Below, in pieces: positions 1-64,000 of a stretch of DNA of 64,000 nt (positions are counted from its first letter, which is position 1; each line of letters starts with the position of its first letter). The notes under the pieces are model-generated. The model made no database searches. It was not told where the DNA came from and saw nothing but the letters and a program-made list of their open reading frames with translations. This DNA is from Idiomarina sp. (GTDB lineage: Bacteria > Pseudomonadota > Gammaproteobacteria > Enterobacterales > Alteromonadaceae), in contig JAFIFH010000070.1 in NCBI GenBank assembly GCA_020832105.1, positions 62,001 to 126,000 of the forward strand, in the 5' to 3' direction. The position numbers were made by a program, and so were the translations under genes.

Positions 1-1043
1 GGTACCCAGCCTGAATCCACATGTAGTTCAGCAACTTTACGGTAGTCGCGGTTAAAAAAAGCAATAAAGTTCTCAGCAAGGTAGCGCTTATCTTCCCGGC
101 TAAGGGTACCCACAATCCCAAAGTCGATGGCCAGATAGCGCGGGTCTAAGGGGTTACTTGGGTCGACGAAAATATTGCCTGGGTGCATATCGGCATGAAA
201 AAAACTGTCGCGAAACACCTGAGTGAAGAAAATATCGACACCGCGCTCGGCGAGGATTTTTAAATCTACCCCCATCTCGCGCAAGGTGTCCACATCACCC
301 ACTGGAACACCGGCAATGCGCTCCATCACCATCATGTTATGGCGCGTGTATTTAGTATACACCTCGGGAATATAGAGTACGTCAGAGTCGTTGAAATTAC
401 GCCGCAGCTGAATTGCATTAGCCGCTTCACGGAGTAAGTCCAGCTCATCGAGCAGGGTTTTACGATACTCTCGAATCACTTCTTTTGGCTTTAGCCGGCG
501 CCCGTCAGGCAGGTAACGTGCCGCAAGTGCAGCGACGTATTCCATCAACTCAAGGTCCGCATGGATAGTGTGGCGAATGTCCGGGCGAATCACTTTCACC
601 ACGACTTCTTTAATCTCGCCACTTTCCAGCCGAATGCTGGCGGTGTGGACCTGAGCGATAGACGCTGACGCCATTGGTTTTTGCACAAAATCCACAAACA
701 CTTGTTCGATACTGTCGATCTCAAGTGCGTCTTCAATGATTTTCTGCGCATGCTCACCCGGGAACGGTGGCACATTGTCCTGCAACATCGCCAACTGAAT
801 AATGATCTCGGGGGGCAAGAGATCACGCCGGGTGGAGAGCATCTGGCCCACTTTGACAAATACCGGCCCCAGTTCTTCAAGGGCTAAGCGCAATCGTACA
901 CCCAGCGCCTTATCTTTATGGCGGTTGCGCAACCAGAAACAGGTCCGGCGCATCGCCCGTAAATACCAGGGCTGCCATTTCCTGGGTATCATGTCGTCTA
1001 CGCCGTAGCGAAGTAAGGTGCTGATAATTCTATAAAAACGCAT
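1..1043 (-). CDS. ubiB: UbiB, atypical kinase of ubiquinone biosynthesis (C-terminus beyond window)
   Basis: Reading frame open from an ATG at 1043 to the left edge, about 347 residues of a protein that is about 545 in E. coli. It shows the family KxGQ signature ([12 protein letters not shown]), the ABC1/ADCK core, and a kinase-like catalytic stretch around [11 protein letters not shown] and the DFG motif ([10 protein letters not shown]). UbiB is a membrane-associated ATPase needed for coenzyme Q synthesis. It is the last gene of recG-ubiE-ubiJ-ubiB, starting 8 bases after the ubiJ stop. The C-terminal membrane helices are outside the window. Confidence 0.95.
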
Positions 1044-1051
1044 GCTTCGCA

Positions 1052-1639
1052 CTACGGCTCTCCGGCTTCTAGTTGGCTGACCCGGCGCAGTAACGCCTGT
1101 AAGTCATCTTGCAACATCGCGTATTCTACCTGACCTACGGTCAGTTTCTTTTCTTCACTCAGGGTTTGACCGGCCCAGTCCCGCCAGTCAGCCAGGTTAG
1201 GCATGTGCTGGCGTAACTGATCAATCCCCTGACTTAACCAATACCCCGGCACATCACCAAGACGTTTGGCAAAGGCCTCTTCCCAATCAATATCCAGACC
1301 AAGAATCACCTGGCTGGCCTGTTGCGCAAATATTGGGTCGCCACTCAGCTCCAGTTCGCCTCGCTGTAACGCCGCGGTCACTTTGCTGGCATCGCTAAGG
1401 GTGGTTAACACACTTAAGGGAGCGCTGACGCCGCCATCCACTGCTTCAAAATCGCTGCCCATGAGCATCACACGATCTGCACAAAAGGTGATGGTGATTG
1501 GCCACGGCAACGACGGGATGCACAAGCGAAAGGTCTTCCCGCGCACGCTTTTAAGACGCGCGCTGGCGGCCGGGTCTTCAGCCAAAGCCGTGTTGAGCAC
1601 ACGCTCGACACATGCATTAAGCAGCGGCTGAGCAGGCAT
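1052..1639 (-). CDS. ubiJ: UbiJ, SCP2-domain accessory factor of ubiquinone biosynthesis
   Basis: 195 residues, the usual UbiJ length. The N-terminal half carries an SCP2-like lipid-binding fold (hydrophobic strands followed by the GELELSGDP stretch near residues 94-102), and the C-terminus is a charged helix that is probably coiled-coil. UbiJ with UbiK holds ubiquinone intermediates in a soluble complex with the hydroxylases and methylases. The ATG overlaps the ubiE stop by one base (TGATG), so translation is coupled. The position between ubiE and ubiB is the conserved gammaproteobacterial order and supports the call more than sequence alone. Confidence 0.88.
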
Positions 1640-2394
1640 CAGAATTTAAAGCCCCGATGCAAGGCAACAATGCCGCCGGTCATATTCTGGTAAGTCACCT
1701 GCTCAAAGCCCGCGTCCTGCATCATGGCTTTGAGTGTGTCCTGGTCGGGATGCATACGAATTGATTCGGCAAGGTACTGATAACTTTCTTTGTCATTGGC
1801 AATCAACCCGCCCATCTGCGGCAGGATATTGAATGAATAAAAGTCATACAGCTTGTTCAGCGCGTCGTGCTCGGGTTTGGAGAACTCAAGGACCAGCAAA
1901 CGACCGCCAGGTTTGAGTACCCGCAACATCGAGCGCAGAGCTTTGTCTTTGTCGGTGACGTTACGTAAACCGAAAGCGATGGTAATGAGATCGAAATGGT
2001 CGTCCGGGAATGGCAGTTCTTCAGCGTTCGCCTGAACGTACTCCACATTGCCAACAATGCCCATATCGCGGAGCTTGTCACGCCCCACCTTGAGCATAGA
2101 ATCATTGATATCAGCCAGCACAACCTGACCTTCTTTACCGACAATACGCGAAAATTTTGCAGTGAGGTCACCGGTACCGCCAGCCAGGTCGAGCACTCGC
2201 TGCCCCTTGCGAACGGCACTGGAGTCAATGGTCTGGCGCTTCCACAATCGATGGATGCCCATACTCATAACGTCATTCATGACATCGTATTTCGCAGCTA
2301 CCGAATCAAAAACACCGGCAACAAGGCTCTTTTTCTGAGTCTTATCAACGGTTTTGTAGCCAAAGTGCGTTGTTTCCTGTGAATTGTCTTTCAT
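1639..2394 (-). CDS. ubiE: UbiE, ubiquinone/menaquinone C-methyltransferase
   Basis: 251 residues from the ATG at 2394, exactly the E. coli length; a longer frame to 2454 exists but its first 20 residues have no family counterpart. The N-terminus ([31 protein letters not shown]) is almost that of E. coli UbiE. SAM motif I is [12 protein letters not shown], and later blocks include [10 protein letters not shown]. The enzyme methylates the demethoxy-quinol ring for coenzyme Q and demethylmenaquinol for menaquinone. Sits 59 bases after the recG stop, probably cotranscribed. Confidence 0.97.
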
Positions 2395-2453
2395 ACTGGT
2401 TAGCCCACTGTCCTCGTGCGAGTGCCATAGTGTACCAGTTAGCGCCAAAAACA

Positions 2454-4535
2454 CTACACCTGCGCGTAACGTTCACCCTGCGGCAGCCAACGTTTCATCA
2501 GTTTTTCACTATGCTCAGGATAGTGCCTGACCATGCCGCTCGCCAGTTGCTGAATCTGCGGGATCAACGCCTGGTCACGCACCAAATCGGCGACTTTCAT
2601 TTGCGCCAACCCGGTTTGCCGCGAACCAAGTAACTCTCCTGGTCCACGCAGCTCAAGATCGCGCTCAGCAATCACAAAACCGTCACTGCTTTCACGCAGC
2701 ACTGCCAGGCGCTGGCTGGCGTTCTGACTGAGCGGCGTTTTGTATAACAACACACAATGCGATGCCGCACTACCGCGGCCAACCCGGCCCCGCAACTGAT
2801 GCAACTGGGCCAGGCCTAAGCGCTCAGGGTTTTCGATAATCATCAGGCTCGCATTTGGCACATCTACACCCACTTCAATCACCGTGGTTGCTACTAAGAG
2901 ATCCAGCTCACCTGCTTTAAACCGCTGCATTACCGCCTCTTTTTCAGCCGCTTTCATGCGCCCATGAACCAGGCCGATGCGTAAACCTGGCAACTGCTCC
3001 GCAAGCTGCGACGCGGTGTCTTCTGCGGCCTGGCACTGCAGCACGTCAGACTCTTCAATCAGTGTACAGACCCAGTACGCCTGTCGTTTTTCCTGCTGAC
3101 AAACATGCTCCACGCGGGCAATCACCTGATCGCGGCGGGTATCCGGAATCGCCACGGTGGTAATTGGCGTGCGCCCTGGCGGCAACTCATCTATTACCGA
3201 GGTCGCTAGATCCGCATAGGCGGTCATTGCCAGCGTCCGCGGGATCGGCGTTGCTGTCATCACTAACTGGTGTGGATGGACACCGTTGGCTTCACCTTTT
3301 TGGCGCAAGGCCAGCCGCTGATGCACGCCAAAACGATGCTGCTCGTCAATAATGACTAAGGCTAAGTTGTGGAAGGTCACAGCGTCCTGAAACAATGCAT
3401 GGGTGCCCACGACAAACTGAATGTTGCCATTCGCCAGCGCGCGCAGGGTCTCTTCCCGTGCCTTGCCTTTGCTTTTACCCGCCAACCAGCCCACTTCAAT
3501 ACCCAAAGCCTCGAACCACAACTTAAAGTTAAGCGCATGCTGTTCGGCCAGAATCTCAGTGGGTGCCATCAGCGCCACCTGATAACCGGCTTCAATAGCC
3601 GGTAACGCTGCCAGCGCCGCCACCAGGGTTTTACCTGAGCCTACATCGCCCTGCACCAGGCGCAGCATCGGGTAAGGCTCTGCCATGTCGGCAGCTATCT
3701 CTTTGGCGACCCGCTGCTGTGCACCGGTTGGCGTGAATGGCAGGCGCTTTAGAAATTGCCCGCTTAACTGCGTACTGGCATTAATTGCCGGTGCCTTAAC
3801 CTGTTGCGCTTGGGCCCGCGCAATCAACATACTGACGTGGTGAGCAAGAAGCTCTTCCAGCGCCAGCCGTCGCTGAGCTGGGTGCACCCCTTCAAGCAAG
3901 GCCTGTTGGTCGGCATCTGTCGGTGGGTTATGTAAGATTCGGATTGCCGCAGCCAGCGGCATTTCGTCTGCCGCCAACGCTTGTGGCAGCAACTCAGGCA
4001 CGCTGGCCTCATTTAAATAACTTAACGCCTGGTCACATAAACTGCGAATGGTTTGCTGGTAAACCCCATCGGTGGTCGGGTAAATCGGCGTCAGGGTCTC
4101 TTCAAGTTCTATCGGCCCGTCGTCGAGGGCTTTGTACTCAGGGTGAATGATTTCAGGGCCTGTGGGTCCCGGCCGGACTTCGCCATAGATATGCAGCTGA
4201 GTCCCTGTTGCCAGCGCTTTTTGCTGCGCTGCGCTGAACTGGAAAAAGCGCAGGGTGAGGTTGCCAGTGCCGTCGCTGACCCGACACAGCAGTGCGCGGC
4301 GGCGACCAAAATGAACCCGGGTATCTACCACCGACGCTACAATGGTGGCGAACTCATTGCTTCGCACGCCTGCGACAGGGGTCACCCGCGTGCGGTCCTG
4401 ATAGCGGCTCGGCAGATGAAACAGCAGGTCCAGCACGTTGTGCAAATGCAGCTTTTCCAGCTTTTGTGCCATTTTTGGCCCCACCCCTTTCAGGGTGGTC
4501 AGGGGGATCTGACTTAACGGTGACGAATCATTCAA
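2454..4535 (-). CDS. recG: RecG, ATP-dependent DNA helicase (TTG start)
   Basis: The frame is open to 4610, but a TTG at 4535 preceded by AGGGAG at 4542-4547 gives 693 residues, exactly the length of E. coli RecG, and the residues upstream have no counterpart. The wedge/OB domain is N-terminal; helicase lobe 1 carries Walker A GDVGSGKT (about 296-303) and the DEQH box (about 397-400); lobe 2 ends with the QLRGRVGRG motif and the RecG C-terminal TRG region. RecG reverses stalled replication forks and branch-migrates Holliday junctions. In many relatives it follows spoT and ridA directly; here it lies downstream of unrelated genes and next to ubiE. Confidence 0.97.
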
Positions 4536-4706
4536 AATAAACTCCCTGCAAAGATTCCCTGCATACGTATGCAGCCAGTATATCCTGATTAAAATCGCCA
4601 CTGCTAGCAATGCGCGGACTCTGACTCTGGCTCACCCGGTCACTCCGCCAGTTGCGGTAACCTGAGCAAAGCGATATGGTGACCACTTCTACTTAATAGG
4701 TGAAGT

Positions 4707-5234
4707 ATGCGCGGCTTATTCTATCGCCACCGTCGGTGGCAAAAACTGAACGTCCTATTACTCGTGCTTGCACTGATGCTCGCCTTCTTTTTCCACGCTG
4801 TACTTAATGCAATCGCCCAGTCGGCGTATGGGTCGGCGACGTTCGAAAGCTTGTACCCTCAACTCGAGCAAGCCATCGGTGACGGCCAGATGGCTTTGAT
4901 GTTTACCTCGGCGAATTTCTGGACCGCGCAGTTCAGCGGATTCCTCAGTGTGTTCACCCAGCCAACTCTGTGGCTAAGCTGGCTATACTTACCGCTTTCG
5001 ATTGCCACTATTTTAATCGTCCAGGCGCTGGCAGCACTGATGAACCAGCCACGCTGGCAAACCAGCACACTACTGCTGATTCTTGGCTGCATAGCGGCCT
5101 GGGCCCTACCCTTGGTGGTGGATGTTGCAGCGTCACCGCAAGCGTTGGCAATTCCAGCCCAGGTCGGTTTGTTCTTTGCCCTGGCAGCCGCCTGGATTAG
5201 TGGCAGCCGCCTACGAGGGCATCACAGCCGTTAA
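4707..5234 (+). CDS. Membrane protein of unknown function
   Basis: 175 residues from an ATG behind GGTGA at a fair distance. I do not recognise a family. A basic N-terminus (RHRRWQK) precedes a strong hydrophobic segment at about 13-36, and further membrane segments lie near 84-105, 118-137 and 146-163, so four helices with the N-terminus inside is the simplest topology. The loop at about 40-70 should be periplasmic. The stop overlaps the stop of the convergent GNAT/nitrilase gene by four bases. It is alone on its strand between minus-strand genes, so it needs its own promoter. Confidence 0.6.
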   Translation: MRGLFYRHRRWQKLNVLLLVLALMLAFFFHAVLNAIAQSAYGSATFESLYPQLEQAIGDGQMALMFTSANFWTAQFSGFLSVFTQPTLWLSWLYLPLSIATILIVQALAALMNQPRWQTSTLLLILGCIAAWALPLVVDVAASPQALAIPAQVGLFFALAAAWISGSRLRGHHSR

Positions 5235-6760
5235 AAGTTAAATTTACGACTCACGTCGTACAAATCGGTGCGCCGATCTTTCAGGTTGGTCACCGACCCT
5301 TCGTTATGCAAATACTTTAGCTCATCCAGATTTAGATCTGAAAACATCAGCATTTCGGTATTTGGGGTGGTTTCTGACATCACCGCATCATGCGGGAACG
5401 CAAAGTCTGAAGGTGAGAATACGCTTGACTGCGAATACTGCACATCGAGGCTTTCAACCTGTGGCAAGTTACCTACCGAGCCACAGATGACCACATAACA
5501 TTCATTCTCCACCGCCCGCGCCTGAGCACAATGGCGCACCCGCAAATAAGCGTTGCGGGTGTCAGTCCAGAACGGTACAAACAGGATCTCCAGCCCTTCT
5601 TCGGCCATCAGGCGACCCAGCTCCGGGAACTCCACGTCGTAACAAATCATGATGCCGACACGGCCAGCATCGGTCTGGAACACCGCGACCTTGTCACCCC
5701 CTTCAATCACCCAGTCGCTTTTCTCATGCGGGGTAATGTGCAGTTTGCGCTGCTCTTCCACCGAGCCGTCGCGACGACACAGGTACGATACGTTATACAG
5801 AGAGTCGCCTTCCTGCAGTGGCATTGAGCCGGTAATGATATTGATGTTGTAGCTCACCGCCATTTGCGACATTTCTTTCTTGAAACGCTCGGTGTAACCA
5901 GCAAGAAACCGGATCGCGTCCATTTGCTGGCTCTGGTCGGTCAGGCCCATTAATGGCGCATTGAAGAACTCTGGGAACAGCGCGAAATCACTCTTGTAGC
6001 TGGATAGCGCATCAACAAAGTACTCCACCTGCTTGAGCATTTGCTCCACTGACTCTACCTCACGCATCTGCCACTGGACTGCGCCAACGCGGACATTGCG
6101 CGAGCGCGAGGTCATAAAGCTGTCTGACGCCTCGTAAAGGAAATTATTCCACTCAAGCAGGGTCGCATACCCTTTGGATTTTTTATCCTCTGGTAAATAC
6201 TTACCCAGCAGCCGCTTAACGCTAAAGTCATTGGCCAGCTGGAACGTTAATATCGGATCATAGATTTCCCGGCGGTGCACCTTCTCAAGATACTGACTCG
6301 CAGTCAGTTCTTTCGCGTATTTGTGATAGTTCACAATCCGACCGCCAGCGAGTATCGCTTTCAGGTTATGCTGCATGCACAATTCTTTGCGTGCGTCGTA
6401 CAAACGCCGACCCAGGCGGTAGCCTCGGTAATCCGGATGGATCAACACGTCAAGCCCGTAAAGCGCGTCCCCCTCCTTTTCATTGAGGATAGTTTCTTTT
6501 TTACCCAGCAGATCATCATAACGGTGTGGGTTGGAAAAGCGGTCGTAAGTGACCTTCACCGTCAGCGCAACACCCACAATCTTACCGCCGTCTTCAAGGC
6601 ATATCTGACCGTCTGGAAACTCGTTAATGAGCTTACGAATGGTGTGCTCTTCCCAAGCACCACCGATGTCATCATAGACCGAGTCCATTAATTCTTTCAG
6701 CTGCGGATAATCATCATCGCGCATATTGCGCATCTGCAGGTGCAGTTCTTCCGGGCTCAT
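5231..6760 (-). CDS. Fused GNAT acetyltransferase / carbon-nitrogen hydrolase (nitrilase family)
   Basis: 509 residues with ATG at 6760 and AGGAG just upstream. Residues about 8-200 form a GNAT N-acetyltransferase; the acetyl-CoA loop is near YRGYRLGRRLYDAR (111-124). Residues about 223-505 are a nitrilase-superfamily amidohydrolase with the full Glu-Lys-Cys triad: E264 (FPEFF), K339 (QRKLHI) and C373 (MICYDVEFPE). The substrate is not visible; an amide or acyl-amine metabolite is likely, because one domain makes and the other cleaves an amide bond. The gene has no obvious operon partner and is divergent from the NhaC-family transporter. Confidence 0.9.
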   Translation of the reverse strand: MSPEELHLQMRNMRDDDYPQLKELMDSVYDDIGGAWEEHTIRKLINEFPDGQICLEDGGKIVGVALTVKVTYDRFSNPHRYDDLLGKKETILNEKEGDALYGLDVLIHPDYRGYRLGRRLYDARKELCMQHNLKAILAGGRIVNYHKYAKELTASQYLEKVHRREIYDPILTFQLANDFSVKRLLGKYLPEDKKSKGYATLLEWNNFLYEASDSFMTSRSRNVRVGAVQWQMREVESVEQMLKQVEYFVDALSSYKSDFALFPEFFNAPLMGLTDQSQQMDAIRFLAGYTERFKKEMSQMAVSYNINIITGSMPLQEGDSLYNVSYLCRRDGSVEEQRKLHITPHEKSDWVIEGGDKVAVFQTDAGRVGIMICYDVEFPELGRLMAEEGLEILFVPFWTDTRNAYLRVRHCAQARAVENECYVVICGSVGNLPQVESLDVQYSQSSVFSPSDFAFPHDAVMSETTPNTEMLMFSDLNLDELKYLHNEGSVTNLKDRRTDLYDVSRKFNF

Positions 6761-6881
6761 GCATACTCCTTAATTGCTATCACCTAAATGCGGCGACTTG
6801 CGGGTAAATGTGTTTCGCTGATTTGCACTAGTGTACTACCAATTTAAAAATTTGGGTTGCTTCTGCTTTACAAATGATCTT

Positions 6882-6905
6882 AAACTTCTGGACGTCTAAA
6901 CATCT
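6882..6905 (+). promoter_or_regulatory. Triple MetJ box (methionine repressor operator) before the NhaC-family transporter
   Basis: Three contiguous 8-base units, 6882-6889, 6890-6897 and 6898-6905, match the met-box consensus AGACGTCT at 6, 7 and 6 of 8 positions; the central unit is GGACGTCT. MetJ binds tandem met boxes cooperatively with S-adenosylmethionine as corepressor. The array ends 15 bases before the ATG at 6921, a repressing position. The match is by eye. Confidence 0.7.
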
Positions 6906-6920
6906 GAATAGGGTCATTTT

Positions 6921-8282
6921 ATGTCTGAACTGAGGTCCGACTCGCACTTGGGACCACGCGCCAATGCGCTTGCCTTGCTGCCTCTCGCTGTCTTTCTCGC
7001 ACTGTTTCTGGGAACCGGAATTTACTACCACCAGCAAGGGGTCGATATGGCCTTTTATCAGCTGGCTGCTCCCGTTGCTATCCTGCCAGCCATTATTCTT
7101 GCGGTTATCCTTAGCAAGCAGGCACTAAATGATCGTATCACGACCTTCATCGAAGGCGTCGGTCACAACAACATTATCACCATGTGCATGATTTACCTGC
7201 TCGCGGGGGCTTTCTCAACGGTTGCTGCAGCAACGGGTGGGGTCGATGCTGTGGTCGCACTGGGCCTGGGCGTAGTACCGCCAGCCTTTATTTTGCCCGG
7301 CTTGTTCATTATCGCCGCAGTGGTGTCCACTGCCATGGGGACCTCAATGGGAACCCTCGCGGCCCTTGCTCCGGTGGCGATTGGTTTATCTCAAGCGGCT
7401 GGGATCAATCCCGCATTGATGGCTGGTGTGCTGGTCAGTGGCGCCATGTTTGGTGACAACCTGTCGTTTATTTCCGATACCACCATCGCCGCCACTCGCA
7501 CCCAGGGTTGTGCCATGCGGGACAAGTTTAAAGCCAATCTGCGCATTGCGGTGCCGGCCGCAGTGCTCACTATTATCTGGTTGGCCTTTGTGGACGTCGA
7601 TTCGGTGCCACTGGAAGCGCCCGATGCTCAACTATGGCTAGCGATTCCCTACTTTGCCATTATCGGCCTGGCGGTTGCCGGTCTTAATGTGTTTATCGTG
7701 CTTACCCTGGGCATCATCATGGCCGCAATTTTCGGCATGGTGGCAATAGATTATCAGCTGGTGACCTTAAGTCAGGACATCTACGCTGGCTTTGAAAGCA
7801 TGCAGGAAATCTTTTTGTTGTCGCTGCTTATCGGTGGTTTGTCTGCGCTGATTCGGCAGCAGGGTGGCCTCGCTTTTCTAGCGAAAGCAGTAGTATCGGT
7901 TACCAGCCGCCTCAGCAAGAAGCCGTCAAAAGCAGCAGGCTATGGTATTGCCGGGTTGACCGCGCTGACCAACCTTGCGGTGGCGAACAATACGGTGACC
8001 ATATTGCTGTCTGGTGAAGTCAGTAAAAAGCTTGCAGAAGAAGGCGGGCTGGCGCCAAAACAGAGCGCTAGCTTTCTCGATATATTTGCCTGTGTGGTGC
8101 AAGGGGTGCTGCCCTATGGTGCCCAGGCATTACTGCTAGGTGCCAGTTTCGGTATCTCGCCATTGGCGGTCAGTATGAATACCTTCTATTGCTTTATCCT
8201 GGCGGGTGTTGCCCTTGCATACATCACTTTCTTCAAACCCATCATGCGTGAGCCCGTTGCCGAGCCCATCGCAGAAGTTTGA
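6921..8282 (+). CDS. metT: NhaC-superfamily antiporter, candidate methionine transporter MetT
   Basis: 453 residues, ATG behind AGGG. About 11 hydrophobic segments and the NhaC-family signature region GDNLSFISDTTIAAT (about 174-188) show a sodium-coupled carrier of the inner membrane. Automated annotation would stop at Na+/H+ antiporter NhaC. The three tandem MetJ boxes ending 15 bases upstream point instead to MetT, the NhaC-superfamily methionine transporter predicted in Shewanella and Vibrio from MetJ and SAM-riboswitch regulation. The substrate is therefore an inference from regulation; the fold is certain. It faces ridA, which ends 18 bases away on the other strand. Confidence 0.8.
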   Translation: MSELRSDSHLGPRANALALLPLAVFLALFLGTGIYYHQQGVDMAFYQLAAPVAILPAIILAVILSKQALNDRITTFIEGVGHNNIITMCMIYLLAGAFSTVAAATGGVDAVVALGLGVVPPAFILPGLFIIAAVVSTAMGTSMGTLAALAPVAIGLSQAAGINPALMAGVLVSGAMFGDNLSFISDTTIAATRTQGCAMRDKFKANLRIAVPAAVLTIIWLAFVDVDSVPLEAPDAQLWLAIPYFAIIGLAVAGLNVFIVLTLGIIMAAIFGMVAIDYQLVTLSQDIYAGFESMQEIFLLSLLIGGLSALIRQQGGLAFLAKAVVSVTSRLSKKPSKAAGYGIAGLTALTNLAVANNTVTILLSGEVSKKLAEEGGLAPKQSASFLDIFACVVQGVLPYGAQALLLGASFGISPLAVSMNTFYCFILAGVALAYITFFKPIMREPVAEPIAEV

Positions 8283-8299
8283 TGAAATCACGCAGTAAG

Positions 8300-8692
8300 T
8301 TAATTGGTCGACGGCAGTTCCATAATGCCGTCGATTTCAATCAGCGCACCTTTTGGTAACGCACGCACGCCGAGAGCGGCTCTGGCTGGATAAGGTTCGC
8401 TGAAAAATTCCGCCATCACCTCGTTCACCACACTGAACTGGCCAAGGTCTGGTAAGTAAACTTGCACCTTGACCATGTCCTGCAGCTCGCCACCAGCGGC
8501 CTGGCATACGGCAGTTAAGTTTTTAAATACCTGCACCGCCTGCTCGCGAAAATCGTCGCTGACCATTTCCATAGTTTCGGGTACCAGCGGAATTTGCCCC
8601 GAAAGATAAACAGTAGTACCGATTTTAACAGCCTGAGAATAGGTACCAATTGCCGCCGGCGCTTTGTCCGTGGCTACAATAACTTTTGACAT
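8300..8692 (-). CDS. ridA: RidA, enamine/imine deaminase
   Basis: 130 residues, the standard RidA (YjgF/YER057c/UK114) length. Family signatures are YLSGQIPLVP near residues 29-38 and the C-terminal YPARAALGVRALPKGALIEI, containing the active-site arginine. RidA hydrolyses reactive 2-aminoacrylate released by PLP enzymes such as threonine dehydratase. It begins 3 bases after the spoT stop, so it is cotranscribed with spoT, as in many gammaproteobacteria. Confidence 0.95.
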   Translation of the reverse strand: MSKVIVATDKAPAAIGTYSQAVKIGTTVYLSGQIPLVPETMEMVSDDFREQAVQVFKNLTAVCQAAGGELQDMVKVQVYLPDLGQFSVVNEVMAEFFSEPYPARAALGVRALPKGALIEIDGIMELPSTN

Positions 8693-8695
8693 GAT

Positions 8696-10810
8696 TTACT
8701 TCCTTGAACGAAAAACGCGTTGCACCTGAGGCATCTTACGAATACTGCGCATCACGTCCGCAAGATGTTTGCGATCGTTAATGGTCAGGGCAACATCGAT
8801 ATAATAAATATTAGAATCAATTTCTTCTGTCTTCAGGCCATGAATATTACAGCCCGTCTTAGCGATAGCCGAGGTCAGCCGCGCCAGCGCACCCTGGTGA
8901 TTAACCATTTCTACGCGCAGTTCAGAGACGAATTGAGTGTCTGGCTTATTGTCCCACTGTACCGGGAAATATTTGCCCGGCTCTTCTTCATAGCCGCGCA
9001 CGTTCTTGCATTCACGACGATGGATGACCAACCCCCGGCCGGGACTGACGTGGGCAATAATATCGTCCCCAGGAATTGGCCGGCAGCACTTAGCAAAGGT
9101 AACCAGTAGCCCGTCAGCTCCTTTAATTGCCAGGCTTCGACTCGAACTATTGTTGTCCTGTTCGTCCTTGAGTCCCTGTACATCACCAATTAAGCGCCGA
9201 GCAACTGCCACGCTCATCAGGTTACCCAGCCCAATCTCACGCACTAACTCGGCTTTATCGGTGCGCTTCATTTCTTTCGCCACACGGGCAAAGTCGGCAG
9301 CCGAGATATCATCATAGTTGACCGTGCCCAGAGCTGCACGCAACAGACGTTCACCCAGCAATTCTGCGTCGCTCGATTCCTGGGTTTTTAACACCTGGCG
9401 GATCTTCGAACGCGCCTTGCCAGTGACCACAAAATTCAGCCAGGCGATATTTGGGCGAGACCCTGGTGCCGTACGAATTTCTATGGTTTGCCCGGTTTCC
9501 AAAGGTTTGGAGAGCGAGTAAGCACGATGATTCACCCGAGCACCAATGCAGGTATTCCCCACATCAGTGTGCACCGCATAGGCAAAATCTACTGCTGTCG
9601 CGCCCTGGGGCAGCTCAACAATACGGCCGTCTGGGGCAAACACGTAGATTTCTTCCGGGAACAGCTCAGACTTCACATTTTCAATGAATTCAAACGAATT
9701 ACCTGCGCTTTGCTGCAATTCAAGCAGGCTTTGCATCCATTTTTGCGCGCGCACCTGCGCAGTCGTGCCTGTGTCGTCAGAGTTTTTATACAACCAATGG
9801 GCGGCAACACCACGGTCCGCCATCAGGTCCATCTCTTCAGTGCGTACCTGAATTTCAACAGGCACACCATGCGGGCCTTTTAATGAGGTGTGTAGTGACT
9901 GGTAGCCATTGGACTTAGGGATCGCAATATAGTCTTTAAACCGGGTTTCGATCGGCTTATACAAATTGTGCGTGGCGCCAAGTACCCGATAGCAAGTATC
10001 GACACTGTCCACCACTACCCGAAACGCATAGATATCCATCACCTGGTCGAAGTTCAGCTCTTTGCTGCGCATCTTGCGATAGATGCTATACAAGTGTTTT
10101 TCACGGCCGTAGACCCGGGCGTCGATACCACTTTCTTCCAAGCGGGTGATGATTTCTTTGCGCACGCGCTCGAGTAAAGCTTTGCGATTACCGCGCGCTT
10201 TATTCACTTCACTTTCTAAAAATCGCGCACGCATGGGGTACATGGCCTTGAAACCTAAGGTTTCAAGCTCATTCTTGATGTTGTGAATACCTAAACGGTG
10301 GGCCAGTGGGGCAAAGATATCTAAGGTTTCGCGGGCAATACGGCGACGTTTATCAGGGCGCAGGTGGCCAATGGTGCGCATATTGTGGGTACGGTCCGCG
10401 AGTTTAATTAAAATCACCCGGATATCCTGAGTCATCGCCATGATCATCTTGCGATAGTTCTCAGTCTGCAGCTCTTCTTTTGAAGAAAATTTGAGTTTAT
10501 CGAGCTTGGAAACGCCTTCAACAAGTTCCGCCACGGTCGAGCCAAAGCGTTCGGCCAGGTCTTCTTTAGAAAGCGGGGTGTCTTCAATCACATCATGCAG
10601 CAGCGCTGCCATCAATGTTTCGTGGTCCAGACGCATGTCCGCGAGAATGCCGGCCACCGCCACCGGATGAGTAATATAGGGTTCACCGCTTTGACGTTTC
10701 TGGTCACCATGGGCGTCGAAGGATGCTTTAAACGCTTCATAGATGCGCTCTACCTGCTCGGGGGGCAAGTACGCAGACACCTGGTTTCTCAATCCTTCAA
10801 ATAAATACAC
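8696..10810 (-). CDS. spoT: SpoT, bifunctional (p)ppGpp hydrolase/synthetase (GTG start)
   Basis: A GTG at 10810, eight bases after an AGAGG site, starts VYLFEGL like E. coli SpoT (MYLFESL) and puts the catalytic HD pair at residues 72-73 as in E. coli; the frame also permits GTG at 10831. 704 residues. Order: HD hydrolase (LLHDVIEDTP), synthetase domain (REKHLYSIYRKM, GYQSLH), TGS (YVFAPDGRIVELP), a zinc-finger-like helical region (FAKCCRPIPGD) and a C-terminal ACT domain. It sets the stringent-response alarmone level in the cytosol. rpoZ lies upstream, but a hairpin between them suggests separate control. Confidence 0.97.
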   Translation of the reverse strand: MYLFEGLRNQVSAYLPPEQVERIYEAFKASFDAHGDQKRQSGEPYITHPVAVAGILADMRLDHETLMAALLHDVIEDTPLSKEDLAERFGSTVAELVEGVSKLDKLKFSSKEELQTENYRKMIMAMTQDIRVILIKLADRTHNMRTIGHLRPDKRRRIARETLDIFAPLAHRLGIHNIKNELETLGFKAMYPMRARFLESEVNKARGNRKALLERVRKEIITRLEESGIDARVYGREKHLYSIYRKMRSKELNFDQVMDIYAFRVVVDSVDTCYRVLGATHNLYKPIETRFKDYIAIPKSNGYQSLHTSLKGPHGVPVEIQVRTEEMDLMADRGVAAHWLYKNSDDTGTTAQVRAQKWMQSLLELQQSAGNSFEFIENVKSELFPEEIYVFAPDGRIVELPQGATAVDFAYAVHTDVGNTCIGARVNHRAYSLSKPLETGQTIEIRTAPGSRPNIAWLNFVVTGKARSKIRQVLKTQESSDAELLGERLLRAALGTVNYDDISAADFARVAKEMKRTDKAELVREIGLGNLMSVAVARRLIGDVQGLKDEQDNNSSSRSLAIKGADGLLVTFAKCCRPIPGDDIIAHVSPGRGLVIHRRECKNVRGYEEEPGKYFPVQWDNKPDTQFVSELRVEMVNHQGALARLTSAIAKTGCNIHGLKTEEIDSNIYYIDVALTINDRKHLADVMRSIRKMPQVQRVFRSRK

Positions 10811-11007
10811 GGGCAACGCCTCTTTTACCACTAGTTACAACAGAAGGGACATTCGCCCCGGAGTGATACATGATCTTTTTCTCATATACCAAAGGTTATT
10901 CCAGAATACGAGGATTCAGTTAAAATGCCAACGCTTTATCTGCTGCAGTTAACCGATTGCCTGGCCATGTTTTTCCGCGCAGCACCGGTTGGGTACCCAT
11001 AGAATGC

Positions 11008-11036
11008 AAAACGCCCGCTGAAGCAGCAGGCGTTTT
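11008..11036 (-). terminator. Bidirectional hairpin terminator between rpoZ and spoT
   Basis: Arms AAAACGCCCGCT (11008-11019) and AGCAGGCGTTTT (11025-11036) pair with a single G-T wobble around a 5-base loop, with terminal T tracts on both strands. It lies just after the rpoZ stop and should end most rpoZ transcripts before spoT. Confidence 0.75.
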
Positions 11037-11055
11037 ATAGGTAAGACAGAATTTT

Positions 11056-11337
11056 TTAGTCTTGCGCTTCAGGGTTGCGCAGTGCAGCGACAGCGGCCAT
11101 TTCCGCTTCGTCTGTTTCGTATTGCGCTGCTTGCTCTTCTTTTTCCAGACGGTCTGCGTCAATCAAACCGGCTTCAATTTCACGTAGTGCAATCACCGTG
11201 GCTTTTTCATTGGTGGTTTCAACCAATGGCTGCTTGCCATGGTTAGCAATTTGTCGTGCGCGGCGTGCTGCGACCAGCACCAGATCAAACCGGTTGCCAA
11301 TACGATCTACAGCGTCTTCTACAGTAACCCGTGCCAT
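11056..11337 (-). CDS. rpoZ: RpoZ, RNA polymerase omega subunit
   Basis: 93 residues, matching the usual 90-92. The N-terminus [20 protein letters not shown] is the invariant omega signature, followed by AARRARQIA and the conserved REIEAGLI block. Omega helps assemble and stabilise RNA polymerase and forms part of ppGpp site 1, so its place beside spoT is functional as well as conserved. GGAG sits seven bases before the ATG. The acidic tail ([18 protein letters not shown]) is longer than in E. coli. Confidence 0.97.
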
Positions 11338-11378
11338 CTCAACACTCCAAAGTTAGGTTGTTCTTAAAAAGGGCGCTT

Positions 11379-11407
11379 ATTGTACTGAAAATAATCGACC
11401 CCGCCAA
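11379..11407 (-). promoter_or_regulatory. Sigma-70 promoter of rpoZ
   Basis: Read on the minus strand: -35 TTGGCG (11402-11407), 17-base spacer, -10 TACAAT (11379-11384). It lies 42 bases upstream of the rpoZ ATG, between gmk and rpoZ, so rpoZ can be transcribed independently of gmk. Confidence 0.6.
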
Positions 11408-11410
11408 GGG

Positions 11411-12040
11411 CTATTCTGATAGCAGGTCCTGCAAGATTTCACGATAGCGTATTTGTTGCTTCGATCGGCGCAGGCGCTGACTAAGAACAATGTGCTCGAG
11501 CTGGTCTACAGAGGTATCAAAATTCTCATTCACAATAATGTAGCCGAACTCACCATAATGCGCCATTTCATGCTGTGCTTTAGCCATACGCTTGGCGATC
11601 ACCTCATCGCTGTCCTGGCCACGGGTTCGTAGCCTGCGCTCCAGTTCACTCAGCGACGGAGGCAGGATAAAGATGGTATGCACACCAGGGTAGGCAGCTT
11701 TCACCTGACGGGTGCCCTGCCAGTCAATGTCCAGAAACACGTCGACACCACTGGCCAGAGTGTCTTCTATCACGTGCCGGGAGGTGCCGTAGTAATGATC
11801 AAAGACTTTAGCGTGCTCATAGAAATTGCCCTTGTCGACCTGCTTAACGAAGTCGGCTTCGTCGACAAAGTAGTAATGAATCCCTTCTTTCTCACCAGGC
11901 CGTGGTTTACGCGTAGTGGTACTCACTGACACCTGCATGGTGCCTTTGGGGTGACGCTTGAGCAGCGCGTCAATCATACTGGATTTACCGGCTCCACTAG
12001 GGGCGGCAATAACAAAGAGGTTACCACTTACTTTGGCCAT
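11411..12040 (-). CDS. gmk: Gmk, guanylate kinase
   Basis: 209 residues (E. coli 207). P-loop APSGAGKSS at about 13-21; GMP-binding signature region STTTRKPRPGEKEGIHYYFV at about 40-59; FLDIDWQGTRQ in the core. It phosphorylates GMP (and dGMP) to the diphosphate in the cytosol and feeds the GTP pool used by SpoT, whose gene lies two places downstream. The gene is divergent from lemA across 141 bases. Confidence 0.97.
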   Translation of the reverse strand: MAKVSGNLFVIAAPSGAGKSSMIDALLKRHPKGTMQVSVSTTTRKPRPGEKEGIHYYFVDEADFVKQVDKGNFYEHAKVFDHYYGTSRHVIEDTLASGVDVFLDIDWQGTRQVKAAYPGVHTIFILPPSLSELERRLRTRGQDSDEVIAKRMAKAQHEMAHYGEFGYIIVNENFDTSVDQLEHIVLSQRLRRSKQQIRYREILQDLLSE

Positions 12041-12181
12041 ATCGGGGTCCTACAACTTCAGCGAGGAGAAAGTTGCAGCATAAAGTACATCGAAAAAGGC
12101 AAGAACACCAATTTTGCTATATGCTGAGTACGTTATTTCTGGCAATTTGTTCCCTAACAATCATTCTAAAAGGACGTCCTT

Positions 12182-12778
12182 ATGTCACTCACCGGCTGGA
12201 TTATTATTGCTGTTCTGGTTGTACTTGTATTGTGGATTATGCGCATGTACAACCAGCTGGTTAATTTAAAGAACCGTTTTAAGAACGCTTTTGCGCAAAT
12301 TGAAGTGCAGTTAAAGCGCCGTCACGACCTGATTCCAAACCTGGTAGAAACCGCTAAAGGCTATCTGAGCCATGAACGTGAAACCCTCGAGTCAGTGACT
12401 CAGGCACGTAATCAGGCGACATCAGCCCTGCAGCAGGCGTCAAAGTCCCCGGGCGATAAAGGTGCGATGACCCAGCTTGCTGGTGCGGAAGGCGCACTGA
12501 CCAGTGCTTTAGGTCGTTTAAATGTGGTTATGGAAGCTTACCCTGACCTTAAAGCCAGTCAGAACATGCAGCAGCTTAGCGAAGAGCTCACCACCACCGA
12601 AAACCGTGTGGCGTTCTCACGCCAGGCGTATAACGACTCAGTGATGACCTACAACACCTACCGTCAGTCGTTCCCGCAGGTTGCGATTGCCGGCATGATT
12701 GGGCATGGTGAAGATGCCAGCTTACTGGAGTTCGAAGACAGCGAGCAGATCCAGCAAGCACCTAAAGTTTCGTTTTAA
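12182..12778 (+). CDS. lemA: LemA family protein
   Basis: 198 residues. One N-terminal membrane anchor (about 5-20) is followed by the LemA signature MYNQLVNLKNRFKNAFAQIE and a long helical domain, which should face the periplasm. The SD (AAGGA, within a palindrome AAGGACGTCCTT) precedes the ATG. Function in the family is poorly known; LemA genes are repeatedly found next to membrane M48 proteases or TPM-domain proteins, as here with the downstream gene after 8 bases. A role as partner or substrate adaptor of that protease is inference. Confidence 0.92.
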   Translation: MSLTGWIIIAVLVVLVLWIMRMYNQLVNLKNRFKNAFAQIEVQLKRRHDLIPNLVETAKGYLSHERETLESVTQARNQATSALQQASKSPGDKGAMTQLAGAEGALTSALGRLNVVMEAYPDLKASQNMQQLSEELTTTENRVAFSRQAYNDSVMTYNTYRQSFPQVAIAGMIGHGEDASLLEFEDSEQIQQAPKVSF

Positions 12779-12786
12779 GGTTTACT

Positions 12787-14661
12787 ATGAGCAGTAGTAT
12801 GAATTTCTTCCACCATCAGGACGTGGCCAGGCGCAATACGCGCCTGCTCGGCCTGTTGTTTACTTTGGCCGTGGTTCTGCTGGTCAGCCTGGTGGCGTTA
12901 CTGGTGTCGTTTTTTCTCGGTGGTATCGAATACCCTGAACAACAGCCGTACGCCACCAGCGACACCCGCGCTTGGTACTTCCATTGGGACGTGATTGTGG
13001 CCAGCGCCGGCGTTGCCTTGTCAGTGATTGGCTTCGCTGTGCTGTATAAATGGATGGTACTTCGCCCTGGCGGTAAAGTGGTTGCTGAGCACCTAGGCGG
13101 CCGCCGCTTGAGCCCGAATAGTACTGACCGCCTGGAGCGTAAAGTGCTCAACGTGGTGGAAGAAATGTCGATTGCTGCGAATATGCCAGTACCGCCGGTA
13201 TATATGCTCGACAAAGAGCCGGCGATTAATGCCTTTGCGGCGGGCTACAGCCCCCGCGATGCGGTCATCGGTATTACCCGTGGCTGTGCAGAGAAGTTAA
13301 CCCGGGCACAGTTGCAGGGCGTCGTCGCCCATGAAATCGCCCATATTCTCAACGGTGACATGCGCCTGAATATCCGCATTATCGCGATCCTCAACGGGAT
13401 ACTATTTATCTCTCACGCTGGCTACCTGTTGCTGCGTTTCGGCGCCCTGGGCGGCCGACGTAGCGACGGCAAAAATGCGGCAATTCCGCTACTGGGCCTT
13501 GGTTTGCTGATTGTCGGTGCCATCGGCGTGTTATTCGGTAATATCATAAAAGCGGCGGTTAGCCGCCAGCGCGAGTTTCTCGCAGACGCCTCTGCCGCCC
13601 AGTTTACCCGCGAACCTGAAGCCCTCTCTGGCGCTTTACAGCAAATCGGTGTCGCCACTAAAAAAGGGCCAGGCAGTAAAATTGAAAGCCCCAATGCAGA
13701 TGAGTCTGCACATTTGTTCTTTGGTCAGGCAGTCGGCAAGTTCATGTCGATTATGGCCACTCACCCACCGTTAGGCGAACGTATCAAGCGTTTACAGCCA
13801 AACTGGGACGGTAAGTTTCAGGCCAATGCAGAAGCCAAGCCGGATTTGGAGGATACTGCCAAGCCAGCAGAGACTTCCCGCGAGCGACAAGAAGCATTTG
13901 CCCGCAAGCTAACCGGCCTGGTGGCAGCGATGCCCCTGCCCGATGAGGTAGTCGCTGACGCACGTGATCCTGAACATGCCAAAGCCTTGGTACTTACGCT
14001 TCTGTTAAGCGAAAATGAGGACACGCGTACCGAGCAGCTTGGCTTGCTCGAGCAGCGGGTGGACAGCACCCTGCATGCAGACGTGGTCGCCCATATCGAG
14101 CAAATTAAGGCACTGCCACTCGAGCAGCAGTTGCCGCTGACTGAGTTAGTGATGCCTGCCTTGAAGATGATGAATGCGGCAGACAGCGATCGTTTCCTTA
14201 AACTCATGCAAGCATTGATTGACGTGGACGCACAAACCACGCTGTACGAATGGTGTCTGTATCAGGTGATCTGGCGCTATCTGCAAGGTGAACACGCACG
14301 GCGGGATTTAAATATTCGTCAGTTCCGCAGCCGACGCACCCACGATGCTCAGCTTACCCTGTCCGTGCTGGCCCATTTTGGCCATGCCGACGACAAAGCC
14401 GCCGATAAAGCCTTTGTCAAAGGGTCCGAGCAGTATTCGATGGGGATGCAGCCTTATGCCCGTGACCAGTTGAATTTTAATGATTTATCGGCATCTATCA
14501 GTCGCATTGACCAATGGCAGGCGCTGGAGAAAGAGCGCATCGTCAACGCCTGGGTAGCCTGCGCGAAGAGTGACGGTGAGATCAATCCGATTGAGCAGAA
14601 GCTACTGTTTACGCTGTGTGCCTGTATTGGCGAGCCACTGCCGGAATTGCCTGAAGGTTAG
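12787..14661 (+). CDS. M48 family membrane metallopeptidase with long C-terminal extension
   Basis: 624 residues, about twice the size of HtpX. Two N-terminal membrane segments (about 21-44 and 67-90), then the M48 catalytic domain with zinc motif HEIAH (182-186) and the third ligand E263 in QREFLADA; two more membrane helices lie between them (about 195-217 and 233-253). Residues about 345-620 are a helical cytosolic region of unknown function, rich in Leu and Glu, ending in a TerB-like-looking segment (CAKSDGEINPIEQKLLFTLC). Operon partner of lemA. A membrane quality-control protease is likely. The stop overlaps the convergent hydrolase by four bases. Confidence 0.9.
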   Translation: MSSSMNFFHHQDVARRNTRLLGLLFTLAVVLLVSLVALLVSFFLGGIEYPEQQPYATSDTRAWYFHWDVIVASAGVALSVIGFAVLYKWMVLRPGGKVVAEHLGGRRLSPNSTDRLERKVLNVVEEMSIAANMPVPPVYMLDKEPAINAFAAGYSPRDAVIGITRGCAEKLTRAQLQGVVAHEIAHILNGDMRLNIRIIAILNGILFISHAGYLLLRFGALGGRRSDGKNAAIPLLGLGLLIVGAIGVLFGNIIKAAVSRQREFLADASAAQFTREPEALSGALQQIGVATKKGPGSKIESPNADESAHLFFGQAVGKFMSIMATHPPLGERIKRLQPNWDGKFQANAEAKPDLEDTAKPAETSRERQEAFARKLTGLVAAMPLPDEVVADARDPEHAKALVLTLLLSENEDTRTEQLGLLEQRVDSTLHADVVAHIEQIKALPLEQQLPLTELVMPALKMMNAADSDRFLKLMQALIDVDAQTTLYEWCLYQVIWRYLQGEHARRDLNIRQFRSRRTHDAQLTLSVLAHFGHADDKAADKAFVKGSEQYSMGMQPYARDQLNFNDLSASISRIDQWQALEKERIVNAWVACAKSDGEINPIEQKLLFTLCACIGEPLPELPEG

Positions 14662-15557
14662 CCCGGCTCAGCGCCAGCCAATAATTTTGCGCGGATCAGT
14701 TCGGCGGTTGCCTGTGGATGCTCAAGCATAAAACAATGACCGCCGTCGACCCAGGCCAGGTCGACCTTGTCATTGCTTTGCTGCCACTTCGCTAACGCCT
14801 TGTGCACAAAGGGGTAAGTCTGCTGACCGCCCCACACATGGGTGGGTACTGCCAGCTCACGGGTAATATAGGGCCATAAGCCCCGGGCATACGAGCTAAA
14901 AATTTCAGCCTCCCTGGCTGGCGAACACTTTAGTTGCCATTGGCCATCGTCGCCTGCATGCATCGCGTGATCCACATACGCATGCAAAGCCTGCTCATCC
15001 CAGCCTTTAAACATGCCACGTTGATGCAAGCCCTGGTAGGCATGCGCGGCGTTCTGCCACACACTTCGCCGACGGCGGGCACGCTTTGCATAAGGGTTTA
15101 AGGCATACAGCTGCAGCGCGCTTAGCGCGCGCATGGGCACAATCATGCTGGGGAGAAATAAAATCGGATCAAGCAGCGCCAGTTCGTTAAATAAAGCAGG
15201 CCGTTGCTGGCTCATCAGCAGCGTTAAAATTCCGCCAAAGCTATGCCCACAGCCATAGACCGGCACTTGACCGTAGAGTGGCTTCATCACCTTCTCAGTC
15301 ACTTCTACGGCAAGCTCGGCGCTTTCGTTCCAGCCAACAAAGGCACCACCTTCATCGCTATCGCCATGCCCCTGGGCATCATGTAAAAAAATATCAAAAT
15401 GCTCGTACAGCGCTTGCCATAGAGGCAGATAGGTCAGGCCACTGTAGCTATTCCCATGAATAAAATGCAGCACAGGTTTACCACGTGGTGACGTGTATTG
15501 ACCACGCAAAGTAAAGTCATAACGGCTTGAGTAGCGCCAGTGTTGCCAGCTGATCAT
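14658..15557 (-). CDS. Alpha/beta hydrolase
   Basis: The frame opens with TTG at 15599, but ATG at 15557 (GGAA six bases upstream) or 15569 is more likely; 299 residues from 15557. Features of the fold: oxyanion HFIHGNSYSGLTYLPL, the HDAQGHGDSD turn, the nucleophile elbow GCGHSFGG and the late histidine in WVDGGHCFMLEHP. Substrate unknown; resembles lysophospholipase or epoxide-hydrolase-like members. Convergent with the M48 gene and divergent from fpr. Confidence 0.85.
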   Translation of the reverse strand: MISWQHWRYSSRYDFTLRGQYTSPRGKPVLHFIHGNSYSGLTYLPLWQALYEHFDIFLHDAQGHGDSDEGGAFVGWNESAELAVEVTEKVMKPLYGQVPVYGCGHSFGGILTLLMSQQRPALFNELALLDPILFLPSMIVPMRALSALQLYALNPYAKRARRRRSVWQNAAHAYQGLHQRGMFKGWDEQALHAYVDHAMHAGDDGQWQLKCSPAREAEIFSSYARGLWPYITRELAVPTHVWGGQQTYPFVHKALAKWQQSNDKVDLAWVDGGHCFMLEHPQATAELIRAKLLAGAEPG

Positions 15558-15701
15558 TGTGGTTTCCATACTCCAGAGTGGTAAAATACGCGTAGCCAAG
15601 GCCTAATATAGGGCATTACCAATGAACTGCAATGGTTGCGCCGTGCAAAGCGCGAGCGTAAAACAATCAGTCTGTACATAATCACAAACCCAAGGATATC
15701 T

Positions 15702-16457
15702 ATGACAACCTGGATGACGACCAAGGTTCACGCGGTACGCCACTGGCACGCGGGCCTTTTCAGCCTGCAGGTGGCGGCTGAAGAGTTCAACTTTAAAGCC
15801 GGGCAATTTGCACGCATCGCCTTGCCAACTCTTGATTCGGAGCCTGTACCCCGGGCCTACTCAATGGTCAACGCACCGGGCGACCCTTATCTCGAGTTTG
15901 TGATTGCGAAAGTGGCCGATGGTGAGGTAACACCGCAGCTGCAACGGTTAGAGGCGGGTGACGAGCTGTTACTGAACAGTCATCCAAGTGGATTCTTTAC
16001 CCTCGATCATGTGCCCGCAGGGGAGACCTTGTGGATGCTCGCCACAGGTACCGGTATCGGACCCTACTTATCCATCCTGCAACAGGCAGAAGTCTGGCAA
16101 CGCTTTCGCCAGGTACGCCTGGTGCATGGCGTGCGCACCGAGGCCGACTTGTGCTATCGCGATCTTTTGTACTCCATCGCAGACCAGCGCCAGCAGCAAT
16201 TTAGCTATCAACCTGTGCTCAGTCGCGACAATCAACCGACAAAAGGCTATTTGCATGGGCGTATCCCTGCGCTTATTGGCTCTGGCGATCTTGAACATGC
16301 AACCAGCGCCGTTTTTAACCAGCAGAGCCAGGTCATGCTGTGTGGCAATCCGGCAATGATTCACGACGCCCGGACCGTGCTCGCCGAAAAGGGTTTACAG
16401 AAGCACCTTCGACGTAAGCCCGGTCAGATCACCATGGAGCAATATTGGGCGGAGTAA
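15702..16457 (+). CDS. fpr: Ferredoxin/flavodoxin-NADP+ reductase
   Basis: 251 residues from the ATG at 15702, behind AAGGA; the frame is open earlier but without an SD. E. coli Fpr has 248. FAD motif RAYSMVNAP; NADP motif GTGIGPYLSIL; C-terminal MLCGNPAMI and the terminal aromatic W (MEQYWAE) close to the bacterial Fpr ending. It moves electrons from NADPH to ferredoxin or flavodoxin and is usually a stress or iron-sulfur repair enzyme. Confidence 0.95.
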   Translation: MTTWMTTKVHAVRHWHAGLFSLQVAAEEFNFKAGQFARIALPTLDSEPVPRAYSMVNAPGDPYLEFVIAKVADGEVTPQLQRLEAGDELLLNSHPSGFFTLDHVPAGETLWMLATGTGIGPYLSILQQAEVWQRFRQVRLVHGVRTEADLCYRDLLYSIADQRQQQFSYQPVLSRDNQPTKGYLHGRIPALIGSGDLEHATSAVFNQQSQVMLCGNPAMIHDARTVLAEKGLQKHLRRKPGQITMEQYWAE

Positions 16458-16571
16458 GACCTTGCTCATACCAGGCAATAAACCCCAAGTTATTAACAAC
16501 AGATATCAAATGGCATAGCTCAGCATGCAAAAATAATTGATTTATTGTTAATTTACTCATACATTCAACGT

Positions 16572-17423
16572 ATGCAATTTGAAAAGCGCATCGCTTCATT
16601 CATCTTGTTTGCCGGAATGATTTACCTGGCGGTGATGCCCCGCCAGCTTCTGGCCAACGATGTAACCCGTAGCCTTCAGTGGGCGCTCAATACAGCGCCC
16701 CCATTTCATATTGTCGACGGTATCTATCGTGATCAAGGCATCTGCGACACGCTGATGAGCGCGGTTGAAGCGGCGCTACCTGACTACCCGACAGAGCGCC
16801 GCCTGATGCCTCAAACCAGAATCGGCATGCTGTTTGAACGGGAGGTTGACCAATGCTTTCCGTGTATGATTTATCAGGAAAATACCGCTAGTGCACAGAC
16901 CTGGTTTAGCCAACCCACTCATATGTATCAGCCCCATGGAATTATTGCCCGCCCTGACGTCGCTCGACAACTACGAGAGACCTTCGGTGAGCCTGTACCG
17001 CTGCGTAAATTACTGGCTGACAACGACTTCCGCTTTGGTTACCCCGCAGGTCGCCAGTACGGCACCTTACAACCTATTCTAAATGCCTATGAAGGTGATA
17101 ACAGTTATCGGCTTATTCGCACCGGTGAACATGCCACCACCGCCATTCTTGAAATGATCCTCGCTGGTCGCATCCACTACACCATTGATTATCATTCATT
17201 GCTTCGCTATCACCAGCGCACGGCACAAGGTGAGTTAGAGTTTGTTCGAATAGAGGAAAATGAGGGGCAAATCGTGCTTGGTGCGATTGGCTGCACCAAC
17301 AGTGAATGGGGCCGTCAGGTTATTTCAGACATTAACCACAACCTCTCCACTATTCAGCAGGACCCAGGATTCATGCAAAGTTTGAAGTTGTGGTTTGAGG
17401 GCCGCTCATCGTTAATCGATTAA
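16572..17423 (+). CDS. Periplasmic substrate-binding-protein-like orphan (SBP_bac_3 / TIGR02285-like)
   Basis: 283 residues from the ATG at 16572; an in-frame TTG at 16545 lacks support. A signal peptide (RIASFILFAGMIYLAVM, cleavage near LLAND) is followed by a two-lobe binding-protein pattern: WALNTAPPFHIVDG at the start of lobe 1, and ILAGRIHYTIDYHS late. It resembles the orphan family annotated TIGR02285 in marine gammaproteobacteria. No permease or ATPase lies nearby, so it may serve as a sensor or be unlinked from its transporter. Four cysteines occur in the mature protein, including a CFPC pair. Confidence 0.75.
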   Translation: MQFEKRIASFILFAGMIYLAVMPRQLLANDVTRSLQWALNTAPPFHIVDGIYRDQGICDTLMSAVEAALPDYPTERRLMPQTRIGMLFEREVDQCFPCMIYQENTASAQTWFSQPTHMYQPHGIIARPDVARQLRETFGEPVPLRKLLADNDFRFGYPAGRQYGTLQPILNAYEGDNSYRLIRTGEHATTAILEMILAGRIHYTIDYHSLLRYHQRTAQGELEFVRIEENEGQIVLGAIGCTNSEWGRQVISDINHNLSTIQQDPGFMQSLKLWFEGRSSLID

Positions 17424-17453
17424 CCGCGCACGTGTAAGCCTGCAAAGGCGTTT

Positions 17454-17483
17454 ACGCCGCTGCGATGGCTAAATCAGCGGCGT
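17454..17483. terminator. Hairpin between convergent genes
   Basis: Arms ACGCCGCTG (17454-17462) and CAGCGGCGT (17475-17483) are perfect complements around 12 bases, between the convergent binding-protein-like gene and the ATP-grasp gene. No clear T tract follows on either strand, so it may be a weak terminator or an mRNA end-stabilising structure. Confidence 0.4.
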
Positions 17484-17497
17484 ATATACCTGGTTGG

Positions 17498-18448
17498 TTA
17501 CCTGGCCAGCGCTATCAGGTAATCAGCAACGGCGCCCATACCAGTCACCCGGCCACCTGCAGCCGCTTCCGCAGCCTGGTTATAGTTGGTATTGGTATTC
17601 ACATCATAGGCATAGACATCGCCGTATTTGTCTTCAACCAATTCAATGCCCGCCACATCCACGCCTGCATTGCGCATAAAAGTTTCCAGCCGCCCGATAA
17701 TCGAGTGCCCGTGGTAGCGTTCACTGAGGACAAATTTAGCCGTAGCAACGGTGGCCGTTTCTCCCACAGGGCAAGCTGCATCGCCCACCGCACAGATATC
17801 CGCAGGGCACAGCTCAAAGCCACCCGTCGTGTCTACCTGCACCGCATAAATAAAGCGCTGACCGACAAATTCACAGCGGGTAATGAAGGGTTCCACACTT
17901 TGAATAAACTGTTGGATCAGCCATATTCCATCAAGGGGCTCTGCATACTGGTCACTGTCGACAAAGCTACGCAATGCGTCAAGGTCATCAAATTTCATCA
18001 CCCCCAGGCCTTTGCCGCCCCGATTCGGCTTCAGGATCAGCGGCCACTGTGCGAAATTTTCTGCCGCCACAACAATTTGTTCACGACCAACCACAGCACG
18101 GGTTTTCGGCGTGCGTACGCCGGCTTTTTGTAGCGCAGCGTACTGCGATAACTTGCAGGTTTCCAGATACAGCGCGCGCAGCCCGTTAACCACAGTCACT
18201 TGCGAGCCACCCGCGTGTTCCAGCCAAGTCAGTGCCATTTTGGCAAGTTCAGGGGCGAAACGGTGGCCTCGGGTATGCGAAGAGGCACTCATGCGGTTGT
18301 AGTACACACCAGGTCGCGGATCCTTGTCGAAAGCCACATAGTCCTGATCTAAAAACCATTCTTGTGCTTCAACACCGCGCTGAGCAAATTCAGCATGGAG
18401 TGGCATGACCCACTCTTCATTTTCGTGCAGGATAAAAATTGGTCTCAT
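17498..18448 (-). CDS. ATP-grasp domain protein (RimK/glutathione-synthase-like)
   Basis: 316 residues. ATP-grasp signs: the lysine and glycine loop ILKPNRGGKGLGVMKF (about 136-151), the acidic metal-binding end VYAYDVNTNTNYN, and an N-terminal pre-ATP-grasp lobe. These enzymes join a carboxylate to an amine or thiol using ATP; the substrate cannot be told. The ATG follows the patatin gene stop with no gap, so the two are translated together. A large open frame on the opposite strand (17465-18133) is only a shadow. Confidence 0.85.
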   Translation of the reverse strand: MRPIFILHENEEWVMPLHAEFAQRGVEAQEWFLDQDYVAFDKDPRPGVYYNRMSASSHTRGHRFAPELAKMALTWLEHAGGSQVTVVNGLRALYLETCKLSQYAALQKAGVRTPKTRAVVGREQIVVAAENFAQWPLILKPNRGGKGLGVMKFDDLDALRSFVDSDQYAEPLDGIWLIQQFIQSVEPFITRCEFVGQRFIYAVQVDTTGGFELCPADICAVGDAACPVGETATVATAKFVLSERYHGHSIIGRLETFMRNAGVDVAGIELVEDKYGDVYAYDVNTNTNYNQAAEAAAGGRVTGMGAVADYLIALAR

Positions 18449-19348
18449 TCAAGCCTCAGTCATAGAAGTAGTTGGTTGTGCATCATTCGCCACAGGCGCT
18501 TGTTGCATAACCCGGCGTAAGTAGCCTTGTGCTTGTTCCACGCCTTGTTGGTAACCGGCGTTAAGCTTAGCAGCATCTCGGGTAAAACGGGCAACCGGGA
18601 AATCGTCCGGTGGGCAAAGCTGCGCAACCTGACAACCCGCAGGCGGATTCTGGATAAAGCTCAGGGCCGCATTATATTTACGTTGGTGGCGCAATGCTGC
18701 ACCAAATAAACGCGGATGCTCAGCCAGTAACGGCTTCAGCATGGACGGAAAGCGCACACGTTCTTGCCGATAGGTTTGCGGTACAGAGCGTATCACGAGA
18801 ATATCAGTGGCGCCTTGTTTGTGTGCGTAACGCAACGGCAGCGAATCGCCCAACCCACCATCCGACATTGGCTCGCCCGCGACTTTCGGATGATCACGAA
18901 ATACCACTGGCATCGCGCAGGACGCAGGAAAGACTTCATCCACGTTACTGGCGGTAACCCGGTGATACAAGGGGTGACCAGTGCTCACTGAGGTGGTCAC
19001 CACCCACAGTGGCACGCCGCGCCGTAAATACTGCTCAACGTTTAAATCAAGGTCCTGGCGCGAGGTATGCCACAGCCAGCTTACATCACATAAGTGGCCA
19101 CCGCGGGCATAACGGGCGAAGCTCATAAAGTCCGGACGCAGCGCGTGGTCGGTGAGAATTTTGTAACTGCGCCCGTAGTCACCGGTCAGGTAAGCAATGC
19201 CCGTCGTCGAACCAGCAGACACACCAATGACCATGTCAAATGGGTAAAAGTCGTGTTCGATAAAGGTATCCAGCACCCCCGCCGCAAAAATACCGCGCAT
19301 TGCGCCGCCTTCGATAATTAAGGCTCTTTTTGCTGACCCGGTGTGCAT
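18449..19348 (-). CDS. Patatin-like phospholipase (YjjU-like)
   Basis: 299 residues. Catalytic Ser-Asp dyad of the patatin family: the oxyanion loop EGGAMRGI (13-20), nucleophile elbow GVSAG with S44, and D163 in SDGG. Resembles E. coli YjjU. No signal peptide, so it should act in the cytosol, probably on phospholipid or acyl esters at the inner membrane. The stop abuts the ATP-grasp start with zero bases between them, an unusual pairing. Confidence 0.92.
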   Translation of the reverse strand: MHTGSAKRALIIEGGAMRGIFAAGVLDTFIEHDFYPFDMVIGVSAGSTTGIAYLTGDYGRSYKILTDHALRPDFMSFARYARGGHLCDVSWLWHTSRQDLDLNVEQYLRRGVPLWVVTTSVSTGHPLYHRVTASNVDEVFPASCAMPVVFRDHPKVAGEPMSDGGLGDSLPLRYAHKQGATDILVIRSVPQTYRQERVRFPSMLKPLLAEHPRLFGAALRHQRKYNAALSFIQNPPAGCQVAQLCPPDDFPVARFTRDAAKLNAGYQQGVEQAQGYLRRVMQQAPVANDAQPTTSMTEA

Positions 19349-19471
19349 GCAGACCTCCTCTGTTTACTACAGTATTGTTCATACCAGAGATTCTGCAAAA
19401 GCGATCAGTCCTTGCGAACTTTCCTTGTGCTGGGGGCCAGCCCGCATCTAATCTTTACCGCCAACCCCAGA

Positions 19472-20647
19472 TTATTCGAAGGTCCCCCTGCGGATAGCTT
19501 TACCTGCGGCCACCATCTGTTCGCCTTGGGCAAATACGTGCTCCACCGCTAAGCTTGCCGGGTCAAGTAACACCAGGTCGGCATCAGCCCCTACTTTGAT
19601 GTGACCTTTTGTAGTCAGCCCAAGGTTACGTGCAGCATTACTACTCACCGCTTTAATCACTTGCTCAAGCGGCAAGTTATGCGCTTTAACCGCCTCGGTT
19701 AAACTATCGTGCATTGCCTGTATTCGACCCACTTTAAGGCCAGTGAGCTCGCCCTTGGCGTTAAATTCAGGCAGGCTGGCATTGCCATCTGAGCTAAATG
19801 AGATCATGTTCTCATCCAGGCCTTGGGCCAACGCTTCTGCCAGCGCCTGCGCCGCACTTAGCTCGCCAGCAGCAAGCAATTCAGGCGTTGTCGACGCAGT
19901 GACGTCCAGCATCAAGCCTTGCCCTGCTAGCGCAACCCCCTGAGCGAGCAGCGCTGAAGAGCGGTTTAGGTGGGTCGGATAGAACTGACTGATGGGAATA
20001 TCTGTTTTATCAGCAACTTCACTGATTAAACCTAACTGGCTGGCGGCGCCACCCACATGTACGAATACGATGCCCCGTTTACCAGAAAGCATGCCGCCCA
20101 CCCTGGCCTCTGCCGCTACTTTGGCCAACTCCCGATAATCAGGCTGAGAACCTCGGTGATCAGCTATCGCAACTTCGCCTACGCCAATACATTTATCAAT
20201 CAATATAATGTCGTCGCGCACGCTGCCGGTGACAGTTCGCGCAGGGAGTTCATAAGACCCGGTGTAGGTGTAAACACTGAGCCCTTCATGGGTTAACGCA
20301 TGCGCCTTCGCCAGCAGATCTGGCAGTGTTCTGGTGGTCGCATCGGTACCCAGTCCAGCAACCAGAGTGGTGACCCCGGCCAGCGTTGCTTCACTCAATT
20401 GCATTTCCGGCGTCCGGGTATGAAAACCACCTTCTCCACCGCCACCAGTAATATGAGCAAGTGGGTCCACCAAGCCAGGAATCAGGTACGCACCCTCAGC
20501 GTCCAGCGTCGTCACCTCGATGCCCTGGGTACTCAGCTCGAGATGCGCACCCATCGCCACAATTTTACCACCGGCGACCACCAGGTCCTGGACCCCAAGT
20601 GGCTGCGGCGCAAAGACCTGCGCATTCTTAATGACTAATATGCTCAT
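19472..20647 (-). CDS. iadA: Isoaspartyl dipeptidase-like amidohydrolase (IadA family) with altered metal site
   Basis: 391 residues from the ATG at 20647, which overlaps the transporter stop by one base (TGATG). Clearly related to E. coli IadA throughout (GGGGE, GSYELPARTVTGS, YPTHLNR, SSDGN). IadA hydrolyses beta-aspartyl dipeptides. Compared with the E. coli sequence as I recall it, H65, H197, H226 and D287 keep metal-ligand positions, but the first His of the HxH pair is L63 and the bridging, carbamylated lysine is E158. Such changes occur in other amidohydrolase subtypes, so it may still be active with one metal or different substrate. Last gene of receptor-transporter-peptidase on this strand. 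Confidence 0.85.
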   Translation of the reverse strand: MSILVIKNAQVFAPQPLGVQDLVVAGGKIVAMGAHLELSTQGIEVTTLDAEGAYLIPGLVDPLAHITGGGGEGGFHTRTPEMQLSEATLAGVTTLVAGLGTDATTRTLPDLLAKAHALTHEGLSVYTYTGSYELPARTVTGSVRDDIILIDKCIGVGEVAIADHRGSQPDYRELAKVAAEARVGGMLSGKRGIVFVHVGGAASQLGLISEVADKTDIPISQFYPTHLNRSSALLAQGVALAGQGLMLDVTASTTPELLAAGELSAAQALAEALAQGLDENMISFSSDGNASLPEFNAKGELTGLKVGRIQAMHDSLTEAVKAHNLPLEQVIKAVSSNAARNLGLTTKGHIKVGADADLVLLDPASLAVEHVFAQGEQMVAAGKAIRRGTFE

Positions 20648-22119
20648 CAATTAAATCCCGTGATCACAGCCAGAATGATTGCACTGACTGAAAGTAAAAA
20701 AAGTATAATTTGAAAGCGCCAGATAAAGCGAAACCATTCGCCCCAACTTAACTGGGCGGCGCCAAGACACCCTATCAGCGCTGCGGAAGTTGGTACAATC
20801 AGGTTGGTCAGGCCATCGCCCAGTTGGAACGCCAGTACCGCAACCTGTCGACTCACCCCAACCAAATCAGCCAGCGGTGCCATCAGTGGCATGGTGAGTG
20901 CTGCTTGACCGGAACCCGAGGTTACGAAAAAATTAAATACCCCCTGTAGCACCAGCATCATACTTGCGGCAACCACTTCGGGCAGACCAGACAGCCCCTC
21001 ACCAGCACCATGCAGCAAGGTATTTAAGGTAGATGGCTGGGTAGGATCGTCACCACCGAGCAGAAGCACAACACCTTTGGCGAAGCCGACAATTAAAGCC
21101 GCGGGCAACAGCTGCTGGGCGCCGTGGACGAAAGCATGAGCCACCTCATTGGCGCGCAAGCGGCGTCCAATAATGGCCAGTAAGCCGATCACAATGCCCA
21201 TGGTCATAAACTGTGTGGCAATTTGCGGAATATAGTATGCATGCACCGTGACTCCCCATACCACCCAGATAATTCCGGCGCAGAATACTGCCAGAATCGT
21301 CCAGTCGAGGAGATTAAATCGCGCTTGTGCAGGCGCGTCACTGAGCGGGTCTACTGCAGTGTCGCCCACTGCCTGCGCTGCCATGGTGCGCGGTTGCTTT
21401 ATCCGCCGTGCATAAGCAAGCAAATAGAGCAAAGCAACGCTGCTAAACACCGCCCACATGACCACCCGAAAAGAAGCACCAGAGAGTACCGGAACTTCCG
21501 CCAGGCTTTGTGCAATCGCCACACTGAACGGGTTCATCCACGAGGTTGCAAAGCCTACCTGGGTAGCGACATAGGTCACAAATACCGTGACAATACCGTT
21601 ATACCCCATGGCCTTCATGACAGGTAACAGCACCAGGCAGAACGCGATGGCCTCCTCCCCCATACCAAATACCGCCCCGCCAAAAGAGAAAGCAAGAAAG
21701 GTAACCGCTAAAAAAGGGGTGTCTGAATGCTGAGTGCGGCGTACTAAGGCAAGAATACCGTGCTCAATAGTCTTCGTTTGCATGATAATGCCAAAGGCAC
21801 CACCAACCAGCAAAATGAACGCCACCACGCCCACCGCAGCGCCCCATTTCGAGCCCGACACCAACCCCTCAAATGGTGCATTGAGAAGCCCCATCCCTTC
21901 CGCAGAGAATAGCGGCAAGCTGCTCTGCGTGGTGCTTCGGGTATAGGACTCAGGAATAATTAGCTCGCGCTCGATCAGTCCATTTGTACTTTCTAGCGTC
22001 ACTTGCTGAGTTTCAAACTGGCCCGCTGGTACCAGATAGCTCAGCGCAGCGGCAAAGAGCGCAACAAAAAATAGTATCACCAGCGTATCTGGCATCTGGC
22101 GGTGTGTAGATGACTGCAT
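20647..22119 (-). CDS. yfcC: YfcC/ArcD/DcuC-type transporter
   Basis: 490 residues, ATG behind AGGAT. About 12 membrane segments; the start (TLVILFFVALFAAALSYLVP AGQF) and the internal region with TSGSGQAALTMPLMAPLAD and the C-terminal GDGLTNLIVPTSA are hallmarks of the YfcC family, whose members are predicted basic-amino-acid or dipeptide carriers. Translation overlaps the IadA-like gene, and the TonB receptor gene is 50 bases upstream. The context suggests import of beta-aspartyl dipeptides or of the freed arginine; this is inference. Confidence 0.88.
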   Translation of the reverse strand: MQSSTHRQMPDTLVILFFVALFAAALSYLVPAGQFETQQVTLESTNGLIERELIIPESYTRSTTQSSLPLFSAEGMGLLNAPFEGLVSGSKWGAAVGVVAFILLVGGAFGIIMQTKTIEHGILALVRRTQHSDTPFLAVTFLAFSFGGAVFGMGEEAIAFCLVLLPVMKAMGYNGIVTVFVTYVATQVGFATSWMNPFSVAIAQSLAEVPVLSGASFRVVMWAVFSSVALLYLLAYARRIKQPRTMAAQAVGDTAVDPLSDAPAQARFNLLDWTILAVFCAGIIWVVWGVTVHAYYIPQIATQFMTMGIVIGLLAIIGRRLRANEVAHAFVHGAQQLLPAALIVGFAKGVVLLLGGDDPTQPSTLNTLLHGAGEGLSGLPEVVAASMMLVLQGVFNFFVTSGSGQAALTMPLMAPLADLVGVSRQVAVLAFQLGDGLTNLIVPTSAALIGCLGAAQLSWGEWFRFIWRFQIILFLLSVSAIILAVITGFN

Positions 22120-22132
22120 ATTTACATCCTAA

Positions 22133-22161
22133 GCCCGCAAAAGGGATCGCCTCTTGCGGGC
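22133..22161 (-). repeat. Stem-loop between TonB receptor and transporter genes
   Basis: GCCCGCAA (22133-22140) and TTGCGGGC (22154-22161) form an 8-bp stem with further inner pairing. There is no T tract, and the transporter SD follows within ten bases on the minus strand, so it looks like an mRNA processing or stability element giving more receptor than transporter rather than a full terminator. Confidence 0.5.
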
Positions 22162-22169
22162 AATTCCGG

Positions 22170-24914
22170 TTAAAACACGTAACGCATACTTACCCGGTAA
22201 AACCGCCCCATGGTGTCATGGTTAAAGTGGTCCACGTTGGCACTGGTGCCATATGCCGTCGGTGCACGACGGTCAAAGAGATTTTCGACGTTAAAGCGCA
22301 CCGTCCAGCTGTCACTAATGTCATAACCGACCGTGGCATTAACTTTGGTCCAGCTGGGTACCTGGCGATCCGCGCTGATCTGCAAACGCTCCAGATCGGC
22401 TTCAGTCAACGCCTCAATATCATCATCATAACCACTCGTGTATTGCACCATCACGTTACCAAACCAGTCGTCCCGGCTCCAGCGCAAGGTGTTAGTCAAC
22501 ACGGTTTCAGGGTAACGGAAAGTGCCCGCCAGATGCTCTCGTTCGGCTTCCTGTGATAACTGTCGCTCAAAACTGAGCAAGTGTGTGGCGTCAAACAACC
22601 AGGTGAAGTTCGCCCATGAGGTTTCAAAGCGGTGGGTATAGGTGAAATCCAGGCCATGGGTTTTCTGTGTGCCGAGGTTCTCTAACTGCAAGTGAACATC
22701 CCCTGCTAACCGGCTACCCAATACACCCACGCCGTTCTCACACTCTTCAAATCCTACCCCTTGCTGAACGGTAACGGGTAATTCACCACAACTGCGCAGA
22801 TCAGGGTTCGACAGCGTCCGTAGCAGGAAGAACTCACCATCAACACCGACAATGTTGTTGTGTTCAAAGTGCCAGTAATCCGCGGTCAACGTGATGTTGC
22901 GGCTAGGGCTCCAGGCAAGACCCGCGTTAAATGATTCAGCGTCTTCCGCATCTAAATCCGGGTTGCCGAAAACCTTGCTCAGAATATTGGTTTCCACCTG
23001 GGTATCGCTACAGTAATTGCCACGGAACTCGTCCCGGCACTCGAGATTAAATGAACTTAGGGTCACCTCTGCACCCACTTGACTCAACGACGGTGCGCGG
23101 AACGATTGTGCCCAGGAAGCCCTTAGAATCAAATCATCTGTGGCTTCATAGCGCGCCCCGATTTTGGGGTTAAAATCGCCACCGAAGTCATCGTAATAGT
23201 CATAGCGACCAGCAATTTGTAGGTTCAGGCGTTCTGTCACCGGTACAAAAAACTCGCTGAATACCGCCCATTGATCGCGGCTGGCGTCCGCACCGGTTGA
23301 GCCAAAGCCAATCACGCCAGGTTCATAATTGTTGTCAAAGGTTCCCCGCGCCAGCGGATCAGGGCGGTCACTCACTTCTTCGCGCCGCACTTCAACACCA
23401 AGCGCCGCAGCCAACGCACCATGGCGCATCTCGGTAATATCACCGGAGGTCTGAAAATCAAAACTATACAGGCGAGAGGTGCCTTTGCGGGGCAAGGTTT
23501 CCTGTAACAAGCCGAGTACTGCCGGGTCGTTATTCACCTGTCCACCAAATGGGTTGTACCACAACCCGCCTGCGTCCGGGGCGCAGTCGGTGCTGCCGTC
23601 AGCACATAATTCACCAAATAAAGACGCTTCAAATCGTGCACGGTTGTACACCCCGGCGACCGTGCGCTGCTCTGATTCAGATTGTGCAAAACTCAGTGCA
23701 GATTCCCATACCCAGTGGCCCCAGTCGCCTTCCAAGCCACTCACTAAGCGTAATGAATCCGTTTCATTGGTCAGGGTACGGCCATCGGGGAATCGCCCCC
23801 AGCCCAATATTTCACTTTCCGCTGGTATTCCCAGGTCGTCCCATAAGGTAACAAAACGGTCGCGCAGCTCTGCCGGCATATCCGGGTGTTCAAAGTCTAC
23901 CGCATAGCTGCTCCAGGGAGCGGCCGTTGAATTACTGGTGGCTTCGGTGGTGGAATACATAAACTCGGTGAACCAGTTCATATTGCCCACTGGCTTATTA
24001 AACATCAGCCCCGCACTCATCGATTCCAAAGCGGTATAAGTGGGCAGAAACGCGTTCTGGTTATAGCTGCAATATTCACCGAAGCTACCGACCATGCTTT
24101 GGTCGCTTGGGCAGCTTTGCTCTACATAATCATCATCATCGAAAAATGCGGTATTCCAGCTTGGGTGGATGCCTTGCTGGCTAGGGAAAAATGACTCAGC
24201 GGTCTCCGCTCGGTCGCGGTCGAACAACGGCTTGCGTTCGTAGTAATCAAAAAAAGCGGTTAGATTTGCATTGCCGATATTACGCCCGGCAATCAGGTTG
24301 AGGTTGGTTTTACCGTCATCTGAACTTGCCGCAGAATTACCATAACTGGCATTCACCTCAACCCCTTCAAAATCTTTGCGCAGCACATAATTGATCACCC
24401 CGGCAATGGCATCGGCACCGTAGGTGGCTGACGCGCCGGTAGCCAGAATATCAATACGTTCAATGGCTGAAAGCGGGATCGAGTTTACATCGACGAAATT
24501 TTCAAAGTTATTGGCAAATGAACTCGCGCTCATCCGGCGGCCATTGATGAGGGTCAGTGTTGAAGAAGCCCCCATCCCGCGAAGTGATGCAGCGGCCTGA
24601 CCCACGGGTGAATCGCCTTGCAAGGCACCGCTGGCAAAGGTGGAGAAGCTGCCCTCACCGCCGCGAGTCTGGGCAACGTATTTGAGTAGTTCACTGACAT
24701 CGGTGGCTGACGAGTTGCGAATTTCTTCGGCGCCAATAGAAATTAAAGGTTGCGCACCTTCCAGATCAACGCCGCGGATTTGTGAGCCAGTCACTTGAAT
24801 TCGTTCTACTGCTTCGTTTTCGTCGTTGGTGGTGTCGTCGCTCTGAGCCATGGCAAGAGACAACGGCGCGAGTGAAAACCCGATAACTGGCAACAAAAAA
24901 TTGAGCATACGCAT
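22170..24914 (-). CDS. TonB-dependent outer-membrane receptor
   Basis: 914 residues from the ATG at 24914, six bases after AGGGGA; the longer frame to 25022 has no SD. A signal peptide ends near LAMAQS; a TonB box lies probably at ERIQVTGSQI; the plug includes LRGMGASSTLTLINGRRM and the border motif GADAIAGVINYVLRKDF; the rest is a 22-strand barrel ending in the aromatic YRVSMRYVF. This plug type, without an iron-siderophore signature, is common among peptide and carbohydrate receptors of marine gammaproteobacteria. Genes downstream (transporter, isoaspartyl dipeptidase) suggest a peptide-like ligand. Confidence 0.95.
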   Translation of the reverse strand: MRMLNFLLPVIGFSLAPLSLAMAQSDDTTNDENEAVERIQVTGSQIRGVDLEGAQPLISIGAEEIRNSSATDVSELLKYVAQTRGGEGSFSTFASGALQGDSPVGQAAASLRGMGASSTLTLINGRRMSASSFANNFENFVDVNSIPLSAIERIDILATGASATYGADAIAGVINYVLRKDFEGVEVNASYGNSAASSDDGKTNLNLIAGRNIGNANLTAFFDYYERKPLFDRDRAETAESFFPSQQGIHPSWNTAFFDDDDYVEQSCPSDQSMVGSFGEYCSYNQNAFLPTYTALESMSAGLMFNKPVGNMNWFTEFMYSTTEATSNSTAAPWSSYAVDFEHPDMPAELRDRFVTLWDDLGIPAESEILGWGRFPDGRTLTNETDSLRLVSGLEGDWGHWVWESALSFAQSESEQRTVAGVYNRARFEASLFGELCADGSTDCAPDAGGLWYNPFGGQVNNDPAVLGLLQETLPRKGTSRLYSFDFQTSGDITEMRHGALAAALGVEVRREEVSDRPDPLARGTFDNNYEPGVIGFGSTGADASRDQWAVFSEFFVPVTERLNLQIAGRYDYYDDFGGDFNPKIGARYEATDDLILRASWAQSFRAPSLSQVGAEVTLSSFNLECRDEFRGNYCSDTQVETNILSKVFGNPDLDAEDAESFNAGLAWSPSRNITLTADYWHFEHNNIVGVDGEFFLLRTLSNPDLRSCGELPVTVQQGVGFEECENGVGVLGSRLAGDVHLQLENLGTQKTHGLDFTYTHRFETSWANFTWLFDATHLLSFERQLSQEAEREHLAGTFRYPETVLTNTLRWSRDDWFGNVMVQYTSGYDDDIEALTEADLERLQISADRQVPSWTKVNATVGYDISDSWTVRFNVENLFDRRAPTAYGTSANVDHFNHDTMGRFYRVSMRYVF

Positions 24915-25509
24915 AGTGGTTCCCCTTGTGATTAAAATCACTTTTTTTATAAAAGCTGTGCGCCAGCGCAGGTCCGGTTGGATCCAGGGGTGGGTAAACG
25001 GACATGACGACAGGCGCAACAACGTTACTGAAGTTCAGAAATGTCGTACTGAGGCGATCGCGGAGCTGCCGGTCCGGGTGCAACAACAGGCTGAGGTTAA
25101 TCCACAGCTGGCAGATGCAAACAGGTTATGAGTATTGTTGGCTGACCCGCGCTCTAGAGAGTGGTCATTAGAGTAATACGAACGCAGGCATGGCAAACAA
25201 GTAGCAACCACGACTCATCAAAGATGTGTCAGGTTGGCTACTCGTTCCACCATTCGGAGAGGTAGAAGCTGCTGTAATGATATTGGGAGAGCCCAACGGC
25301 TTTTTTCAGCATGTTACTTGCACCAGTCTTTTGTTAACTGAAGAAAATCACTTGCAATGCACCAGGCAAAGCGTTTTTATAAAAGGCATGTCATTTCACC
25401 CGTGGTTTACTTGCGAGGTTCGCACGGTGAAATGGCGTTCATGCCCAACCTTCTTTTAACATTTACCATCTGAATTTTTAACTGTCAATCATTGACCGTG
25501 AAGGTTGTT
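24915..25509. promoter_or_regulatory. Divergent intergenic region of the receptor and cyanophycinase-like genes
   Basis: 595 bases with no convincing gene; short frames inside it have no SD or family. It must hold the promoters of both divergent units. Two visible elements are a perfect inverted repeat at 24928-24941 and, at 25471-25484, a partial ArgR-like half site (TGAATTTTTA) just before the cyanophycinase-like gene. Confidence 0.6.
24926..24943. promoter_or_regulatory. Perfect inverted repeat, CRP-like
   Basis: GTGATTAAAATCAC (24928-24941) is perfectly self-complementary except its centre and extends to TTGTGATTAAAATCACTT, which matches the CRP half sites TGTGA and TCAC with the right 6-base spacing. 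It lies only about 14 bases before the receptor ATG, so it would act as a repressing site or as an RNA hairpin beside the SD. Confidence 0.4.
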
Positions 25510-27189
25510 ATGAAAAATCGCTATGCATGCTTAACGTTATTACCTTTTCTTGGGCTTCTCGCCTGCCATCCAGCTCAGGCCGAACCTGCTGAGCCAACCG
25601 CTTATAACCTGATGCTGGCGGGGGGCTCGATAAATCTATGCTCATCCATGTCATTGCGCCATTGCAAAACCGATGCGTGGCTCGACGCTGATATGCGCCA
25701 AGGCAATTATCTCTACCTCAGTGAGGAGCGCATGAACACGCTACCTCAAGCTTTAGAAATGTATGAATTTGATCGCGATATTGACGCGATAATGAAGCAT
25801 TTAGCCGCTATTGTTGCAGAAAATGAGGGTAAAAGAGTCATCTCCGGGCGCCGCTTCAGTACGCTTTTTCATGAACTGAGAGAGGACCCGGACGATTACC
25901 TCAGTGACCGCAACTGGTACTTGTTAACGGACTACCTTGAGCTGCCCCAGGACGCTACGGAAGTTGTCAATTTTGCCCAGGCCGCGGTGCCTTATGGCAA
26001 CGACATCATGACCAGCTTTGTGCAGATGGCACAGCAGGCGAGAAGCCAACGAGAAGAACCAGACACCAACTCGCAGGAGCCACCCCTTATTCTGGTTGTC
26101 ACCGCATCCGCCCGTGACAGCTATGAAGCGATTAATTTTTACCAGGGTGCATTTGCCGAGGCCGGCGCCAAGGCTCAATGGTTGCCGGTGGACGCCCCTA
26201 TGCATCACGCGATGCAAGCCGGTTCATGTGATCAGTTGGCGAATTTTCAGGCTAAGGTCAGTCGCGCTTTTGACCGCCAACGTGTCTACCCGGAGTTCTG
26301 GCAGACGCAAATAGACACATGCCAAAACCCACAGTCCATTGAAGCGCTCATTGCACAGGCAGATGGCATTTTTATCAACGGTGGGGATCAAAGCCTGACC
26401 CGGCAAGCCTTCATCACCGAGCAAGGCGAGCCCGCTGCATGGTTAACCCAGATTCAGCAACGCTTGCAAGCAGGAACGCTGGCTGTGGGTGGCACTAGTG
26501 CGGGCAGTGCGGTGCAGCCGTCAGCAGCCATGATCAGCAATGGTGCAAGTCATATGGCCATCGGCCAGCGCGCTCAAGACGTGCCACCGCCTGACCGGGA
26601 CTGTGGCATGCTCAATAACTGCGGTAAGGAGCTACGCCCCCACTCGCTCACATACCAAAGCGCGGGAGGGCTTGGTGTGTATCCTTTCGGGTTGGTTGAC
26701 ACGCACTTTTCTGAGCGCCAGCGTCAGGCTCGTATTATTGCGCTAGGTGCAGATACCAATACGGCCCAGGCTACCGGGGTAGATGAAACCACAGCGCTGA
26801 TCATACATACGCAAAGTGGTGCATTTGAAATCATTGGTCGCCACGGCGTGTTCTTTGCCCGGGATATGCAACGACGGTCGTTCTGGACACGTGCCGTGGA
26901 TGCCACAATCACCTACGCACTAAGCGGGAGTCGCGGCGTTCTTAGTGATGATGGTCTGGATAAACTGGAGTTTAGCGACACACCCCGTGAGCGAGCGCCG
27001 TTCTATCGCAATGAGCTAAGCTCGGGTATTTATTTCGTCGAAGGGCTAGACGCCTGGTGCGCAGGGGGCGCTGAACGCTTTCAAAAAAGTTATGAAAAGA
27101 CTCGCCTGAAGCCAACTGAGGATACCCGTAAACTAGCTCATGCACATGGCTGCCAGGTGGAAAACTTACCGGTCAGCTTTAGTTTGTAA
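25510..27189 (+). CDS. Exported cyanophycinase-like peptidase (family S51)
   Basis: 559 residues from the ATG at 25510, five bases after AAGG; an upstream TTG is less likely. The N-terminus is a signal peptide with either cleavage at AQA-EP or a lipobox-like LLAC. S51 hallmarks: GIFINGGDQ (about 286-293), nucleophile S330 in GGTSAGSA, H399 in VDTHF and E426 in GVDETTAL; the 27-residue spacing from His to Glu equals that in Synechocystis cyanophycinase. Residues about 40-190 and the long stretch before the GGDQ motif are larger than in CphB. Cyanophycinase releases beta-Asp-Arg dipeptides. Divergent from receptor, transporter and isoaspartyl dipeptidase genes. Confidence 0.85.
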   Translation: MKNRYACLTLLPFLGLLACHPAQAEPAEPTAYNLMLAGGSINLCSSMSLRHCKTDAWLDADMRQGNYLYLSEERMNTLPQALEMYEFDRDIDAIMKHLAAIVAENEGKRVISGRRFSTLFHELREDPDDYLSDRNWYLLTDYLELPQDATEVVNFAQAAVPYGNDIMTSFVQMAQQARSQREEPDTNSQEPPLILVVTASARDSYEAINFYQGAFAEAGAKAQWLPVDAPMHHAMQAGSCDQLANFQAKVSRAFDRQRVYPEFWQTQIDTCQNPQSIEALIAQADGIFINGGDQSLTRQAFITEQGEPAAWLTQIQQRLQAGTLAVGGTSAGSAVQPSAAMISNGASHMAIGQRAQDVPPPDRDCGMLNNCGKELRPHSLTYQSAGGLGVYPFGLVDTHFSERQRQARIIALGADTNTAQATGVDETTALIIHTQSGAFEIIGRHGVFFARDMQRRSFWTRAVDATITYALSGSRGVLSDDGLDKLEFSDTPRERAPFYRNELSSGIYFVEGLDAWCAGGAERFQKSYEKTRLKPTEDTRKLAHAHGCQVENLPVSFSL

Positions 27190-28101
27190 CCCACACTGGC
27201 GACGTGGACCTGACAGCTTCGTCGCCAGAAAATCTACCACCAGCCGCACCTTGGGTGACAAGTGGCGATTTTGTGGATACAGCGCCCAAATGCCATCATC
27301 TGTGGCGCTGTAGTCGCTTAGCACCGACATTAAGCGCCCTTGCGCAAGATCATCGGCAACGTAATAATCGGGCAATTGGGCCAGGCCTAGCCCCTTGCGC
27401 GCAGCATCCAGTAAGGCAACGCCACTATTACAGCGCCAGCGGCTCTGTGGCTTGATCGAAATGGCTTCCGTCGCTGTTGCCCGCGGTGTTCGCTGCGGGG
27501 CAGTTAAACGCCAGTTGTCTGCGGTACCGGAGAGTAACTTATGATCCTGCAGACATGCGGGTGAAACGGGCCTGCCATGGCGGGCAAAATACCCCGCACT
27601 TCCAACGATATAGTGATGCCGGTAACCCAGGCGTCTGGCAACCATGCTCGAATCGTCCAAATGCCCGAGGCGAATGGCTAGATCGAAGCGACCTTCGATT
27701 AAATCTACGCGCTTATTGGTAAGCTCTAAATCCAACTCGATGTCAGGATGCTGCGATAAGAAATCGTTTAGTAGCGGTGCCACCATCGTTTCACCGTAAA
27801 AAACTGGTGCGGTCATGCGCAATCTGCCCTGCGGGCTTTGCTGCAAATTGCCCATCGCCCGATTGGCGTCGTCGAGCCCCTGCACCAGATGCTGACAATG
27901 CTGCAGGTAAAGCTGCCCCTCTTCGGTTAAGCGCACCTGGCGGGTGGAGCGATAAAACAAGCGCACCTGCAAACGACGCTCCAACTCACTGACATTTCGA
28001 CTCACCTGGGCCACTGACATACCCAGCCACTCGGCAGCTGCGGTGAAGCTGGTATACTCAGCCACGGCGACGAATTCGCTGATTCCTTGCCACTGTTTCA
28101 T
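27166..28101 (-). CDS. LysR-family regulator, probably of adhC-fghA
   Basis: 311 residues. N-terminal winged helix (AAEWLGMSVAQVSRNVSELE), then a LysR effector domain. It is divergent from adhC across 186 bases, the usual arrangement of the LysR regulator of glutathione-dependent formaldehyde oxidation in gammaproteobacteria. Its 3' end overlaps the convergent cyanophycinase-like gene by 24 bases, so regulation of that gene is possible but less likely. Confidence 0.92.
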   Translation of the reverse strand: MKQWQGISEFVAVAEYTSFTAAAEWLGMSVAQVSRNVSELERRLQVRLFYRSTRQVRLTEEGQLYLQHCQHLVQGLDDANRAMGNLQQSPQGRLRMTAPVFYGETMVAPLLNDFLSQHPDIELDLELTNKRVDLIEGRFDLAIRLGHLDDSSMVARRLGYRHHYIVGSAGYFARHGRPVSPACLQDHKLLSGTADNWRLTAPQRTPRATATEAISIKPQSRWRCNSGVALLDAARKGLGLAQLPDYYVADDLAQGRLMSVLSDYSATDDGIWALYPQNRHLSPKVRLVVDFLATKLSGPRRQCGLQTKADR

Positions 28102-28200
28102 TGAATGTCACCCCATCACTGATCAAGACCTATGATTATTGCATATATACAAAGGTGATTTGCATTTTACCCTGATTATCTCTTATCAATGAATAATTAG

Positions 28201-29412
<1,212 letters not shown>

Positions 29413-29463
29413 ACACTTCGATACATAAAAGTGTGTGATGACCGCTAAACAAGGAGCTGCAGT

Positions 29464-30306
29464 ATGACCGAAGCATTGCAAAAAGTGAGCGAGCAGCTGG
29501 CCTTTGGGGGCCAGCAAATCCGCTTTAAACATAGCTCAGAGGTACTTAACTGCGAGATGCAATTCTCAGTGTACCTGCCGCCGCAGGCGCAGCAAGGTGC
29601 GGTACCTGCGGTGTACTGGCTATCCGGGCTTACCTGTAATGATGAAAATTTTTCCAGTAAAGCCGGTGCCCAGCGCGTGGCTGCGGAACTTGGTCTGGCG
29701 CTGATTGTGCCCGATACCAGTCCGCGCGGTGAAGGCGTAGCCGACGACCCTGAAGGTGCCTATGATCTGGGTCTTGGTGCAGGGTTTTACGTCAATGCGA
29801 CCCAGGATCCGTGGAAAAAGCACTACCAGATGTATGATTATATCGCCAAAGAACTGCCGCGCTTGGTGGAAGCGAATTTGCCGGTGAATCAGGACCGTGC
29901 CATTAGTGGTCACTCCATGGGCGGACACGGCGCTTTGGTGATTGGCCTGCGCGAGAGCTTGTTTAGTTCGATTTCCGCATTTTCGCCGATTTGTCACCCC
30001 ACGGATTGCCCCTGGGGGCATAAAGCATTTGCCAATTACCTGGGAGAAGACAAGGCATTATGGCGTGCGTATGACGCCAGCCTGCTTTTACAGGAACGTG
30101 ATGAAACGCCGCCGATTCTGGTGGATCAGGGCACCGCAGATAACTTTCTTGAGCAGCAGCTGGGCACTGAGGCACTGATTAATGCCAATAAAATCAGCGG
30201 TAATGGTGCGCAAATTCGTTATCAGCAAGGCTATGATCATAGCTACTACTTTATCGCCACTTTTATCGAAGAACATCTGCGCTTTCATGCGCGTAACCTG
30301 CGCTAA
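29464..30306 (+). CDS. fghA: S-formylglutathione hydrolase
   Basis: 280 residues (typical 277-285), AAGGAG seven bases before the ATG. Esterase-D fold: YWLSGLTCNDENFSSKAG near the start, nucleophile elbow SGHSMGGHGAL, and the late GYDHSYYFIATFIEEH with the catalytic histidine. Hydrolyses S-formylglutathione to formate and glutathione, step two after AdhC. Confidence 0.98.
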   Translation: MTEALQKVSEQLAFGGQQIRFKHSSEVLNCEMQFSVYLPPQAQQGAVPAVYWLSGLTCNDENFSSKAGAQRVAAELGLALIVPDTSPRGEGVADDPEGAYDLGLGAGFYVNATQDPWKKHYQMYDYIAKELPRLVEANLPVNQDRAISGHSMGGHGALVIGLRESLFSSISAFSPICHPTDCPWGHKAFANYLGEDKALWRAYDASLLLQERDETPPILVDQGTADNFLEQQLGTEALINANKISGNGAQIRYQQGYDHSYYFIATFIEEHLRFHARNLR

Positions 30307-30353
30307 TTGCCACAGCCATAGCCATTGCCAATAAGGTTTCAACGATAAAACGA

Positions 30354-30386
30354 AAAGGCCCACCCGGTTATCCCCGGTGGGCCTTT
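30354..30386. terminator. Bidirectional terminator between fghA and yajQ
   Basis: Arms AAAGGCCCACC (30354-30364) and GGTGGGCCTTT (30376-30386) are perfect complements with an 11-base loop and A/T ends on both strands. It lies between convergent fghA and yajQ. Confidence 0.8.
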
Positions 30387-30437
30387 CTTATCATCCAGCC
30401 GTGGTCAGTCAGATCAGCAAGGCATTTAGCTACACGA

Positions 30438-30923
30438 CTAATCGCGAAAGTTCTCATACTGCAAAGGCAGCTCAATATCACTGCTTTTGAGTAGCGCGAT
30501 AGCATCTTGCAGGTCGTCCCGTTTTTTCCCGGTGACCCGCACTTTTTCGCCCTGAATCGAAGCCTGAACCTTAATTTTAGCGTCTTTCAGCTTTTTAATG
30601 ATTTGCTTGGCAAGAGGTTGCTCTATCCCTTGCTTGAAATTCACGTGGTAGCTGTACATTTTACCACTGTGCACGGGTTCATCTTCCATCTCAACGCCTG
30701 CCATGGAAATCCCGCGGCGGGTACAGTTGTTACGTAATATCTCAAGTAGCTGACTCAGCTGAAAATCTGACTCTGTGGTCAGCGTCACGGTGAGTTCTTT
30801 CAACTCAATAGACGCTTCAATGCCACGAAAATCAAACCTTGTGGTCAGCTCCCGTGCAGCGTTGTCTACTGCGTTGCGTAATTCCACCTGATCAATCTCA
30901 GACACAATATCAAAACTCGGCAT
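30438..30923 (-). CDS. yajQ: YajQ family nucleotide-binding protein
   Basis: 161 residues, the usual family size (163 in E. coli). Starts with [11 protein letters not shown] and carries TRFDFRG and [13 protein letters not shown], all YajQ (UPF0234) signatures. Two ferredoxin-like domains bind nucleotides; in Xanthomonas and Pseudomonas homologues bind cyclic di-GMP. Alone on its transcript. Confidence 0.97.
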
Positions 30924-31008
30924 AAAACTTCCTCAATCTACCGTTAATCAATGCTTGTAAGCATATCAGTTTTCCAGACTTTCGACAGTGCTGAAGCGGT
31001 GTAGCGCT

Positions 31009-31950
31009 CTAATTCTCACCCCAGGCGTCGGAGAGTTCGCCGATCCCAGCTTCGCGCGCTGCGACTGGCATATGCTCCACCAGGAAGTCAATCAGCACCC
31101 GCACTGCCGGCAATAACCCTCGACGATGCGGATACACCAGGTGCATATTCCCCACCGGCAGACGCCAGGTTGGTAATACCGGCGCAAGCAAACCCTGCTC
31201 CACAAAATCACGGCATAAGTAGACTGGAATCGCGGCCATCCCCTGCCCCTGGCTGGCGGCTTCACGTAAGACCCAGAGATCATCGGTAATCAGGCGCGGT
31301 TGGTAACTCAGGTTCACGGTTTCACCGTGGCACGAGGTAAAGCCATACTGATAGCGGCCATGGGTATAGTGCATGGACAGTGACGGCCAGTTGACCAAAT
31401 CGGTAGGGTGAGCAGGCTCTCCACGCTGCGCGATAAACTGCGGGGCCGCAAATAAAGCTAAGGGTGAAGGCGCAAGCTGGCGCGCAATTAAAGAAGAATC
31501 TTCGATTGTGGACCGAACTCGTAGCGCAATATCAATTTGATCGTTAATCAGACTTACCGGCGAGTTGGTCACCACCAAATCTATCACCACGTCTGGGTAG
31601 TCCTGCATAAAGCGCGGTAGAATCTTCATTAACAAACTTTGACTCAAGATATGCGGTGAACTGATACGCACCCGCCCGCGTGGCTTCTCCTGCACAAACT
31701 GAGTGACCTGATCCGCTGCCTCCGCCGCCGCAACCAGGGTTTGGCAATGGACCAAGAAGGCGCGCCCAACATCGGTCACACTCAGCTTGCGGGTGGTGCG
31801 ATTGAGTAATCTGACCCCTTGCGCATGTTCAAGATCGCTAATCCTGCGACTCAGGGTACTTTTTGGCATCCCCAACGCCCGTGCTGCCTGACTAAAACTA
31901 CCGTGCTCCACCACATGGGCAAATAGTGCCAGATTCGTTAAATCCTGCAT
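31009..31950 (-). CDS. LysR-family regulator divergent from an azoreductase
   Basis: 313 residues from the ATG at 31950 (GAGG six bases upstream; a TTG four codons earlier is unlikely). Winged helix with SQAARALGMPKSTLSRRISDLE, then a LysR substrate domain of the AaeR/DsdC-like type. Divergent from the azoR-like gene across 147 bases that contain repeated sites, so it probably controls that gene in response to quinones or electrophiles. Confidence 0.93.
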   Translation of the reverse strand: MQDLTNLALFAHVVEHGSFSQAARALGMPKSTLSRRISDLEHAQGVRLLNRTTRKLSVTDVGRAFLVHCQTLVAAAEAADQVTQFVQEKPRGRVRISSPHILSQSLLMKILPRFMQDYPDVVIDLVVTNSPVSLINDQIDIALRVRSTIEDSSLIARQLAPSPLALFAAPQFIAQRGEPAHPTDLVNWPSLSMHYTHGRYQYGFTSCHGETVNLSYQPRLITDDLWVLREAASQGQGMAAIPVYLCRDFVEQGLLAPVLPTWRLPVGNMHLVYPHRRGLLPAVRVLIDFLVEHMPVAAREAGIGELSDAWGEN

Positions 31951-31970
31951 ACACCACCTCAATTAGCTCA

Positions 31971-32028
31971 TATATGGAACAGTGTATTCTGTTATAGCCG
32001 TCTAGTCATTTATTTGGAACATGTTAAT
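31971..32028. promoter_or_regulatory. Probable LysR operator region (two repeats 40 bp apart)
   Basis: TATATGGAACA (31971-31981) and TATTTGGAACA (32011-32021) are near-identical direct repeats exactly 40 bases apart, about four helix turns. The first continues into an inverted repeat AACAG-N6-CTGTT (31978-31993) and the second into AACATGTT (32018-32025). Placed between the divergent regulator and azoreductase. Confidence 0.5.
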
Positions 32029-32097
32029 CTCACTCCATCAAAATCGTTAGCCGCTTGAGTCGGCCTAACCGCAACAGTCGAAATAAGTGAGGTAAAC

Positions 32098-32709
32098 ATG
32101 AAAATATTACACGTGAATGCAGGTTTGTTTGGCGAGAACTCGGTATCTACACAACTAACCGCGAAATTAGTTGAGCGTTTAAAAGCTGACTACCCTGGCG
32201 CTGAAGTGGTTCGCCGTGATGTGGCAAGTACCCCTGTCAGTCACCTTGATGCTGAAATTCTGATGGCCGCCAGCACCGACGAAGCGTCACGCAGTGCGCG
32301 TCAAGTGGAAGAGCTGGCGATGACCGAGACCTTACTTGAAGAAGTGTTTGCTGCGGATATTCTAGTGATCGGTGCGCCGATGTATAATTTCACCATTCCA
32401 AGCCAATTGAAGGCATGGTTCGACCGCGTCGCTCAGGCGGGTCGTACATTCCGTTACACGGAAACTGGTCCTGAGGGTCTGCTCACAGACAAAAAGGCGT
32501 ACCTTGGTTCAGCTCGCGGTGGTTTTTATTCAGAAGGTGAAATGGCGGCACTGGATCACCAGGAAAGCTATCTCAAAACCATGCTGGGCTTTGTAGGTAT
32601 TAGTGACGTCACTATTGTTCGTGCGGAAGGTGTCAATATTAGTGACAGCCAGCGAGAAGAGTCTATTCAGGCAGCAAGCAAGAATATTGATGCCCTGGCA
32701 ATTGGCTGA
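32098..32709 (+). CDS. azoR: FMN-dependent NADH-azoreductase (AzoR family)
   Basis: 203 residues (E. coli AzoR 201), GAGG before the ATG. Flavodoxin-2 fold: FMN phosphate loop near GLFGENSVST, the PMYNFTIPSQLKAWFDRV segment and the YLGSARGGFYSEG region. Reduces azo dyes and quinones by two-electron transfer, protecting against thiol-reactive electrophiles. The gene is followed by a hairpin at 32729-32760. Confidence 0.95.
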   Translation: MKILHVNAGLFGENSVSTQLTAKLVERLKADYPGAEVVRRDVASTPVSHLDAEILMAASTDEASRSARQVEELAMTETLLEEVFAADILVIGAPMYNFTIPSQLKAWFDRVAQAGRTFRYTETGPEGLLTDKKAYLGSARGGFYSEGEMAALDHQESYLKTMLGFVGISDVTIVRAEGVNISDSQREESIQAASKNIDALAIG

Positions 32710-32728
32710 TTCAAGCGTTAAGCGACAA

Positions 32729-32760
32729 CTTGCGGATGTAACTGAGGTTATATCCGCAAG
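32729..32760. terminator. Hairpin between azoR and the small lipoprotein gene
   Basis: CTTGCGGAT (32729-32737) pairs perfectly with ATCCGCAAG (32752-32760), with extra inner pairing TAAC/GTTA. It separates convergent genes. No long T tract, so strength is uncertain. Confidence 0.5.
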
Positions 32761-32797
32761 CTGATCACTGAATACTGCTCACACTATGATGAATCGC

Positions 32798-33121
32798 CTA
32801 GAGATTATCTTCCATATCTTCAATCACTTCATCCGCTGTTTTACCGTGCAAACGTTGATAAATGGACCGCTCAATTTCTTCTTCGCTGAGACCCGCAGCG
32901 GTGCCATTCGCAAGCTCGTCAAACATAATCATCGCTAGCGCATCGGAAAAGTCAGCTTGCTGCTCGCCCTCCAAAGACTCCATCACTTGCTGAATGGAAG
33001 TTTCAAACGCATTTTCGTTGGAGAGATCGAGGGTTGGCTCGCTAGTGGCGCCAGAACACGCGACAAGCACCAGACAAGCGGCGATGACAAGCAGAAGTTT
33101 AGCTCGAAAGATTTGCAACAT
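32798..33121 (-). CDS. Small lipoprotein (DUF6694-like)
   Basis: 107 residues. Signal peptide with lipobox LVAC and cysteine at about residue 22, then an acidic, helical mature domain (LEGEQQADFSDALAMIMFDEL, HGKTADEVIEDMED). Looks like the DUF6694 family of gammaproteobacterial lipoproteins, whose role is unknown. It stands alone, convergent with azoR and divergent from the chemoreceptor. Confidence 0.8.
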   Translation of the reverse strand: MLQIFRAKLLLVIAACLVLVACSGATSEPTLDLSNENAFETSIQQVMESLEGEQQADFSDALAMIMFDELANGTAAGLSEEEIERSIYQRLHGKTADEVIEDMEDNL

Positions 33122-33319
33122 GATAACTACCTATTTGATTAAAAACGTCATCCAGTATACGCCGAGAAACCCGGCTGAACCATCCTACAAATCGTTTGAA
33201 TGATCACAATAACGCCATCCCAGCAAAATCTTTCTAATTTAGTGAACCTTTTATGTAAATATCACGTAAATTGACCGTCTATCAATAAATATAACCCTTT
33301 TGGACTATTAAGGCTTTTT

Positions 33320-34963
33320 ATGCGAATCGCTACCCGGCTCTACCTTGGCTTCGGCCTGATCCTTATTCTGATGCTTGGACTGACCATTTATGGCGTATTC
33401 CAGGTCACTCAGGTCGACCGAGCGCTCACCGAGGTGAACCAGCAAGATAGTGTGGAGCAGCGCCAGGCAATTAACTTTCGTGGTAGCGTCCACGATCGGG
33501 CCATCGCTATCCGTGATGCGGTACTTGAGCAGGACCGCAGCAACGCCCGAGTGCACTACCAAACCATTGATGAACTTGCAGAGTTCTATGCTGTTGCTGA
33601 ACGAGCACTGAATAATCTCTATGCGCAGCGCCCCCCAAGCAATGAAGAAAGTCGACTAATTACCAACATTGAGCGTATTGAACAAGTCACCCTGGCGCGC
33701 ACGGAGCGACTGCAAGGGCTGATCGACAGCCAGCAGCATAACGCCGCCCGGGCCATGTTACTCACCGAGGTCTCGCCGGCATATAGTGACTGGCTGGGTG
33801 CGATCAATGCGCTGATTGATTATCAGGAAACCAGCATTGCCGAACAAGTAGGTGGCGTGATCGAAGACACCAATGGATTCGCCATTGGCATGCTGGGTAT
33901 TACGCTGCTAGCTTTGATTATTGGCGGCCTGATTGCCTATACCACCGTGCAACGAATGGTCAAGACGATTGGCGGTGAACCTGAAGACGCACTTCGCCTG
34001 ATTGGCAAAATAGCCCGGGGCGATCTTTCGGTGGAGGTCAATACTAAGCACAAGCGTAGTATTATGGCCGCCGTGGGAAGCTTAGCCAAAGACCTGCGCA
34101 CGATGATTAACGATACCGCCGACGCCTCCAATCAGGTGGCCACGGCAGCCATGCAACTGGCACAAACGGCGCAACGTAACGAATCCTTGATCGCACAGCA
34201 GGAATCAGAGACAGACCAGGGTGCAGCTGCGATTGAACAAATGTCGATGACCGTGCAGGAAGTCGCTAGCCATACCGTGCAAGCCGCCGATGTCGCAAGT
34301 ATTGCTGAGCGCGAATTTGAGCAGGGTGAGCGCGAAGTGAATGCCAATCAGCTGGCAATCAATTCTCTCGCTGACGAAGTCGCCTCTGCTGCAGATGTGA
34401 TTGGCCAGCTGTCTAATGACGCAGGCGAAATTGGTACCGTTCTCGAAGTGATTCAAAGTATTGCTGAGCAAACCAACCTGCTGGCGCTCAATGCTGCCAT
34501 TGAAGCGGCGCGAGCCGGCGAGCATGGCCGTGGCTTTGCGGTGGTGGCGGACGAAGTGCGCAATCTTGCCACCCGCACCCAGGATTCAACACGTCAGATA
34601 GATGCCATTATTGAGCGGGTGCAGGCAGGTGCTGGGCAGGCTGTTGAAGTCATGAAGCGCGGCAATCAGCAGGCCACAACCAGTGTTGAGCAGGCTCGTC
34701 GTACCGGTGAATCGTTACAGACGATTAATCAGTCGGTCACCCGCCTTAACGATATGAACGCTCAAATTGCGACTGCTGCTGAAGAACAGTCGGCGGTTGC
34801 CAATGAAATCAATCAGAACTTTAGCCGCATTATGCAAACCGCCTCAGCATCTTCACACGGCGCGCGCGAGGTGAGTGAAGCATCGGCAAGTCTTGAGGCA
34901 TTAGCCCATTCATTGCAAAATAGCGTGGCGAAGTTTCAAATCAAAGAGAGCGTAGCGGGCTAA
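33320..34963 (+). CDS. Methyl-accepting chemotaxis protein with four-helix-bundle sensor
   Basis: 547 residues. TM1 about 7-29, periplasmic 4HB_MCP-type sensor about 30-187, TM2 about 188-211, HAMP about 212-265, then the cytoplasmic signalling hairpin whose tip has [19 protein letters not shown] and [13 protein letters not shown]. No C-terminal CheR/CheB pentapeptide. Ligand unknown. The 3' end is 3 bases from the small hydrolase gene. No chemotaxis kinase is in the window. Confidence 0.96.
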
Positions 34964-34966
34964 TCT

Positions 34967-35473
34967 ATGTACCAGGTTATTTTTTCCCACGGCAAAGAAA
35001 GTGGCCCATGGGGAACCAAGATCAAGCGGCTGGCGGCAACCGCGCAAGCTCTCGGCTGCAGCGTGGAGAGTGTGGATTACACCGATACGATGGAGCCGGA
35101 TGTGCGCGCGGCTCGCCTTCAGCAGCATCTGCAGGGTCGTGACCTGGATAAAGTCATTTTGGTGGGCTCAAGCATGGGGGGTTACGTAACCCTGCAGGCA
35201 GCAAAAACGTCCCCGGTGCGTGCCGTCTTCGTGCTAGCACCGGCGATCTTTATGCCGGGCTATGAGCACACAGCCCCCAAGGAACGCATCGAAAACCTAA
35301 CGATTGTGCATGGCTGGAACGACGACATCATTCCGGTGGAGCACAGTATTCGCTTTGCCCACGAGCAGCACTGCACCCTCCACCTGGTGGACGATGACCA
35401 TCGTCTGGTCAACCGCTTAGCCGACATCGATGGCTGGTTTGGCAACTTTTTAAAGCCATTCATCAGCGGCTAA
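34967..35473 (+). CDS. Small alpha/beta-fold esterase (YqiA/RBBP9-like)
   Basis: 168 residues. HGKESGPWGTKI near the N-terminus, nucleophile elbow GSSMGG with S69, an aspartate in HGWNDDIIPVEH and histidine in DDDHRL complete a plausible triad. A compact cytosolic serine hydrolase of unknown substrate. It starts 3 bases after the chemoreceptor, so it is cotranscribed, though a shared role is not evident. Confidence 0.85.
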   Translation: MYQVIFSHGKESGPWGTKIKRLAATAQALGCSVESVDYTDTMEPDVRAARLQQHLQGRDLDKVILVGSSMGGYVTLQAAKTSPVRAVFVLAPAIFMPGYEHTAPKERIENLTIVHGWNDDIIPVEHSIRFAHEQHCTLHLVDDDHRLVNRLADIDGWFGNFLKPFISG

Positions 35474-35479
35474 TTGGCG

Positions 35480-36964
35480 CTAAATTCTGGCTTGCAGGGT
35501 TTGGTACTCATCCAGTGCAAATTGGTCCGTCATGCCGCTGACCATGTCTTGTATCAACCGGCACCGGGCATATTGTTCCCACAGCTGCGGGTCATTGTGA
35601 TGACGCCCGGCAAGCTTACGGTACGCAGCCACATGCTTGTTCGGCAGGCGATTAAATAGCCGGCTCTCCAGTAACATTGCGCGTCCGTCCCCCTCCACCA
35701 GCGCGGTGAACTGGGCATAAGAGAGTTGCAGCAACGGGGCGTATGCATCGAGTAAACCGGTAATAATCCGATACCCCTGCAACTCCAGCGTTTCCACCTC
35801 AGGGACCGCAAAAATATGCTGCTGAGCAACCCTTTTCAAGGTGCTGATAACGGCGTGGAAGGCAGAATCGTCTTCCAATAAGGCACGATTGAAGCGTCCT
35901 GCTGCAATCTCATCGAGGTTCTCCACAAAGGCTTCTGCAGCGTGCTCCACCAACGGATGTACCAGTTGCACCCTTAATGATACAAAAAACTCATGGGCTT
36001 TATTAATCGGCTCTTTGTCATGGCGATCCCGGGCATAAGCGGTCACCTGTTTAAAGCTACCCCGTTTAAAGTACTTACCTTCAGGTGCAGTGGGGTACTG
36101 ACGGGCGAATTCCGCATCCAGTAATGCTTGTAAATGCTCGATACTGAGCAACCCTTTGTCCACTCCATCTTCGATATCAGCCAGGCAATAGGAGATATCA
36201 TCAGCGGCTTCCATCAGGTACGTAAAAGGGTAGCGGCAACCGGGCGCAATATTCAGGGTCTTCTGCAAACTTTCAATATACGGGCGTTCAGACTCGTAAA
36301 AGCCCGGCTTTTTCATCAGGTAAGCAAAATCACTGCCATGCTCTGGCTGCGGTTCGCTGGCGGCGCGGGTGTACTTCATAATACAGGCAGTTTGCGCGTA
36401 GGTGAGGTTGAGCCGCTGCAAGCTGGTTACCAGTCGAATTGCCTGAGCATTGCCCTCAAAATGGGCCAATTCATGCAGTAACGCCTGGCGCTGAGGGTGT
36501 TCATGCTGAAAACCAGGAAAAGCCGCCGCGTGGCTGGCAAACCATTTGGAAATCGCGGCCTCACCGAAATGACCGAACGGTGGGTTGCCAATATCGTGCA
36601 TCAGGCACCCCATTTCCACCAAAGACTCCACGGCTCGCTCATACCCTGCCAGCCCACTGCCCTTTAGCTGCGCAGGGCTAAGTTTCTTAAACAAGGTGCG
36701 GGTAATAAAACGTCCGGCCTGCTGCACTTCTAATGAATGGGTTAATCGACTGCGCACCGCGGCATTGCGCTCAAGGGGGAATACCTGAGTTTTTTGCTGT
36801 AACCGACGTACCGCAGCTGAATGAATAATCCGCCCGCGATCACTTTCCAGTGCGGTTTCCAGCACATCTACTGCGGGTTTTTGCGCGGCTATCCCTTGCC
36901 CAGGGTAAGGCCTCGCGTCTGATAAACTTCGCTGAAAATCAGCTGCTTTAATATTGTCTGTCAC
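35480..36964 (-). CDS. dgt: Dgt, deoxyguanosine triphosphate triphosphohydrolase
   Basis: 494 residues from GTG at 36964 (AGGTGA five bases upstream; GTG at 36973 gives 497). Strongly E. coli Dgt-like (505 aa): ESDRGRIIHSAAVRRLQQKT, LTHSLEVQQAGR, metal-binding MHDIGNPPFGHFGE, and C-terminal LEDDSA and RLIQDMVSGMTD. Cleaves dGTP to deoxyguanosine and tripolyphosphate. The next genes on the other strand include deoD, which would consume the deoxyguanosine. A second, different dGTPase lies at about 50.6 kb. Confidence 0.96.
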   Translation of the reverse strand: MTDNIKAADFQRSLSDARPYPGQGIAAQKPAVDVLETALESDRGRIIHSAAVRRLQQKTQVFPLERNAAVRSRLTHSLEVQQAGRFITRTLFKKLSPAQLKGSGLAGYERAVESLVEMGCLMHDIGNPPFGHFGEAAISKWFASHAAAFPGFQHEHPQRQALLHELAHFEGNAQAIRLVTSLQRLNLTYAQTACIMKYTRAASEPQPEHGSDFAYLMKKPGFYESERPYIESLQKTLNIAPGCRYPFTYLMEAADDISYCLADIEDGVDKGLLSIEHLQALLDAEFARQYPTAPEGKYFKRGSFKQVTAYARDRHDKEPINKAHEFFVSLRVQLVHPLVEHAAEAFVENLDEIAAGRFNRALLEDDSAFHAVISTLKRVAQQHIFAVPEVETLELQGYRIITGLLDAYAPLLQLSYAQFTALVEGDGRAMLLESRLFNRLPNKHVAAYRKLAGRHHNDPQLWEQYARCRLIQDMVSGMTDQFALDEYQTLQARI

Positions 36965-37021
36965 CTGCGTCACCTATTCGCTAAAATCTTTGATAATCAT
37001 CAAAGCACCAAGGAGATAAAG

Positions 37022-37294
37022 ATGCAACGCTGGACACTGGTCATTCACGGTAAAGTACAAGGTGTGTTTTACCGTCAATCTGCCGCGGAGAAGGCTCGAG
37101 CCCTGGGTTTAACCGGCACCGTACGCAACCTGGAAAATGGGGATGTAAAGTTGCTCGCTGAAGGCCCCGAAGCAGCCCTCGAACAATTATATAGTTGGTG
37201 TCAGCAGGGACCAGAGCGCGCGCAGGTCGACAAGGTTGTGGTCGATAAAAGCAAGGCCTCAGGTGAATTCACCGATTTCATAGTGGCCACCTAG
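37022..37294 (+). CDS. acyP: Acylphosphatase
   Basis: 90 residues, the standard size. Signature GKVQGVFYRQSAAEKARALG with the catalytic arginine, and GTVRNLENGDVKLLAEG with the catalytic asparagine. Hydrolyses acyl phosphates such as acetyl phosphate and 1,3-bisphosphoglycerate. AAGGAG before the ATG; deoD follows after 26 bases. Confidence 0.97.
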   Translation: MQRWTLVIHGKVQGVFYRQSAAEKARALGLTGTVRNLENGDVKLLAEGPEAALEQLYSWCQQGPERAQVDKVVVDKSKASGEFTDFIVAT

Positions 37295-37320
37295 CCCATC
37301 GTCTAAATAAGGAAAGCCTG

Positions 37321-38079
37321 ATGAGTACACCCCATATTAAGGCTAATGCAGCTGACTTCGCACCCACCGTGCTGATGCCAGGTGATCCGTTACGCGCGCG
37401 TTTCATTGCCGAAAACTTTTTAACCGAAGTAAAGCAAGTCAACGACGTTCGTAATATGCTCGCCTTCACCGGCCTTTATCAAGGTAAGCCCGTGAGTGTC
37501 ATGGGCAGCGGCATGGGCATGCCAAGTATTGGCATTTACGCTCACGAGTTGTTCTCAGAGTTCGCAGTTGAGCGTATCATTAGGGTGGGTAGCTGCGGTG
37601 CGTATACCCGAACATTAGCGCTGTTTGATTTGGTCCTTGCCAATAGTGCGTGGACAGAATCCTCCTTCGCGTCGATTTATTCGGGGCAGAAGCAATGCAT
37701 TGAATACCCCAGTGAAGCACTCAACCGGGATATTCTTGCTACCGCCGAGCACAAGGGCCTTGCCCAGTTACAAATCGCCCGGGTACATACCACCGATGTC
37801 TTTTATCGCCACGACTTCAACGACTTTCGCCAAATTTATCGCGATTATGGTTGTGTCGCTGTGGACATGGAGGCTTTCGCCCTGTTTCACATTGCTAAGC
37901 GTCTACATAAGCAGGCAGCCTGCCTGCTCACCGTGTCCGATTGCCTGGAAACCGGTGCCAAAGCCAGTACGGAAGAACGAGAAAAGGCCTTTACCAGCAT
38001 GCTAGAACTGGCGTTGGATGTATCTGTCCAGCAAATCGCACCGACCAGCTCGCCAACACCGCCATTGAAGGTTATTTAG
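37321..38079 (+). CDS. deoD: DeoD, purine nucleoside phosphorylase
   Basis: 252 residues, 13 more than E. coli because of a Thr/Pro/Ser-rich C-terminal tail (PTSSPTPPLKVI). Family blocks: LMPGDPLRARFIAENFL, GMGMPSIGIYAHEL, RVGSCGA and VDMEAFALF. Hexameric enzyme that phosphorolyses (deoxy)adenosine, inosine and guanosine. With neighbouring Dgt it could form a dGTP to guanine salvage route. Confidence 0.96.
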   Translation: MSTPHIKANAADFAPTVLMPGDPLRARFIAENFLTEVKQVNDVRNMLAFTGLYQGKPVSVMGSGMGMPSIGIYAHELFSEFAVERIIRVGSCGAYTRTLALFDLVLANSAWTESSFASIYSGQKQCIEYPSEALNRDILATAEHKGLAQLQIARVHTTDVFYRHDFNDFRQIYRDYGCVAVDMEAFALFHIAKRLHKQAACLLTVSDCLETGAKASTEEREKAFTSMLELALDVSVQQIAPTSSPTPPLKVI

Positions 38080-38119
38080 TTAAGCTGAGCAGGGGATAAA
38101 TCGTTCATCCGTTGTACCT

Positions 38120-39400
38120 TCAGGCGGCCTGGACAAAGCTCAGTTCAAGATCAGAGATAATATACAAATCATTATAACGACTCGCTGCCGCTTCGCTGCG
38201 CTGTAAGCGAAATAGCGCCCGCTGCTCGTGCTGCAACCCCTGATACTCACTGAGAACCTGAAATAGCCACACCTCTGCGTCCCATGGGAATCCTTTTGCT
38301 TCAAGGTAATCGAGGGCGGAACTCGCACGACCTGTGTCGACCACCTCCAGCATAAAGGTTTCGACATCGGTTTTCAGCGCTTGCTGGCGCGCTTCAACCT
38401 CACTGCTGTCTGCCCCTGATGCCACCTGCGCACGTTCGCCGTCTGCGCTGTCCTGCTGCCGCTCGGGCATCGGCAGGCTTCTGGCGATCTCTGCCGCACA
38501 CTGCTGGGCACTGTGGCTGTCCAGGCTTAGCGCAGCAGCCGGTACGATTGGCTTCGCCTGATTAAACAGGTCCGGCACTGTGCTGCGATCGGTATAGCTG
38601 CCCACAACAAAGCCCGGGTGCTCTCGCAAAAAGCCGGCCATATTTGCAATCAGCACACTGCGCGCCTGCTGCTCGCGAAAACGCAGCATCAGTTGGGCCA
38701 GGCGAACCTGCACTTCGAGTAGGCTGGTGTGATGCCCACTCAGCTGACGCTGCAATTGGCTGACCAAGAGTTTGCGTAAGTGTACGTTACCCTCACCAAG
38801 CTCAATTAATTCTGCAAAATCAATCAGGTTGAGGCCATCCAGCAGGCGCTTTATTTGCTTTTGCGCACGGTCATTCTCACGAATTTTATCTGCCAGACTA
38901 CTGACAAAACCAAAGTTGGAATTAAGCCGGTGCCACAAGCTATCAATAGCTTCGCCGAACTGTCCGGCCAGATCATGCACCTGGTTGGTCAGGTGCTGCA
39001 GCTCTGATTCCGCCTTGATAGTATCGCCACAGCGCTGAGCATCGCGGTAGTTTTGCACCCGCATGCGCATCGTTTCCAGCTTATCTGCAACATCAGCGTT
39101 AATATGCCGGCGATGTTCGTCAGCCACCATACTGGCAATCAGGTCACTACATTGCGGGCGCAGGATAAAGCCACGGGTCTCATCAGGCTGGTAAAGTATA
39201 TGGGCATTGACCAGCTTCTTTAACCCGCGTTCAGATACCTGACTCTCATCCAGCTCACCGCAGATATACGTACGCATCAGGACATCGGCATGCTTACCAA
39301 GCAAGCTCAGGCGCTCGGTTCCCGTCACCAACAATGAGTGTGTCAGGTGCTGCGGTTGCAGTGCTTTGCCTGCTTCGTTGACGGGGTGAGTATCGGACAT
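38120..39400 (-). CDS. MksF/MukF-like kleisin subunit of an SMC-like complex
   Basis: 426 residues. N-terminal winged-helix-like segment (SQVSERGLKKLVNAHILYQPDETRG region), a long helical middle (about 100-260) and a winged-helix-like C-terminal part, the shape of MukF, MksF or JetA kleisins. Sequence alone gives a weak call; the operon with an MksE-like protein and an SMC-like ATPase makes it. The ATG overlaps the stop of the MksE-like gene by one base (TAATG). Confidence 0.7.
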   Translation of the reverse strand: MSDTHPVNEAGKALQPQHLTHSLLVTGTERLSLLGKHADVLMRTYICGELDESQVSERGLKKLVNAHILYQPDETRGFILRPQCSDLIASMVADEHRRHINADVADKLETMRMRVQNYRDAQRCGDTIKAESELQHLTNQVHDLAGQFGEAIDSLWHRLNSNFGFVSSLADKIRENDRAQKQIKRLLDGLNLIDFAELIELGEGNVHLRKLLVSQLQRQLSGHHTSLLEVQVRLAQLMLRFREQQARSVLIANMAGFLREHPGFVVGSYTDRSTVPDLFNQAKPIVPAAALSLDSHSAQQCAAEIARSLPMPERQQDSADGERAQVASGADSSEVEARQQALKTDVETFMLEVVDTGRASSALDYLEAKGFPWDAEVWLFQVLSEYQGLQHEQRALFRLQRSEAAASRYNDLYIISDLELSFVQAA

Positions 39401-40020
39401 TAGATCAAGGTCTCCTGTACGGCATCCTCACTGACTGGCAAATTCTCTTCGTCGCGCACAAAGCGTACCACTTCGATCAGGTAATCAACTTTGCCGGTGA
39501 CTTCGAAGTACTGGCGTTCATTATGGGGCTGACGCAAATAGCCGTGCTCACGTAAGCGCTTGAAGATCTGTTTAGCCTGCGCATCCACCGAGTCCGCCTG
39601 GGAATTAAAAAAGCGATCATTTGCGAGCAACTGCAGGCGCTGGCGCAGGCTGGGGTTGTCTTCTGTCTTCAGCACATATTCCTGCAACTTAATCGCATCG
39701 CCTGCGCTAATCGCGCCATCACGACCAAGGGTTTCCTGCACCAGCTGCATCCACTCTAAAAGAGGTAATAGTGATTGCACCGTGTGACCCAGTTGCTGCT
39801 TTAACGACTCGCGCGCTTGTTCATCAAAATGCAGGTAACTGAGAAAGAACACCTGCCCGTCCTGACTCTGCGCCACTCGCCGATTCAGGGGTTTCAGGTA
39901 CTCGTCCGCCGCACTCACCATCTGCTCGTCCTGCAACCGCCGATAATTTTCCGGATCGCTAATTGCACAGACGAATGCACCGCTTAACAGTACTTCAATC
40001 AGGGGGCCATGCACGCTCAT
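39400..40020 (-). CDS. MksE/MukE-like subunit of an SMC-like complex
   Basis: 206 residues, soluble, with two winged-helix-like parts; the second contains KQIFKRLREHGYLRQPHNERQY followed by a beta wing and the FEVTGKVDYLIEVVRFVRDEE helix. Size and place match MksE/JetB, which bridges kleisin and SMC. Overlaps the ATPase gene by ATGA and the kleisin gene by one base, so the three proteins are made in fixed ratio. Confidence 0.7.
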   Translation of the reverse strand: MSVHGPLIEVLLSGAFVCAISDPENYRRLQDEQMVSAADEYLKPLNRRVAQSQDGQVFFLSYLHFDEQARESLKQQLGHTVQSLLPLLEWMQLVQETLGRDGAISAGDAIKLQEYVLKTEDNPSLRQRLQLLANDRFFNSQADSVDAQAKQIFKRLREHGYLRQPHNERQYFEVTGKVDYLIEVVRFVRDEENLPVSEDAVQETLI

Positions 40021-43000
40021 ACGCTTTCCTCAATGGCAGTATCGGTTAACTTCTCGGCGAGTTTTGCGCTCAGTGCGGATACTCGCGGCTGAATACGTTT
40101 TAACTGACCTTTGCCGGGTAAGTCTTTATGTGCCTCAATCAGGTAGCGATGCTTAAACAGCAACAGCACGTCAGATTCCGGGTTCGGAAATGCGCCGACC
40201 ACCTGAATATGGTTGCTGTCACAGGCTGTAAATAGACGCTCGACGTTGTGGTAGGCCAGCGTACCAATCTCATCGATAGGCCAGTGCAGAACCACCTCGC
40301 TGTCGCCACGCAGCAAGCGAGTGAAAGCCAGTAGGAACTTACACAAAATCAGGTAGGCCATGCCGTGGCTGGATGATTCAAGCAGCTGCCGGTCGTTGCG
40401 AATAATCAGCTCTGACCCGCGTTCATTTAAATACAGTTCGAGCTTTAACAGGGATTCAAAGCTGTATTCCTGATCTGCGCGCAATAAATCGGCCACATCG
40501 GCCAGCCGATCCAGATAGGCGTCAGACGGCAGCAGTTCACCGGATTCGCTCCAGCGCTGGTATAGCTGGCTCAGCTCTTTAAGAGGTTGCCAGAAACCAA
40601 GCTCGTCAACCGTGGACGATATTTTCACCTCCGAACGGTTGATACCTTCCAGCGCTAAATCATCACCCACCACTTCGGTCAGGCGACGGCTGTACTGGCC
40701 GACTTTGCGGTTCACGTCATCAAACACTTTAAAGAAGCTTTGCAGGCCACCACCGATATTGCGGCCTTGCTCAACGATTTGCAGCTGCTGATCATTGAGA
40801 ATGTTAAGCAGTTCACCGAGCACTTTAGCTCGCGCAATAATACCGGCACTGTCGGCGAGTGTTGCAAATTCACGGTCGATCATTTGCTCAAAATCAGCAC
40901 TCGCATCACGGCGCAGCAGGGCACTGAAGTTGTCACATTGGTCGCGCAACTGGCGGGCGAAATCCTGATATTGGTTCAGCGTTTCGCATAGTCGCTCAAT
41001 GCGCTCTGCTACATCACCAAAATCCGTCGCCACCGCTTCTACTTTCACATCAGCCGCAAAGTCTTCCTGCTGCATTAAACTCACAAACCGCTGTAATTGC
41101 GTCTCAAGTTCGCTGCAAAGCTTTTGCCGATAGGTTAACTGCCCCTTGAGATCCTTTTCGGCGCTGCGGTAAGTCTCGCGCTGAGCGTGCGTGCGCGCTT
41201 TTAGTTCAGCCAGTTGCTGGGTTAGGTTCTCCAGTGTGGCACGGGCTTGCTGCTCTTCAGTTAGCCACTGGGGCCGCTGTTGGTTCCAGGTACTGCGCAT
41301 AAACTCTTGATACCCTGCGAGTTCATGCTGGCGTTCTTTGACTGTGCTAATCCGCTCGCGAAGTTCAACGATGTCGGACTTCAGAGTCTGCAGTCGTTGG
41401 CTATCAACACCTGCGGCTGCAAGCTCCTGATTAACCTGTTTCTCTAATTCACGGACCTGTTGTTTATTGGTCTCGCGCAGTTCGTCCACCTGCTGTTGAT
41501 ACAGCGCCAGATCCTCATCAATGCTGTCCAGTTGCTCCTGAAAGTCTGCTCGATGCTCAAGCTCCAGCGCTTTATAATCATGGCGCAGCCTTTGTACTGC
41601 CTGATCATAGCCGTCACGCTGCACGCGCTCGTCATTCTTGATATCCTCAATGCGTTGGCGATGCGCTTGCTGACGCTGCTTAATCAGGCTTTCATGTTCA
41701 CTATGCAAACGCCGCTTTGCTTCCCGCGCGTAATCCAGGTCCTGCTGCGTACGTCGCACCTGCTGGGTAACCTGGCGCACCTGGTCTGCGGCATCCTGAG
41801 CCGCCTGATGCGTTTGATTAAGTTGCTTTTCAGCCTGCTCCTGCTCATCAATCAGCCGCTGATGTGTGTGCCGCGCCTGCTCCAGTCGGGTTTGTACCTC
41901 GACTTCGTCAGCCGCATACCCGGGCTGCTCAATCGCGCTGAGATCCAGAGTGACCCCAAATAACGTCGTCGTTTGCTCGCTTAATGAAGGTGCCAGATCG
42001 GTGCGTTCAAGCAGAGATTCGGCGACCACTTTACCCAGGCTCTGCTCCCAGCCTGGCTGGTGCTGCCGCAGAAAATGACGCAAACTGCCCTGCACCGGGT
42101 CCAGCTGTCGCTGCAATTGTTGTAGATCCTGCTGCGCCTGATGAACCAGCTGCCGTGCGCGGGTCAGTTGATGGTCGCTATGTTGGCGCTGCTCTTTGGC
42201 CTGTGCGGCAGTACGCTCAACTTTGCGCAACATATCGCTGTGGGTTGCAAGCTGCAACTGAGCGTCATCAATACGTGCGTCAGCCAGTTGCATGGCCTCG
42301 CGCTCTGCCGCAGACAAGGGCGCAATATCCAACTGCGCCTGCAAAGTAGCGCGCTCGCTATGCAAGGTCTGTAAGCGTTGGTGCAAGGCTTCCTGCTGTT
42401 GCTGTTGCGCCTGCCCGAGCTCCTGCTGCAGGCGAGCGAGAGTGTCTGCCTGCTGTTCGCGTAATTGATTCTGCGTGTGTCGCAGACTGTCTGCAGCTTT
42501 TTGATTTTTGCGTTGTAACCGGTCCAGGTTCTCTGCCAACTGGTTTTTACGTTGCTCGATTTTTTGCGCGATGTCTTCATTTTTTTCCATCATCAGCGCC
42601 AGGTGTTGCTGCTTTTCTTCTGCTTCCTGTTGCCATAAATGCAAGGATTTCAGGTTCTGCTCTACCTCTTCAATGCCGCTGTCCACGTACTGCGCCCGCT
42701 TTTGCTCCGCAGCTTTTAAGTTTCTCTCTAACTGTTGATGAGTGCTTTGAGTTTCACTTTTTGCGTCGACCAGTTCACGATGCTGCCGTTCATAGTCCTG
42801 CTCCAACGCCTCCCTTTGCTGACGCAGCTCACTTAACTCTGCTTCCTTGTCGGCGAGCTGAATTTTTAAAGTCTGCTTGTCTTCGTCAATAAGCGGTTTG
42901 AGTTGCCATAACAGGGTTTGCGAGCCGGCCGTATCGGCCATGCGCTGGCCAATTTTCTCAAACTGCTGCTGCAAATCGTCCATCCGCATAAACTGGCGCA

Positions 43001-43709
43001 TCTCTTTGATCCAGGCCCTGATTTTTGCCGGTTTAAAACTGAGCTCAGGGCGCTGGTAACCGTCCTCTTCCAGTATGGTGGCCAGCATACTTTTCAACGT
43101 GTCCATTTTGCCTTCTTTGGCATGTACCGCGCTAACCAGTTTCTCGATATGGCGCAGGCGCTGGTGACCACCCACGAGCGCGTAGCGGCCCGCAAGCTGA
43201 CGTAACTTAAGGTTGTCTTTGCGGTTGCTGCGCATCGCACTTAAATCGTTTTGAATAATCGCGCGGTACTCACTGGTGGCACTAATTTTGTGGCTACTAC
43301 TGACGCCAAGGTCACGCAGCCGTTGTGCCCACTGCTGATAACTGACCCCCTGCACCCCGTCCAGCGACTCATCCAGGTAGTGCTCGCTATGATAAGCAGC
43401 ATCCACGAAGCGGTAATCAACGCCATCAGCTCGCTTGGTTAACACCACTTGTTTGGGTTGGCCGCCCACCTCGTACTCGTAAATCAGATAGGAGTTTTGA
43501 AAAGGTAGGTAGAAGACATCAAAGCGGTCGCGGGTTTTTGGTACCACTTTGTTCGGTTGCTCACCATAGAACACAGGCACCAGGCGCTGTAACGTGGTTT
43601 TACCCGAAGCATTGGTGCCACAGATATTCGCGTGCCCGGTGAGATCCAGTTCAACCACCCCAGGCAAATGGGTATGGATCAGAATAATACGACTTAATTG
43701 CGCCATCAT
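40017..43709 (-). CDS. MksB/MukB-like SMC ATPase (DUF3584-type)
   Basis: 1230 residues, probably starting at one of two adjacent ATGs (43709 or 43706). Walker A GTNASGKTT (31-39) and the YLP motif (67-69) are the two motifs given for Pfam DUF3584. Residues about 265-970 are coiled coil rich in Gln, Glu, Arg and Leu, interrupted by a hinge-like segment near 540-590. The C-terminal head has a signature-like ESSSHGMAYL (about 1110) and Walker B HWPIDE (E1147). It should form a V-shaped ATPase that compacts or loops DNA with the downstream MksE/MksF-like proteins. Unlike Wadjet, no JetD-type nuclease gene is adjacent. Confidence 0.8.
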   Translation of the reverse strand: MMAQLSRIILIHTHLPGVVELDLTGHANICGTNASGKTTLQRLVPVFYGEQPNKVVPKTRDRFDVFYLPFQNSYLIYEYEVGGQPKQVVLTKRADGVDYRFVDAAYHSEHYLDESLDGVQGVSYQQWAQRLRDLGVSSSHKISATSEYRAIIQNDLSAMRSNRKDNLKLRQLAGRYALVGGHQRLRHIEKLVSAVHAKEGKMDTLKSMLATILEEDGYQRPELSFKPAKIRAWIKEMRQFMRMDDLQQQFEKIGQRMADTAGSQTLLWQLKPLIDEDKQTLKIQLADKEAELSELRQQREALEQDYERQHRELVDAKSETQSTHQQLERNLKAAEQKRAQYVDSGIEEVEQNLKSLHLWQQEAEEKQQHLALMMEKNEDIAQKIEQRKNQLAENLDRLQRKNQKAADSLRHTQNQLREQQADTLARLQQELGQAQQQQQEALHQRLQTLHSERATLQAQLDIAPLSAAEREAMQLADARIDDAQLQLATHSDMLRKVERTAAQAKEQRQHSDHQLTRARQLVHQAQQDLQQLQRQLDPVQGSLRHFLRQHQPGWEQSLGKVVAESLLERTDLAPSLSEQTTTLFGVTLDLSAIEQPGYAADEVEVQTRLEQARHTHQRLIDEQEQAEKQLNQTHQAAQDAADQVRQVTQQVRRTQQDLDYAREAKRRLHSEHESLIKQRQQAHRQRIEDIKNDERVQRDGYDQAVQRLRHDYKALELEHRADFQEQLDSIDEDLALYQQQVDELRETNKQQVRELEKQVNQELAAAGVDSQRLQTLKSDIVELRERISTVKERQHELAGYQEFMRSTWNQQRPQWLTEEQQARATLENLTQQLAELKARTHAQRETYRSAEKDLKGQLTYRQKLCSELETQLQRFVSLMQQEDFAADVKVEAVATDFGDVAERIERLCETLNQYQDFARQLRDQCDNFSALLRRDASADFEQMIDREFATLADSAGIIARAKVLGELLNILNDQQLQIVEQGRNIGGGLQSFFKVFDDVNRKVGQYSRRLTEVVGDDLALEGINRSEVKISSTVDELGFWQPLKELSQLYQRWSESGELLPSDAYLDRLADVADLLRADQEYSFESLLKLELYLNERGSELIIRNDRQLLESSSHGMAYLILCKFLLAFTRLLRGDSEVVLHWPIDEIGTLAYHNVERLFTACDSNHIQVVGAFPNPESDVLLLFKHRYLIEAHKDLPGKGQLKRIQPRVSALSAKLAEKLTDTAIEESV

Positions 43710-43822
43710 GAGGTATATTTCGCTAGCAGGTGTCGGCGGCTCAGTAGGCCGGCGATCATAGGTATATAGAACGAATAGTGATTCAGTCTACCTGCAATTT
43801 TTAGCGAGTAAAAGGCATCCAT
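43706..43822 (-). CDS. Possible 38-residue ORF coupled to the SMC ATPase gene
   Basis: ATG at 43822 with GAGAG four bases upstream, 38 codons, ending in TGA at 43706-43708, which overlaps the ATPase ATG as ATGA. The product is basic and hydrophobic (SFYIPMIAGLLSRRHLLAKY). The ATPase gene itself has no convincing SD, which fits translational coupling to this frame. The frame also stays open upstream to 43903. Whether the peptide matters or only its translation does is unknown; it could be a chance ORF. Confidence 0.35.
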   Translation of the reverse strand: MDAFYSLKIAGRLNHYSFYIPMIAGLLSRRHLLAKYTS

Positions 43823-43875
43823 GCCGCTCTCTTCATCCTTTAATGCACGTTTACACTTGGCCTCAGCCCGGGTGC

Positions 43876-46218
43876 TTAAAACTGATAGTTGAGCGACACC
43901 CAAAAACTGCGCGCTCGCTGGGTGGTATTGTAGTCAGGCGCACAGCTATATTCCTGCTCATTATCGGCTAACAGGCAGGTGCGGCTCGACAAATCGTCAT
44001 CCAGCAGATTATTGATTCTTGCGTTTAGCCGCAGCTGCTCATTCACCCGATACTGGGCGCTAAGGTGAAACAACTCGTACGGCTTGTAATAGAGTTCCTG
44101 CACTTCAGGTCCTTGTGGCCCGCTCACATTGGCGGTACCCCGAAAACGCTTGCCACGCACCTCGCTCAGCAATGCGAAACTCAGCTTATCACTGGCCTGC
44201 CAGCGCAAGTTTGCGTTGAACATGTGCTGCGGGGTATTTACCAGCGGTAAACCAGCGTCTGCGCCACTTTTCACTTCGCTGTCGGTATAGGTGTAGTTAG
44301 CGCGTAATGACCAGAGTTCAGTAAATTGATAGCGCCCGGCCAGCTCAAGCCCACGGGTAATCGCCTCATCGACATTCTGGCTTTGCGCAAACCGCTGATA
44401 GCCAAGCTCAGCCCAGCCTTCTCCAATGTCGACACAACGCTCACCGGCTAAGGCTATTGCACAATTTGGCAAGTCGTCCTGACGGATAATTTTGTCGTCA
44501 AACTGATTATAAAAGACGGTGGCATTGGCGTTAAAATTGAAGCCATTGTCGTAGTAGGTCGCAACTTCATAGTTAACACTGGTTTCTGGCTGTAAATCCG
44601 GGGAGCCCACCATCGGAGACACGCCCTGACCACCAAAACCGACAATGCCCGGGAATAATTGGTTAGGCTGCGGTGTTTTATAACCGGTACTGACACCGCC
44701 TTTAAAGGTCCAGTCTGCGCCAGCACGCTGGGTCAGGTACACACGCGGGCTCACCTGATTGCCAAACACCTGGTGGTCGTCATAACGCAGGCCGTAGGTA
44801 AAGGTTAGATCAGGGGTTAAGTCCCAGTTATCTTCACCAAACACTGCCCATTGCTGATGCCGTTGCACGACGCCCTCGTTATACCCCTCGCCATACATGC
44901 CAAACACACCGTCTTCCATATCCGCATCAAAGTACTGCGCGCCGACAACAAAGAAGTGATTGCCAATATTATGTTCCAGTTTGCTATCAATAATCAGGTT
45001 TTCAATATCCAGGGTGCGCAGTTGACGCGGTAGAAATTCAGACTCCAGTTGGGCACGAATGGCGCTGGTCAACTCTGGCCGCGCATTGCCTTGCTCAGCC
45101 ACTGCCAGATCCCAAATGGCCTGCACCCGGGTGCGTTCTGCCAAGGTCAGTGGCAGCGAACGACCAAGGTTACTGCTGCGGCTGTGGGTTATTTGTGTGG
45201 TGGTGGTGCCAAAGTCCCAACGGCCAGTATGAGCAAGGACCAACTGCTCACGCTCAACCCGCTGCATGGGTGTGTAACCGACACGCGGTTGAACCTGACC
45301 ATTGGTGGCACGCCAAAGGCTGTCGGCAGCATCAAGGGTACCCACCTGGCCATCACGGTTGTCGTAGCGCTGCTGAGCGATGTCAAAGGACACACTGAGG
45401 TCATGCTGATGGTGTGGGGTATACTGTAAGTTAACCCCGGTGGTGTAGTTTTTCGCCGCTACAATCTTACGATCCCCAAAACTACCACTATCATTCCAGG
45501 TACTGCCATCAGGTAAAGGCAACTCGTCGGCAAAGCTCGGCTCACTATCACCCCGGGTGAACAGACTGCCATATACACTCATCGACAAGCGGTCAGTGAT
45601 AAGTGGACCGGTTAAGTACACTTCCAGATTACTGTCATCGCCGTACTGGGAATCAGTTTGCATGGTGGCACTTGTGGTCACACTGCCATGCCAGGTTTCC
45701 ATGTTGGTCCGGGTAATAATATTGACCACCCCGCCAATGGCATCAGCCCCATACAGTGTCGACATTGGGCCACGGACAACTTCAATGCGCTCAATGGCTT
45801 CTATAGGCGGCATGTACATAAACTGACTGTTACCGAAATTATTCGGACCGATATTACCGATGTCACTTTGCCGGCGTCCATTGATCAGAATCAATGTGTA
45901 GTCTGCGGGTAAACCACGCATGGTAATACTGATATTGCCATTCTTGTCTTGTCCAGCTCCGACATCAATACCTTCAAGGTCACGCAGTGCATCGGCTAAC
46001 CCTGCATAGGGGCGATTCTGTAATTCATCCCGGGTAATCACCGACACACTGGCAGGCGCATCAGTTAATTTTTGCTGAAAGCCGGACGCCGTCACCACCA
46101 TCACTTCCATACGTGCCAATTCTTCTTCGCTAAACGGTGAGACAGCGTGAGCGGTCAGAGAGGTGCTAAAAACGAGCGCGATACTGACACTAAGAGCCGA
46201 AGGGCGGAACTTAAACAT
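43876..46218 (-). CDS. TonB-dependent receptor, siderophore/colicin I type (CirA/FepA-like)
   Basis: 780 residues. Signal peptide to about AHA; TonB box region MEVMVVTASGF; plug with DALRDLEGIDVG, SITMRGLPADYTLILINGRR and RIEVVRGPMSTLYGADAIGG, the classic BtuB/CirA/FepA plug; barrel ending in SFWVSLNYQF. Upstream, a Fur-like box lies between it and the divergent PepSY gene, so ferric siderophore uptake under iron limitation is the likely role. Confidence 0.95.
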   Translation of the reverse strand: MFKFRPSALSVSIALVFSTSLTAHAVSPFSEEELARMEVMVVTASGFQQKLTDAPASVSVITRDELQNRPYAGLADALRDLEGIDVGAGQDKNGNISITMRGLPADYTLILINGRRQSDIGNIGPNNFGNSQFMYMPPIEAIERIEVVRGPMSTLYGADAIGGVVNIITRTNMETWHGSVTTSATMQTDSQYGDDSNLEVYLTGPLITDRLSMSVYGSLFTRGDSEPSFADELPLPDGSTWNDSGSFGDRKIVAAKNYTTGVNLQYTPHHQHDLSVSFDIAQQRYDNRDGQVGTLDAADSLWRATNGQVQPRVGYTPMQRVEREQLVLAHTGRWDFGTTTTQITHSRSSNLGRSLPLTLAERTRVQAIWDLAVAEQGNARPELTSAIRAQLESEFLPRQLRTLDIENLIIDSKLEHNIGNHFFVVGAQYFDADMEDGVFGMYGEGYNEGVVQRHQQWAVFGEDNWDLTPDLTFTYGLRYDDHQVFGNQVSPRVYLTQRAGADWTFKGGVSTGYKTPQPNQLFPGIVGFGGQGVSPMVGSPDLQPETSVNYEVATYYDNGFNFNANATVFYNQFDDKIIRQDDLPNCAIALAGERCVDIGEGWAELGYQRFAQSQNVDEAITRGLELAGRYQFTELWSLRANYTYTDSEVKSGADAGLPLVNTPQHMFNANLRWQASDKLSFALLSEVRGKRFRGTANVSGPQGPEVQELYYKPYELFHLSAQYRVNEQLRLNARINNLLDDDLSSRTCLLADNEQEYSCAPDYNTTQRARSFWVSLNYQF

Positions 46219-46271
46219 GAGAACTCCTACTTGGTGATAAATGCTTCAAAAAGAAACTGAAAAAACTTGTT

Positions 46272-46290
46272 GCGAATGATAACGCTTCTC
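46272..46290. promoter_or_regulatory. Fur-box-like operator
   Basis: The 19-mer GCGAATGATAACGCTTCTC agrees with the Fur consensus GATAATGATAATCATTATC at 13 of 19 positions by eye, and AATGATAA/TCATT gives partial dyad symmetry. It lies between the divergent TonB receptor and the PepSY-led operon and could control both. Confidence 0.55.
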
Positions 46291-46341
46291 ATTAAGATCG
46301 CAATATGTTTTTGAGAACTATTTTCATTTAGGAGTTTTAAG

Positions 46342-46953
46342 GTGGGTTCTGTACGCCAATGGCATTGGGTAAGTTCTGCAGTTTGTCTTGCTGGGCTGCT
46401 GCTTTTTGCAATAACGGGCATTACGTTAAATCATGCCGGTCTGCTTGAAGGTCATATACGCACGGTCACCGTAGAAGCACCCTTACCAAGCGAAGTGGCG
46501 GACGCGCTAAACGAATACCTGGCAGGTGACTTTGACAACGCTAAAGAGCGCGCTGAACTGCCGAACGTAGTCAGTCAATTTATCCATACCAGTAGCGGAG
46601 AGCGATTGAGCCGGCACATTCGCCAGGCCCAGGTCACTGACATAGATATCTATATGAGTTTGCCGCGCGCAGGCGGAGACGCTTGGCTGGTGATAGATGC
46701 AGACGCAGCTGAGCTGCTTTACGAGCGAACTGACCGCGGGTTTATTGCCTACCTGAATGACTTACATAAAGGCCGTCATACCGGTCTTGCCTGGTCGCTA
46801 TTCATGGACGCCATAGCCCTGAGCTGCGTGGTGTTCGCACTCACCGGGTTATGGCTATTGATCCGCCAGCAACGACAACGCCCGCTGACCTGGGCATTAA
46901 CCACCCTTGGCCTGTTAATTCCGGTATTGATCATGCTGTTGCATGCCAATTAA
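46342..46953 (+). CDS. PepSY-associated TM helix protein (GTG start)
   Basis: 203 residues. AGGAG lies seven bases before a GTG at 46342. TM1 about 7-28 with the ITGITLNHAGLLE sequence of PepSY-associated membrane proteins, a periplasmic domain (about 30-140) with LNDLHKGRHTG, TM2 about 150-170 and TM3 about 180-200. Relatives accompany ferric-siderophore receptors and take part in iron reduction at the inner membrane. First gene of a four-gene iron operon. Confidence 0.88.
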   Translation: MGSVRQWHWVSSAVCLAGLLLFAITGITLNHAGLLEGHIRTVTVEAPLPSEVADALNEYLAGDFDNAKERAELPNVVSQFIHTSSGERLSRHIRQAQVTDIDIYMSLPRAGGDAWLVIDADAAELLYERTDRGFIAYLNDLHKGRHTGLAWSLFMDAIALSCVVFALTGLWLLIRQQRQRPLTWALTTLGLLIPVLIMLLHAN

Positions 46954-46999
46954 CCGCCTGATAGCCACTTTGTATTCATAACTAACGGAGTTTATTTCA

Positions 47000-47545
47000 A
47001 TGCTCAGCGATAACTTAACAGCCCTTTCAACGCTGCGTGGTGCTTTCATTTTTGCCAGTTTGATTGGTCTCAGTGTACCCGTCTCAGCCTCCACTGCCCC
47101 GGCGATCAGTATCGAGATCCCCCGTTTGCAAGTCGCTGAATACCACCGGCCTTATATAGCGGTATGGCTGAGTGACGCAAGCCAACAGCGCATCGCTGAT
47201 ATCGCGGTGTGGTATGACGTCGCCATGGCGCGGGATGAAGGCAGCAAGTGGCTGCCGGATCTTCGTCAATGGTGGCGTCGCAGCGGGCGTTCCTTGACCT
47301 TGCCGGTAGATGGCGTCAGTGGCGCCACCCGTCCAGTGGGCACCCACCACATTGACATGCCCCAGCACATCTTAGACCAGCTGGAACCAGGCGATTATAT
47401 TGTTCATATCGAAGCGGCCCGTGAAGTAGGTGGCCGTGAGCATTTGCAGCTTAAGTTCTCAGTCAATACCCAAGGTGCATTCAAAATTAACCATTCAACC
47501 CTACAGGGCGAACACGAACTAGGGCGTGTGACCCTTAGCCTTTAA
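47000..47545 (+). CDS. DUF2271 periplasmic protein
   Basis: 181 residues with a signal peptide ending near VSAST. The mature part has YHRPYIAVWLSD, LPDLRQWWRRSGR and DGVSGATRPVGTH, typical of DUF2271 proteins, which co-occur with PepSY and DUF4198 genes. Biochemical role unknown. Lies 46 bases after the PepSY gene and 30 before the next. Confidence 0.88.
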   Translation: MLSDNLTALSTLRGAFIFASLIGLSVPVSASTAPAISIEIPRLQVAEYHRPYIAVWLSDASQQRIADIAVWYDVAMARDEGSKWLPDLRQWWRRSGRSLTLPVDGVSGATRPVGTHHIDMPQHILDQLEPGDYIVHIEAAREVGGREHLQLKFSVNTQGAFKINHSTLQGEHELGRVTLSL

Positions 47546-47575
47546 ACCATCTAAACACCCATGTAAGGATTCACG

Positions 47576-48415
47576 ATGAAAGCAACAAAAATGACCACTG
47601 CAGCCCTCCTTTCCGCGGTTGTATTCGCAAGTCTGAGTAGTACGCCTGCCCACGCCCACCGTGCCTGGATCTTACCTCAGGTCACTGTGGTTGCCGGTGA
47701 CGAGCCTATGGTGAGTCTCGAGGCGGCTATTTCTAATGATATTTTTGTCGCCGATTACCGGCCCTTTAATGCACAGTCTCTGCTGGCTTATGACCATGCG
47801 GGTCAGCCCATCGATTTAGAGAATGTGCATAGTGGTCGGTTTCGTACCTTGGCTGATTTACCGTTAACCACACCAGGTACGTATCGGGTGGTATCTGCAA
47901 GCGCTGGTCTCAACGCACGTTGGGTTGAGGCAGACGGTACCCGCGGCGGATTCCCAGGCCGCGGTCAAGGGTTTGATGACGATGCCCTCATGGATGCTAT
48001 CCCAGAGCATGCAGACAACGTGCAAATCAGTCAGGTCTCTCGGCGTATCGAGACCTTTATCACCCATGGTGCCCCTCGTTTCGATGTCATTGAACCCACC
48101 GGTCGCGGATTAGAGATGCGCTATGTCACCCACCCTAACGACTTATTCAGCGGCGAAACTGCATACTTTCAACTCCTTATCGATGGTGAGCCTGCTGCAC
48201 ATACCAATGTCACCTTGATTAAAGACGGCATGCGCTACCGCAACCAACAACAAGACCTGACTATTACCAGCAATAGCAACGGCGAGTTGCAGATTCCTTT
48301 TGCTGAACCGGGCATGTACTGGCTGGAGGCACGTTACGAGGACGAACAAGCACAGCCACCGGCAACCAAGCGCAGTGGTAGTTACGTTGTAACCCTGGAG
48401 GTTTTGCCGGAGTAA
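47576..48415 (+). CDS. DUF4198 periplasmic protein
   Basis: 279 residues. Signal peptide ending at AHA, then HRAWILPQVTVV, the usual start of mature DUF4198 proteins, and immunoglobulin-like beta structure (AHTNVTLIKDGMRY). The family is linked to metal (nickel, cobalt, iron) uptake operons; the histidine-rich N-terminus may bind metal. The stop TAA immediately precedes the next ATG. Confidence 0.88.
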   Translation: MKATKMTTAALLSAVVFASLSSTPAHAHRAWILPQVTVVAGDEPMVSLEAAISNDIFVADYRPFNAQSLLAYDHAGQPIDLENVHSGRFRTLADLPLTTPGTYRVVSASAGLNARWVEADGTRGGFPGRGQGFDDDALMDAIPEHADNVQISQVSRRIETFITHGAPRFDVIEPTGRGLEMRYVTHPNDLFSGETAYFQLLIDGEPAAHTNVTLIKDGMRYRNQQQDLTITSNSNGELQIPFAEPGMYWLEARYEDEQAQPPATKRSGSYVVTLEVLPE

Positions 48416-49786
48416 ATGATGGAACTTACTGCTGCCACCACCTTGACTGCCCTATGGGCAGTCAGTGCCTATTACTTTTGGCAACGGGACAAGTTGCCCA
48501 AGCACCAGCCTGCAGCCCCAGCGGCCAGCGCAACCGACACCGCTCGCGTATTGATTGCCTATGCCAGCCAAAGCGGTCAGGCCCGGGAGCTCGCCACAGA
48601 GTATGCGCGCCAGCTGGTTGCACCCCCCGGGAATCCTGCAAGCAGGATTGACCTGCGCTGCTTGAGTCAGTTGGCACCAGAAGATTTGGCCCAGTATCAG
48701 CAGGTCTTTTTGCATGCCAGCACCTATGGTCAAGGGCAGGCGCCTGACACAGCGAAAGCATTCTGTCGCGCCTTATCAGCCGTCGCCGATAATCATTTTA
48801 AAACCGGTTCCATGCAGTTCGCGGTGTTGGCACTAGGCGATCGGGCTTATCCGGATTTCTGTGCATTTGGCCATTGGTTACATCAACAATTGTTACGCCT
48901 GGCTGGCGAACCACTGGCGGATTGTATCGAGGTTGATCGACTCGACTCTGGCGCCCTGCGCCACTGGCAAGGTATTTTGGAGGCGAGCTTTGATTGTCAG
49001 CTGGCCCTGGCGCCAAAGTCATTTCGCTACCGACTTACTGACCGCCGTTTACTTAACCCTGGCAGTCAAAACGCCAGGTTATTTTGGTTGCAATTAGAGG
49101 CAGTCAACGACTCCGGGACAACCCAGCACCCGCAGCCCGGTGACCTGATTGATATTCATCTGACGAACGGTGAGCGACGCAGCTACAGCCTGGCAAATGC
49201 GCCTGCCCAATACGGCCCCGCGCAAATTGAGCTGATCGTGCGCCAACATTATCGCGATGACCGCACACCAGGCTACGCCTCACACTACCTGAGTGAGCGT
49301 GTAGATGCAGGGAGCCAGATAAAAGTCAGCCTGCGGCGGGGCTTTGACTGGTCGCTCATTCCGGCCCACTGCCCCCTCCTGCTCATCGGCGCCGGCAGTG
49401 GTCTTGCTGGGGTACGCGCAGGCCTGCAGGCTCGTCAGCAGCAACCACTGAGCACAAACTGGCTCATATTTGGAGAACGTGACCCTGTCTATGACCGACC
49501 TTGCGAGGCTGAACTGATGCACTACCTTGAGCTTGGTGTGCTCAGTCGATGTGATCGGGTTTGGTCGCAAGCCGCACAAAAGGCGCCGTTGAGGTACGTC
49601 CAGGACGTGTTGCGCAGTGAAGCAACACAGCTAACAGCGTACCTACTGCAGGGAGGATATATCTATGTCTGTGGCAGCGCTGATGGACTCGGAGCGGGGG
49701 TTCATGATGCCTTGTTAGAACTGCTCGGCGAATCGGTGGTTTCAACGTTACAGGCCCAGGGGCGGTATGTGCGTGACATCTACTAG
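48416..49786 (+). CDS. Membrane-anchored flavodoxin/FNR reductase (CysJ-like), probable iron reductase
   Basis: 456 residues from ATG 48416; an adjacent ATG at 48419 has better SD spacing. TM anchor about 5-22; flavodoxin domain with FMN loop YASQSGQAREL (about 44-54) and ALGDRAYPDFCAFG; FAD motif RRSYSLANAP; NADPH motif IGAGSGLAGVRAG; C-terminal GGYIYVCGSADGLGAGVHDAL. Domain order is that of sulfite reductase alpha subunit. Last gene of the PepSY-DUF2271-DUF4198 operon, so it likely feeds NADPH electrons to ferric-siderophore reduction through the PepSY protein. Confidence 0.9.
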   Translation: MMELTAATTLTALWAVSAYYFWQRDKLPKHQPAAPAASATDTARVLIAYASQSGQARELATEYARQLVAPPGNPASRIDLRCLSQLAPEDLAQYQQVFLHASTYGQGQAPDTAKAFCRALSAVADNHFKTGSMQFAVLALGDRAYPDFCAFGHWLHQQLLRLAGEPLADCIEVDRLDSGALRHWQGILEASFDCQLALAPKSFRYRLTDRRLLNPGSQNARLFWLQLEAVNDSGTTQHPQPGDLIDIHLTNGERRSYSLANAPAQYGPAQIELIVRQHYRDDRTPGYASHYLSERVDAGSQIKVSLRRGFDWSLIPAHCPLLLIGAGSGLAGVRAGLQARQQQPLSTNWLIFGERDPVYDRPCEAELMHYLELGVLSRCDRVWSQAAQKAPLRYVQDVLRSEATQLTAYLLQGGYIYVCGSADGLGAGVHDALLELLGESVVSTLQAQGRYVRDIY

Positions 49787-49960
49787 CGCTTTGACAGCGA
49801 TATTATATTGTTGCCGAATACGTTCAATGCGCAAAATTATGCATTTACCTTAGTCGAAGGCAGCGACATGCTGGAAGCGATGAACAGGGCAATATTGGAT
49901 GTTCGCTCAAGCCCGAGCTGGAGCAACCTGGTGGAACGCTATTTAGGTGAAGACACCTAA
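49787..49960 (+). pseudogene. C-terminal remnant of a substrate-binding-domain protein
   Basis: Directly after the reductase stop, and in the same frame, 57 codons without a start read through DIILLPNTFNAQNYAF, GSDMLEAMNRAILDVRSS and LVERYLGED to TAA at 49958. This is the typical C-terminal end of an SBP_bac_3 binding domain such as those of ligand-gated channels or amino-acid binding proteins. No upstream part is visible, so it is probably the tail of a deleted gene whose front was lost when the reductase operon was joined here. Confidence 0.6.
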
Positions 49961-49994
49961 GGCATAGGGTTGCAGCCCATGCCGTTCAGGTACT

Positions 49995-50519
49995 TTATTT
50001 ATTTAGCGTGCGAACGAAGTATGCGACCACGGCCGAGGTCACGACCCCCATAATGAGGGCACCAAAAAACGCCTGAATAATATACGAGGTAAGGTTAAAA
50101 TAAGCGCCCGCTTCGGCGGCGTCCATGACTCCGGTTTCCACCGCATGGGTCGCGGCATTGACGAAGAAATGCGGCGACACCAGGGTATGTACAATCCACT
50201 GGGTGAGTGGGGTCAGCACAGCGATAATCAGGGTCATCACCAACCCGCAGTTGAAACCCTGACGCCAGGTCATTTGCCCGGAATAAAAGCGGTCTCGCTT
50301 GTGACGCAATGCCAGCACATAAATGAGAATCGCAATGATGGCAAAGAAATTGGTATACAGCGGATGCACGCCGACGTGAACAGAATGCAGTCCGACCATC
50401 CGCTCAAACAGCATCCACGCCAGCATCGCGAGAATGAAAATCATCGCCCAGCAGATTTCTAGCAAATATCGGCGTAACATAAAGGCATCCATTATTTTTG
50501 TTATGATGATGTTTACCAT
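49995..50519 (-). CDS. DUF4199-like membrane protein
   Basis: 174 residues; the start is uncertain (ATG at 50519, 50492 or 50480; the last gives MLRRYLLEICWAMIF, a more natural beginning). Four membrane segments: about 18-36, 50-68, 86-108 and 146-168 in the long form. The YFNLTSYIIQAFFGALIMG block recalls DUF4199 proteins. Function unknown. Divergent from the second dGTPase. Confidence 0.75.
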   Translation of the reverse strand: MVNIIITKIMDAFMLRRYLLEICWAMIFILAMLAWMLFERMVGLHSVHVGVHPLYTNFFAIIAILIYVLALRHKRDRFYSGQMTWRQGFNCGLVMTLIIAVLTPLTQWIVHTLVSPHFFVNAATHAVETGVMDAAEAGAYFNLTSYIIQAFFGALIMGVVTSAVVAYFVRTLNK

Positions 50520-50627
50520 ATACGCAGCGTCACTAAAAAATCAATCAAAACTATCGCCTCTGGTGGCTGTTCAAGGGCCCCGTAAGCGGGTAGTTTAGAG
50601 CCAATTATTTGTATTCCGGAGTTGTTG

Positions 50628-51935
50628 ATGTCGAATTCACCCGCCGCCTTAAGTATGACTGTATGGCAAGAGCGCCGTTCCGGCCCCAACCAACAACGCC
50701 CCGGTGACCTGCGTACTGCGTGGCAGCGGGATCGTGCCCGTGTATTACACTCCGCAGCGTTCCGCCGACTGCAGTCAAAGACCCAGATTATGAACGTCGG
50801 CGAAAATGACTTTTACCGCACCCGGCTCACGCACTCGCTGGAAGCTGCGCAAATTGGCGCCTCGCTGATAAATCATCTGGCCCATAGCGGAGGTGAGTTT
50901 GAACGTGCCTTGCTGCCGGATGAAAACCTGATGGAGGCTCTATGCCTGGCCCACGACATCGGTCACCCGCCGTTTGGTCATGGTGGAGAAACGGCATTGA
51001 ATTACAAGATGCTGCAATCCGGTGGTTTTGAAGGCAATGGGCAGACCCTGCGCATCGTCGGCCGCCTTGAAGCGTATCATCAGCACCATGGCATGGACCT
51101 AACCCGCCGCACCTTGCTGGGCTTACTGAAGTACCCGGTGTTGATGCCGCATCTGCCAACACCTCAGGACCCAAACCATCCAGGCTCGCTCGGTCAATGG
51201 AAGCCCGCCAAAGCGATATTTGCGGCTGACGCTGACATTCTTGACTGGATTCTGGCCCCCCTTAGTGATGCCGACCGCATTGCGTTTCAGCAAGTAGACA
51301 CATTGACCGAGAGCCCATGGCAGCGCTCCTTGCATAAGTCATTTGACGCTTCACTGATGGAACTGGCAGACGATATTGCCTATGGGGTGCATGATTTAGA
51401 AGACGCCGTGGTGACTGGCACGCTGACGATTGAGGAATGGCGCCAGCATATGGCTGCACTGATTGGTAGCCTAGAGGACCCGTTAGCGAGCCTGATGCAG
51501 CGGCTCGAAGCTGAACTGTTCTCAGCCAGTCATCATCAACGCAAAAACGCGATTGGCGCATTGGTTAACGTGTTCGTGACAGCAGTACGTATCGATGAGT
51601 CGCTACCAGCAGCCAGTGAACCCCAGCTTCGTTTTAATGCCGCACTTCCTGACGGCGAGCGGCGCTTACTGGATGGCTTAAAGTCGGTGGTGTTTGAGTA
51701 CGTGATCAATCAGCCCGCCATTCAACAACTGCGTTATCGCAGCCAGAATATGCTGCTCGAACTGTTCAGCGCTTTTCATACCGAACCCACTCGCCTGCTA
51801 CCACGCAATACCCGTAGCCGCTGGCAAGAAGCCATGGACGAGCAGGGCCAGGCCGGCGCCGACCGTGTTTTGTGCGACTATATTGCAGGCATGACCGACG
51901 ATTACGCAGAACGCATGCGCAATAGCCTGTTCTAA
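50628..51935 (+). CDS. dGTPase-like HD-domain triphosphohydrolase (second paralogue)
   Basis: 435 residues from ATG at 50628 (GGAG six bases upstream; two TTGs precede it). Signatures: RAWQRDRARVLHSAAFRRLQ-type start, LTHSLEAAQIGA, AHDIGHPPFGHGGE, and the late MLLELFSAF and YIAGMTDDYA. This is the shorter dGTPase-like type, distinct from the E. coli-type Dgt at 35.5 kb. It hydrolyses dNTPs in characterised relatives, often with allosteric dNTP activation. Confidence 0.93.
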   Translation: MSNSPAALSMTVWQERRSGPNQQRPGDLRTAWQRDRARVLHSAAFRRLQSKTQIMNVGENDFYRTRLTHSLEAAQIGASLINHLAHSGGEFERALLPDENLMEALCLAHDIGHPPFGHGGETALNYKMLQSGGFEGNGQTLRIVGRLEAYHQHHGMDLTRRTLLGLLKYPVLMPHLPTPQDPNHPGSLGQWKPAKAIFAADADILDWILAPLSDADRIAFQQVDTLTESPWQRSLHKSFDASLMELADDIAYGVHDLEDAVVTGTLTIEEWRQHMAALIGSLEDPLASLMQRLEAELFSASHHQRKNAIGALVNVFVTAVRIDESLPAASEPQLRFNAALPDGERRLLDGLKSVVFEYVINQPAIQQLRYRSQNMLLELFSAFHTEPTRLLPRNTRSRWQEAMDEQGQAGADRVLCDYIAGMTDDYAERMRNSLF

Positions 51936-51959
51936 CCAGAAAAGTTTCCAAACTATACA

Positions 51960-51976
51960 TTTGTAATATTTACAAA
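51960..51976. promoter_or_regulatory. Perfect palindrome overlapping the -35 of the LPP20/CsgG-like operon
   Basis: TTTGTAA-TAT-TTACAAA, 7-bp arms around a 3-base centre, overlaps the -35 element at 51969-51974. Its form and place suggest an operator of an unknown regulator. It resembles HexR sites but has the wrong spacing. Confidence 0.5.
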
Positions 51977-51996
51977 AAATTTAAACTTTTTATACT
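51969..51996 (+). promoter_or_regulatory. Sigma-70 promoter of the 52.0-56.5 kb operon
   Basis: -35 TTTACA (51969-51974), 16-base spacer of A/T tracts, -10 TATACT (51991-51996), about 35 bases before the first ATG at 52032, in an AT-rich gap after the dGTPase gene. Confidence 0.6.
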
Positions 51997-52031
51997 TGCG
52001 TTAAATTTGATACAGGGATGTTGTAGGTTTG

Positions 52032-52796
52032 ATGAAAAAATTAGTGGCCGATGAAGCGGTTGGTCGTCGTGGCGCGTTTAAATCCGTTTTGGTATTTATT
52101 ACTCTCATTGTAGTCACTCTCGCCCAATGGAATGGGGCACGAATGCTAATGGAGAGTGTGTATAGCAACTTCGTCACTCACTTCACTCATCATCTGGAAT
52201 ACAAGCAGCTTGAACATGTGAGGGTCGGCGCTAACCTTACCTATTTAGAGTCTATCTTTGGTGCTGCTCAGCTCATTAAAGCGTCTACCACAGAGCCAGC
52301 CTTAGATTATCGCTATTATCACTCCAACAAGTTCCTGCTTACCCTCGCGGTTGACGAAGACCGTATTGAAGGTTTCCAGATTCTTTCAAAGCTCCCTGGT
52401 TTTCAACCGAACATTATCCTCAGCGATCAACGCCTGAATGATGTCCCTTTTGCTCAGCTCCATCCGCAGGTTGGTGATTTTATCACCGACAATAGCAACC
52501 TGAGATTTTATCTTGAGCGACACCAGCTCGGCCGTTTGGGTTTGTTTATGAATCTCTTCCCCGCTCATGTTAGCTATGGTGCAGAGCATAGAAGTTCCGA
52601 AGCAAACACTAACCCTCAACTGCTGGATGACTTGAACCGCTCATATTTACTGGGCGAAGAAGAAGCGCTCAGTCAACATCTTACTGAACTTCGCTTGCAG
52701 GCCACCCCAAACAGCTACAGCTTTGGCCGAATATCCCTGGAGACCGCTGCCGACATGATGCTGACCACCTATGAATTTCGAGCCTATTTTGAGTAA
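52032..52796 (+). CDS. Membrane-anchored protein of unknown function, first gene of the LPP20/CsgG-like operon
   Basis: 254 residues from ATG at 52032. One N-terminal membrane helix (about 17-37) after a basic tip; the rest (about 40-254) has no motif I recognise and should be periplasmic. It may belong to the ETEC_3214-type family, but I am not sure. Six bases before the LPP20-like gene. Lower codon regularity and more A/T than the flanking mrp genes, as in the whole operon. Confidence 0.65.
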   Translation: MKKLVADEAVGRRGAFKSVLVFITLIVVTLAQWNGARMLMESVYSNFVTHFTHHLEYKQLEHVRVGANLTYLESIFGAAQLIKASTTEPALDYRYYHSNKFLLTLAVDEDRIEGFQILSKLPGFQPNIILSDQRLNDVPFAQLHPQVGDFITDNSNLRFYLERHQLGRLGLFMNLFPAHVSYGAEHRSSEANTNPQLLDDLNRSYLLGEEEALSQHLTELRLQATPNSYSFGRISLETAADMMLTTYEFRAYFE

Positions 52797-52802
52797 CTGT
52801 GG

Positions 52803-53750
52803 ATGAGCTTTATGACATTACTTGCAAACCTTGGCAGGCTGCTCATTATAGGGTTTTTATTCACTGTCAGCAGTAGTTATGCATCTGACTCCGCATGGTG
52901 GCAACACCCCCCCCAGGACTCTGACGAGACTCTCTATGGTATCGGTGAAGGATTCAGTCTAGAGCAGGCACAACAGAATGCACTGAACAGCATCGCCGGG
53001 AAGCTCAGCACTCAGCTCTCGTCCTCTCTGCAAAGGCTTAGTCAGGAAACGACCCACTACAGTAGCGACCACGTGCGTCGTCAGGTGCAAAGTAACGTAG
53101 CAGAAGTTCAACTCAGCCAGTTTCAAACACTTCGGGTCATGGAACACGGCCGGATTACCCGTGTTTTACTGGCACTTGATCGTTTACGCCTCGCCGAAAT
53201 TTGGCGACAGCAAATCGCAGACGACCTAGATTACCTGGTTCCACTTATGCAGCAAGGTGATGTCACCAGCCTTGCTCATTGGTTAGAACTAAATGCAGCG
53301 CTCGCACTAGCAGTAACCACCCGCAGTATGTCGCTTAGCTTACAAGCGCTGGACGGAACACCTCCAGGCCCAAACATTGAACGCGCACTGCAAGAGGCAC
53401 TGCGCAACCAGTCACTCAGTATTGAAATCAAAGGCCCGCTACCTGAATTTAATCGCGCTATCCGCCAAGAGCTCTCTCGCCAGGGTATCCATGAGTGCCA
53501 TCAGTCTTGTGACATAACTATCGAATATACACCCAGTTTTACGCGTCAACATATGTTTTCAGAATTTACCAGTACGTTAAATCTGGAAACCACTGTGCGT
53601 GAGAGAAATCGACAAATTGTTAATCACAATCTGCAAAGCCGAGCTTCCTCCGTTGTAAGCGCCCAATCGGCAGATCAAAATGTGGTCACACGAGCCAGTC
53701 GTGCATTACTCGATTCAGGGCTTTGGAAGTCGCTCGGGATCAATATTTAA
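52803..53750 (+). CDS. LPP20-family exported protein
   Basis: 315 residues. Signal peptide (LLIIGFLFTVSSSYAS) without a lipobox cysteine. The first half has the LPP20 pattern LYGIGEGFSLEQAQQNALNS followed by an amphipathic helix and the RVLLALDRLRLAE strand; the second half (about 190-300) looks like a penicillin-binding-lipoprotein-activator or CsgG-like alpha/beta domain with a CHQSC pair. LPP20 proteins include Helicobacter Lpp20 and Vibrio flagellar FlgP. Likely in the periplasm or outer membrane. Confidence 0.75.
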   Translation: MSFMTLLANLGRLLIIGFLFTVSSSYASDSAWWQHPPQDSDETLYGIGEGFSLEQAQQNALNSIAGKLSTQLSSSLQRLSQETTHYSSDHVRRQVQSNVAEVQLSQFQTLRVMEHGRITRVLLALDRLRLAEIWRQQIADDLDYLVPLMQQGDVTSLAHWLELNAALALAVTTRSMSLSLQALDGTPPGPNIERALQEALRNQSLSIEIKGPLPEFNRAIRQELSRQGIHECHQSCDITIEYTPSFTRQHMFSEFTSTLNLETTVRERNRQIVNHNLQSRASSVVSAQSADQNVVTRASRALLDSGLWKSLGINI

Positions 53751-53774
53751 ATAAAATAAAAAAAGGACAAACTC

Positions 53775-54800
53775 ATGCAGCACATAGCGAAACTATCTCT
53801 GTTAGGAGCCTCTGCGATATTCGCTCTTAGCGCTTGTAAGTCAACCGGCGTCGACCTGCTAGATGCGCAAAGCGTTAATTTGCCGTTGGCAGCATATGCA
53901 CCGACGCCTGAAGAAATGAGAGCCGAGCAACGCGTCGTCATTTTACCTCCAGAATATGACCACAGTGCGGGTGAATACGTGTCACGCCAGTTGTATTCAA
54001 ACCTCGAACAAGCTCTCATTCGTTCAGGTACCCGAGTCCTTGAACGCGAGCGAGCTGAAAGCATGGCTGCCGAACTGATTGCAGCCGAACAGTCTGGACA
54101 GTTCCGCACCGACGGTCCACAGGCCGCAAATATCGTGCTATTTAGCCGGGTAACAAACGCAGGTTGGGGAGGTTCACATACCGCCCGCAATACCTATACA
54201 GACCGCAAAGGTAAGCGTCAAACTACTCCGGCCTACTGTCGCTATAGTGGTTCCGTTCAGGTTCAGGTACGTGCTTACGAGTTACCAGATATGATACCGA
54301 TTGACACCTTTGACCTACAAGGCAGTGCTTCTGTTCGAGAGGACAACACCGACCGCAACTGCCCTGTGAGCGATGGTAGAGCAACCGGTCTACTGTCCAG
54401 CGCGGTAGAGGATGCATTAGCTCAAGAGCAAACAGCCATTGCCAATGCTATGGCTCCAAGCTTCTACGTGACTGAACGCCGTAATGCAAATGGTGGCAAG
54501 CTTGCACTATTCCGCATCACCGCAGACAGCTCGCGCGGCGCACAGGAAGGCCGTGACGTAGAAATTTTCCGTCGCGAACTGCGCACTGATGCATTGACGC
54601 AACAGGAATATATGGAAGAAACCCTTATTGCATCTGGTGTAGTGAGCTCACAGGTCGACCGTACAGGGTCTTACATTATCATTCGTGATAATGATCAAGC
54701 TGACCGCATTCAAGCCGGCGATGTTGCACGTATTCGTCAAGGAAATTGCCCGGATGGGTATATGAGCATCCTTGGCAGCTGCCAACCAAGTTTATGGTGA
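53775..54800 (+). CDS. CsgG/HfaB-like outer-membrane lipoprotein
   Basis: 341 residues. Lipobox LSAC with Cys at about residue 21. Residues about 45-215 resemble the CsgG/HfaB/FlgO group: RVVILPPEYD, the helix with LYSNLEQALIRSGTRVLER, and repeated beta strands (YSGSVQVQVRAYELPD). The C-terminal part (about 230-341) is a beta domain closing with a cysteine pair (GNCPDGYMSILGSCQ). CsgG forms the secretion pore for curli subunits; no curli subunit gene is seen here. The next gene starts 4 bases after its stop. Confidence 0.7.
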   Translation: MQHIAKLSLLGASAIFALSACKSTGVDLLDAQSVNLPLAAYAPTPEEMRAEQRVVILPPEYDHSAGEYVSRQLYSNLEQALIRSGTRVLERERAESMAAELIAAEQSGQFRTDGPQAANIVLFSRVTNAGWGGSHTARNTYTDRKGKRQTTPAYCRYSGSVQVQVRAYELPDMIPIDTFDLQGSASVREDNTDRNCPVSDGRATGLLSSAVEDALAQEQTAIANAMAPSFYVTERRNANGGKLALFRITADSSRGAQEGRDVEIFRRELRTDALTQQEYMEETLIASGVVSSQVDRTGSYIIIRDNDQADRIQAGDVARIRQGNCPDGYMSILGSCQPSLW

Positions 54801-54804
54801 GTTT

Positions 54805-55392
54805 ATGAAATTTAATAAGTTATGGTTAACCTTACCTTTTGCTGCGGCGTTGATTGCCTGCCAGAGCGCTCCTGACACTAAGCTCAGTTATGACCAATGC
54901 TTCTTTCCTGACAGTCCAGCACAAGAAGCCCCTCAATGGGTTTGCAGTGCGCCAGTGGAAGGTTTGGTCTTGCAAGGCGTAGGCCATTCTCCGCGAATGG
55001 GGGCGGGAATGAGCATGATGACCGATGCCGCGGCAATGGACGCTCGCTCGCAGATTGCCAATAGCTTTAGCTCTTTCATTAGTTCTCGCATGCAACTGGC
55101 CATAGAGGAGCAGACTATCGACGGTCAAAGCATCTCTATTGCAAATGCTGAACGGATTCAGCGCAGTGTAACCTCGATGCAGCTACAGAGCACTCGTATC
55201 TATCAAACCGTTGCGACGCCGGCTGGCGGCGTTTACGTGTTAGTTGGACTAAACGAGGAAGGTTATCAGACGAATCTCGAGCGTTTGCTCGAAGAATCAG
55301 AGATGACCGACGACCCGGCGCTTTATCAGCGATTCCTGATGGAAGAAGCAAACCAGGAACTTGATGCGTTACGAGAGGATTTAACCCCATGA
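54805..55392 (+). CDS. LPP20-family lipoprotein
   Basis: 195 residues from ATG at 54805; an earlier in-frame ATG at 54772 lies inside the previous gene. Lipobox LIAC with Cys at about residue 19. LVLQGVGHSPRMGAGMSMMTDAAAMDARSQIAN is cut by the same LPP20 pattern as the gene two places upstream (glycine, then an alanine-rich helix), and GGVYVLVGLNEE is the closing strand. Its stop overlaps the transglycosylase start by ATGA. Confidence 0.78.
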   Translation: MKFNKLWLTLPFAAALIACQSAPDTKLSYDQCFFPDSPAQEAPQWVCSAPVEGLVLQGVGHSPRMGAGMSMMTDAAAMDARSQIANSFSSFISSRMQLAIEEQTIDGQSISIANAERIQRSVTSMQLQSTRIYQTVATPAGGVYVLVGLNEEGYQTNLERLLEESEMTDDPALYQRFLMEEANQELDALREDLTP

Positions 55393-56537
55393 TACACCGC
55401 GCGGCTTTGCTCGCGCTGATCACTGCAGGTGTATTGTATACGCCTGCAGTAGTCAGCCAACAATCGTTTGAAGAGTGGCGCGCAGCCCGGGATGCTCGAT
55501 ACGAGGATTTCCAGGCTGCCCACCATGCACGCTATCAGGCATTTTTGGTGGAGGTGCAAGCCCACTGGGGCAGCGCCAGTGAGCTCTCCGACCAAAGTAC
55601 CGTAGTGCGCTATTCGGAAGATCTGCAAAGCCGCGTGGTGATTGATTACGCCAACTCCTCTATCAGTATTGACAGAGCAGACCCGGATAATACTCAGGAA
55701 ATTGACATCAACAGCGTACTCGAGCAATTGCGCAGTTTAACTGTAGCCCAGGCTGCGGCAGACGATCCTGTATTGCAGGTGGCGCAGCAAGATGATCAAC
55801 GCTCGTTACTGGACACCTTTAGCGGTGCCGATAGTGACGCCCTGATAGGGTCCGCAGAACTTTCCGAATCTACTATAGAAGCTGATATGTCCACAGCTGA
55901 TAGCGCCGACCCAACCCAGAAACGGATCTCAAGAATTACGTTACAACTTGACCAGCAAGGTGTGTTTCAGCGTCGGGCGCAACCCTATATGGAATCAGTC
56001 ACACAGGCGGCGCAGGACTATGACCTGGAGCCCGCATTATTGCTGGCAATTATGCAGGTTGAGTCTTCTTTTAATCCGTTAGCGCAGTCGCACATTCCGG
56101 CATTTGGTTTGATGCAGATCGTGCCGAATTCCGCCGGTCTTGACGTGAACCGAATGATGTATCAAATCGATCAGCCCCCAAGTTCAGAATTATTACTCCA
56201 GGCGGAGCCAAATATCATTTTTGGTGCCAGCTATCTCTCAATTTTAAGTAACCAATATTTGGCGGGTATCGAAAATAGCCAGAGCCGTTTGCTGTGTATG
56301 GTCGCTGCTTACAATACAGGCGCTGGAAATGTCGCTTCAGTTTTTCATCCGCAAGGCAGACGCCAGATCCGTCCCGCCATACAGAAGATAAACGAATTGC
56401 AACCCGAGCAAGTCTATGAACAGCTGCTTGCGTCCCTGCCGTATGAGGAGACTCGGCTCTACTTACCAAAGGTGATGGACGCCATGTCCGTGTATCAGAG
56501 CGAAGGTCAACCAACAGCGTTTAACGAAAAGTCTTAA
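55389..56537 (+). CDS. MltC-like lytic transglycosylase (SLT domain)
   Basis: 382 residues. Signal peptide without lipobox, unlike MltC. Residues about 26-150 resemble the MltC N-terminal DUF3393 domain (FEEWRAARDARYEDF); the SLT domain covers about 190-370 with catalytic E225 in MQVESSFNP, AFGLMQIVP and VAAYNTGAGNVA. Cleaves peptidoglycan glycan strands, which could make room for an envelope-spanning structure encoded by the operon. Overlaps the preceding lipoprotein gene by ATGA. Confidence 0.9.
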   Translation: MIHRAALLALITAGVLYTPAVVSQQSFEEWRAARDARYEDFQAAHHARYQAFLVEVQAHWGSASELSDQSTVVRYSEDLQSRVVIDYANSSISIDRADPDNTQEIDINSVLEQLRSLTVAQAAADDPVLQVAQQDDQRSLLDTFSGADSDALIGSAELSESTIEADMSTADSADPTQKRISRITLQLDQQGVFQRRAQPYMESVTQAAQDYDLEPALLLAIMQVESSFNPLAQSHIPAFGLMQIVPNSAGLDVNRMMYQIDQPPSSELLLQAEPNIIFGASYLSILSNQYLAGIENSQSRLLCMVAAYNTGAGNVASVFHPQGRRQIRPAIQKINELQPEQVYEQLLASLPYEETRLYLPKVMDAMSVYQSEGQPTAFNEKS

Positions 56538-56844
56538 ATGCTGAGCAAGCCGACCGGTAGTTTTCCTGGGGAAAAATATTGGTCATGGCCTGGCGCTGTT
56601 GTTCGCTAAAGTTACCTTTAAATTTAAGCACCATATAGTTATGTTCAGGCTCTACTTTGACTTTGCCTTTCGAGCCTTGTAACACCCGCTCTGCCTCACG
56701 CAGGAACGCAGGGTTAAAAGAGCCTTTGGTGACTTTTATCTGTTTATCATTAACCCGTATCACGGCGATGGCGTTGGAGCCAAACAACATGAAATAGAGC
56801 ACAACCAACACGAAGCCTGCAGCAATTATCCAGCCAATCATCAT
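56521..56844 (-). CDS. DUF3634-like small membrane protein
   Basis: 107 residues with adjacent ATGs (AGGAAG upstream). One N-terminal helix (about 3-22) and a small alpha/beta domain (FNPAFLREAERVLQGSKGKVKV, LKFKGNFSEQQRQAMTNIFP). Resembles DUF3634 proteins of Vibrio and Shewanella; role unknown. Its 3' end overlaps the transglycosylase gene by 17 bases. A consensus -10 (TATAAT) lies upstream on its strand near 56890. Confidence 0.75.
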   Translation of the reverse strand: MMIGWIIAAGFVLVVLYFMLFGSNAIAVIRVNDKQIKVTKGSFNPAFLREAERVLQGSKGKVKVEPEHNYMVLKFKGNFSEQQRQAMTNIFPQENYRSACSAFKTFR

Positions 56845-56908
56845 TTATCTTCCTGAATATACTAATAAGATTTAAAAACTTAGCTTATTATACACGTTTG
56901 ATTGCTTA

Positions 56909-56955
56909 GCGTCCGCGATGGACGCCTCCGGTTTCCCTTTACCCGGAATTTTTTT
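56909..56955 (+). promoter_or_regulatory. Structured leader with terminator-like end before the mrp operon
   Basis: A perfect hairpin GCGTCC/GGACGC (56909-56925) is followed by a shorter one, TCCGG/CCGGA (56927-56947), and then seven T residues (56949-56955), upstream of mrpA. The second hairpin with a T tract resembles an attenuator. The stem is only 5 bp, so this may be chance. Confidence 0.35.
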
Positions 56956-57029
56956 CTGTGGTAAGTTAATAGGTGTAAGTGACTGAAGCTCAGGATTCCA
57001 ATCGACATAGCGCTTTAACAGGACCGACA

Positions 57030-59666
57030 ATGCAACTAGCCGTACTGGTTATTTTCCTCGCCGCCGCTTTAACGCCGTGGCTGTACAAAAGTCTCGACAG
57101 CCGCACCAGCACCATCTTAGCCATCATCCCAGCTGCATTGACAGTATGGTTTGCCAGCTATATTCCGGCGGTCGCTAGCGGTGAAGTCATCGTTCACCAT
57201 TACGACTGGATCCCCGGACTGGGCGTCTCTTTTGATATGGTCCTCGATGGCCTGTCGCTGCTGTTCGCCCTGCTTATCTGTGGTGTCGGTACCTTTATCG
57301 TGCTGTATGCAGGTGCGTACCTGAAGGGCCACGAGAACCTCAATCGCTTTTTAGTCATACTGCTGTCCTTTATGGGCTCGATGCTAGGGCTAGTACTCGC
57401 TGATAACCTGATTACCTTATTCGTATTTTGGGAACTCACCAGTATTACCTCCTACATGCTGATTGGTTTTAATCACCAAAGTGCAGATGCTCGTAAAGCC
57501 GCACTGCAAGGCCTGATTGTCACCGTTGGTGGTGGCCTTGCCCTAATGGCCGGCTTAATTATGCTGGCGAGCGCAGGTGGCAGTTACTCACTACAAGAAA
57601 TATTTAACAGCTCAGACGTGCTTACCGAACATCCCTGGTACACCGGCATGATGGTCTGCCTGCTGCTTGGTGCCTTTACCAAGTCAGCGCAGTTCCCGTT
57701 CCATTTCTGGTTACCGAACGCCATGGCGGCGCCAACGCCGGTGAGTGCTTACCTGCATTCTGCGACCATGGTGAAAGCGGGTATTTACCTGCTGGCTCGC
57801 CTGCAGCCTGAGCTTGGTGGTACAGAGTTGTGGATCACCGTACTCACCAGTGTCGGTGCCTTCACCATGCTGACCGGTGCTTTCCTTGCGCTACGCAACA
57901 CCGATTTGAAAAAACTACTGGCCTATTCGACGTTAATGGCCCTGGGTACCCTGGTGTTATTGCTGGGCATTGGTACCGAACTTGCGATGATTGGATTTGC
58001 CGCTTATTTGGTGGCGCACTCCTTGTACAAAGGCGCATTGTTTATGCTCGCAGGTGCGGTTGACCATGAGGCTGGTAGCCGTGATGTGCGGGACCTTGGG
58101 GGGTTACGCAAAAAACTGCCGGTCACCGCCGTATGTACCATGGTTGCTGCCCTGTCACTCGCCGGGTTACCGCCATTGTTTGGTTTTGTGGCCAAAGAGC
58201 TACTGCTTGAATCACTGCTGGACGACATGTTCAGTATGGTCATTCTGGCGATGGTGATCTTGTCGTCGATTTTTATTGTCTGCGTTGCCGCGCTGGTGGC
58301 GATTCGTCCATTCTTCGGCGAATTCAAAGCCGGCAAAGACGCCGACCAGATTCATGAAGCACCTGCCGGCATGTTAGCCGGACCAGTGGTACTGGTGGTT
58401 CTCTCGCTATTAGCAGGCCTGGTTCCAGGCTTAGTCGGCACCTTCTTTACCCTGCCTGCCACTTATGCAGTGGCCGGCGGCGAAATCGAGGGTTACCTTT
58501 CGCTATGGCATGGCATCAATGCTGCGCTACTGATATCTATTGCAAGTATCGTCCTTGGTTTCATTTTGTTTAAGAACTGGGACAAGGTGTATCTGCAGCT
58601 ACGCAAATTGGATCCAATCATCAATCGCGGCCCTGAGCTTGGTTACTTTAAGTTTATGGACGGCCTGGTGTGGACCGCAGAGTGGCAAACCCGCCTGTTG
58701 CAAAACGGTTCTATGCGTAATTACCTGCGGGTCATTATTCTCAGCTTCGTGGTCATTACCGGCTACACCCTGTTGACCCGCTACCAGCTGCACTGGAACT
58801 TCGATCTCGATGTCACCTTCTATGAAGTCTTTGCGGTGCTCATGCTCGTTGCGGGCGCTGCAGCTGCTGTGCTGACCAGTTCACGCATGGGTGCGGTTGC
58901 ATACATGGGCTCAGTTGGCTTCTTTGTCGCCATGATCTTCATTCTGTTCTCCGCCCCTGACCTGGGTATCACCCAGATTCTGGTGGAGACTCTGACCGTT
59001 ATTCTGCTGGTATTGGTACTCTTCCGCTTACCCTCATTTTCGAATATCTCGTCACCGCTGGATCGCGCCAGTGACGCCTTTGTCGCCTTACTGACCGGTG
59101 CCTTGATGACCTTGCTGATCATGGTCACCATTGACGTGCAAATGTTTGAACCGATTTCCGACTACATGATTGCGAATTCTGTGCCACTGGCCCAGGGCCG
59201 AAATATTGTTAACGTGATTCTGGTGGACTATCGCGCGCTAGATACGCTCGGTGAGATTTTCGTCCTCGCACTGGCTGCGATGGGTGTGTACGCGATGATC
59301 AAATTCAATCCGAAAACAGCCCCTGGCTCGAATCACCATGCAGGTACGCTGATTTTGCCACCGAAGCATATTCCTGAAAAAGACATCGTGCATTCGCTGG
59401 AAGAAATTCACCAGCGCATGCTCGAAGAGCAAAACATTGTGCCTGCGGATGAGATTGAGCAGGAGGCGCTCGACGATGAAGACTTAGAGCGCTCTGCCGA
59501 TGCCGAAGACGAAGCGCGCAACGCAACCACCGGCTCAAACCCGAGCATGACCAAAAAGAATGCTCAACACGATGGCGTTCACGATTACAGTGACTACGAA
59601 GAGGGCACTGACAAGGACATCAATCCGGATACCAATGAACCGCATAAGGGAGAGCCAAAGCCATGA
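57030..59666 (+). CDS. mrpA: MrpA, Na+/H+ antiporter subunit A
   Basis: 878 residues from ATG at 57030 (AGGA six bases upstream, and MQLAVLVIFLAA is the usual MrpA start); a GTG at 56979 would add 17. About 21 membrane helices: the NuoL-like proton-pumping core with the lysine and glutamate motifs of complex I subunits (FWELTSITSYMLIG, KSAQFPFHFWLPNAM, HSATMVKAGIY), then the MbhE/DUF4040-type C-terminal helices. The last 90 residues are a strongly acidic, hydrophilic tail, longer than in Bacillus. Largest subunit of the Mrp complex, which exchanges Na+ for H+ at alkaline pH and high salt. Confidence 0.96.
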   Translation: MQLAVLVIFLAAALTPWLYKSLDSRTSTILAIIPAALTVWFASYIPAVASGEVIVHHYDWIPGLGVSFDMVLDGLSLLFALLICGVGTFIVLYAGAYLKGHENLNRFLVILLSFMGSMLGLVLADNLITLFVFWELTSITSYMLIGFNHQSADARKAALQGLIVTVGGGLALMAGLIMLASAGGSYSLQEIFNSSDVLTEHPWYTGMMVCLLLGAFTKSAQFPFHFWLPNAMAAPTPVSAYLHSATMVKAGIYLLARLQPELGGTELWITVLTSVGAFTMLTGAFLALRNTDLKKLLAYSTLMALGTLVLLLGIGTELAMIGFAAYLVAHSLYKGALFMLAGAVDHEAGSRDVRDLGGLRKKLPVTAVCTMVAALSLAGLPPLFGFVAKELLLESLLDDMFSMVILAMVILSSIFIVCVAALVAIRPFFGEFKAGKDADQIHEAPAGMLAGPVVLVVLSLLAGLVPGLVGTFFTLPATYAVAGGEIEGYLSLWHGINAALLISIASIVLGFILFKNWDKVYLQLRKLDPIINRGPELGYFKFMDGLVWTAEWQTRLLQNGSMRNYLRVIILSFVVITGYTLLTRYQLHWNFDLDVTFYEVFAVLMLVAGAAAAVLTSSRMGAVAYMGSVGFFVAMIFILFSAPDLGITQILVETLTVILLVLVLFRLPSFSNISSPLDRASDAFVALLTGALMTLLIMVTIDVQMFEPISDYMIANSVPLAQGRNIVNVILVDYRALDTLGEIFVLALAAMGVYAMIKFNPKTAPGSNHHAGTLILPPKHIPEKDIVHSLEEIHQRMLEEQNIVPADEIEQEALDDEDLERSADAEDEARNATTGSNPSMTKKNAQHDGVHDYSDYEEGTDKDINPDTNEPHKGEPKP

Positions 59667-60094
59667 TGAAGCCCGGTACGCTCATCCTCCACGTTGCAGC
59701 ACGCTACCTGGTGCCGCTGCAGCTCGTTTTTTCGGTATTCTTATTACTGCGCGGGCACGATGAGCCAGGTGGCGGCTTTATCGCTGGCCTGGTTGCGTCA
59801 GGGGCCTTTGCGCTGTATCTGTTTACCTTTGGCGCCACGGTCACCCGCGATTTGATGCGTGTTGACCCACGCAACCTGATTGGCGTCGGCTTATTTTTCG
59901 GCATGATTTCAATCTTTCCTGCTTTGATTGTGGGTGAGCCTTTGCTTACCGCGCAATGGTGGGACATCCCAATGCCAGGTGGCGGTTATCTGAAAATGAA
60001 TACCCCACTAATTTTCGATATTGGCGTTTATTTCACTGTCTTTGGTTCAGTCATGCTGATGCTTATCGCACTGACTGAAACAGAAGAGCATTAG
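59663..60094 (+). CDS. mrpB: MrpB, Na+/H+ antiporter subunit B
   Basis: 143 residues, MnhB domain with four helices; [21 protein letters not shown] is the family signature. ATGA overlap with mrpA. A second ATG follows immediately. Confidence 0.95.
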
Positions 60095-60108
60095 ACCAAG
60101 GAGAGAGA

Positions 60109-60456
60109 ATGGAACCCTTACTGGCCATTGCCGTTGGCCTGTTATATGCCGCGGCGATCTACATGATGTTGCGACGCAGTATCGTCAAACTGGTGATCGG
60201 TTTGATGTTGCTCTCCAACGCAGCCAACCTGTTAATCTTCACCTCTGCCGGGGTCACAGCGGGAGCGCCGCCATTGATAGCCGAAGGTGCAACCATACCT
60301 GACGGAGTTATTGCCGACCCTTTACCCCAAGCATTAATCCTGACCGCCATCGTGATCGCGTTCGGCGTACTGGCTTTTGCCGTGGTGTTGATTCACCGCG
60401 CTTACAATATTTTGCACACGGACAACCTTGATCAGATGAAGGATACCGATACGTGA
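60109..60456 (+). CDS. mrpC: MrpC, Na+/H+ antiporter subunit C
   Basis: 115 residues, NuoK-like with three helices ([25 protein letters not shown] region split across TM2, and [20 protein letters not shown] in TM3). AAGGAG before the ATG. Overlaps mrpD. Confidence 0.95.
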
Positions 60457-61961
60457 GTCTAGAAGTAGCTTTACCCATCGTCATTCCGTTGCTCACCGGT
60501 ACCCTGTGCGTCATGTTCTGGCGCAGCAACCTGGCGCAACGAATTCTGTCTATTTTAGGTAGCAGCGCCCTGCTCGCAGCCAGCATCTGGTTGCTGGTGA
60601 GTGTCTATCAGCAAGGCCATGTGGTCATGTTCATGGGTAACTGGGACGCCCCCTATGGGATCACCCTGGTGGGCGACATGCTCAGTGCCATCATGGTATT
60701 GCTCACCGGCATGATGGCGCTGGCCATTGCGGTGTACTCATTGGCCTCGGCCTCGCCGGCGCACGAAAAGTTTGGCTATTACCCGCTTATGCATTTGCTG
60801 TTGGCAGGGGTTGCCGGCTCGTTCCTAACCGGGGATTTATTTAACCTCTACGTTTGGTTTGAGGTCATGCTGATTGCCTCATTCGCTTTGTTGATCCTCG
60901 GCGGCGAACGTGCGCAGATGGAAGGGGCGGTCAAGTACGTAACGCTGAACCTGCTGTCGTCGGCAATCTTCTTAAGTGCCATAGGCCTGACCTACGGCGT
61001 GGTCGGCTCGCTGAATATGGCAGATATCGCAGTGAAGTTCGGCGAAGCTGAAAACCCAGGCCTGGTCGATGTCATTGCGGTGATGTTCCTGGTGGCATTC
61101 GGTATTAAAGCTGCTGCATTCCCATTGTTCTTCTGGCTACCGGCGTCTTATCACACCGGTCCTGTGGCGGTGTCTGCGCTATTTGCCGGGTTACTGACAA
61201 AGGTTGGCGTGTATGCCCTGTTTCGGGTATTTACGCTGATTTTCAATGAGAACCCCGAATTCACCCACCAGTTATTGCTATGGATAGCCGCAGGCACCAT
61301 GCTGACCGGTGTATTAGGGGCGGCTGCACAGTTTGAATTCCGCCGCATACTCTCGTTCCATATCGTCAGCCAGATAGGCTACATGCTGCTTGGGCTTGCG
61401 TTATTCACGCCGCTGGCCCTGATTGGTGGTGTCTTCTATATCATGCACCATATCATCGTGAAGACAAATCTGTTCTTGATCAGCGGTATCACCCATCGCC
61501 TGCTTGGCACCTACGACCTGAAAAAGTTGGGTGGCATCTATAAATCTCGGCCATTCTTAAGTTTGCTGTTTTTGATCCCAGCGTTATCACTGGCGGGTAT
61601 TCCACCGTTATCCGGCTTTTTCGCCAAGTTCGTGATTATTCGGGCCAGTATCGAAGCGGAAGCCTGGGTGGTCACCTTCATTGCCTTGCTGGTCGGCTTG
61701 CTGACACTATACTCAATGATAAAGATATGGGCCGAGGCATTCTGGAAAAAATTACCAGATGGCACGGACGGCGCATCGTTAGAGCGGGGTCGCACCTCAG
61801 GCTCGCTGATGCTGATGTACGCGCCGGTGATAGCACTGGCTGCCTGTACCGTATTTATCGGTTTAAACGGCCAGCCTATCTACGCGATGGCTGAGTTTTC
61901 AGCAACCCAGTTACTCGACCCCTCGCAGTATATTGAGGCTGTATTAGGAGGCCGCCCATGA
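60453..61961 (+). CDS. mrpD: MrpD, Na+/H+ antiporter subunit D
   Basis: 502 residues with GTG start in a GTGA overlap with mrpC. NuoN/NuoM-like, about 14 helices; conserved [48 protein letters not shown] and the later KTNLFLISG. One of the two large ion-translocating subunits of the complex. Confidence 0.96.
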
Positions 61962-62431
61962 TCGCATTCGTGTGGAATTTGCTGCTTGCCCTGATGTGGG
62001 TCATTCTGACTGGCAATATCGGTGGTCTTAATCTTATCTTTGGTTTCCTGGTGGGTTACCTGGTGCTGGGGGTGATGCAGCGTCAGGTGCCAATTTTGCG
62101 AGGCTATACCAAACGCCTACCGAAGTTATTCGCTTTTGCGGTGTTCTTTATTAAAGAACTCATTCAGGCCAACCTCACCGTGGCCTTTGATATTATTACC
62201 CCAGTCTGGCACATGAAGCCGGGGGTTATTGCCTACCGTCTGGATGCAGAAACCGAAGTAGAAATCACCCTGGTGGCGAATTTCATCTCAATGACCCCAG
62301 GCACGCTAAGCCTGGACGTGTCCGACGACCGTCGTGTTTTGTATATTCACGCGATGTTCCTCGATGATGAAGAAGAGTTACGTAAGAACATTAAGAATTT
62401 AGAACGTCGGGTCCTGAAGGTCCTGCGTTGA
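61958..62431 (+). CDS. mrpE: MrpE, Na+/H+ antiporter subunit E
   Basis: 157 residues, ATGA overlap with mrpD. Two N-terminal helices and a cytosolic domain with [21 protein letters not shown], the MrpE/MnhE hallmark. Confidence 0.95.
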
Positions 62432-62444
62432 TCCCGGAGGTTGT

Positions 62445-62714
62445 GTGGAAACCGTAATAACCATTACCTTTGCCATTTTGTTGCTGGCGTTGGTGTTAAC
62501 TTTTATCCGTTTGATTATTGGTCCAACGCTACCTGACCGCGTGGTGGCGCTAGAATTGATACCCTCAATTCTGGTCTCGATCATCGGTGTGTACGCAATT
62601 AATCACAACACCTCTAGCTTCATTGATGTGTCGATTGTGGTCGCGCTGATTGCCTTCCTGGCGGCGATTGGTTTTGCCCGATTCCTCGAGCGCGGAGGTC
62701 CTCGCGATGATTAA
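62445..62714 (+). CDS. mrpF: MrpF, Na+/H+ antiporter subunit F
   Basis: 89 residues from GTG at 62445 with GGAGG close by. Three helices; FIRLIIGPTLPDRVVALE is the MrpF/PhaF signature. Overlaps mrpG by 8 bases. Confidence 0.94.
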   Translation: METVITITFAILLLALVLTFIRLIIGPTLPDRVVALELIPSILVSIIGVYAINHNTSSFIDVSIVVALIAFLAAIGFARFLERGGPRDD

Positions 62715-63132
62715 TGTCATTATTAGTATTTTCATGTTGAGCAGCGCTTTGTTTGTACTGCTCGCTGCCGTGGGTATTTTACGCCTACCTGATTTGTTGA
62801 CGCGTATGCATGCCTCAACCAAAGCAGGTGCGCTTGGCATCATGCTGATGATGGTGGCAGTTGCCCTGCACTTCATGTCGCTGACTGTGCTAGCCAAAGC
62901 CATCGCTATTATTCTGTTTATCTTTATGACCGCGCCAGTTGCTGCTCACGCTATTGGTCGTGCAGGCTACTTCGTTGGTGTTCCGGTGTGGGCGAAAACC
63001 GTCAAAGACGAGCTGTTTGATAACTATGACGCCGATACTCACCGCCTGCGTAGCGGCCTTGAGACGGAAGAAGAACTGAAGAAAATGCCGCAGACCGGTA
63101 AGCCTCGTATTCGTCTCAATACGAAGAAATAA
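62707..63132 (+). CDS. mrpG: MrpG, Na+/H+ antiporter subunit G
   Basis: 141 residues from ATG at 62707 (GGAGG eight bases upstream); the longer frame from 62650 lies inside mrpF. Three helices; LRLPDLLTRMHASTKAGALG is the MrpG signature, with a hydrophilic C-terminal tail after HAIGRAGYF. Completes a seven-gene, group-1 type mrp operon. Confidence 0.95.
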   Translation: MINVIISIFMLSSALFVLLAAVGILRLPDLLTRMHASTKAGALGIMLMMVAVALHFMSLTVLAKAIAIILFIFMTAPVAAHAIGRAGYFVGVPVWAKTVKDELFDNYDADTHRLRSGLETEEELKKMPQTGKPRIRLNTKK

Positions 63133-63135
63133 GTT

Positions 63136-64000
63136 ATGTCTGAGCGCCCTCCTCATCAAGCAGAACCAGCCCCCACTGGTTCTGAGATGCACTCAAGCCA
63201 TCAGTTTATGGCATTGCCACGGCTTTGTTACCAACCCTCTGCACCACAACCCGTGAATCAACCGCAATGGGTTGCCTTTAATCAGCCGTTAGCGGCAGCG
63301 CTGGGCATACCCAAAGACTTATGGTTAAGCGACGCCGGCGCCGAGGTATTCGGTGGTAATCACGTACCAACATGGGCAAAACCGATAGCCACAGCCTACG
63401 CCGGGCACCAGTTCGGTCACTTTAATCCGCAGCTCGGGGATGGCCGCGCGGTGTTGTTGTGTGAACTAAAGCATGCAAATGGCAAGCTTTACGACGTGCA
63501 ACTTAAAGGCAGTGGCGTTACCCCGTATTCACGCAATGGCGATGGACGCTCCCCGCTCGGGCCCGTATTACGCGAGTATATCGTCAGTGAGTTTATGCAT
63601 CGTATTGGTATACCCACCACCCGAGCGCTGGCGGCGGTCGCTAGCGGCGAAGCCGTGTATCGTGAACAGGCCGAGCCTGGCGCGGTATTTACCCGGGTTG
63701 CCCGCAGTCATTTAAGGGTGGGAAGCTTTCAATACATTATGGTGCGTGGTGACTTCGACGCGCTGGCGGCACTGGCGGATTTTGCCATTTCGCGTCACTA
63801 TCCAGAACTTGCGCAGCTCAGCGACGATGACAGCTCTGACTGCCGCAGCGACGAGACCCCTGGTAACCGCTATCTAGGCCTGCTCGACAGAGTTATTGAG
63901 CAGCAGGCCCAACTCATCAGCCAATGGATGAGCGTCGGCTTTATCCACGGCGTGATGAACACCGACAATACCAGTATCAGCGGTGAGACCATTGATTATG
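63136..64000 (+). CDS. selO: SelO/YdiU protein AMPylase (C-terminus beyond window)
   Basis: ATG at 63136, three bases after mrpG; the frame is open to the right edge, 288 residues of about 480. Pseudokinase signatures: [38 protein letters not shown] and [18 protein letters not shown]. SelO transfers AMP to hydroxyl groups of proteins and links to redox stress. A C-terminal selenocysteine or cysteine cannot be seen here. Probably read through from mrp. Confidence 0.96.

What the first reader, a model, noticed from the sequence alone, without database searches (positions are those of the whole stretch)
38120..43709. SMC-like three-gene operon (DUF3584 ATPase with MksE- and MksF-like partners), no nuclease gene
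A 1230-residue ATPase with GKT and YLP motifs, long coiled coils and ABC-type C-terminal head is translationally coupled to MksE- and kleisin-like genes. Gene order is B-E-F, not the F-E-B(-G) order of MksBEF/Wadjet, and there is no JetD/MksG gene beside it. It may be a housekeeping condensin, or an anti-plasmid system that lost or never had its nuclease. The ATPase family has had no assigned function under DUF3584.
Basis: partly seen in the sequence, partly recalled or inferred. Interest (0 to 1): 0.72.

Follow-up and report, generated by a model that had tools for sequence, protein, structure and literature searches.

The report
Plasmid-cutter relative without its nuclease
A marine bacterium carries a three-protein DNA-looping machine from an unrecognised relative of the Wadjet plasmid-cutting systems; it has very probably lost the nuclease gene that close relatives still carry, which offers a natural test of how a defence system may turn into a chromosome-care machine.

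Summary
In detail: three overlapping minus-strand genes encode an SMC-like ATPase (B), a MksE-like KITE subunit (E) and a probable MukF-like kleisin (F). No JetD-like nuclease gene lies beside them or was found elsewhere in this Idiomarina genome, which has Smc and ScpA but no MukB. Reading 59 complete loci changes the picture: B-E-F order is universal, and 18 loci carry an intact fourth gene behind F (D, Pfam DUF7281; broken in a 19th), a short JetD-like Toprim protein with invariant metal-binding acids. All 12 plasmid loci and the one phage locus read are complete B-E-F-D. The window's sister on the B tree keeps D at the corresponding chromosomal place. The tree asks for about 16 losses of D if the ancestor had it; BEF without D stays under purifying selection (dN/dS 0.008-0.07 in two D-less pairs). 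The window thus most likely holds a nuclease-stripped descendant of a Wadjet-like system, kept as a DNA-looping complex; whether it serves the chromosome or acts on plasmids without cutting is unproven. PADLOC models give only weak partial hits. A 2023 review proposed nuclease loss for Pseudomonas MksBEF; repeated loss makes that idea testable.

The parts
40017..43709 (-). B: SMC-like ATPase, 1230 aa, DUF3584 / MksB-JetC homologue
   Evidence: hhalign to an alignment of 13 canonical MksB/JetC proteins: 98.9%, E 3.8e-17, over the N-terminal half
43596..43619 (-). Walker A motif GTNASGKT (B residues 31-38)
   Evidence: sequence; alignment A2; pattern in 58 of 59 B proteins
43503..43511 (-). YLP motif (B residues 67-69)
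   Evidence: sequence; pattern in 58 of 59
40362..40373 (-). ABC signature SSHG (B residues 1113-1116)
   Evidence: sequence; pattern SS.G in 59 of 59
40263..40286 (-). Walker B with the presumed catalytic glutamate, HWPIDEIG (B residues 1142-1149)
   Evidence: sequence; pattern in 58 of 59
39400..40020 (-). E: KITE subunit, 206 aa, MksE/MukE/JetB-like
   Evidence: at E up to 1, Pfam MksE matches 32 and DUF4194 25 of 39 homologues (best 1.9e-11 and 2.8e-8), the window's own copy only DUF4194 at E 6e-4, below the cut-off; hhalign to 11 canonical MksE: 92.6%, E 4.5e-7; Foldseek's nine best all MukE/JetB
38120..39400 (-). F: probable kleisin, 426 aa; my reading of the model: N-terminal winged helix, helical middle, disordered linker, C-terminal winged helix, as in MukF
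   Evidence: weak AlphaFold model (pLDDT 59); MukF heads the Foldseek and VIA-align lists; no sequence-profile match to canonical MksF
38080..38119 (.). 40-base gap between F and the convergent nucleoside phosphorylase gene: the side on which relatives carry gene D; no room and no trace of it here
   Evidence: tblastn of D proteins (E up to 0.05) finds no remnant here

Best explanation
The three genes are the motor part of a Wadjet-like SMC system with gene order B-E-F-D, of which the window's copy has lost the Toprim nuclease gene D. Shown: an intact ATPase gene, a MksE-like KITE subunit and a probable kleisin, conserved together; a JetD-like fourth gene in relatives, including same-genus relatives at the corresponding chromosomal place; repeated absence of D on the tree; purifying selection on BEF in D-less pairs of relatives. 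Inferred: two B proteins, with F and E dimers, form an ATP-driven loop-extruding complex; with D it cuts small circular DNA as JetABCD does; without D it extrudes and compacts DNA but cannot cut. The likeliest present use is as an accessory condensin beside Smc-ScpAB, like MksBEF of Pseudomonas aeruginosa.
For: Homology: B, E and D match canonical MksB/JetC, MksE/JetB and JetD alignments; MukE/JetB and MukF head the Foldseek lists. D: Pfam DUF7281 over its cut-off in 10 of 10 tested; three presumed metal-binding acids (E, D, D) invariant in 43 of 43; behind F in 18 of 59 loci, broken in one more. D occurs in 19 of 145 related genomes (one broken), all of which also have B, always behind F of the same operon, and in none of the 85 genomes without B. 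D and B trees share the same three main groups. Losses: 16 all-D-less clades in a tree of 82 rows, midpoint-rooted, with D-bearing basal plasmid copies; the window's starred sister G005 has D. G005 (L042) has PepSY, DUF2271 and DUF4198 genes on one side and the HD/dgt-like gene on the other, as the window has; G008 (L043) also shares the TonB, deoD-like and acylphosphatase genes. Decay in progress: G077 has two D fragments, and G032 a 24-residue trace. BEF in D-less pairs: dN/dS for B/E/F 0.045/0.008/0.070 (L040-L041) and 0.068/0.008/0.056 (L050-L051). Smc and ScpA are in the genome, MukB is not. Precedent: P. [quoted passage not shown]
Against: F shows no sequence-profile match to canonical MksF (probability 0.3), its model is poor and most MukF superpositions have rmsd of 17-19 A. 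Pfam MksE does not match in the window's own genome. The operon is present in only 8 of 17 genomes of the genus, which does not suit an important chromosome function. The tree counts changes, not direction; presence of D is only slightly more clustered than shuffled labels (15-18 of 500 shuffles as low), so some re-gain cannot be excluded, and the D tree has only 3 starred branches of 15. Of 40 D-less loci only one shows a trace of D. dS was saturated between the window and L042, so selection on the window's own copy rests on its intact frames and on D-less relatives. No activity has been measured here for any member.
Confidence: 0.66

Rival explanations
1. Nuclease-free anti-plasmid system: BEF still recognises small circles and silences, compacts or missegregates them without cutting, as Smc5/6 is thought to do with extrachromosomal viral DNA.
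For: Patchy, accessory distribution and complete four-gene copies on plasmids and a phage point to conflict between replicons; BEF is kept under purifying selection in D-less pairs. Silencing of circular extrachromosomal DNA by Smc5/6 is described in PMC10586767 (passages).
Against: I met no cutting-independent restriction by a JetABC complex in the passages that I read; in C. [quoted passage not shown]
Confidence: 0.2
2. Nuclease in trans: BEF works with an unrecognised nuclease encoded elsewhere, or with a topoisomerase, so the system is still a cutting defence.
For: The assembly is 92.8% complete in 77 contigs; cooperation of MukB with topoisomerase IV is mentioned in PMC10123090 (passages).
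Against: No JetD_C, no DUF7281 and no D in the genome; in the 19 of 145 related genomes that have D it lies in the same operon as B.
Confidence: 0.08
3. A decaying remnant with no present function.
For: D is gone, and 9 of 17 genomes of the genus lack the whole operon.
Against: All three frames are intact with the ATPase motifs, and two D-less pairs of relatives show dN/dS of 0.008-0.07.
Confidence: 0.05

Closest known systems
Wadjet / JetABCD / MksBEFG (type I)
   Same: MukB-like SMC, KITE, probable kleisin and, in relatives, a Toprim protein with E-N ... DxD (hhalign D against 7 canonical JetD: 95.4%, E 2e-8, over 75 columns)
   Different: Order B-E-F-D instead of F-E-B-G; D is 266-313 aa in 41 of 43 (two longer by choice of start), canonical JetD in my loci 389-412 aa in 9 of 11 (two longer by choice of start); PADLOC models give only weak partial hits; the window lacks D
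MksBEF of Pseudomonas aeruginosa (nuclease-free condensin beside Smc-ScpAB)
   Same: Nuclease-free MukBEF-like complex beside Smc and ScpA
MukBEF of E. coli
   Same: Small subunits find MukE and MukF first in Foldseek
   Different: No MukB Pfam match in the genome; gene order differs from mukFEB (recalled)
Smc-ScpAB
   Same: General SMC plan
   Different: Separate smc and scpA genes are present on other contigs

Membership tests
Wadjet (JetABCD) | MukB-like SMC ATPase (JetC) | tested here: met
   DUF3584 E 4e-225; hhalign to canonical MksB/JetC 98.9%
Wadjet (JetABCD) | KITE subunit (JetB) | tested here: met
   hhalign 92.6%, E 4.5e-7; Foldseek's nine best MukE/JetB, TM about 0.3; VIA-align list mixed, JetB rank 5 with Z 7.0
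Wadjet (JetABCD) | kleisin subunit (JetA) | tested here: inconclusive
   MukF heads fold lists but model pLDDT 59; no profile match
Wadjet (JetABCD) | Toprim nuclease JetD in the operon | tested here: not met
   absent from window and not found in the genome; present in relatives as DUF7281
Wadjet (JetABCD) | recognition by curated Wadjet models (PADLOC) | tested here: inconclusive
   weak partial hits for B and for D of relatives, one weak JetA hit for E, none for F; PADLOC's own cut-offs are not shown by the tool
Wadjet (JetABCD) | restriction of small circular plasmids | not testable with these tools
   needs transformation or cleavage assays
MksBEF (nuclease-free condensins) | MksB, MksE, MksF in one operon without nuclease | tested here: inconclusive
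   B and E met; F only by weak fold evidence; no nuclease found
MksBEF (nuclease-free condensins) | F-E-B gene order | tested here: not met
   B-E-F in 59 of 59 loci
MksBEF (nuclease-free condensins) | role in chromosome organisation | not testable with these tools
   needs deletion and Hi-C
MukBEF | MukB Pfam family (PF04310) | tested here: not met
   no match in the genome
B-E-F-D family (this work) | B-E-F order, long B (about 1200-1310 aa), DUF7281 gene as fourth gene | tested here: inconclusive
   order and B met; fourth gene absent in the window but intact in 18 of 59 genome-assembly loci and in 13 of 13 plasmid or phage loci read

The most novel reading that the evidence does not exclude
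A Wadjet-like plasmid-cutting system has been disarmed about a dozen or more separate times in one bacterial order, each time losing only its nuclease and keeping its DNA-looping motor, which now restrains extrachromosomal circles by compaction or silencing, as a bacterial counterpart of Smc5/6, instead of by cutting.
Probability: 0.2. Interest if true: 0.85.

Novelty: new variant of a known kind. Interest (0 to 1): 0.64.

Why it matters
Whether condensins such as MukBEF and MksBEF descend from plasmid-defence machines is open; a review proposes it from structural kinship and names P. aeruginosa MksBEF as a likely case (PMC10586767, section 7 and passages). Here armed and disarmed copies sit in one genus at corresponding chromosomal places, and elsewhere among close relatives (B branch lengths of 0.01-0.04), so the step from cutter to non-cutter can be tested with natural pairs. 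It also adds a little-recognised, plasmid- and phage-borne Wadjet-like family with a short JetD-like protein (DUF7281; the term occurs in no paper of the library searched).

Tried and rejected
Housekeeping condensin: not favoured, because only 8 of 17 genomes of the genus carry the operon and Smc and ScpA are present.

'Never had a nuclease': not favoured, because D is found in close relatives and in all seven rows of the basal plasmid clade.

Selenocysteine or pseudogene reading of B in two genomes flagged '1 TGA': rejected, the TGA is the natural stop at the end of B.

Contact motif IFDR of JetB: a loose form was absent from all 39 E proteins, but also from my 11 canonical MksE, so uninformative.

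A replacement effector behind F in D-less loci: in the window and several others the next gene is convergent; I did not classify every downstream gene.

PDB sequence searches: with B mostly coiled-coil proteins and nothing that I count as a specific relative, with E and F only two weak hits each, with D a single hit, MksG 8b7f, at E 0.028. D of L043 against plasmids by tblastn: none at 1e-5, although profile search then found D in all 12 plasmid loci read. The D profile also missed the D-like genes of short-MksB loci that the Pfam model found, so absence of distant D forms by my profile is weak evidence. Papers: 'DUF7281' 0; 'DUF3584' 5, none with a title or opening of abstract about SMC complexes; a search on loss of JetD listed only PMC10586767; 'Dfl-JY45' with 'Dolichospermum' 0. 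The early paper on MksB families (PMC3179180) is not held, so I cannot say whether it already shows B-E-F order.

Rows dropped: G102 (B cut by a contig end) before the 59-locus count; 33 of the 45 plasmid records, mostly partial or weak matches, were not read. The contrast between mobile and genome-assembly loci (13 of 13 against 18 of 59, Fisher p 3e-6) ignores relatedness, the choice of high-scoring rows, and that the replicon type of the 59 was not checked. dN/dS: 13 pairs were tried; B was saturated (no value) in 5, and pairs such as L077-L144 and L046-L047 may include time with D. Of 9 BEF-less genomes of the genus asked for the dgt-like gene, 3 had a clear orthologue and only those were read.
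Full report
1. Observation. Searches confirm three overlapping minus-strand genes: B 40017-43709 (1230 aa), E 39400-40020 (206 aa), F 38120-39400 (426 aa). B is a full-length DUF3584 protein (E 4e-225) with Walker A, signature and Walker B motifs. E matches DUF4194 weakly (E 6e-4, below the cut-off); F matches nothing in Pfam. The genes beside them look ordinary: an HD-domain protein (dgt-like, my naming), acylphosphatase, nucleoside phosphorylase (deoD-like, my naming), TonB receptor, PepSY membrane protein, DUF2271, DUF4198, an alpha/beta hydrolase and a chemotaxis receptor. The window lies on contig C26 of a 3.03 Mb, 77-contig, 92.8% complete genome.

2. What else is in the genome. One DUF3584 gene, a canonical Smc (978 bits) and ScpA on other contigs; no MukB, no JetD_C, no DUF7281 and no match to the profile of the relatives' fourth gene. 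Pfam MksE does not match in this genome either; E of the window is recognised only through its relatives.

3. The family. B occurs in 60 of 145 related genomes, the window's own included: 8 of 17 in the genus, 33 in the same family (about 70 genomes by handle numbers), the rest in the order. One of the 60, G102, is cut by a contig end and was dropped. In all 59 remaining loci B, E and F stand in that order on one strand. Behind F, 18 loci carry an intact gene D (in 16 of them 103 bases or less away or overlapping F; in G120 one small gene lies between and the gap is 482 bases; in G141 the called genes overlap by 74), and one (G077) carries two fragments. D is Pfam DUF7281 over the cut-off in 10 of 10 tested; JetD_C also passes its cut-off in two of them, and weaker JetD_C, DUF2399 or Topo VI Toprim hits occur in others; 9 of 10 have weak PADLOC JetD hits. 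Its profile aligns with canonical JetD over 75 columns of the Toprim part (95.4%, E 2e-8), and its only PDB sequence hit is MksG, at E 0.028. In 43 D proteins the acids equivalent to E152, D204 and D206 of the L042 copy are invariant. D is found in 19 of 145 related genomes (18 intact); all 19 have B and none of the 85 genomes without B has D. In a sample of 398 genomes of the phylum, full-length B (over 500 bits) was found in 22, all in the same class, and strong D in 10, all of them among the 22; two further weak D hits (E 4e-4) lie in genomes without B. Of seven further loci read, six are B-E-F-D and one B-E-F.

4. Mobile copies. tblastn of B finds 45 plasmid records at E up to 1e-5 (7 covering at least 80%) and one phage. 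I read 12 of the plasmid loci and the phage locus: 13 of 13 are complete B-E-F-D operons. B is annotated 'ATP-binding protein' on the plasmids and the rest 'hypothetical', except two D genes called 'DUF2399 domain-containing protein'; the phage genes are all 'hypothetical' and pPL1 has no annotation. D in 10 of 10 tested is DUF7281 over the cut-off. They include records typed as conjugative, pMAQU02 (Marinobacter), pAZI09 (Azospira) and Polaromonas plasmid 1, and Dolichospermum phage Dfl-JY45 (208,985 bp). All 12 plasmid records are at least 107 kb; Wadjet is reported to spare circles above about 100 kb (PMC10586767, passages), but several of these are far larger, so this is only consistent.

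5. Subunit identity. Canonical MksFEB(G) loci were collected from a class sample (22 of 229 genomes match Pfam MksE; 20 loci read), and alignments of 10 MksF, 7 JetD, 13 MksB and 11 MksE were made. Profile comparison links B to MksB/JetC (98.9%, E 3.8e-17, N-terminal half) and E to MksE/JetB (92.6%, E 4.5e-7). At E up to 1, Pfam MksE matches 32 and DUF4194 25 of 39 E proteins (best 1.9e-11 and 2.8e-8). F has no profile link to MksF. E (pLDDT 72): Foldseek's nine best are all MukE or JetB (E 5e-4 to 0.024, TM about 0.3), but VIA-align gives a mixed winged-helix list with JetB fifth at Z 7.0. F (pLDDT 59): Foldseek's four best are MukF (E 0.004 to 0.09, TM 0.17-0.30), and MukF holds VIA ranks 1 to 6 and 8 (best Z 12.7), mostly with rmsd of 17-19 A, one (7nyw_C) with 5.1 A over 161 residues; unrelated helical proteins follow within about one Z unit. 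F as a kleisin is likely, not proven.

6. Loss of D. On a tree of 59 B proteins (broken G077 counted as present) presence of D needs 13 changes, at least 11 forced by starred branches; shuffled labels average 16.2 and 15-18 of 500 were as low, so presence is only weakly clustered. The window's sister (97*) is G005, which has D; by path length it is tied with the D-less G011. With the mobile and other copies added (82 rows; broken D counted as lost) the tree needs 14 changes; midpoint-rooted, the basal clade of seven plasmid rows is all D-bearing and 16 maximal D-less clades remain, that is 16 losses if the ancestor had D; three of them lie in the genus (window; G010 with G011; G003 with G009). 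D and B trees agree on the three main groups, though the D tree has only 3 starred branches of 15; this favours descent with loss over repeated gain. Within the genus BEF lies next to, or within one gene of, the deoD-like or dgt-like gene in 7 of 8 carriers; of 9 BEF-less genomes, 3 have a clear dgt orthologue, and all 3 show dgt-like and deoD-like genes without BEF. G005 carries D with PepSY, DUF2271 and DUF4198 genes upstream of the operon and the dgt-like gene behind D, but without the TonB and deoD-like genes; G008 carries D with all of these neighbours. No trace of D remains in the window, and only one of 40 D-less loci (G032) shows a trace.

7. Selection without the nuclease. Nei-Gojobori dN/dS for B/E/F in pairs that share one D-less clade: L040-L041 0.045/0.008/0.070 and L050-L051 0.068/0.008/0.056. 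Pairs whose history may include D: L077-L144 0.045/0.031/0.031 (dS of B and F above 1), L046-L047 0.027/0.027/0.033. The one pair with D on both sides, L052-L055, gave 0.031 for B and 0.022 for E at dS above 2. The window is too far from its nearest relative for dS. So BEF without D is not decaying in the D-less pairs that could be measured.

8. How it most likely works. Inferred from the SMC family (recalled): B dimerises through its hinge, F closes the ring and E dimers bind F; ATP binding and hydrolysis drive loop extrusion. With D, completion of extrusion on a small circle would trigger cutting, as proposed for JetABCD (PMC10586767, passages). Without D, BEF can load and extrude but not cut. 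P. [quoted passage not shown] I therefore favour an accessory condensin, with nuclease-free action on plasmids as the main rival.

9. A wider hint. DUF7281-like genes also lie directly behind short MksB genes (917-936 aa) in four genomes, G153, G293, G294 and G780; the match of G153 is below the family's cut-off and that of G294 barely above it. In these loci E precedes B; F was recognised upstream only in G153. The similar locus of G305 (L107, 943 aa, F-E-B) has no such gene behind B by gene layout. This fits the idea that other nuclease-free MksBEF complexes also had a DUF7281 partner. L107 is unnamed, so I cannot say that it is P. aeruginosa.

10. Novelty. PADLOC models give only weak partial hits: for the window's proteins, for D, and one partial LmuB hit for 8 proteins of three B-E-F-D loci. 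A library search found no paper with the term DUF7281. mksFEBG order is described as conserved, including in Pseudomonas (PMC10123090, passages). The early MksB paper is not held, so priority for the B-E-F order is open. I rate it a new variant of a known kind.

Noticed in passing
L231 (PP438435.1, record 86907-93262): Dolichospermum phage Dfl-JY45 encodes a complete B-E-F-D operon, annotated hypothetical throughout; the only one of 50,697 phage records with a B match at E up to 1e-5.
   Followed up: partly
L108, L109, L110, L227: Short-MksB loci (917-936 aa; E before B) have a DUF7281-like Toprim gene behind B, suggesting that other nuclease-free MksBEF complexes may also be disarmed descendants.
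   Followed up: partly
L223:9460-10022: Two D-like fragments without a recognised B in the 19 kb around them in G752, which has a full B-E-F-D elsewhere (L222): an orphan remnant.
   Followed up: no
L122:5688-12063: A possible further SMC-like operon: a 1013-aa gene (very weak AAA hit), a 464-aa gene, a MksE gene, then Syd and PP2C-like genes.
   Followed up: partly
L042:12431-14800: In Idiomarina relative G005 the dgt-like gene lies 17 bases behind D on the same strand, so it may be cotranscribed with the system.
   Followed up: no
L202:12528-15941: In G014, whose BEF-D lies elsewhere, a 1138-aa gene of unknown kind sits beside the deoD-like gene in the slot that BEF uses in other genomes of the genus.
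   Followed up: no
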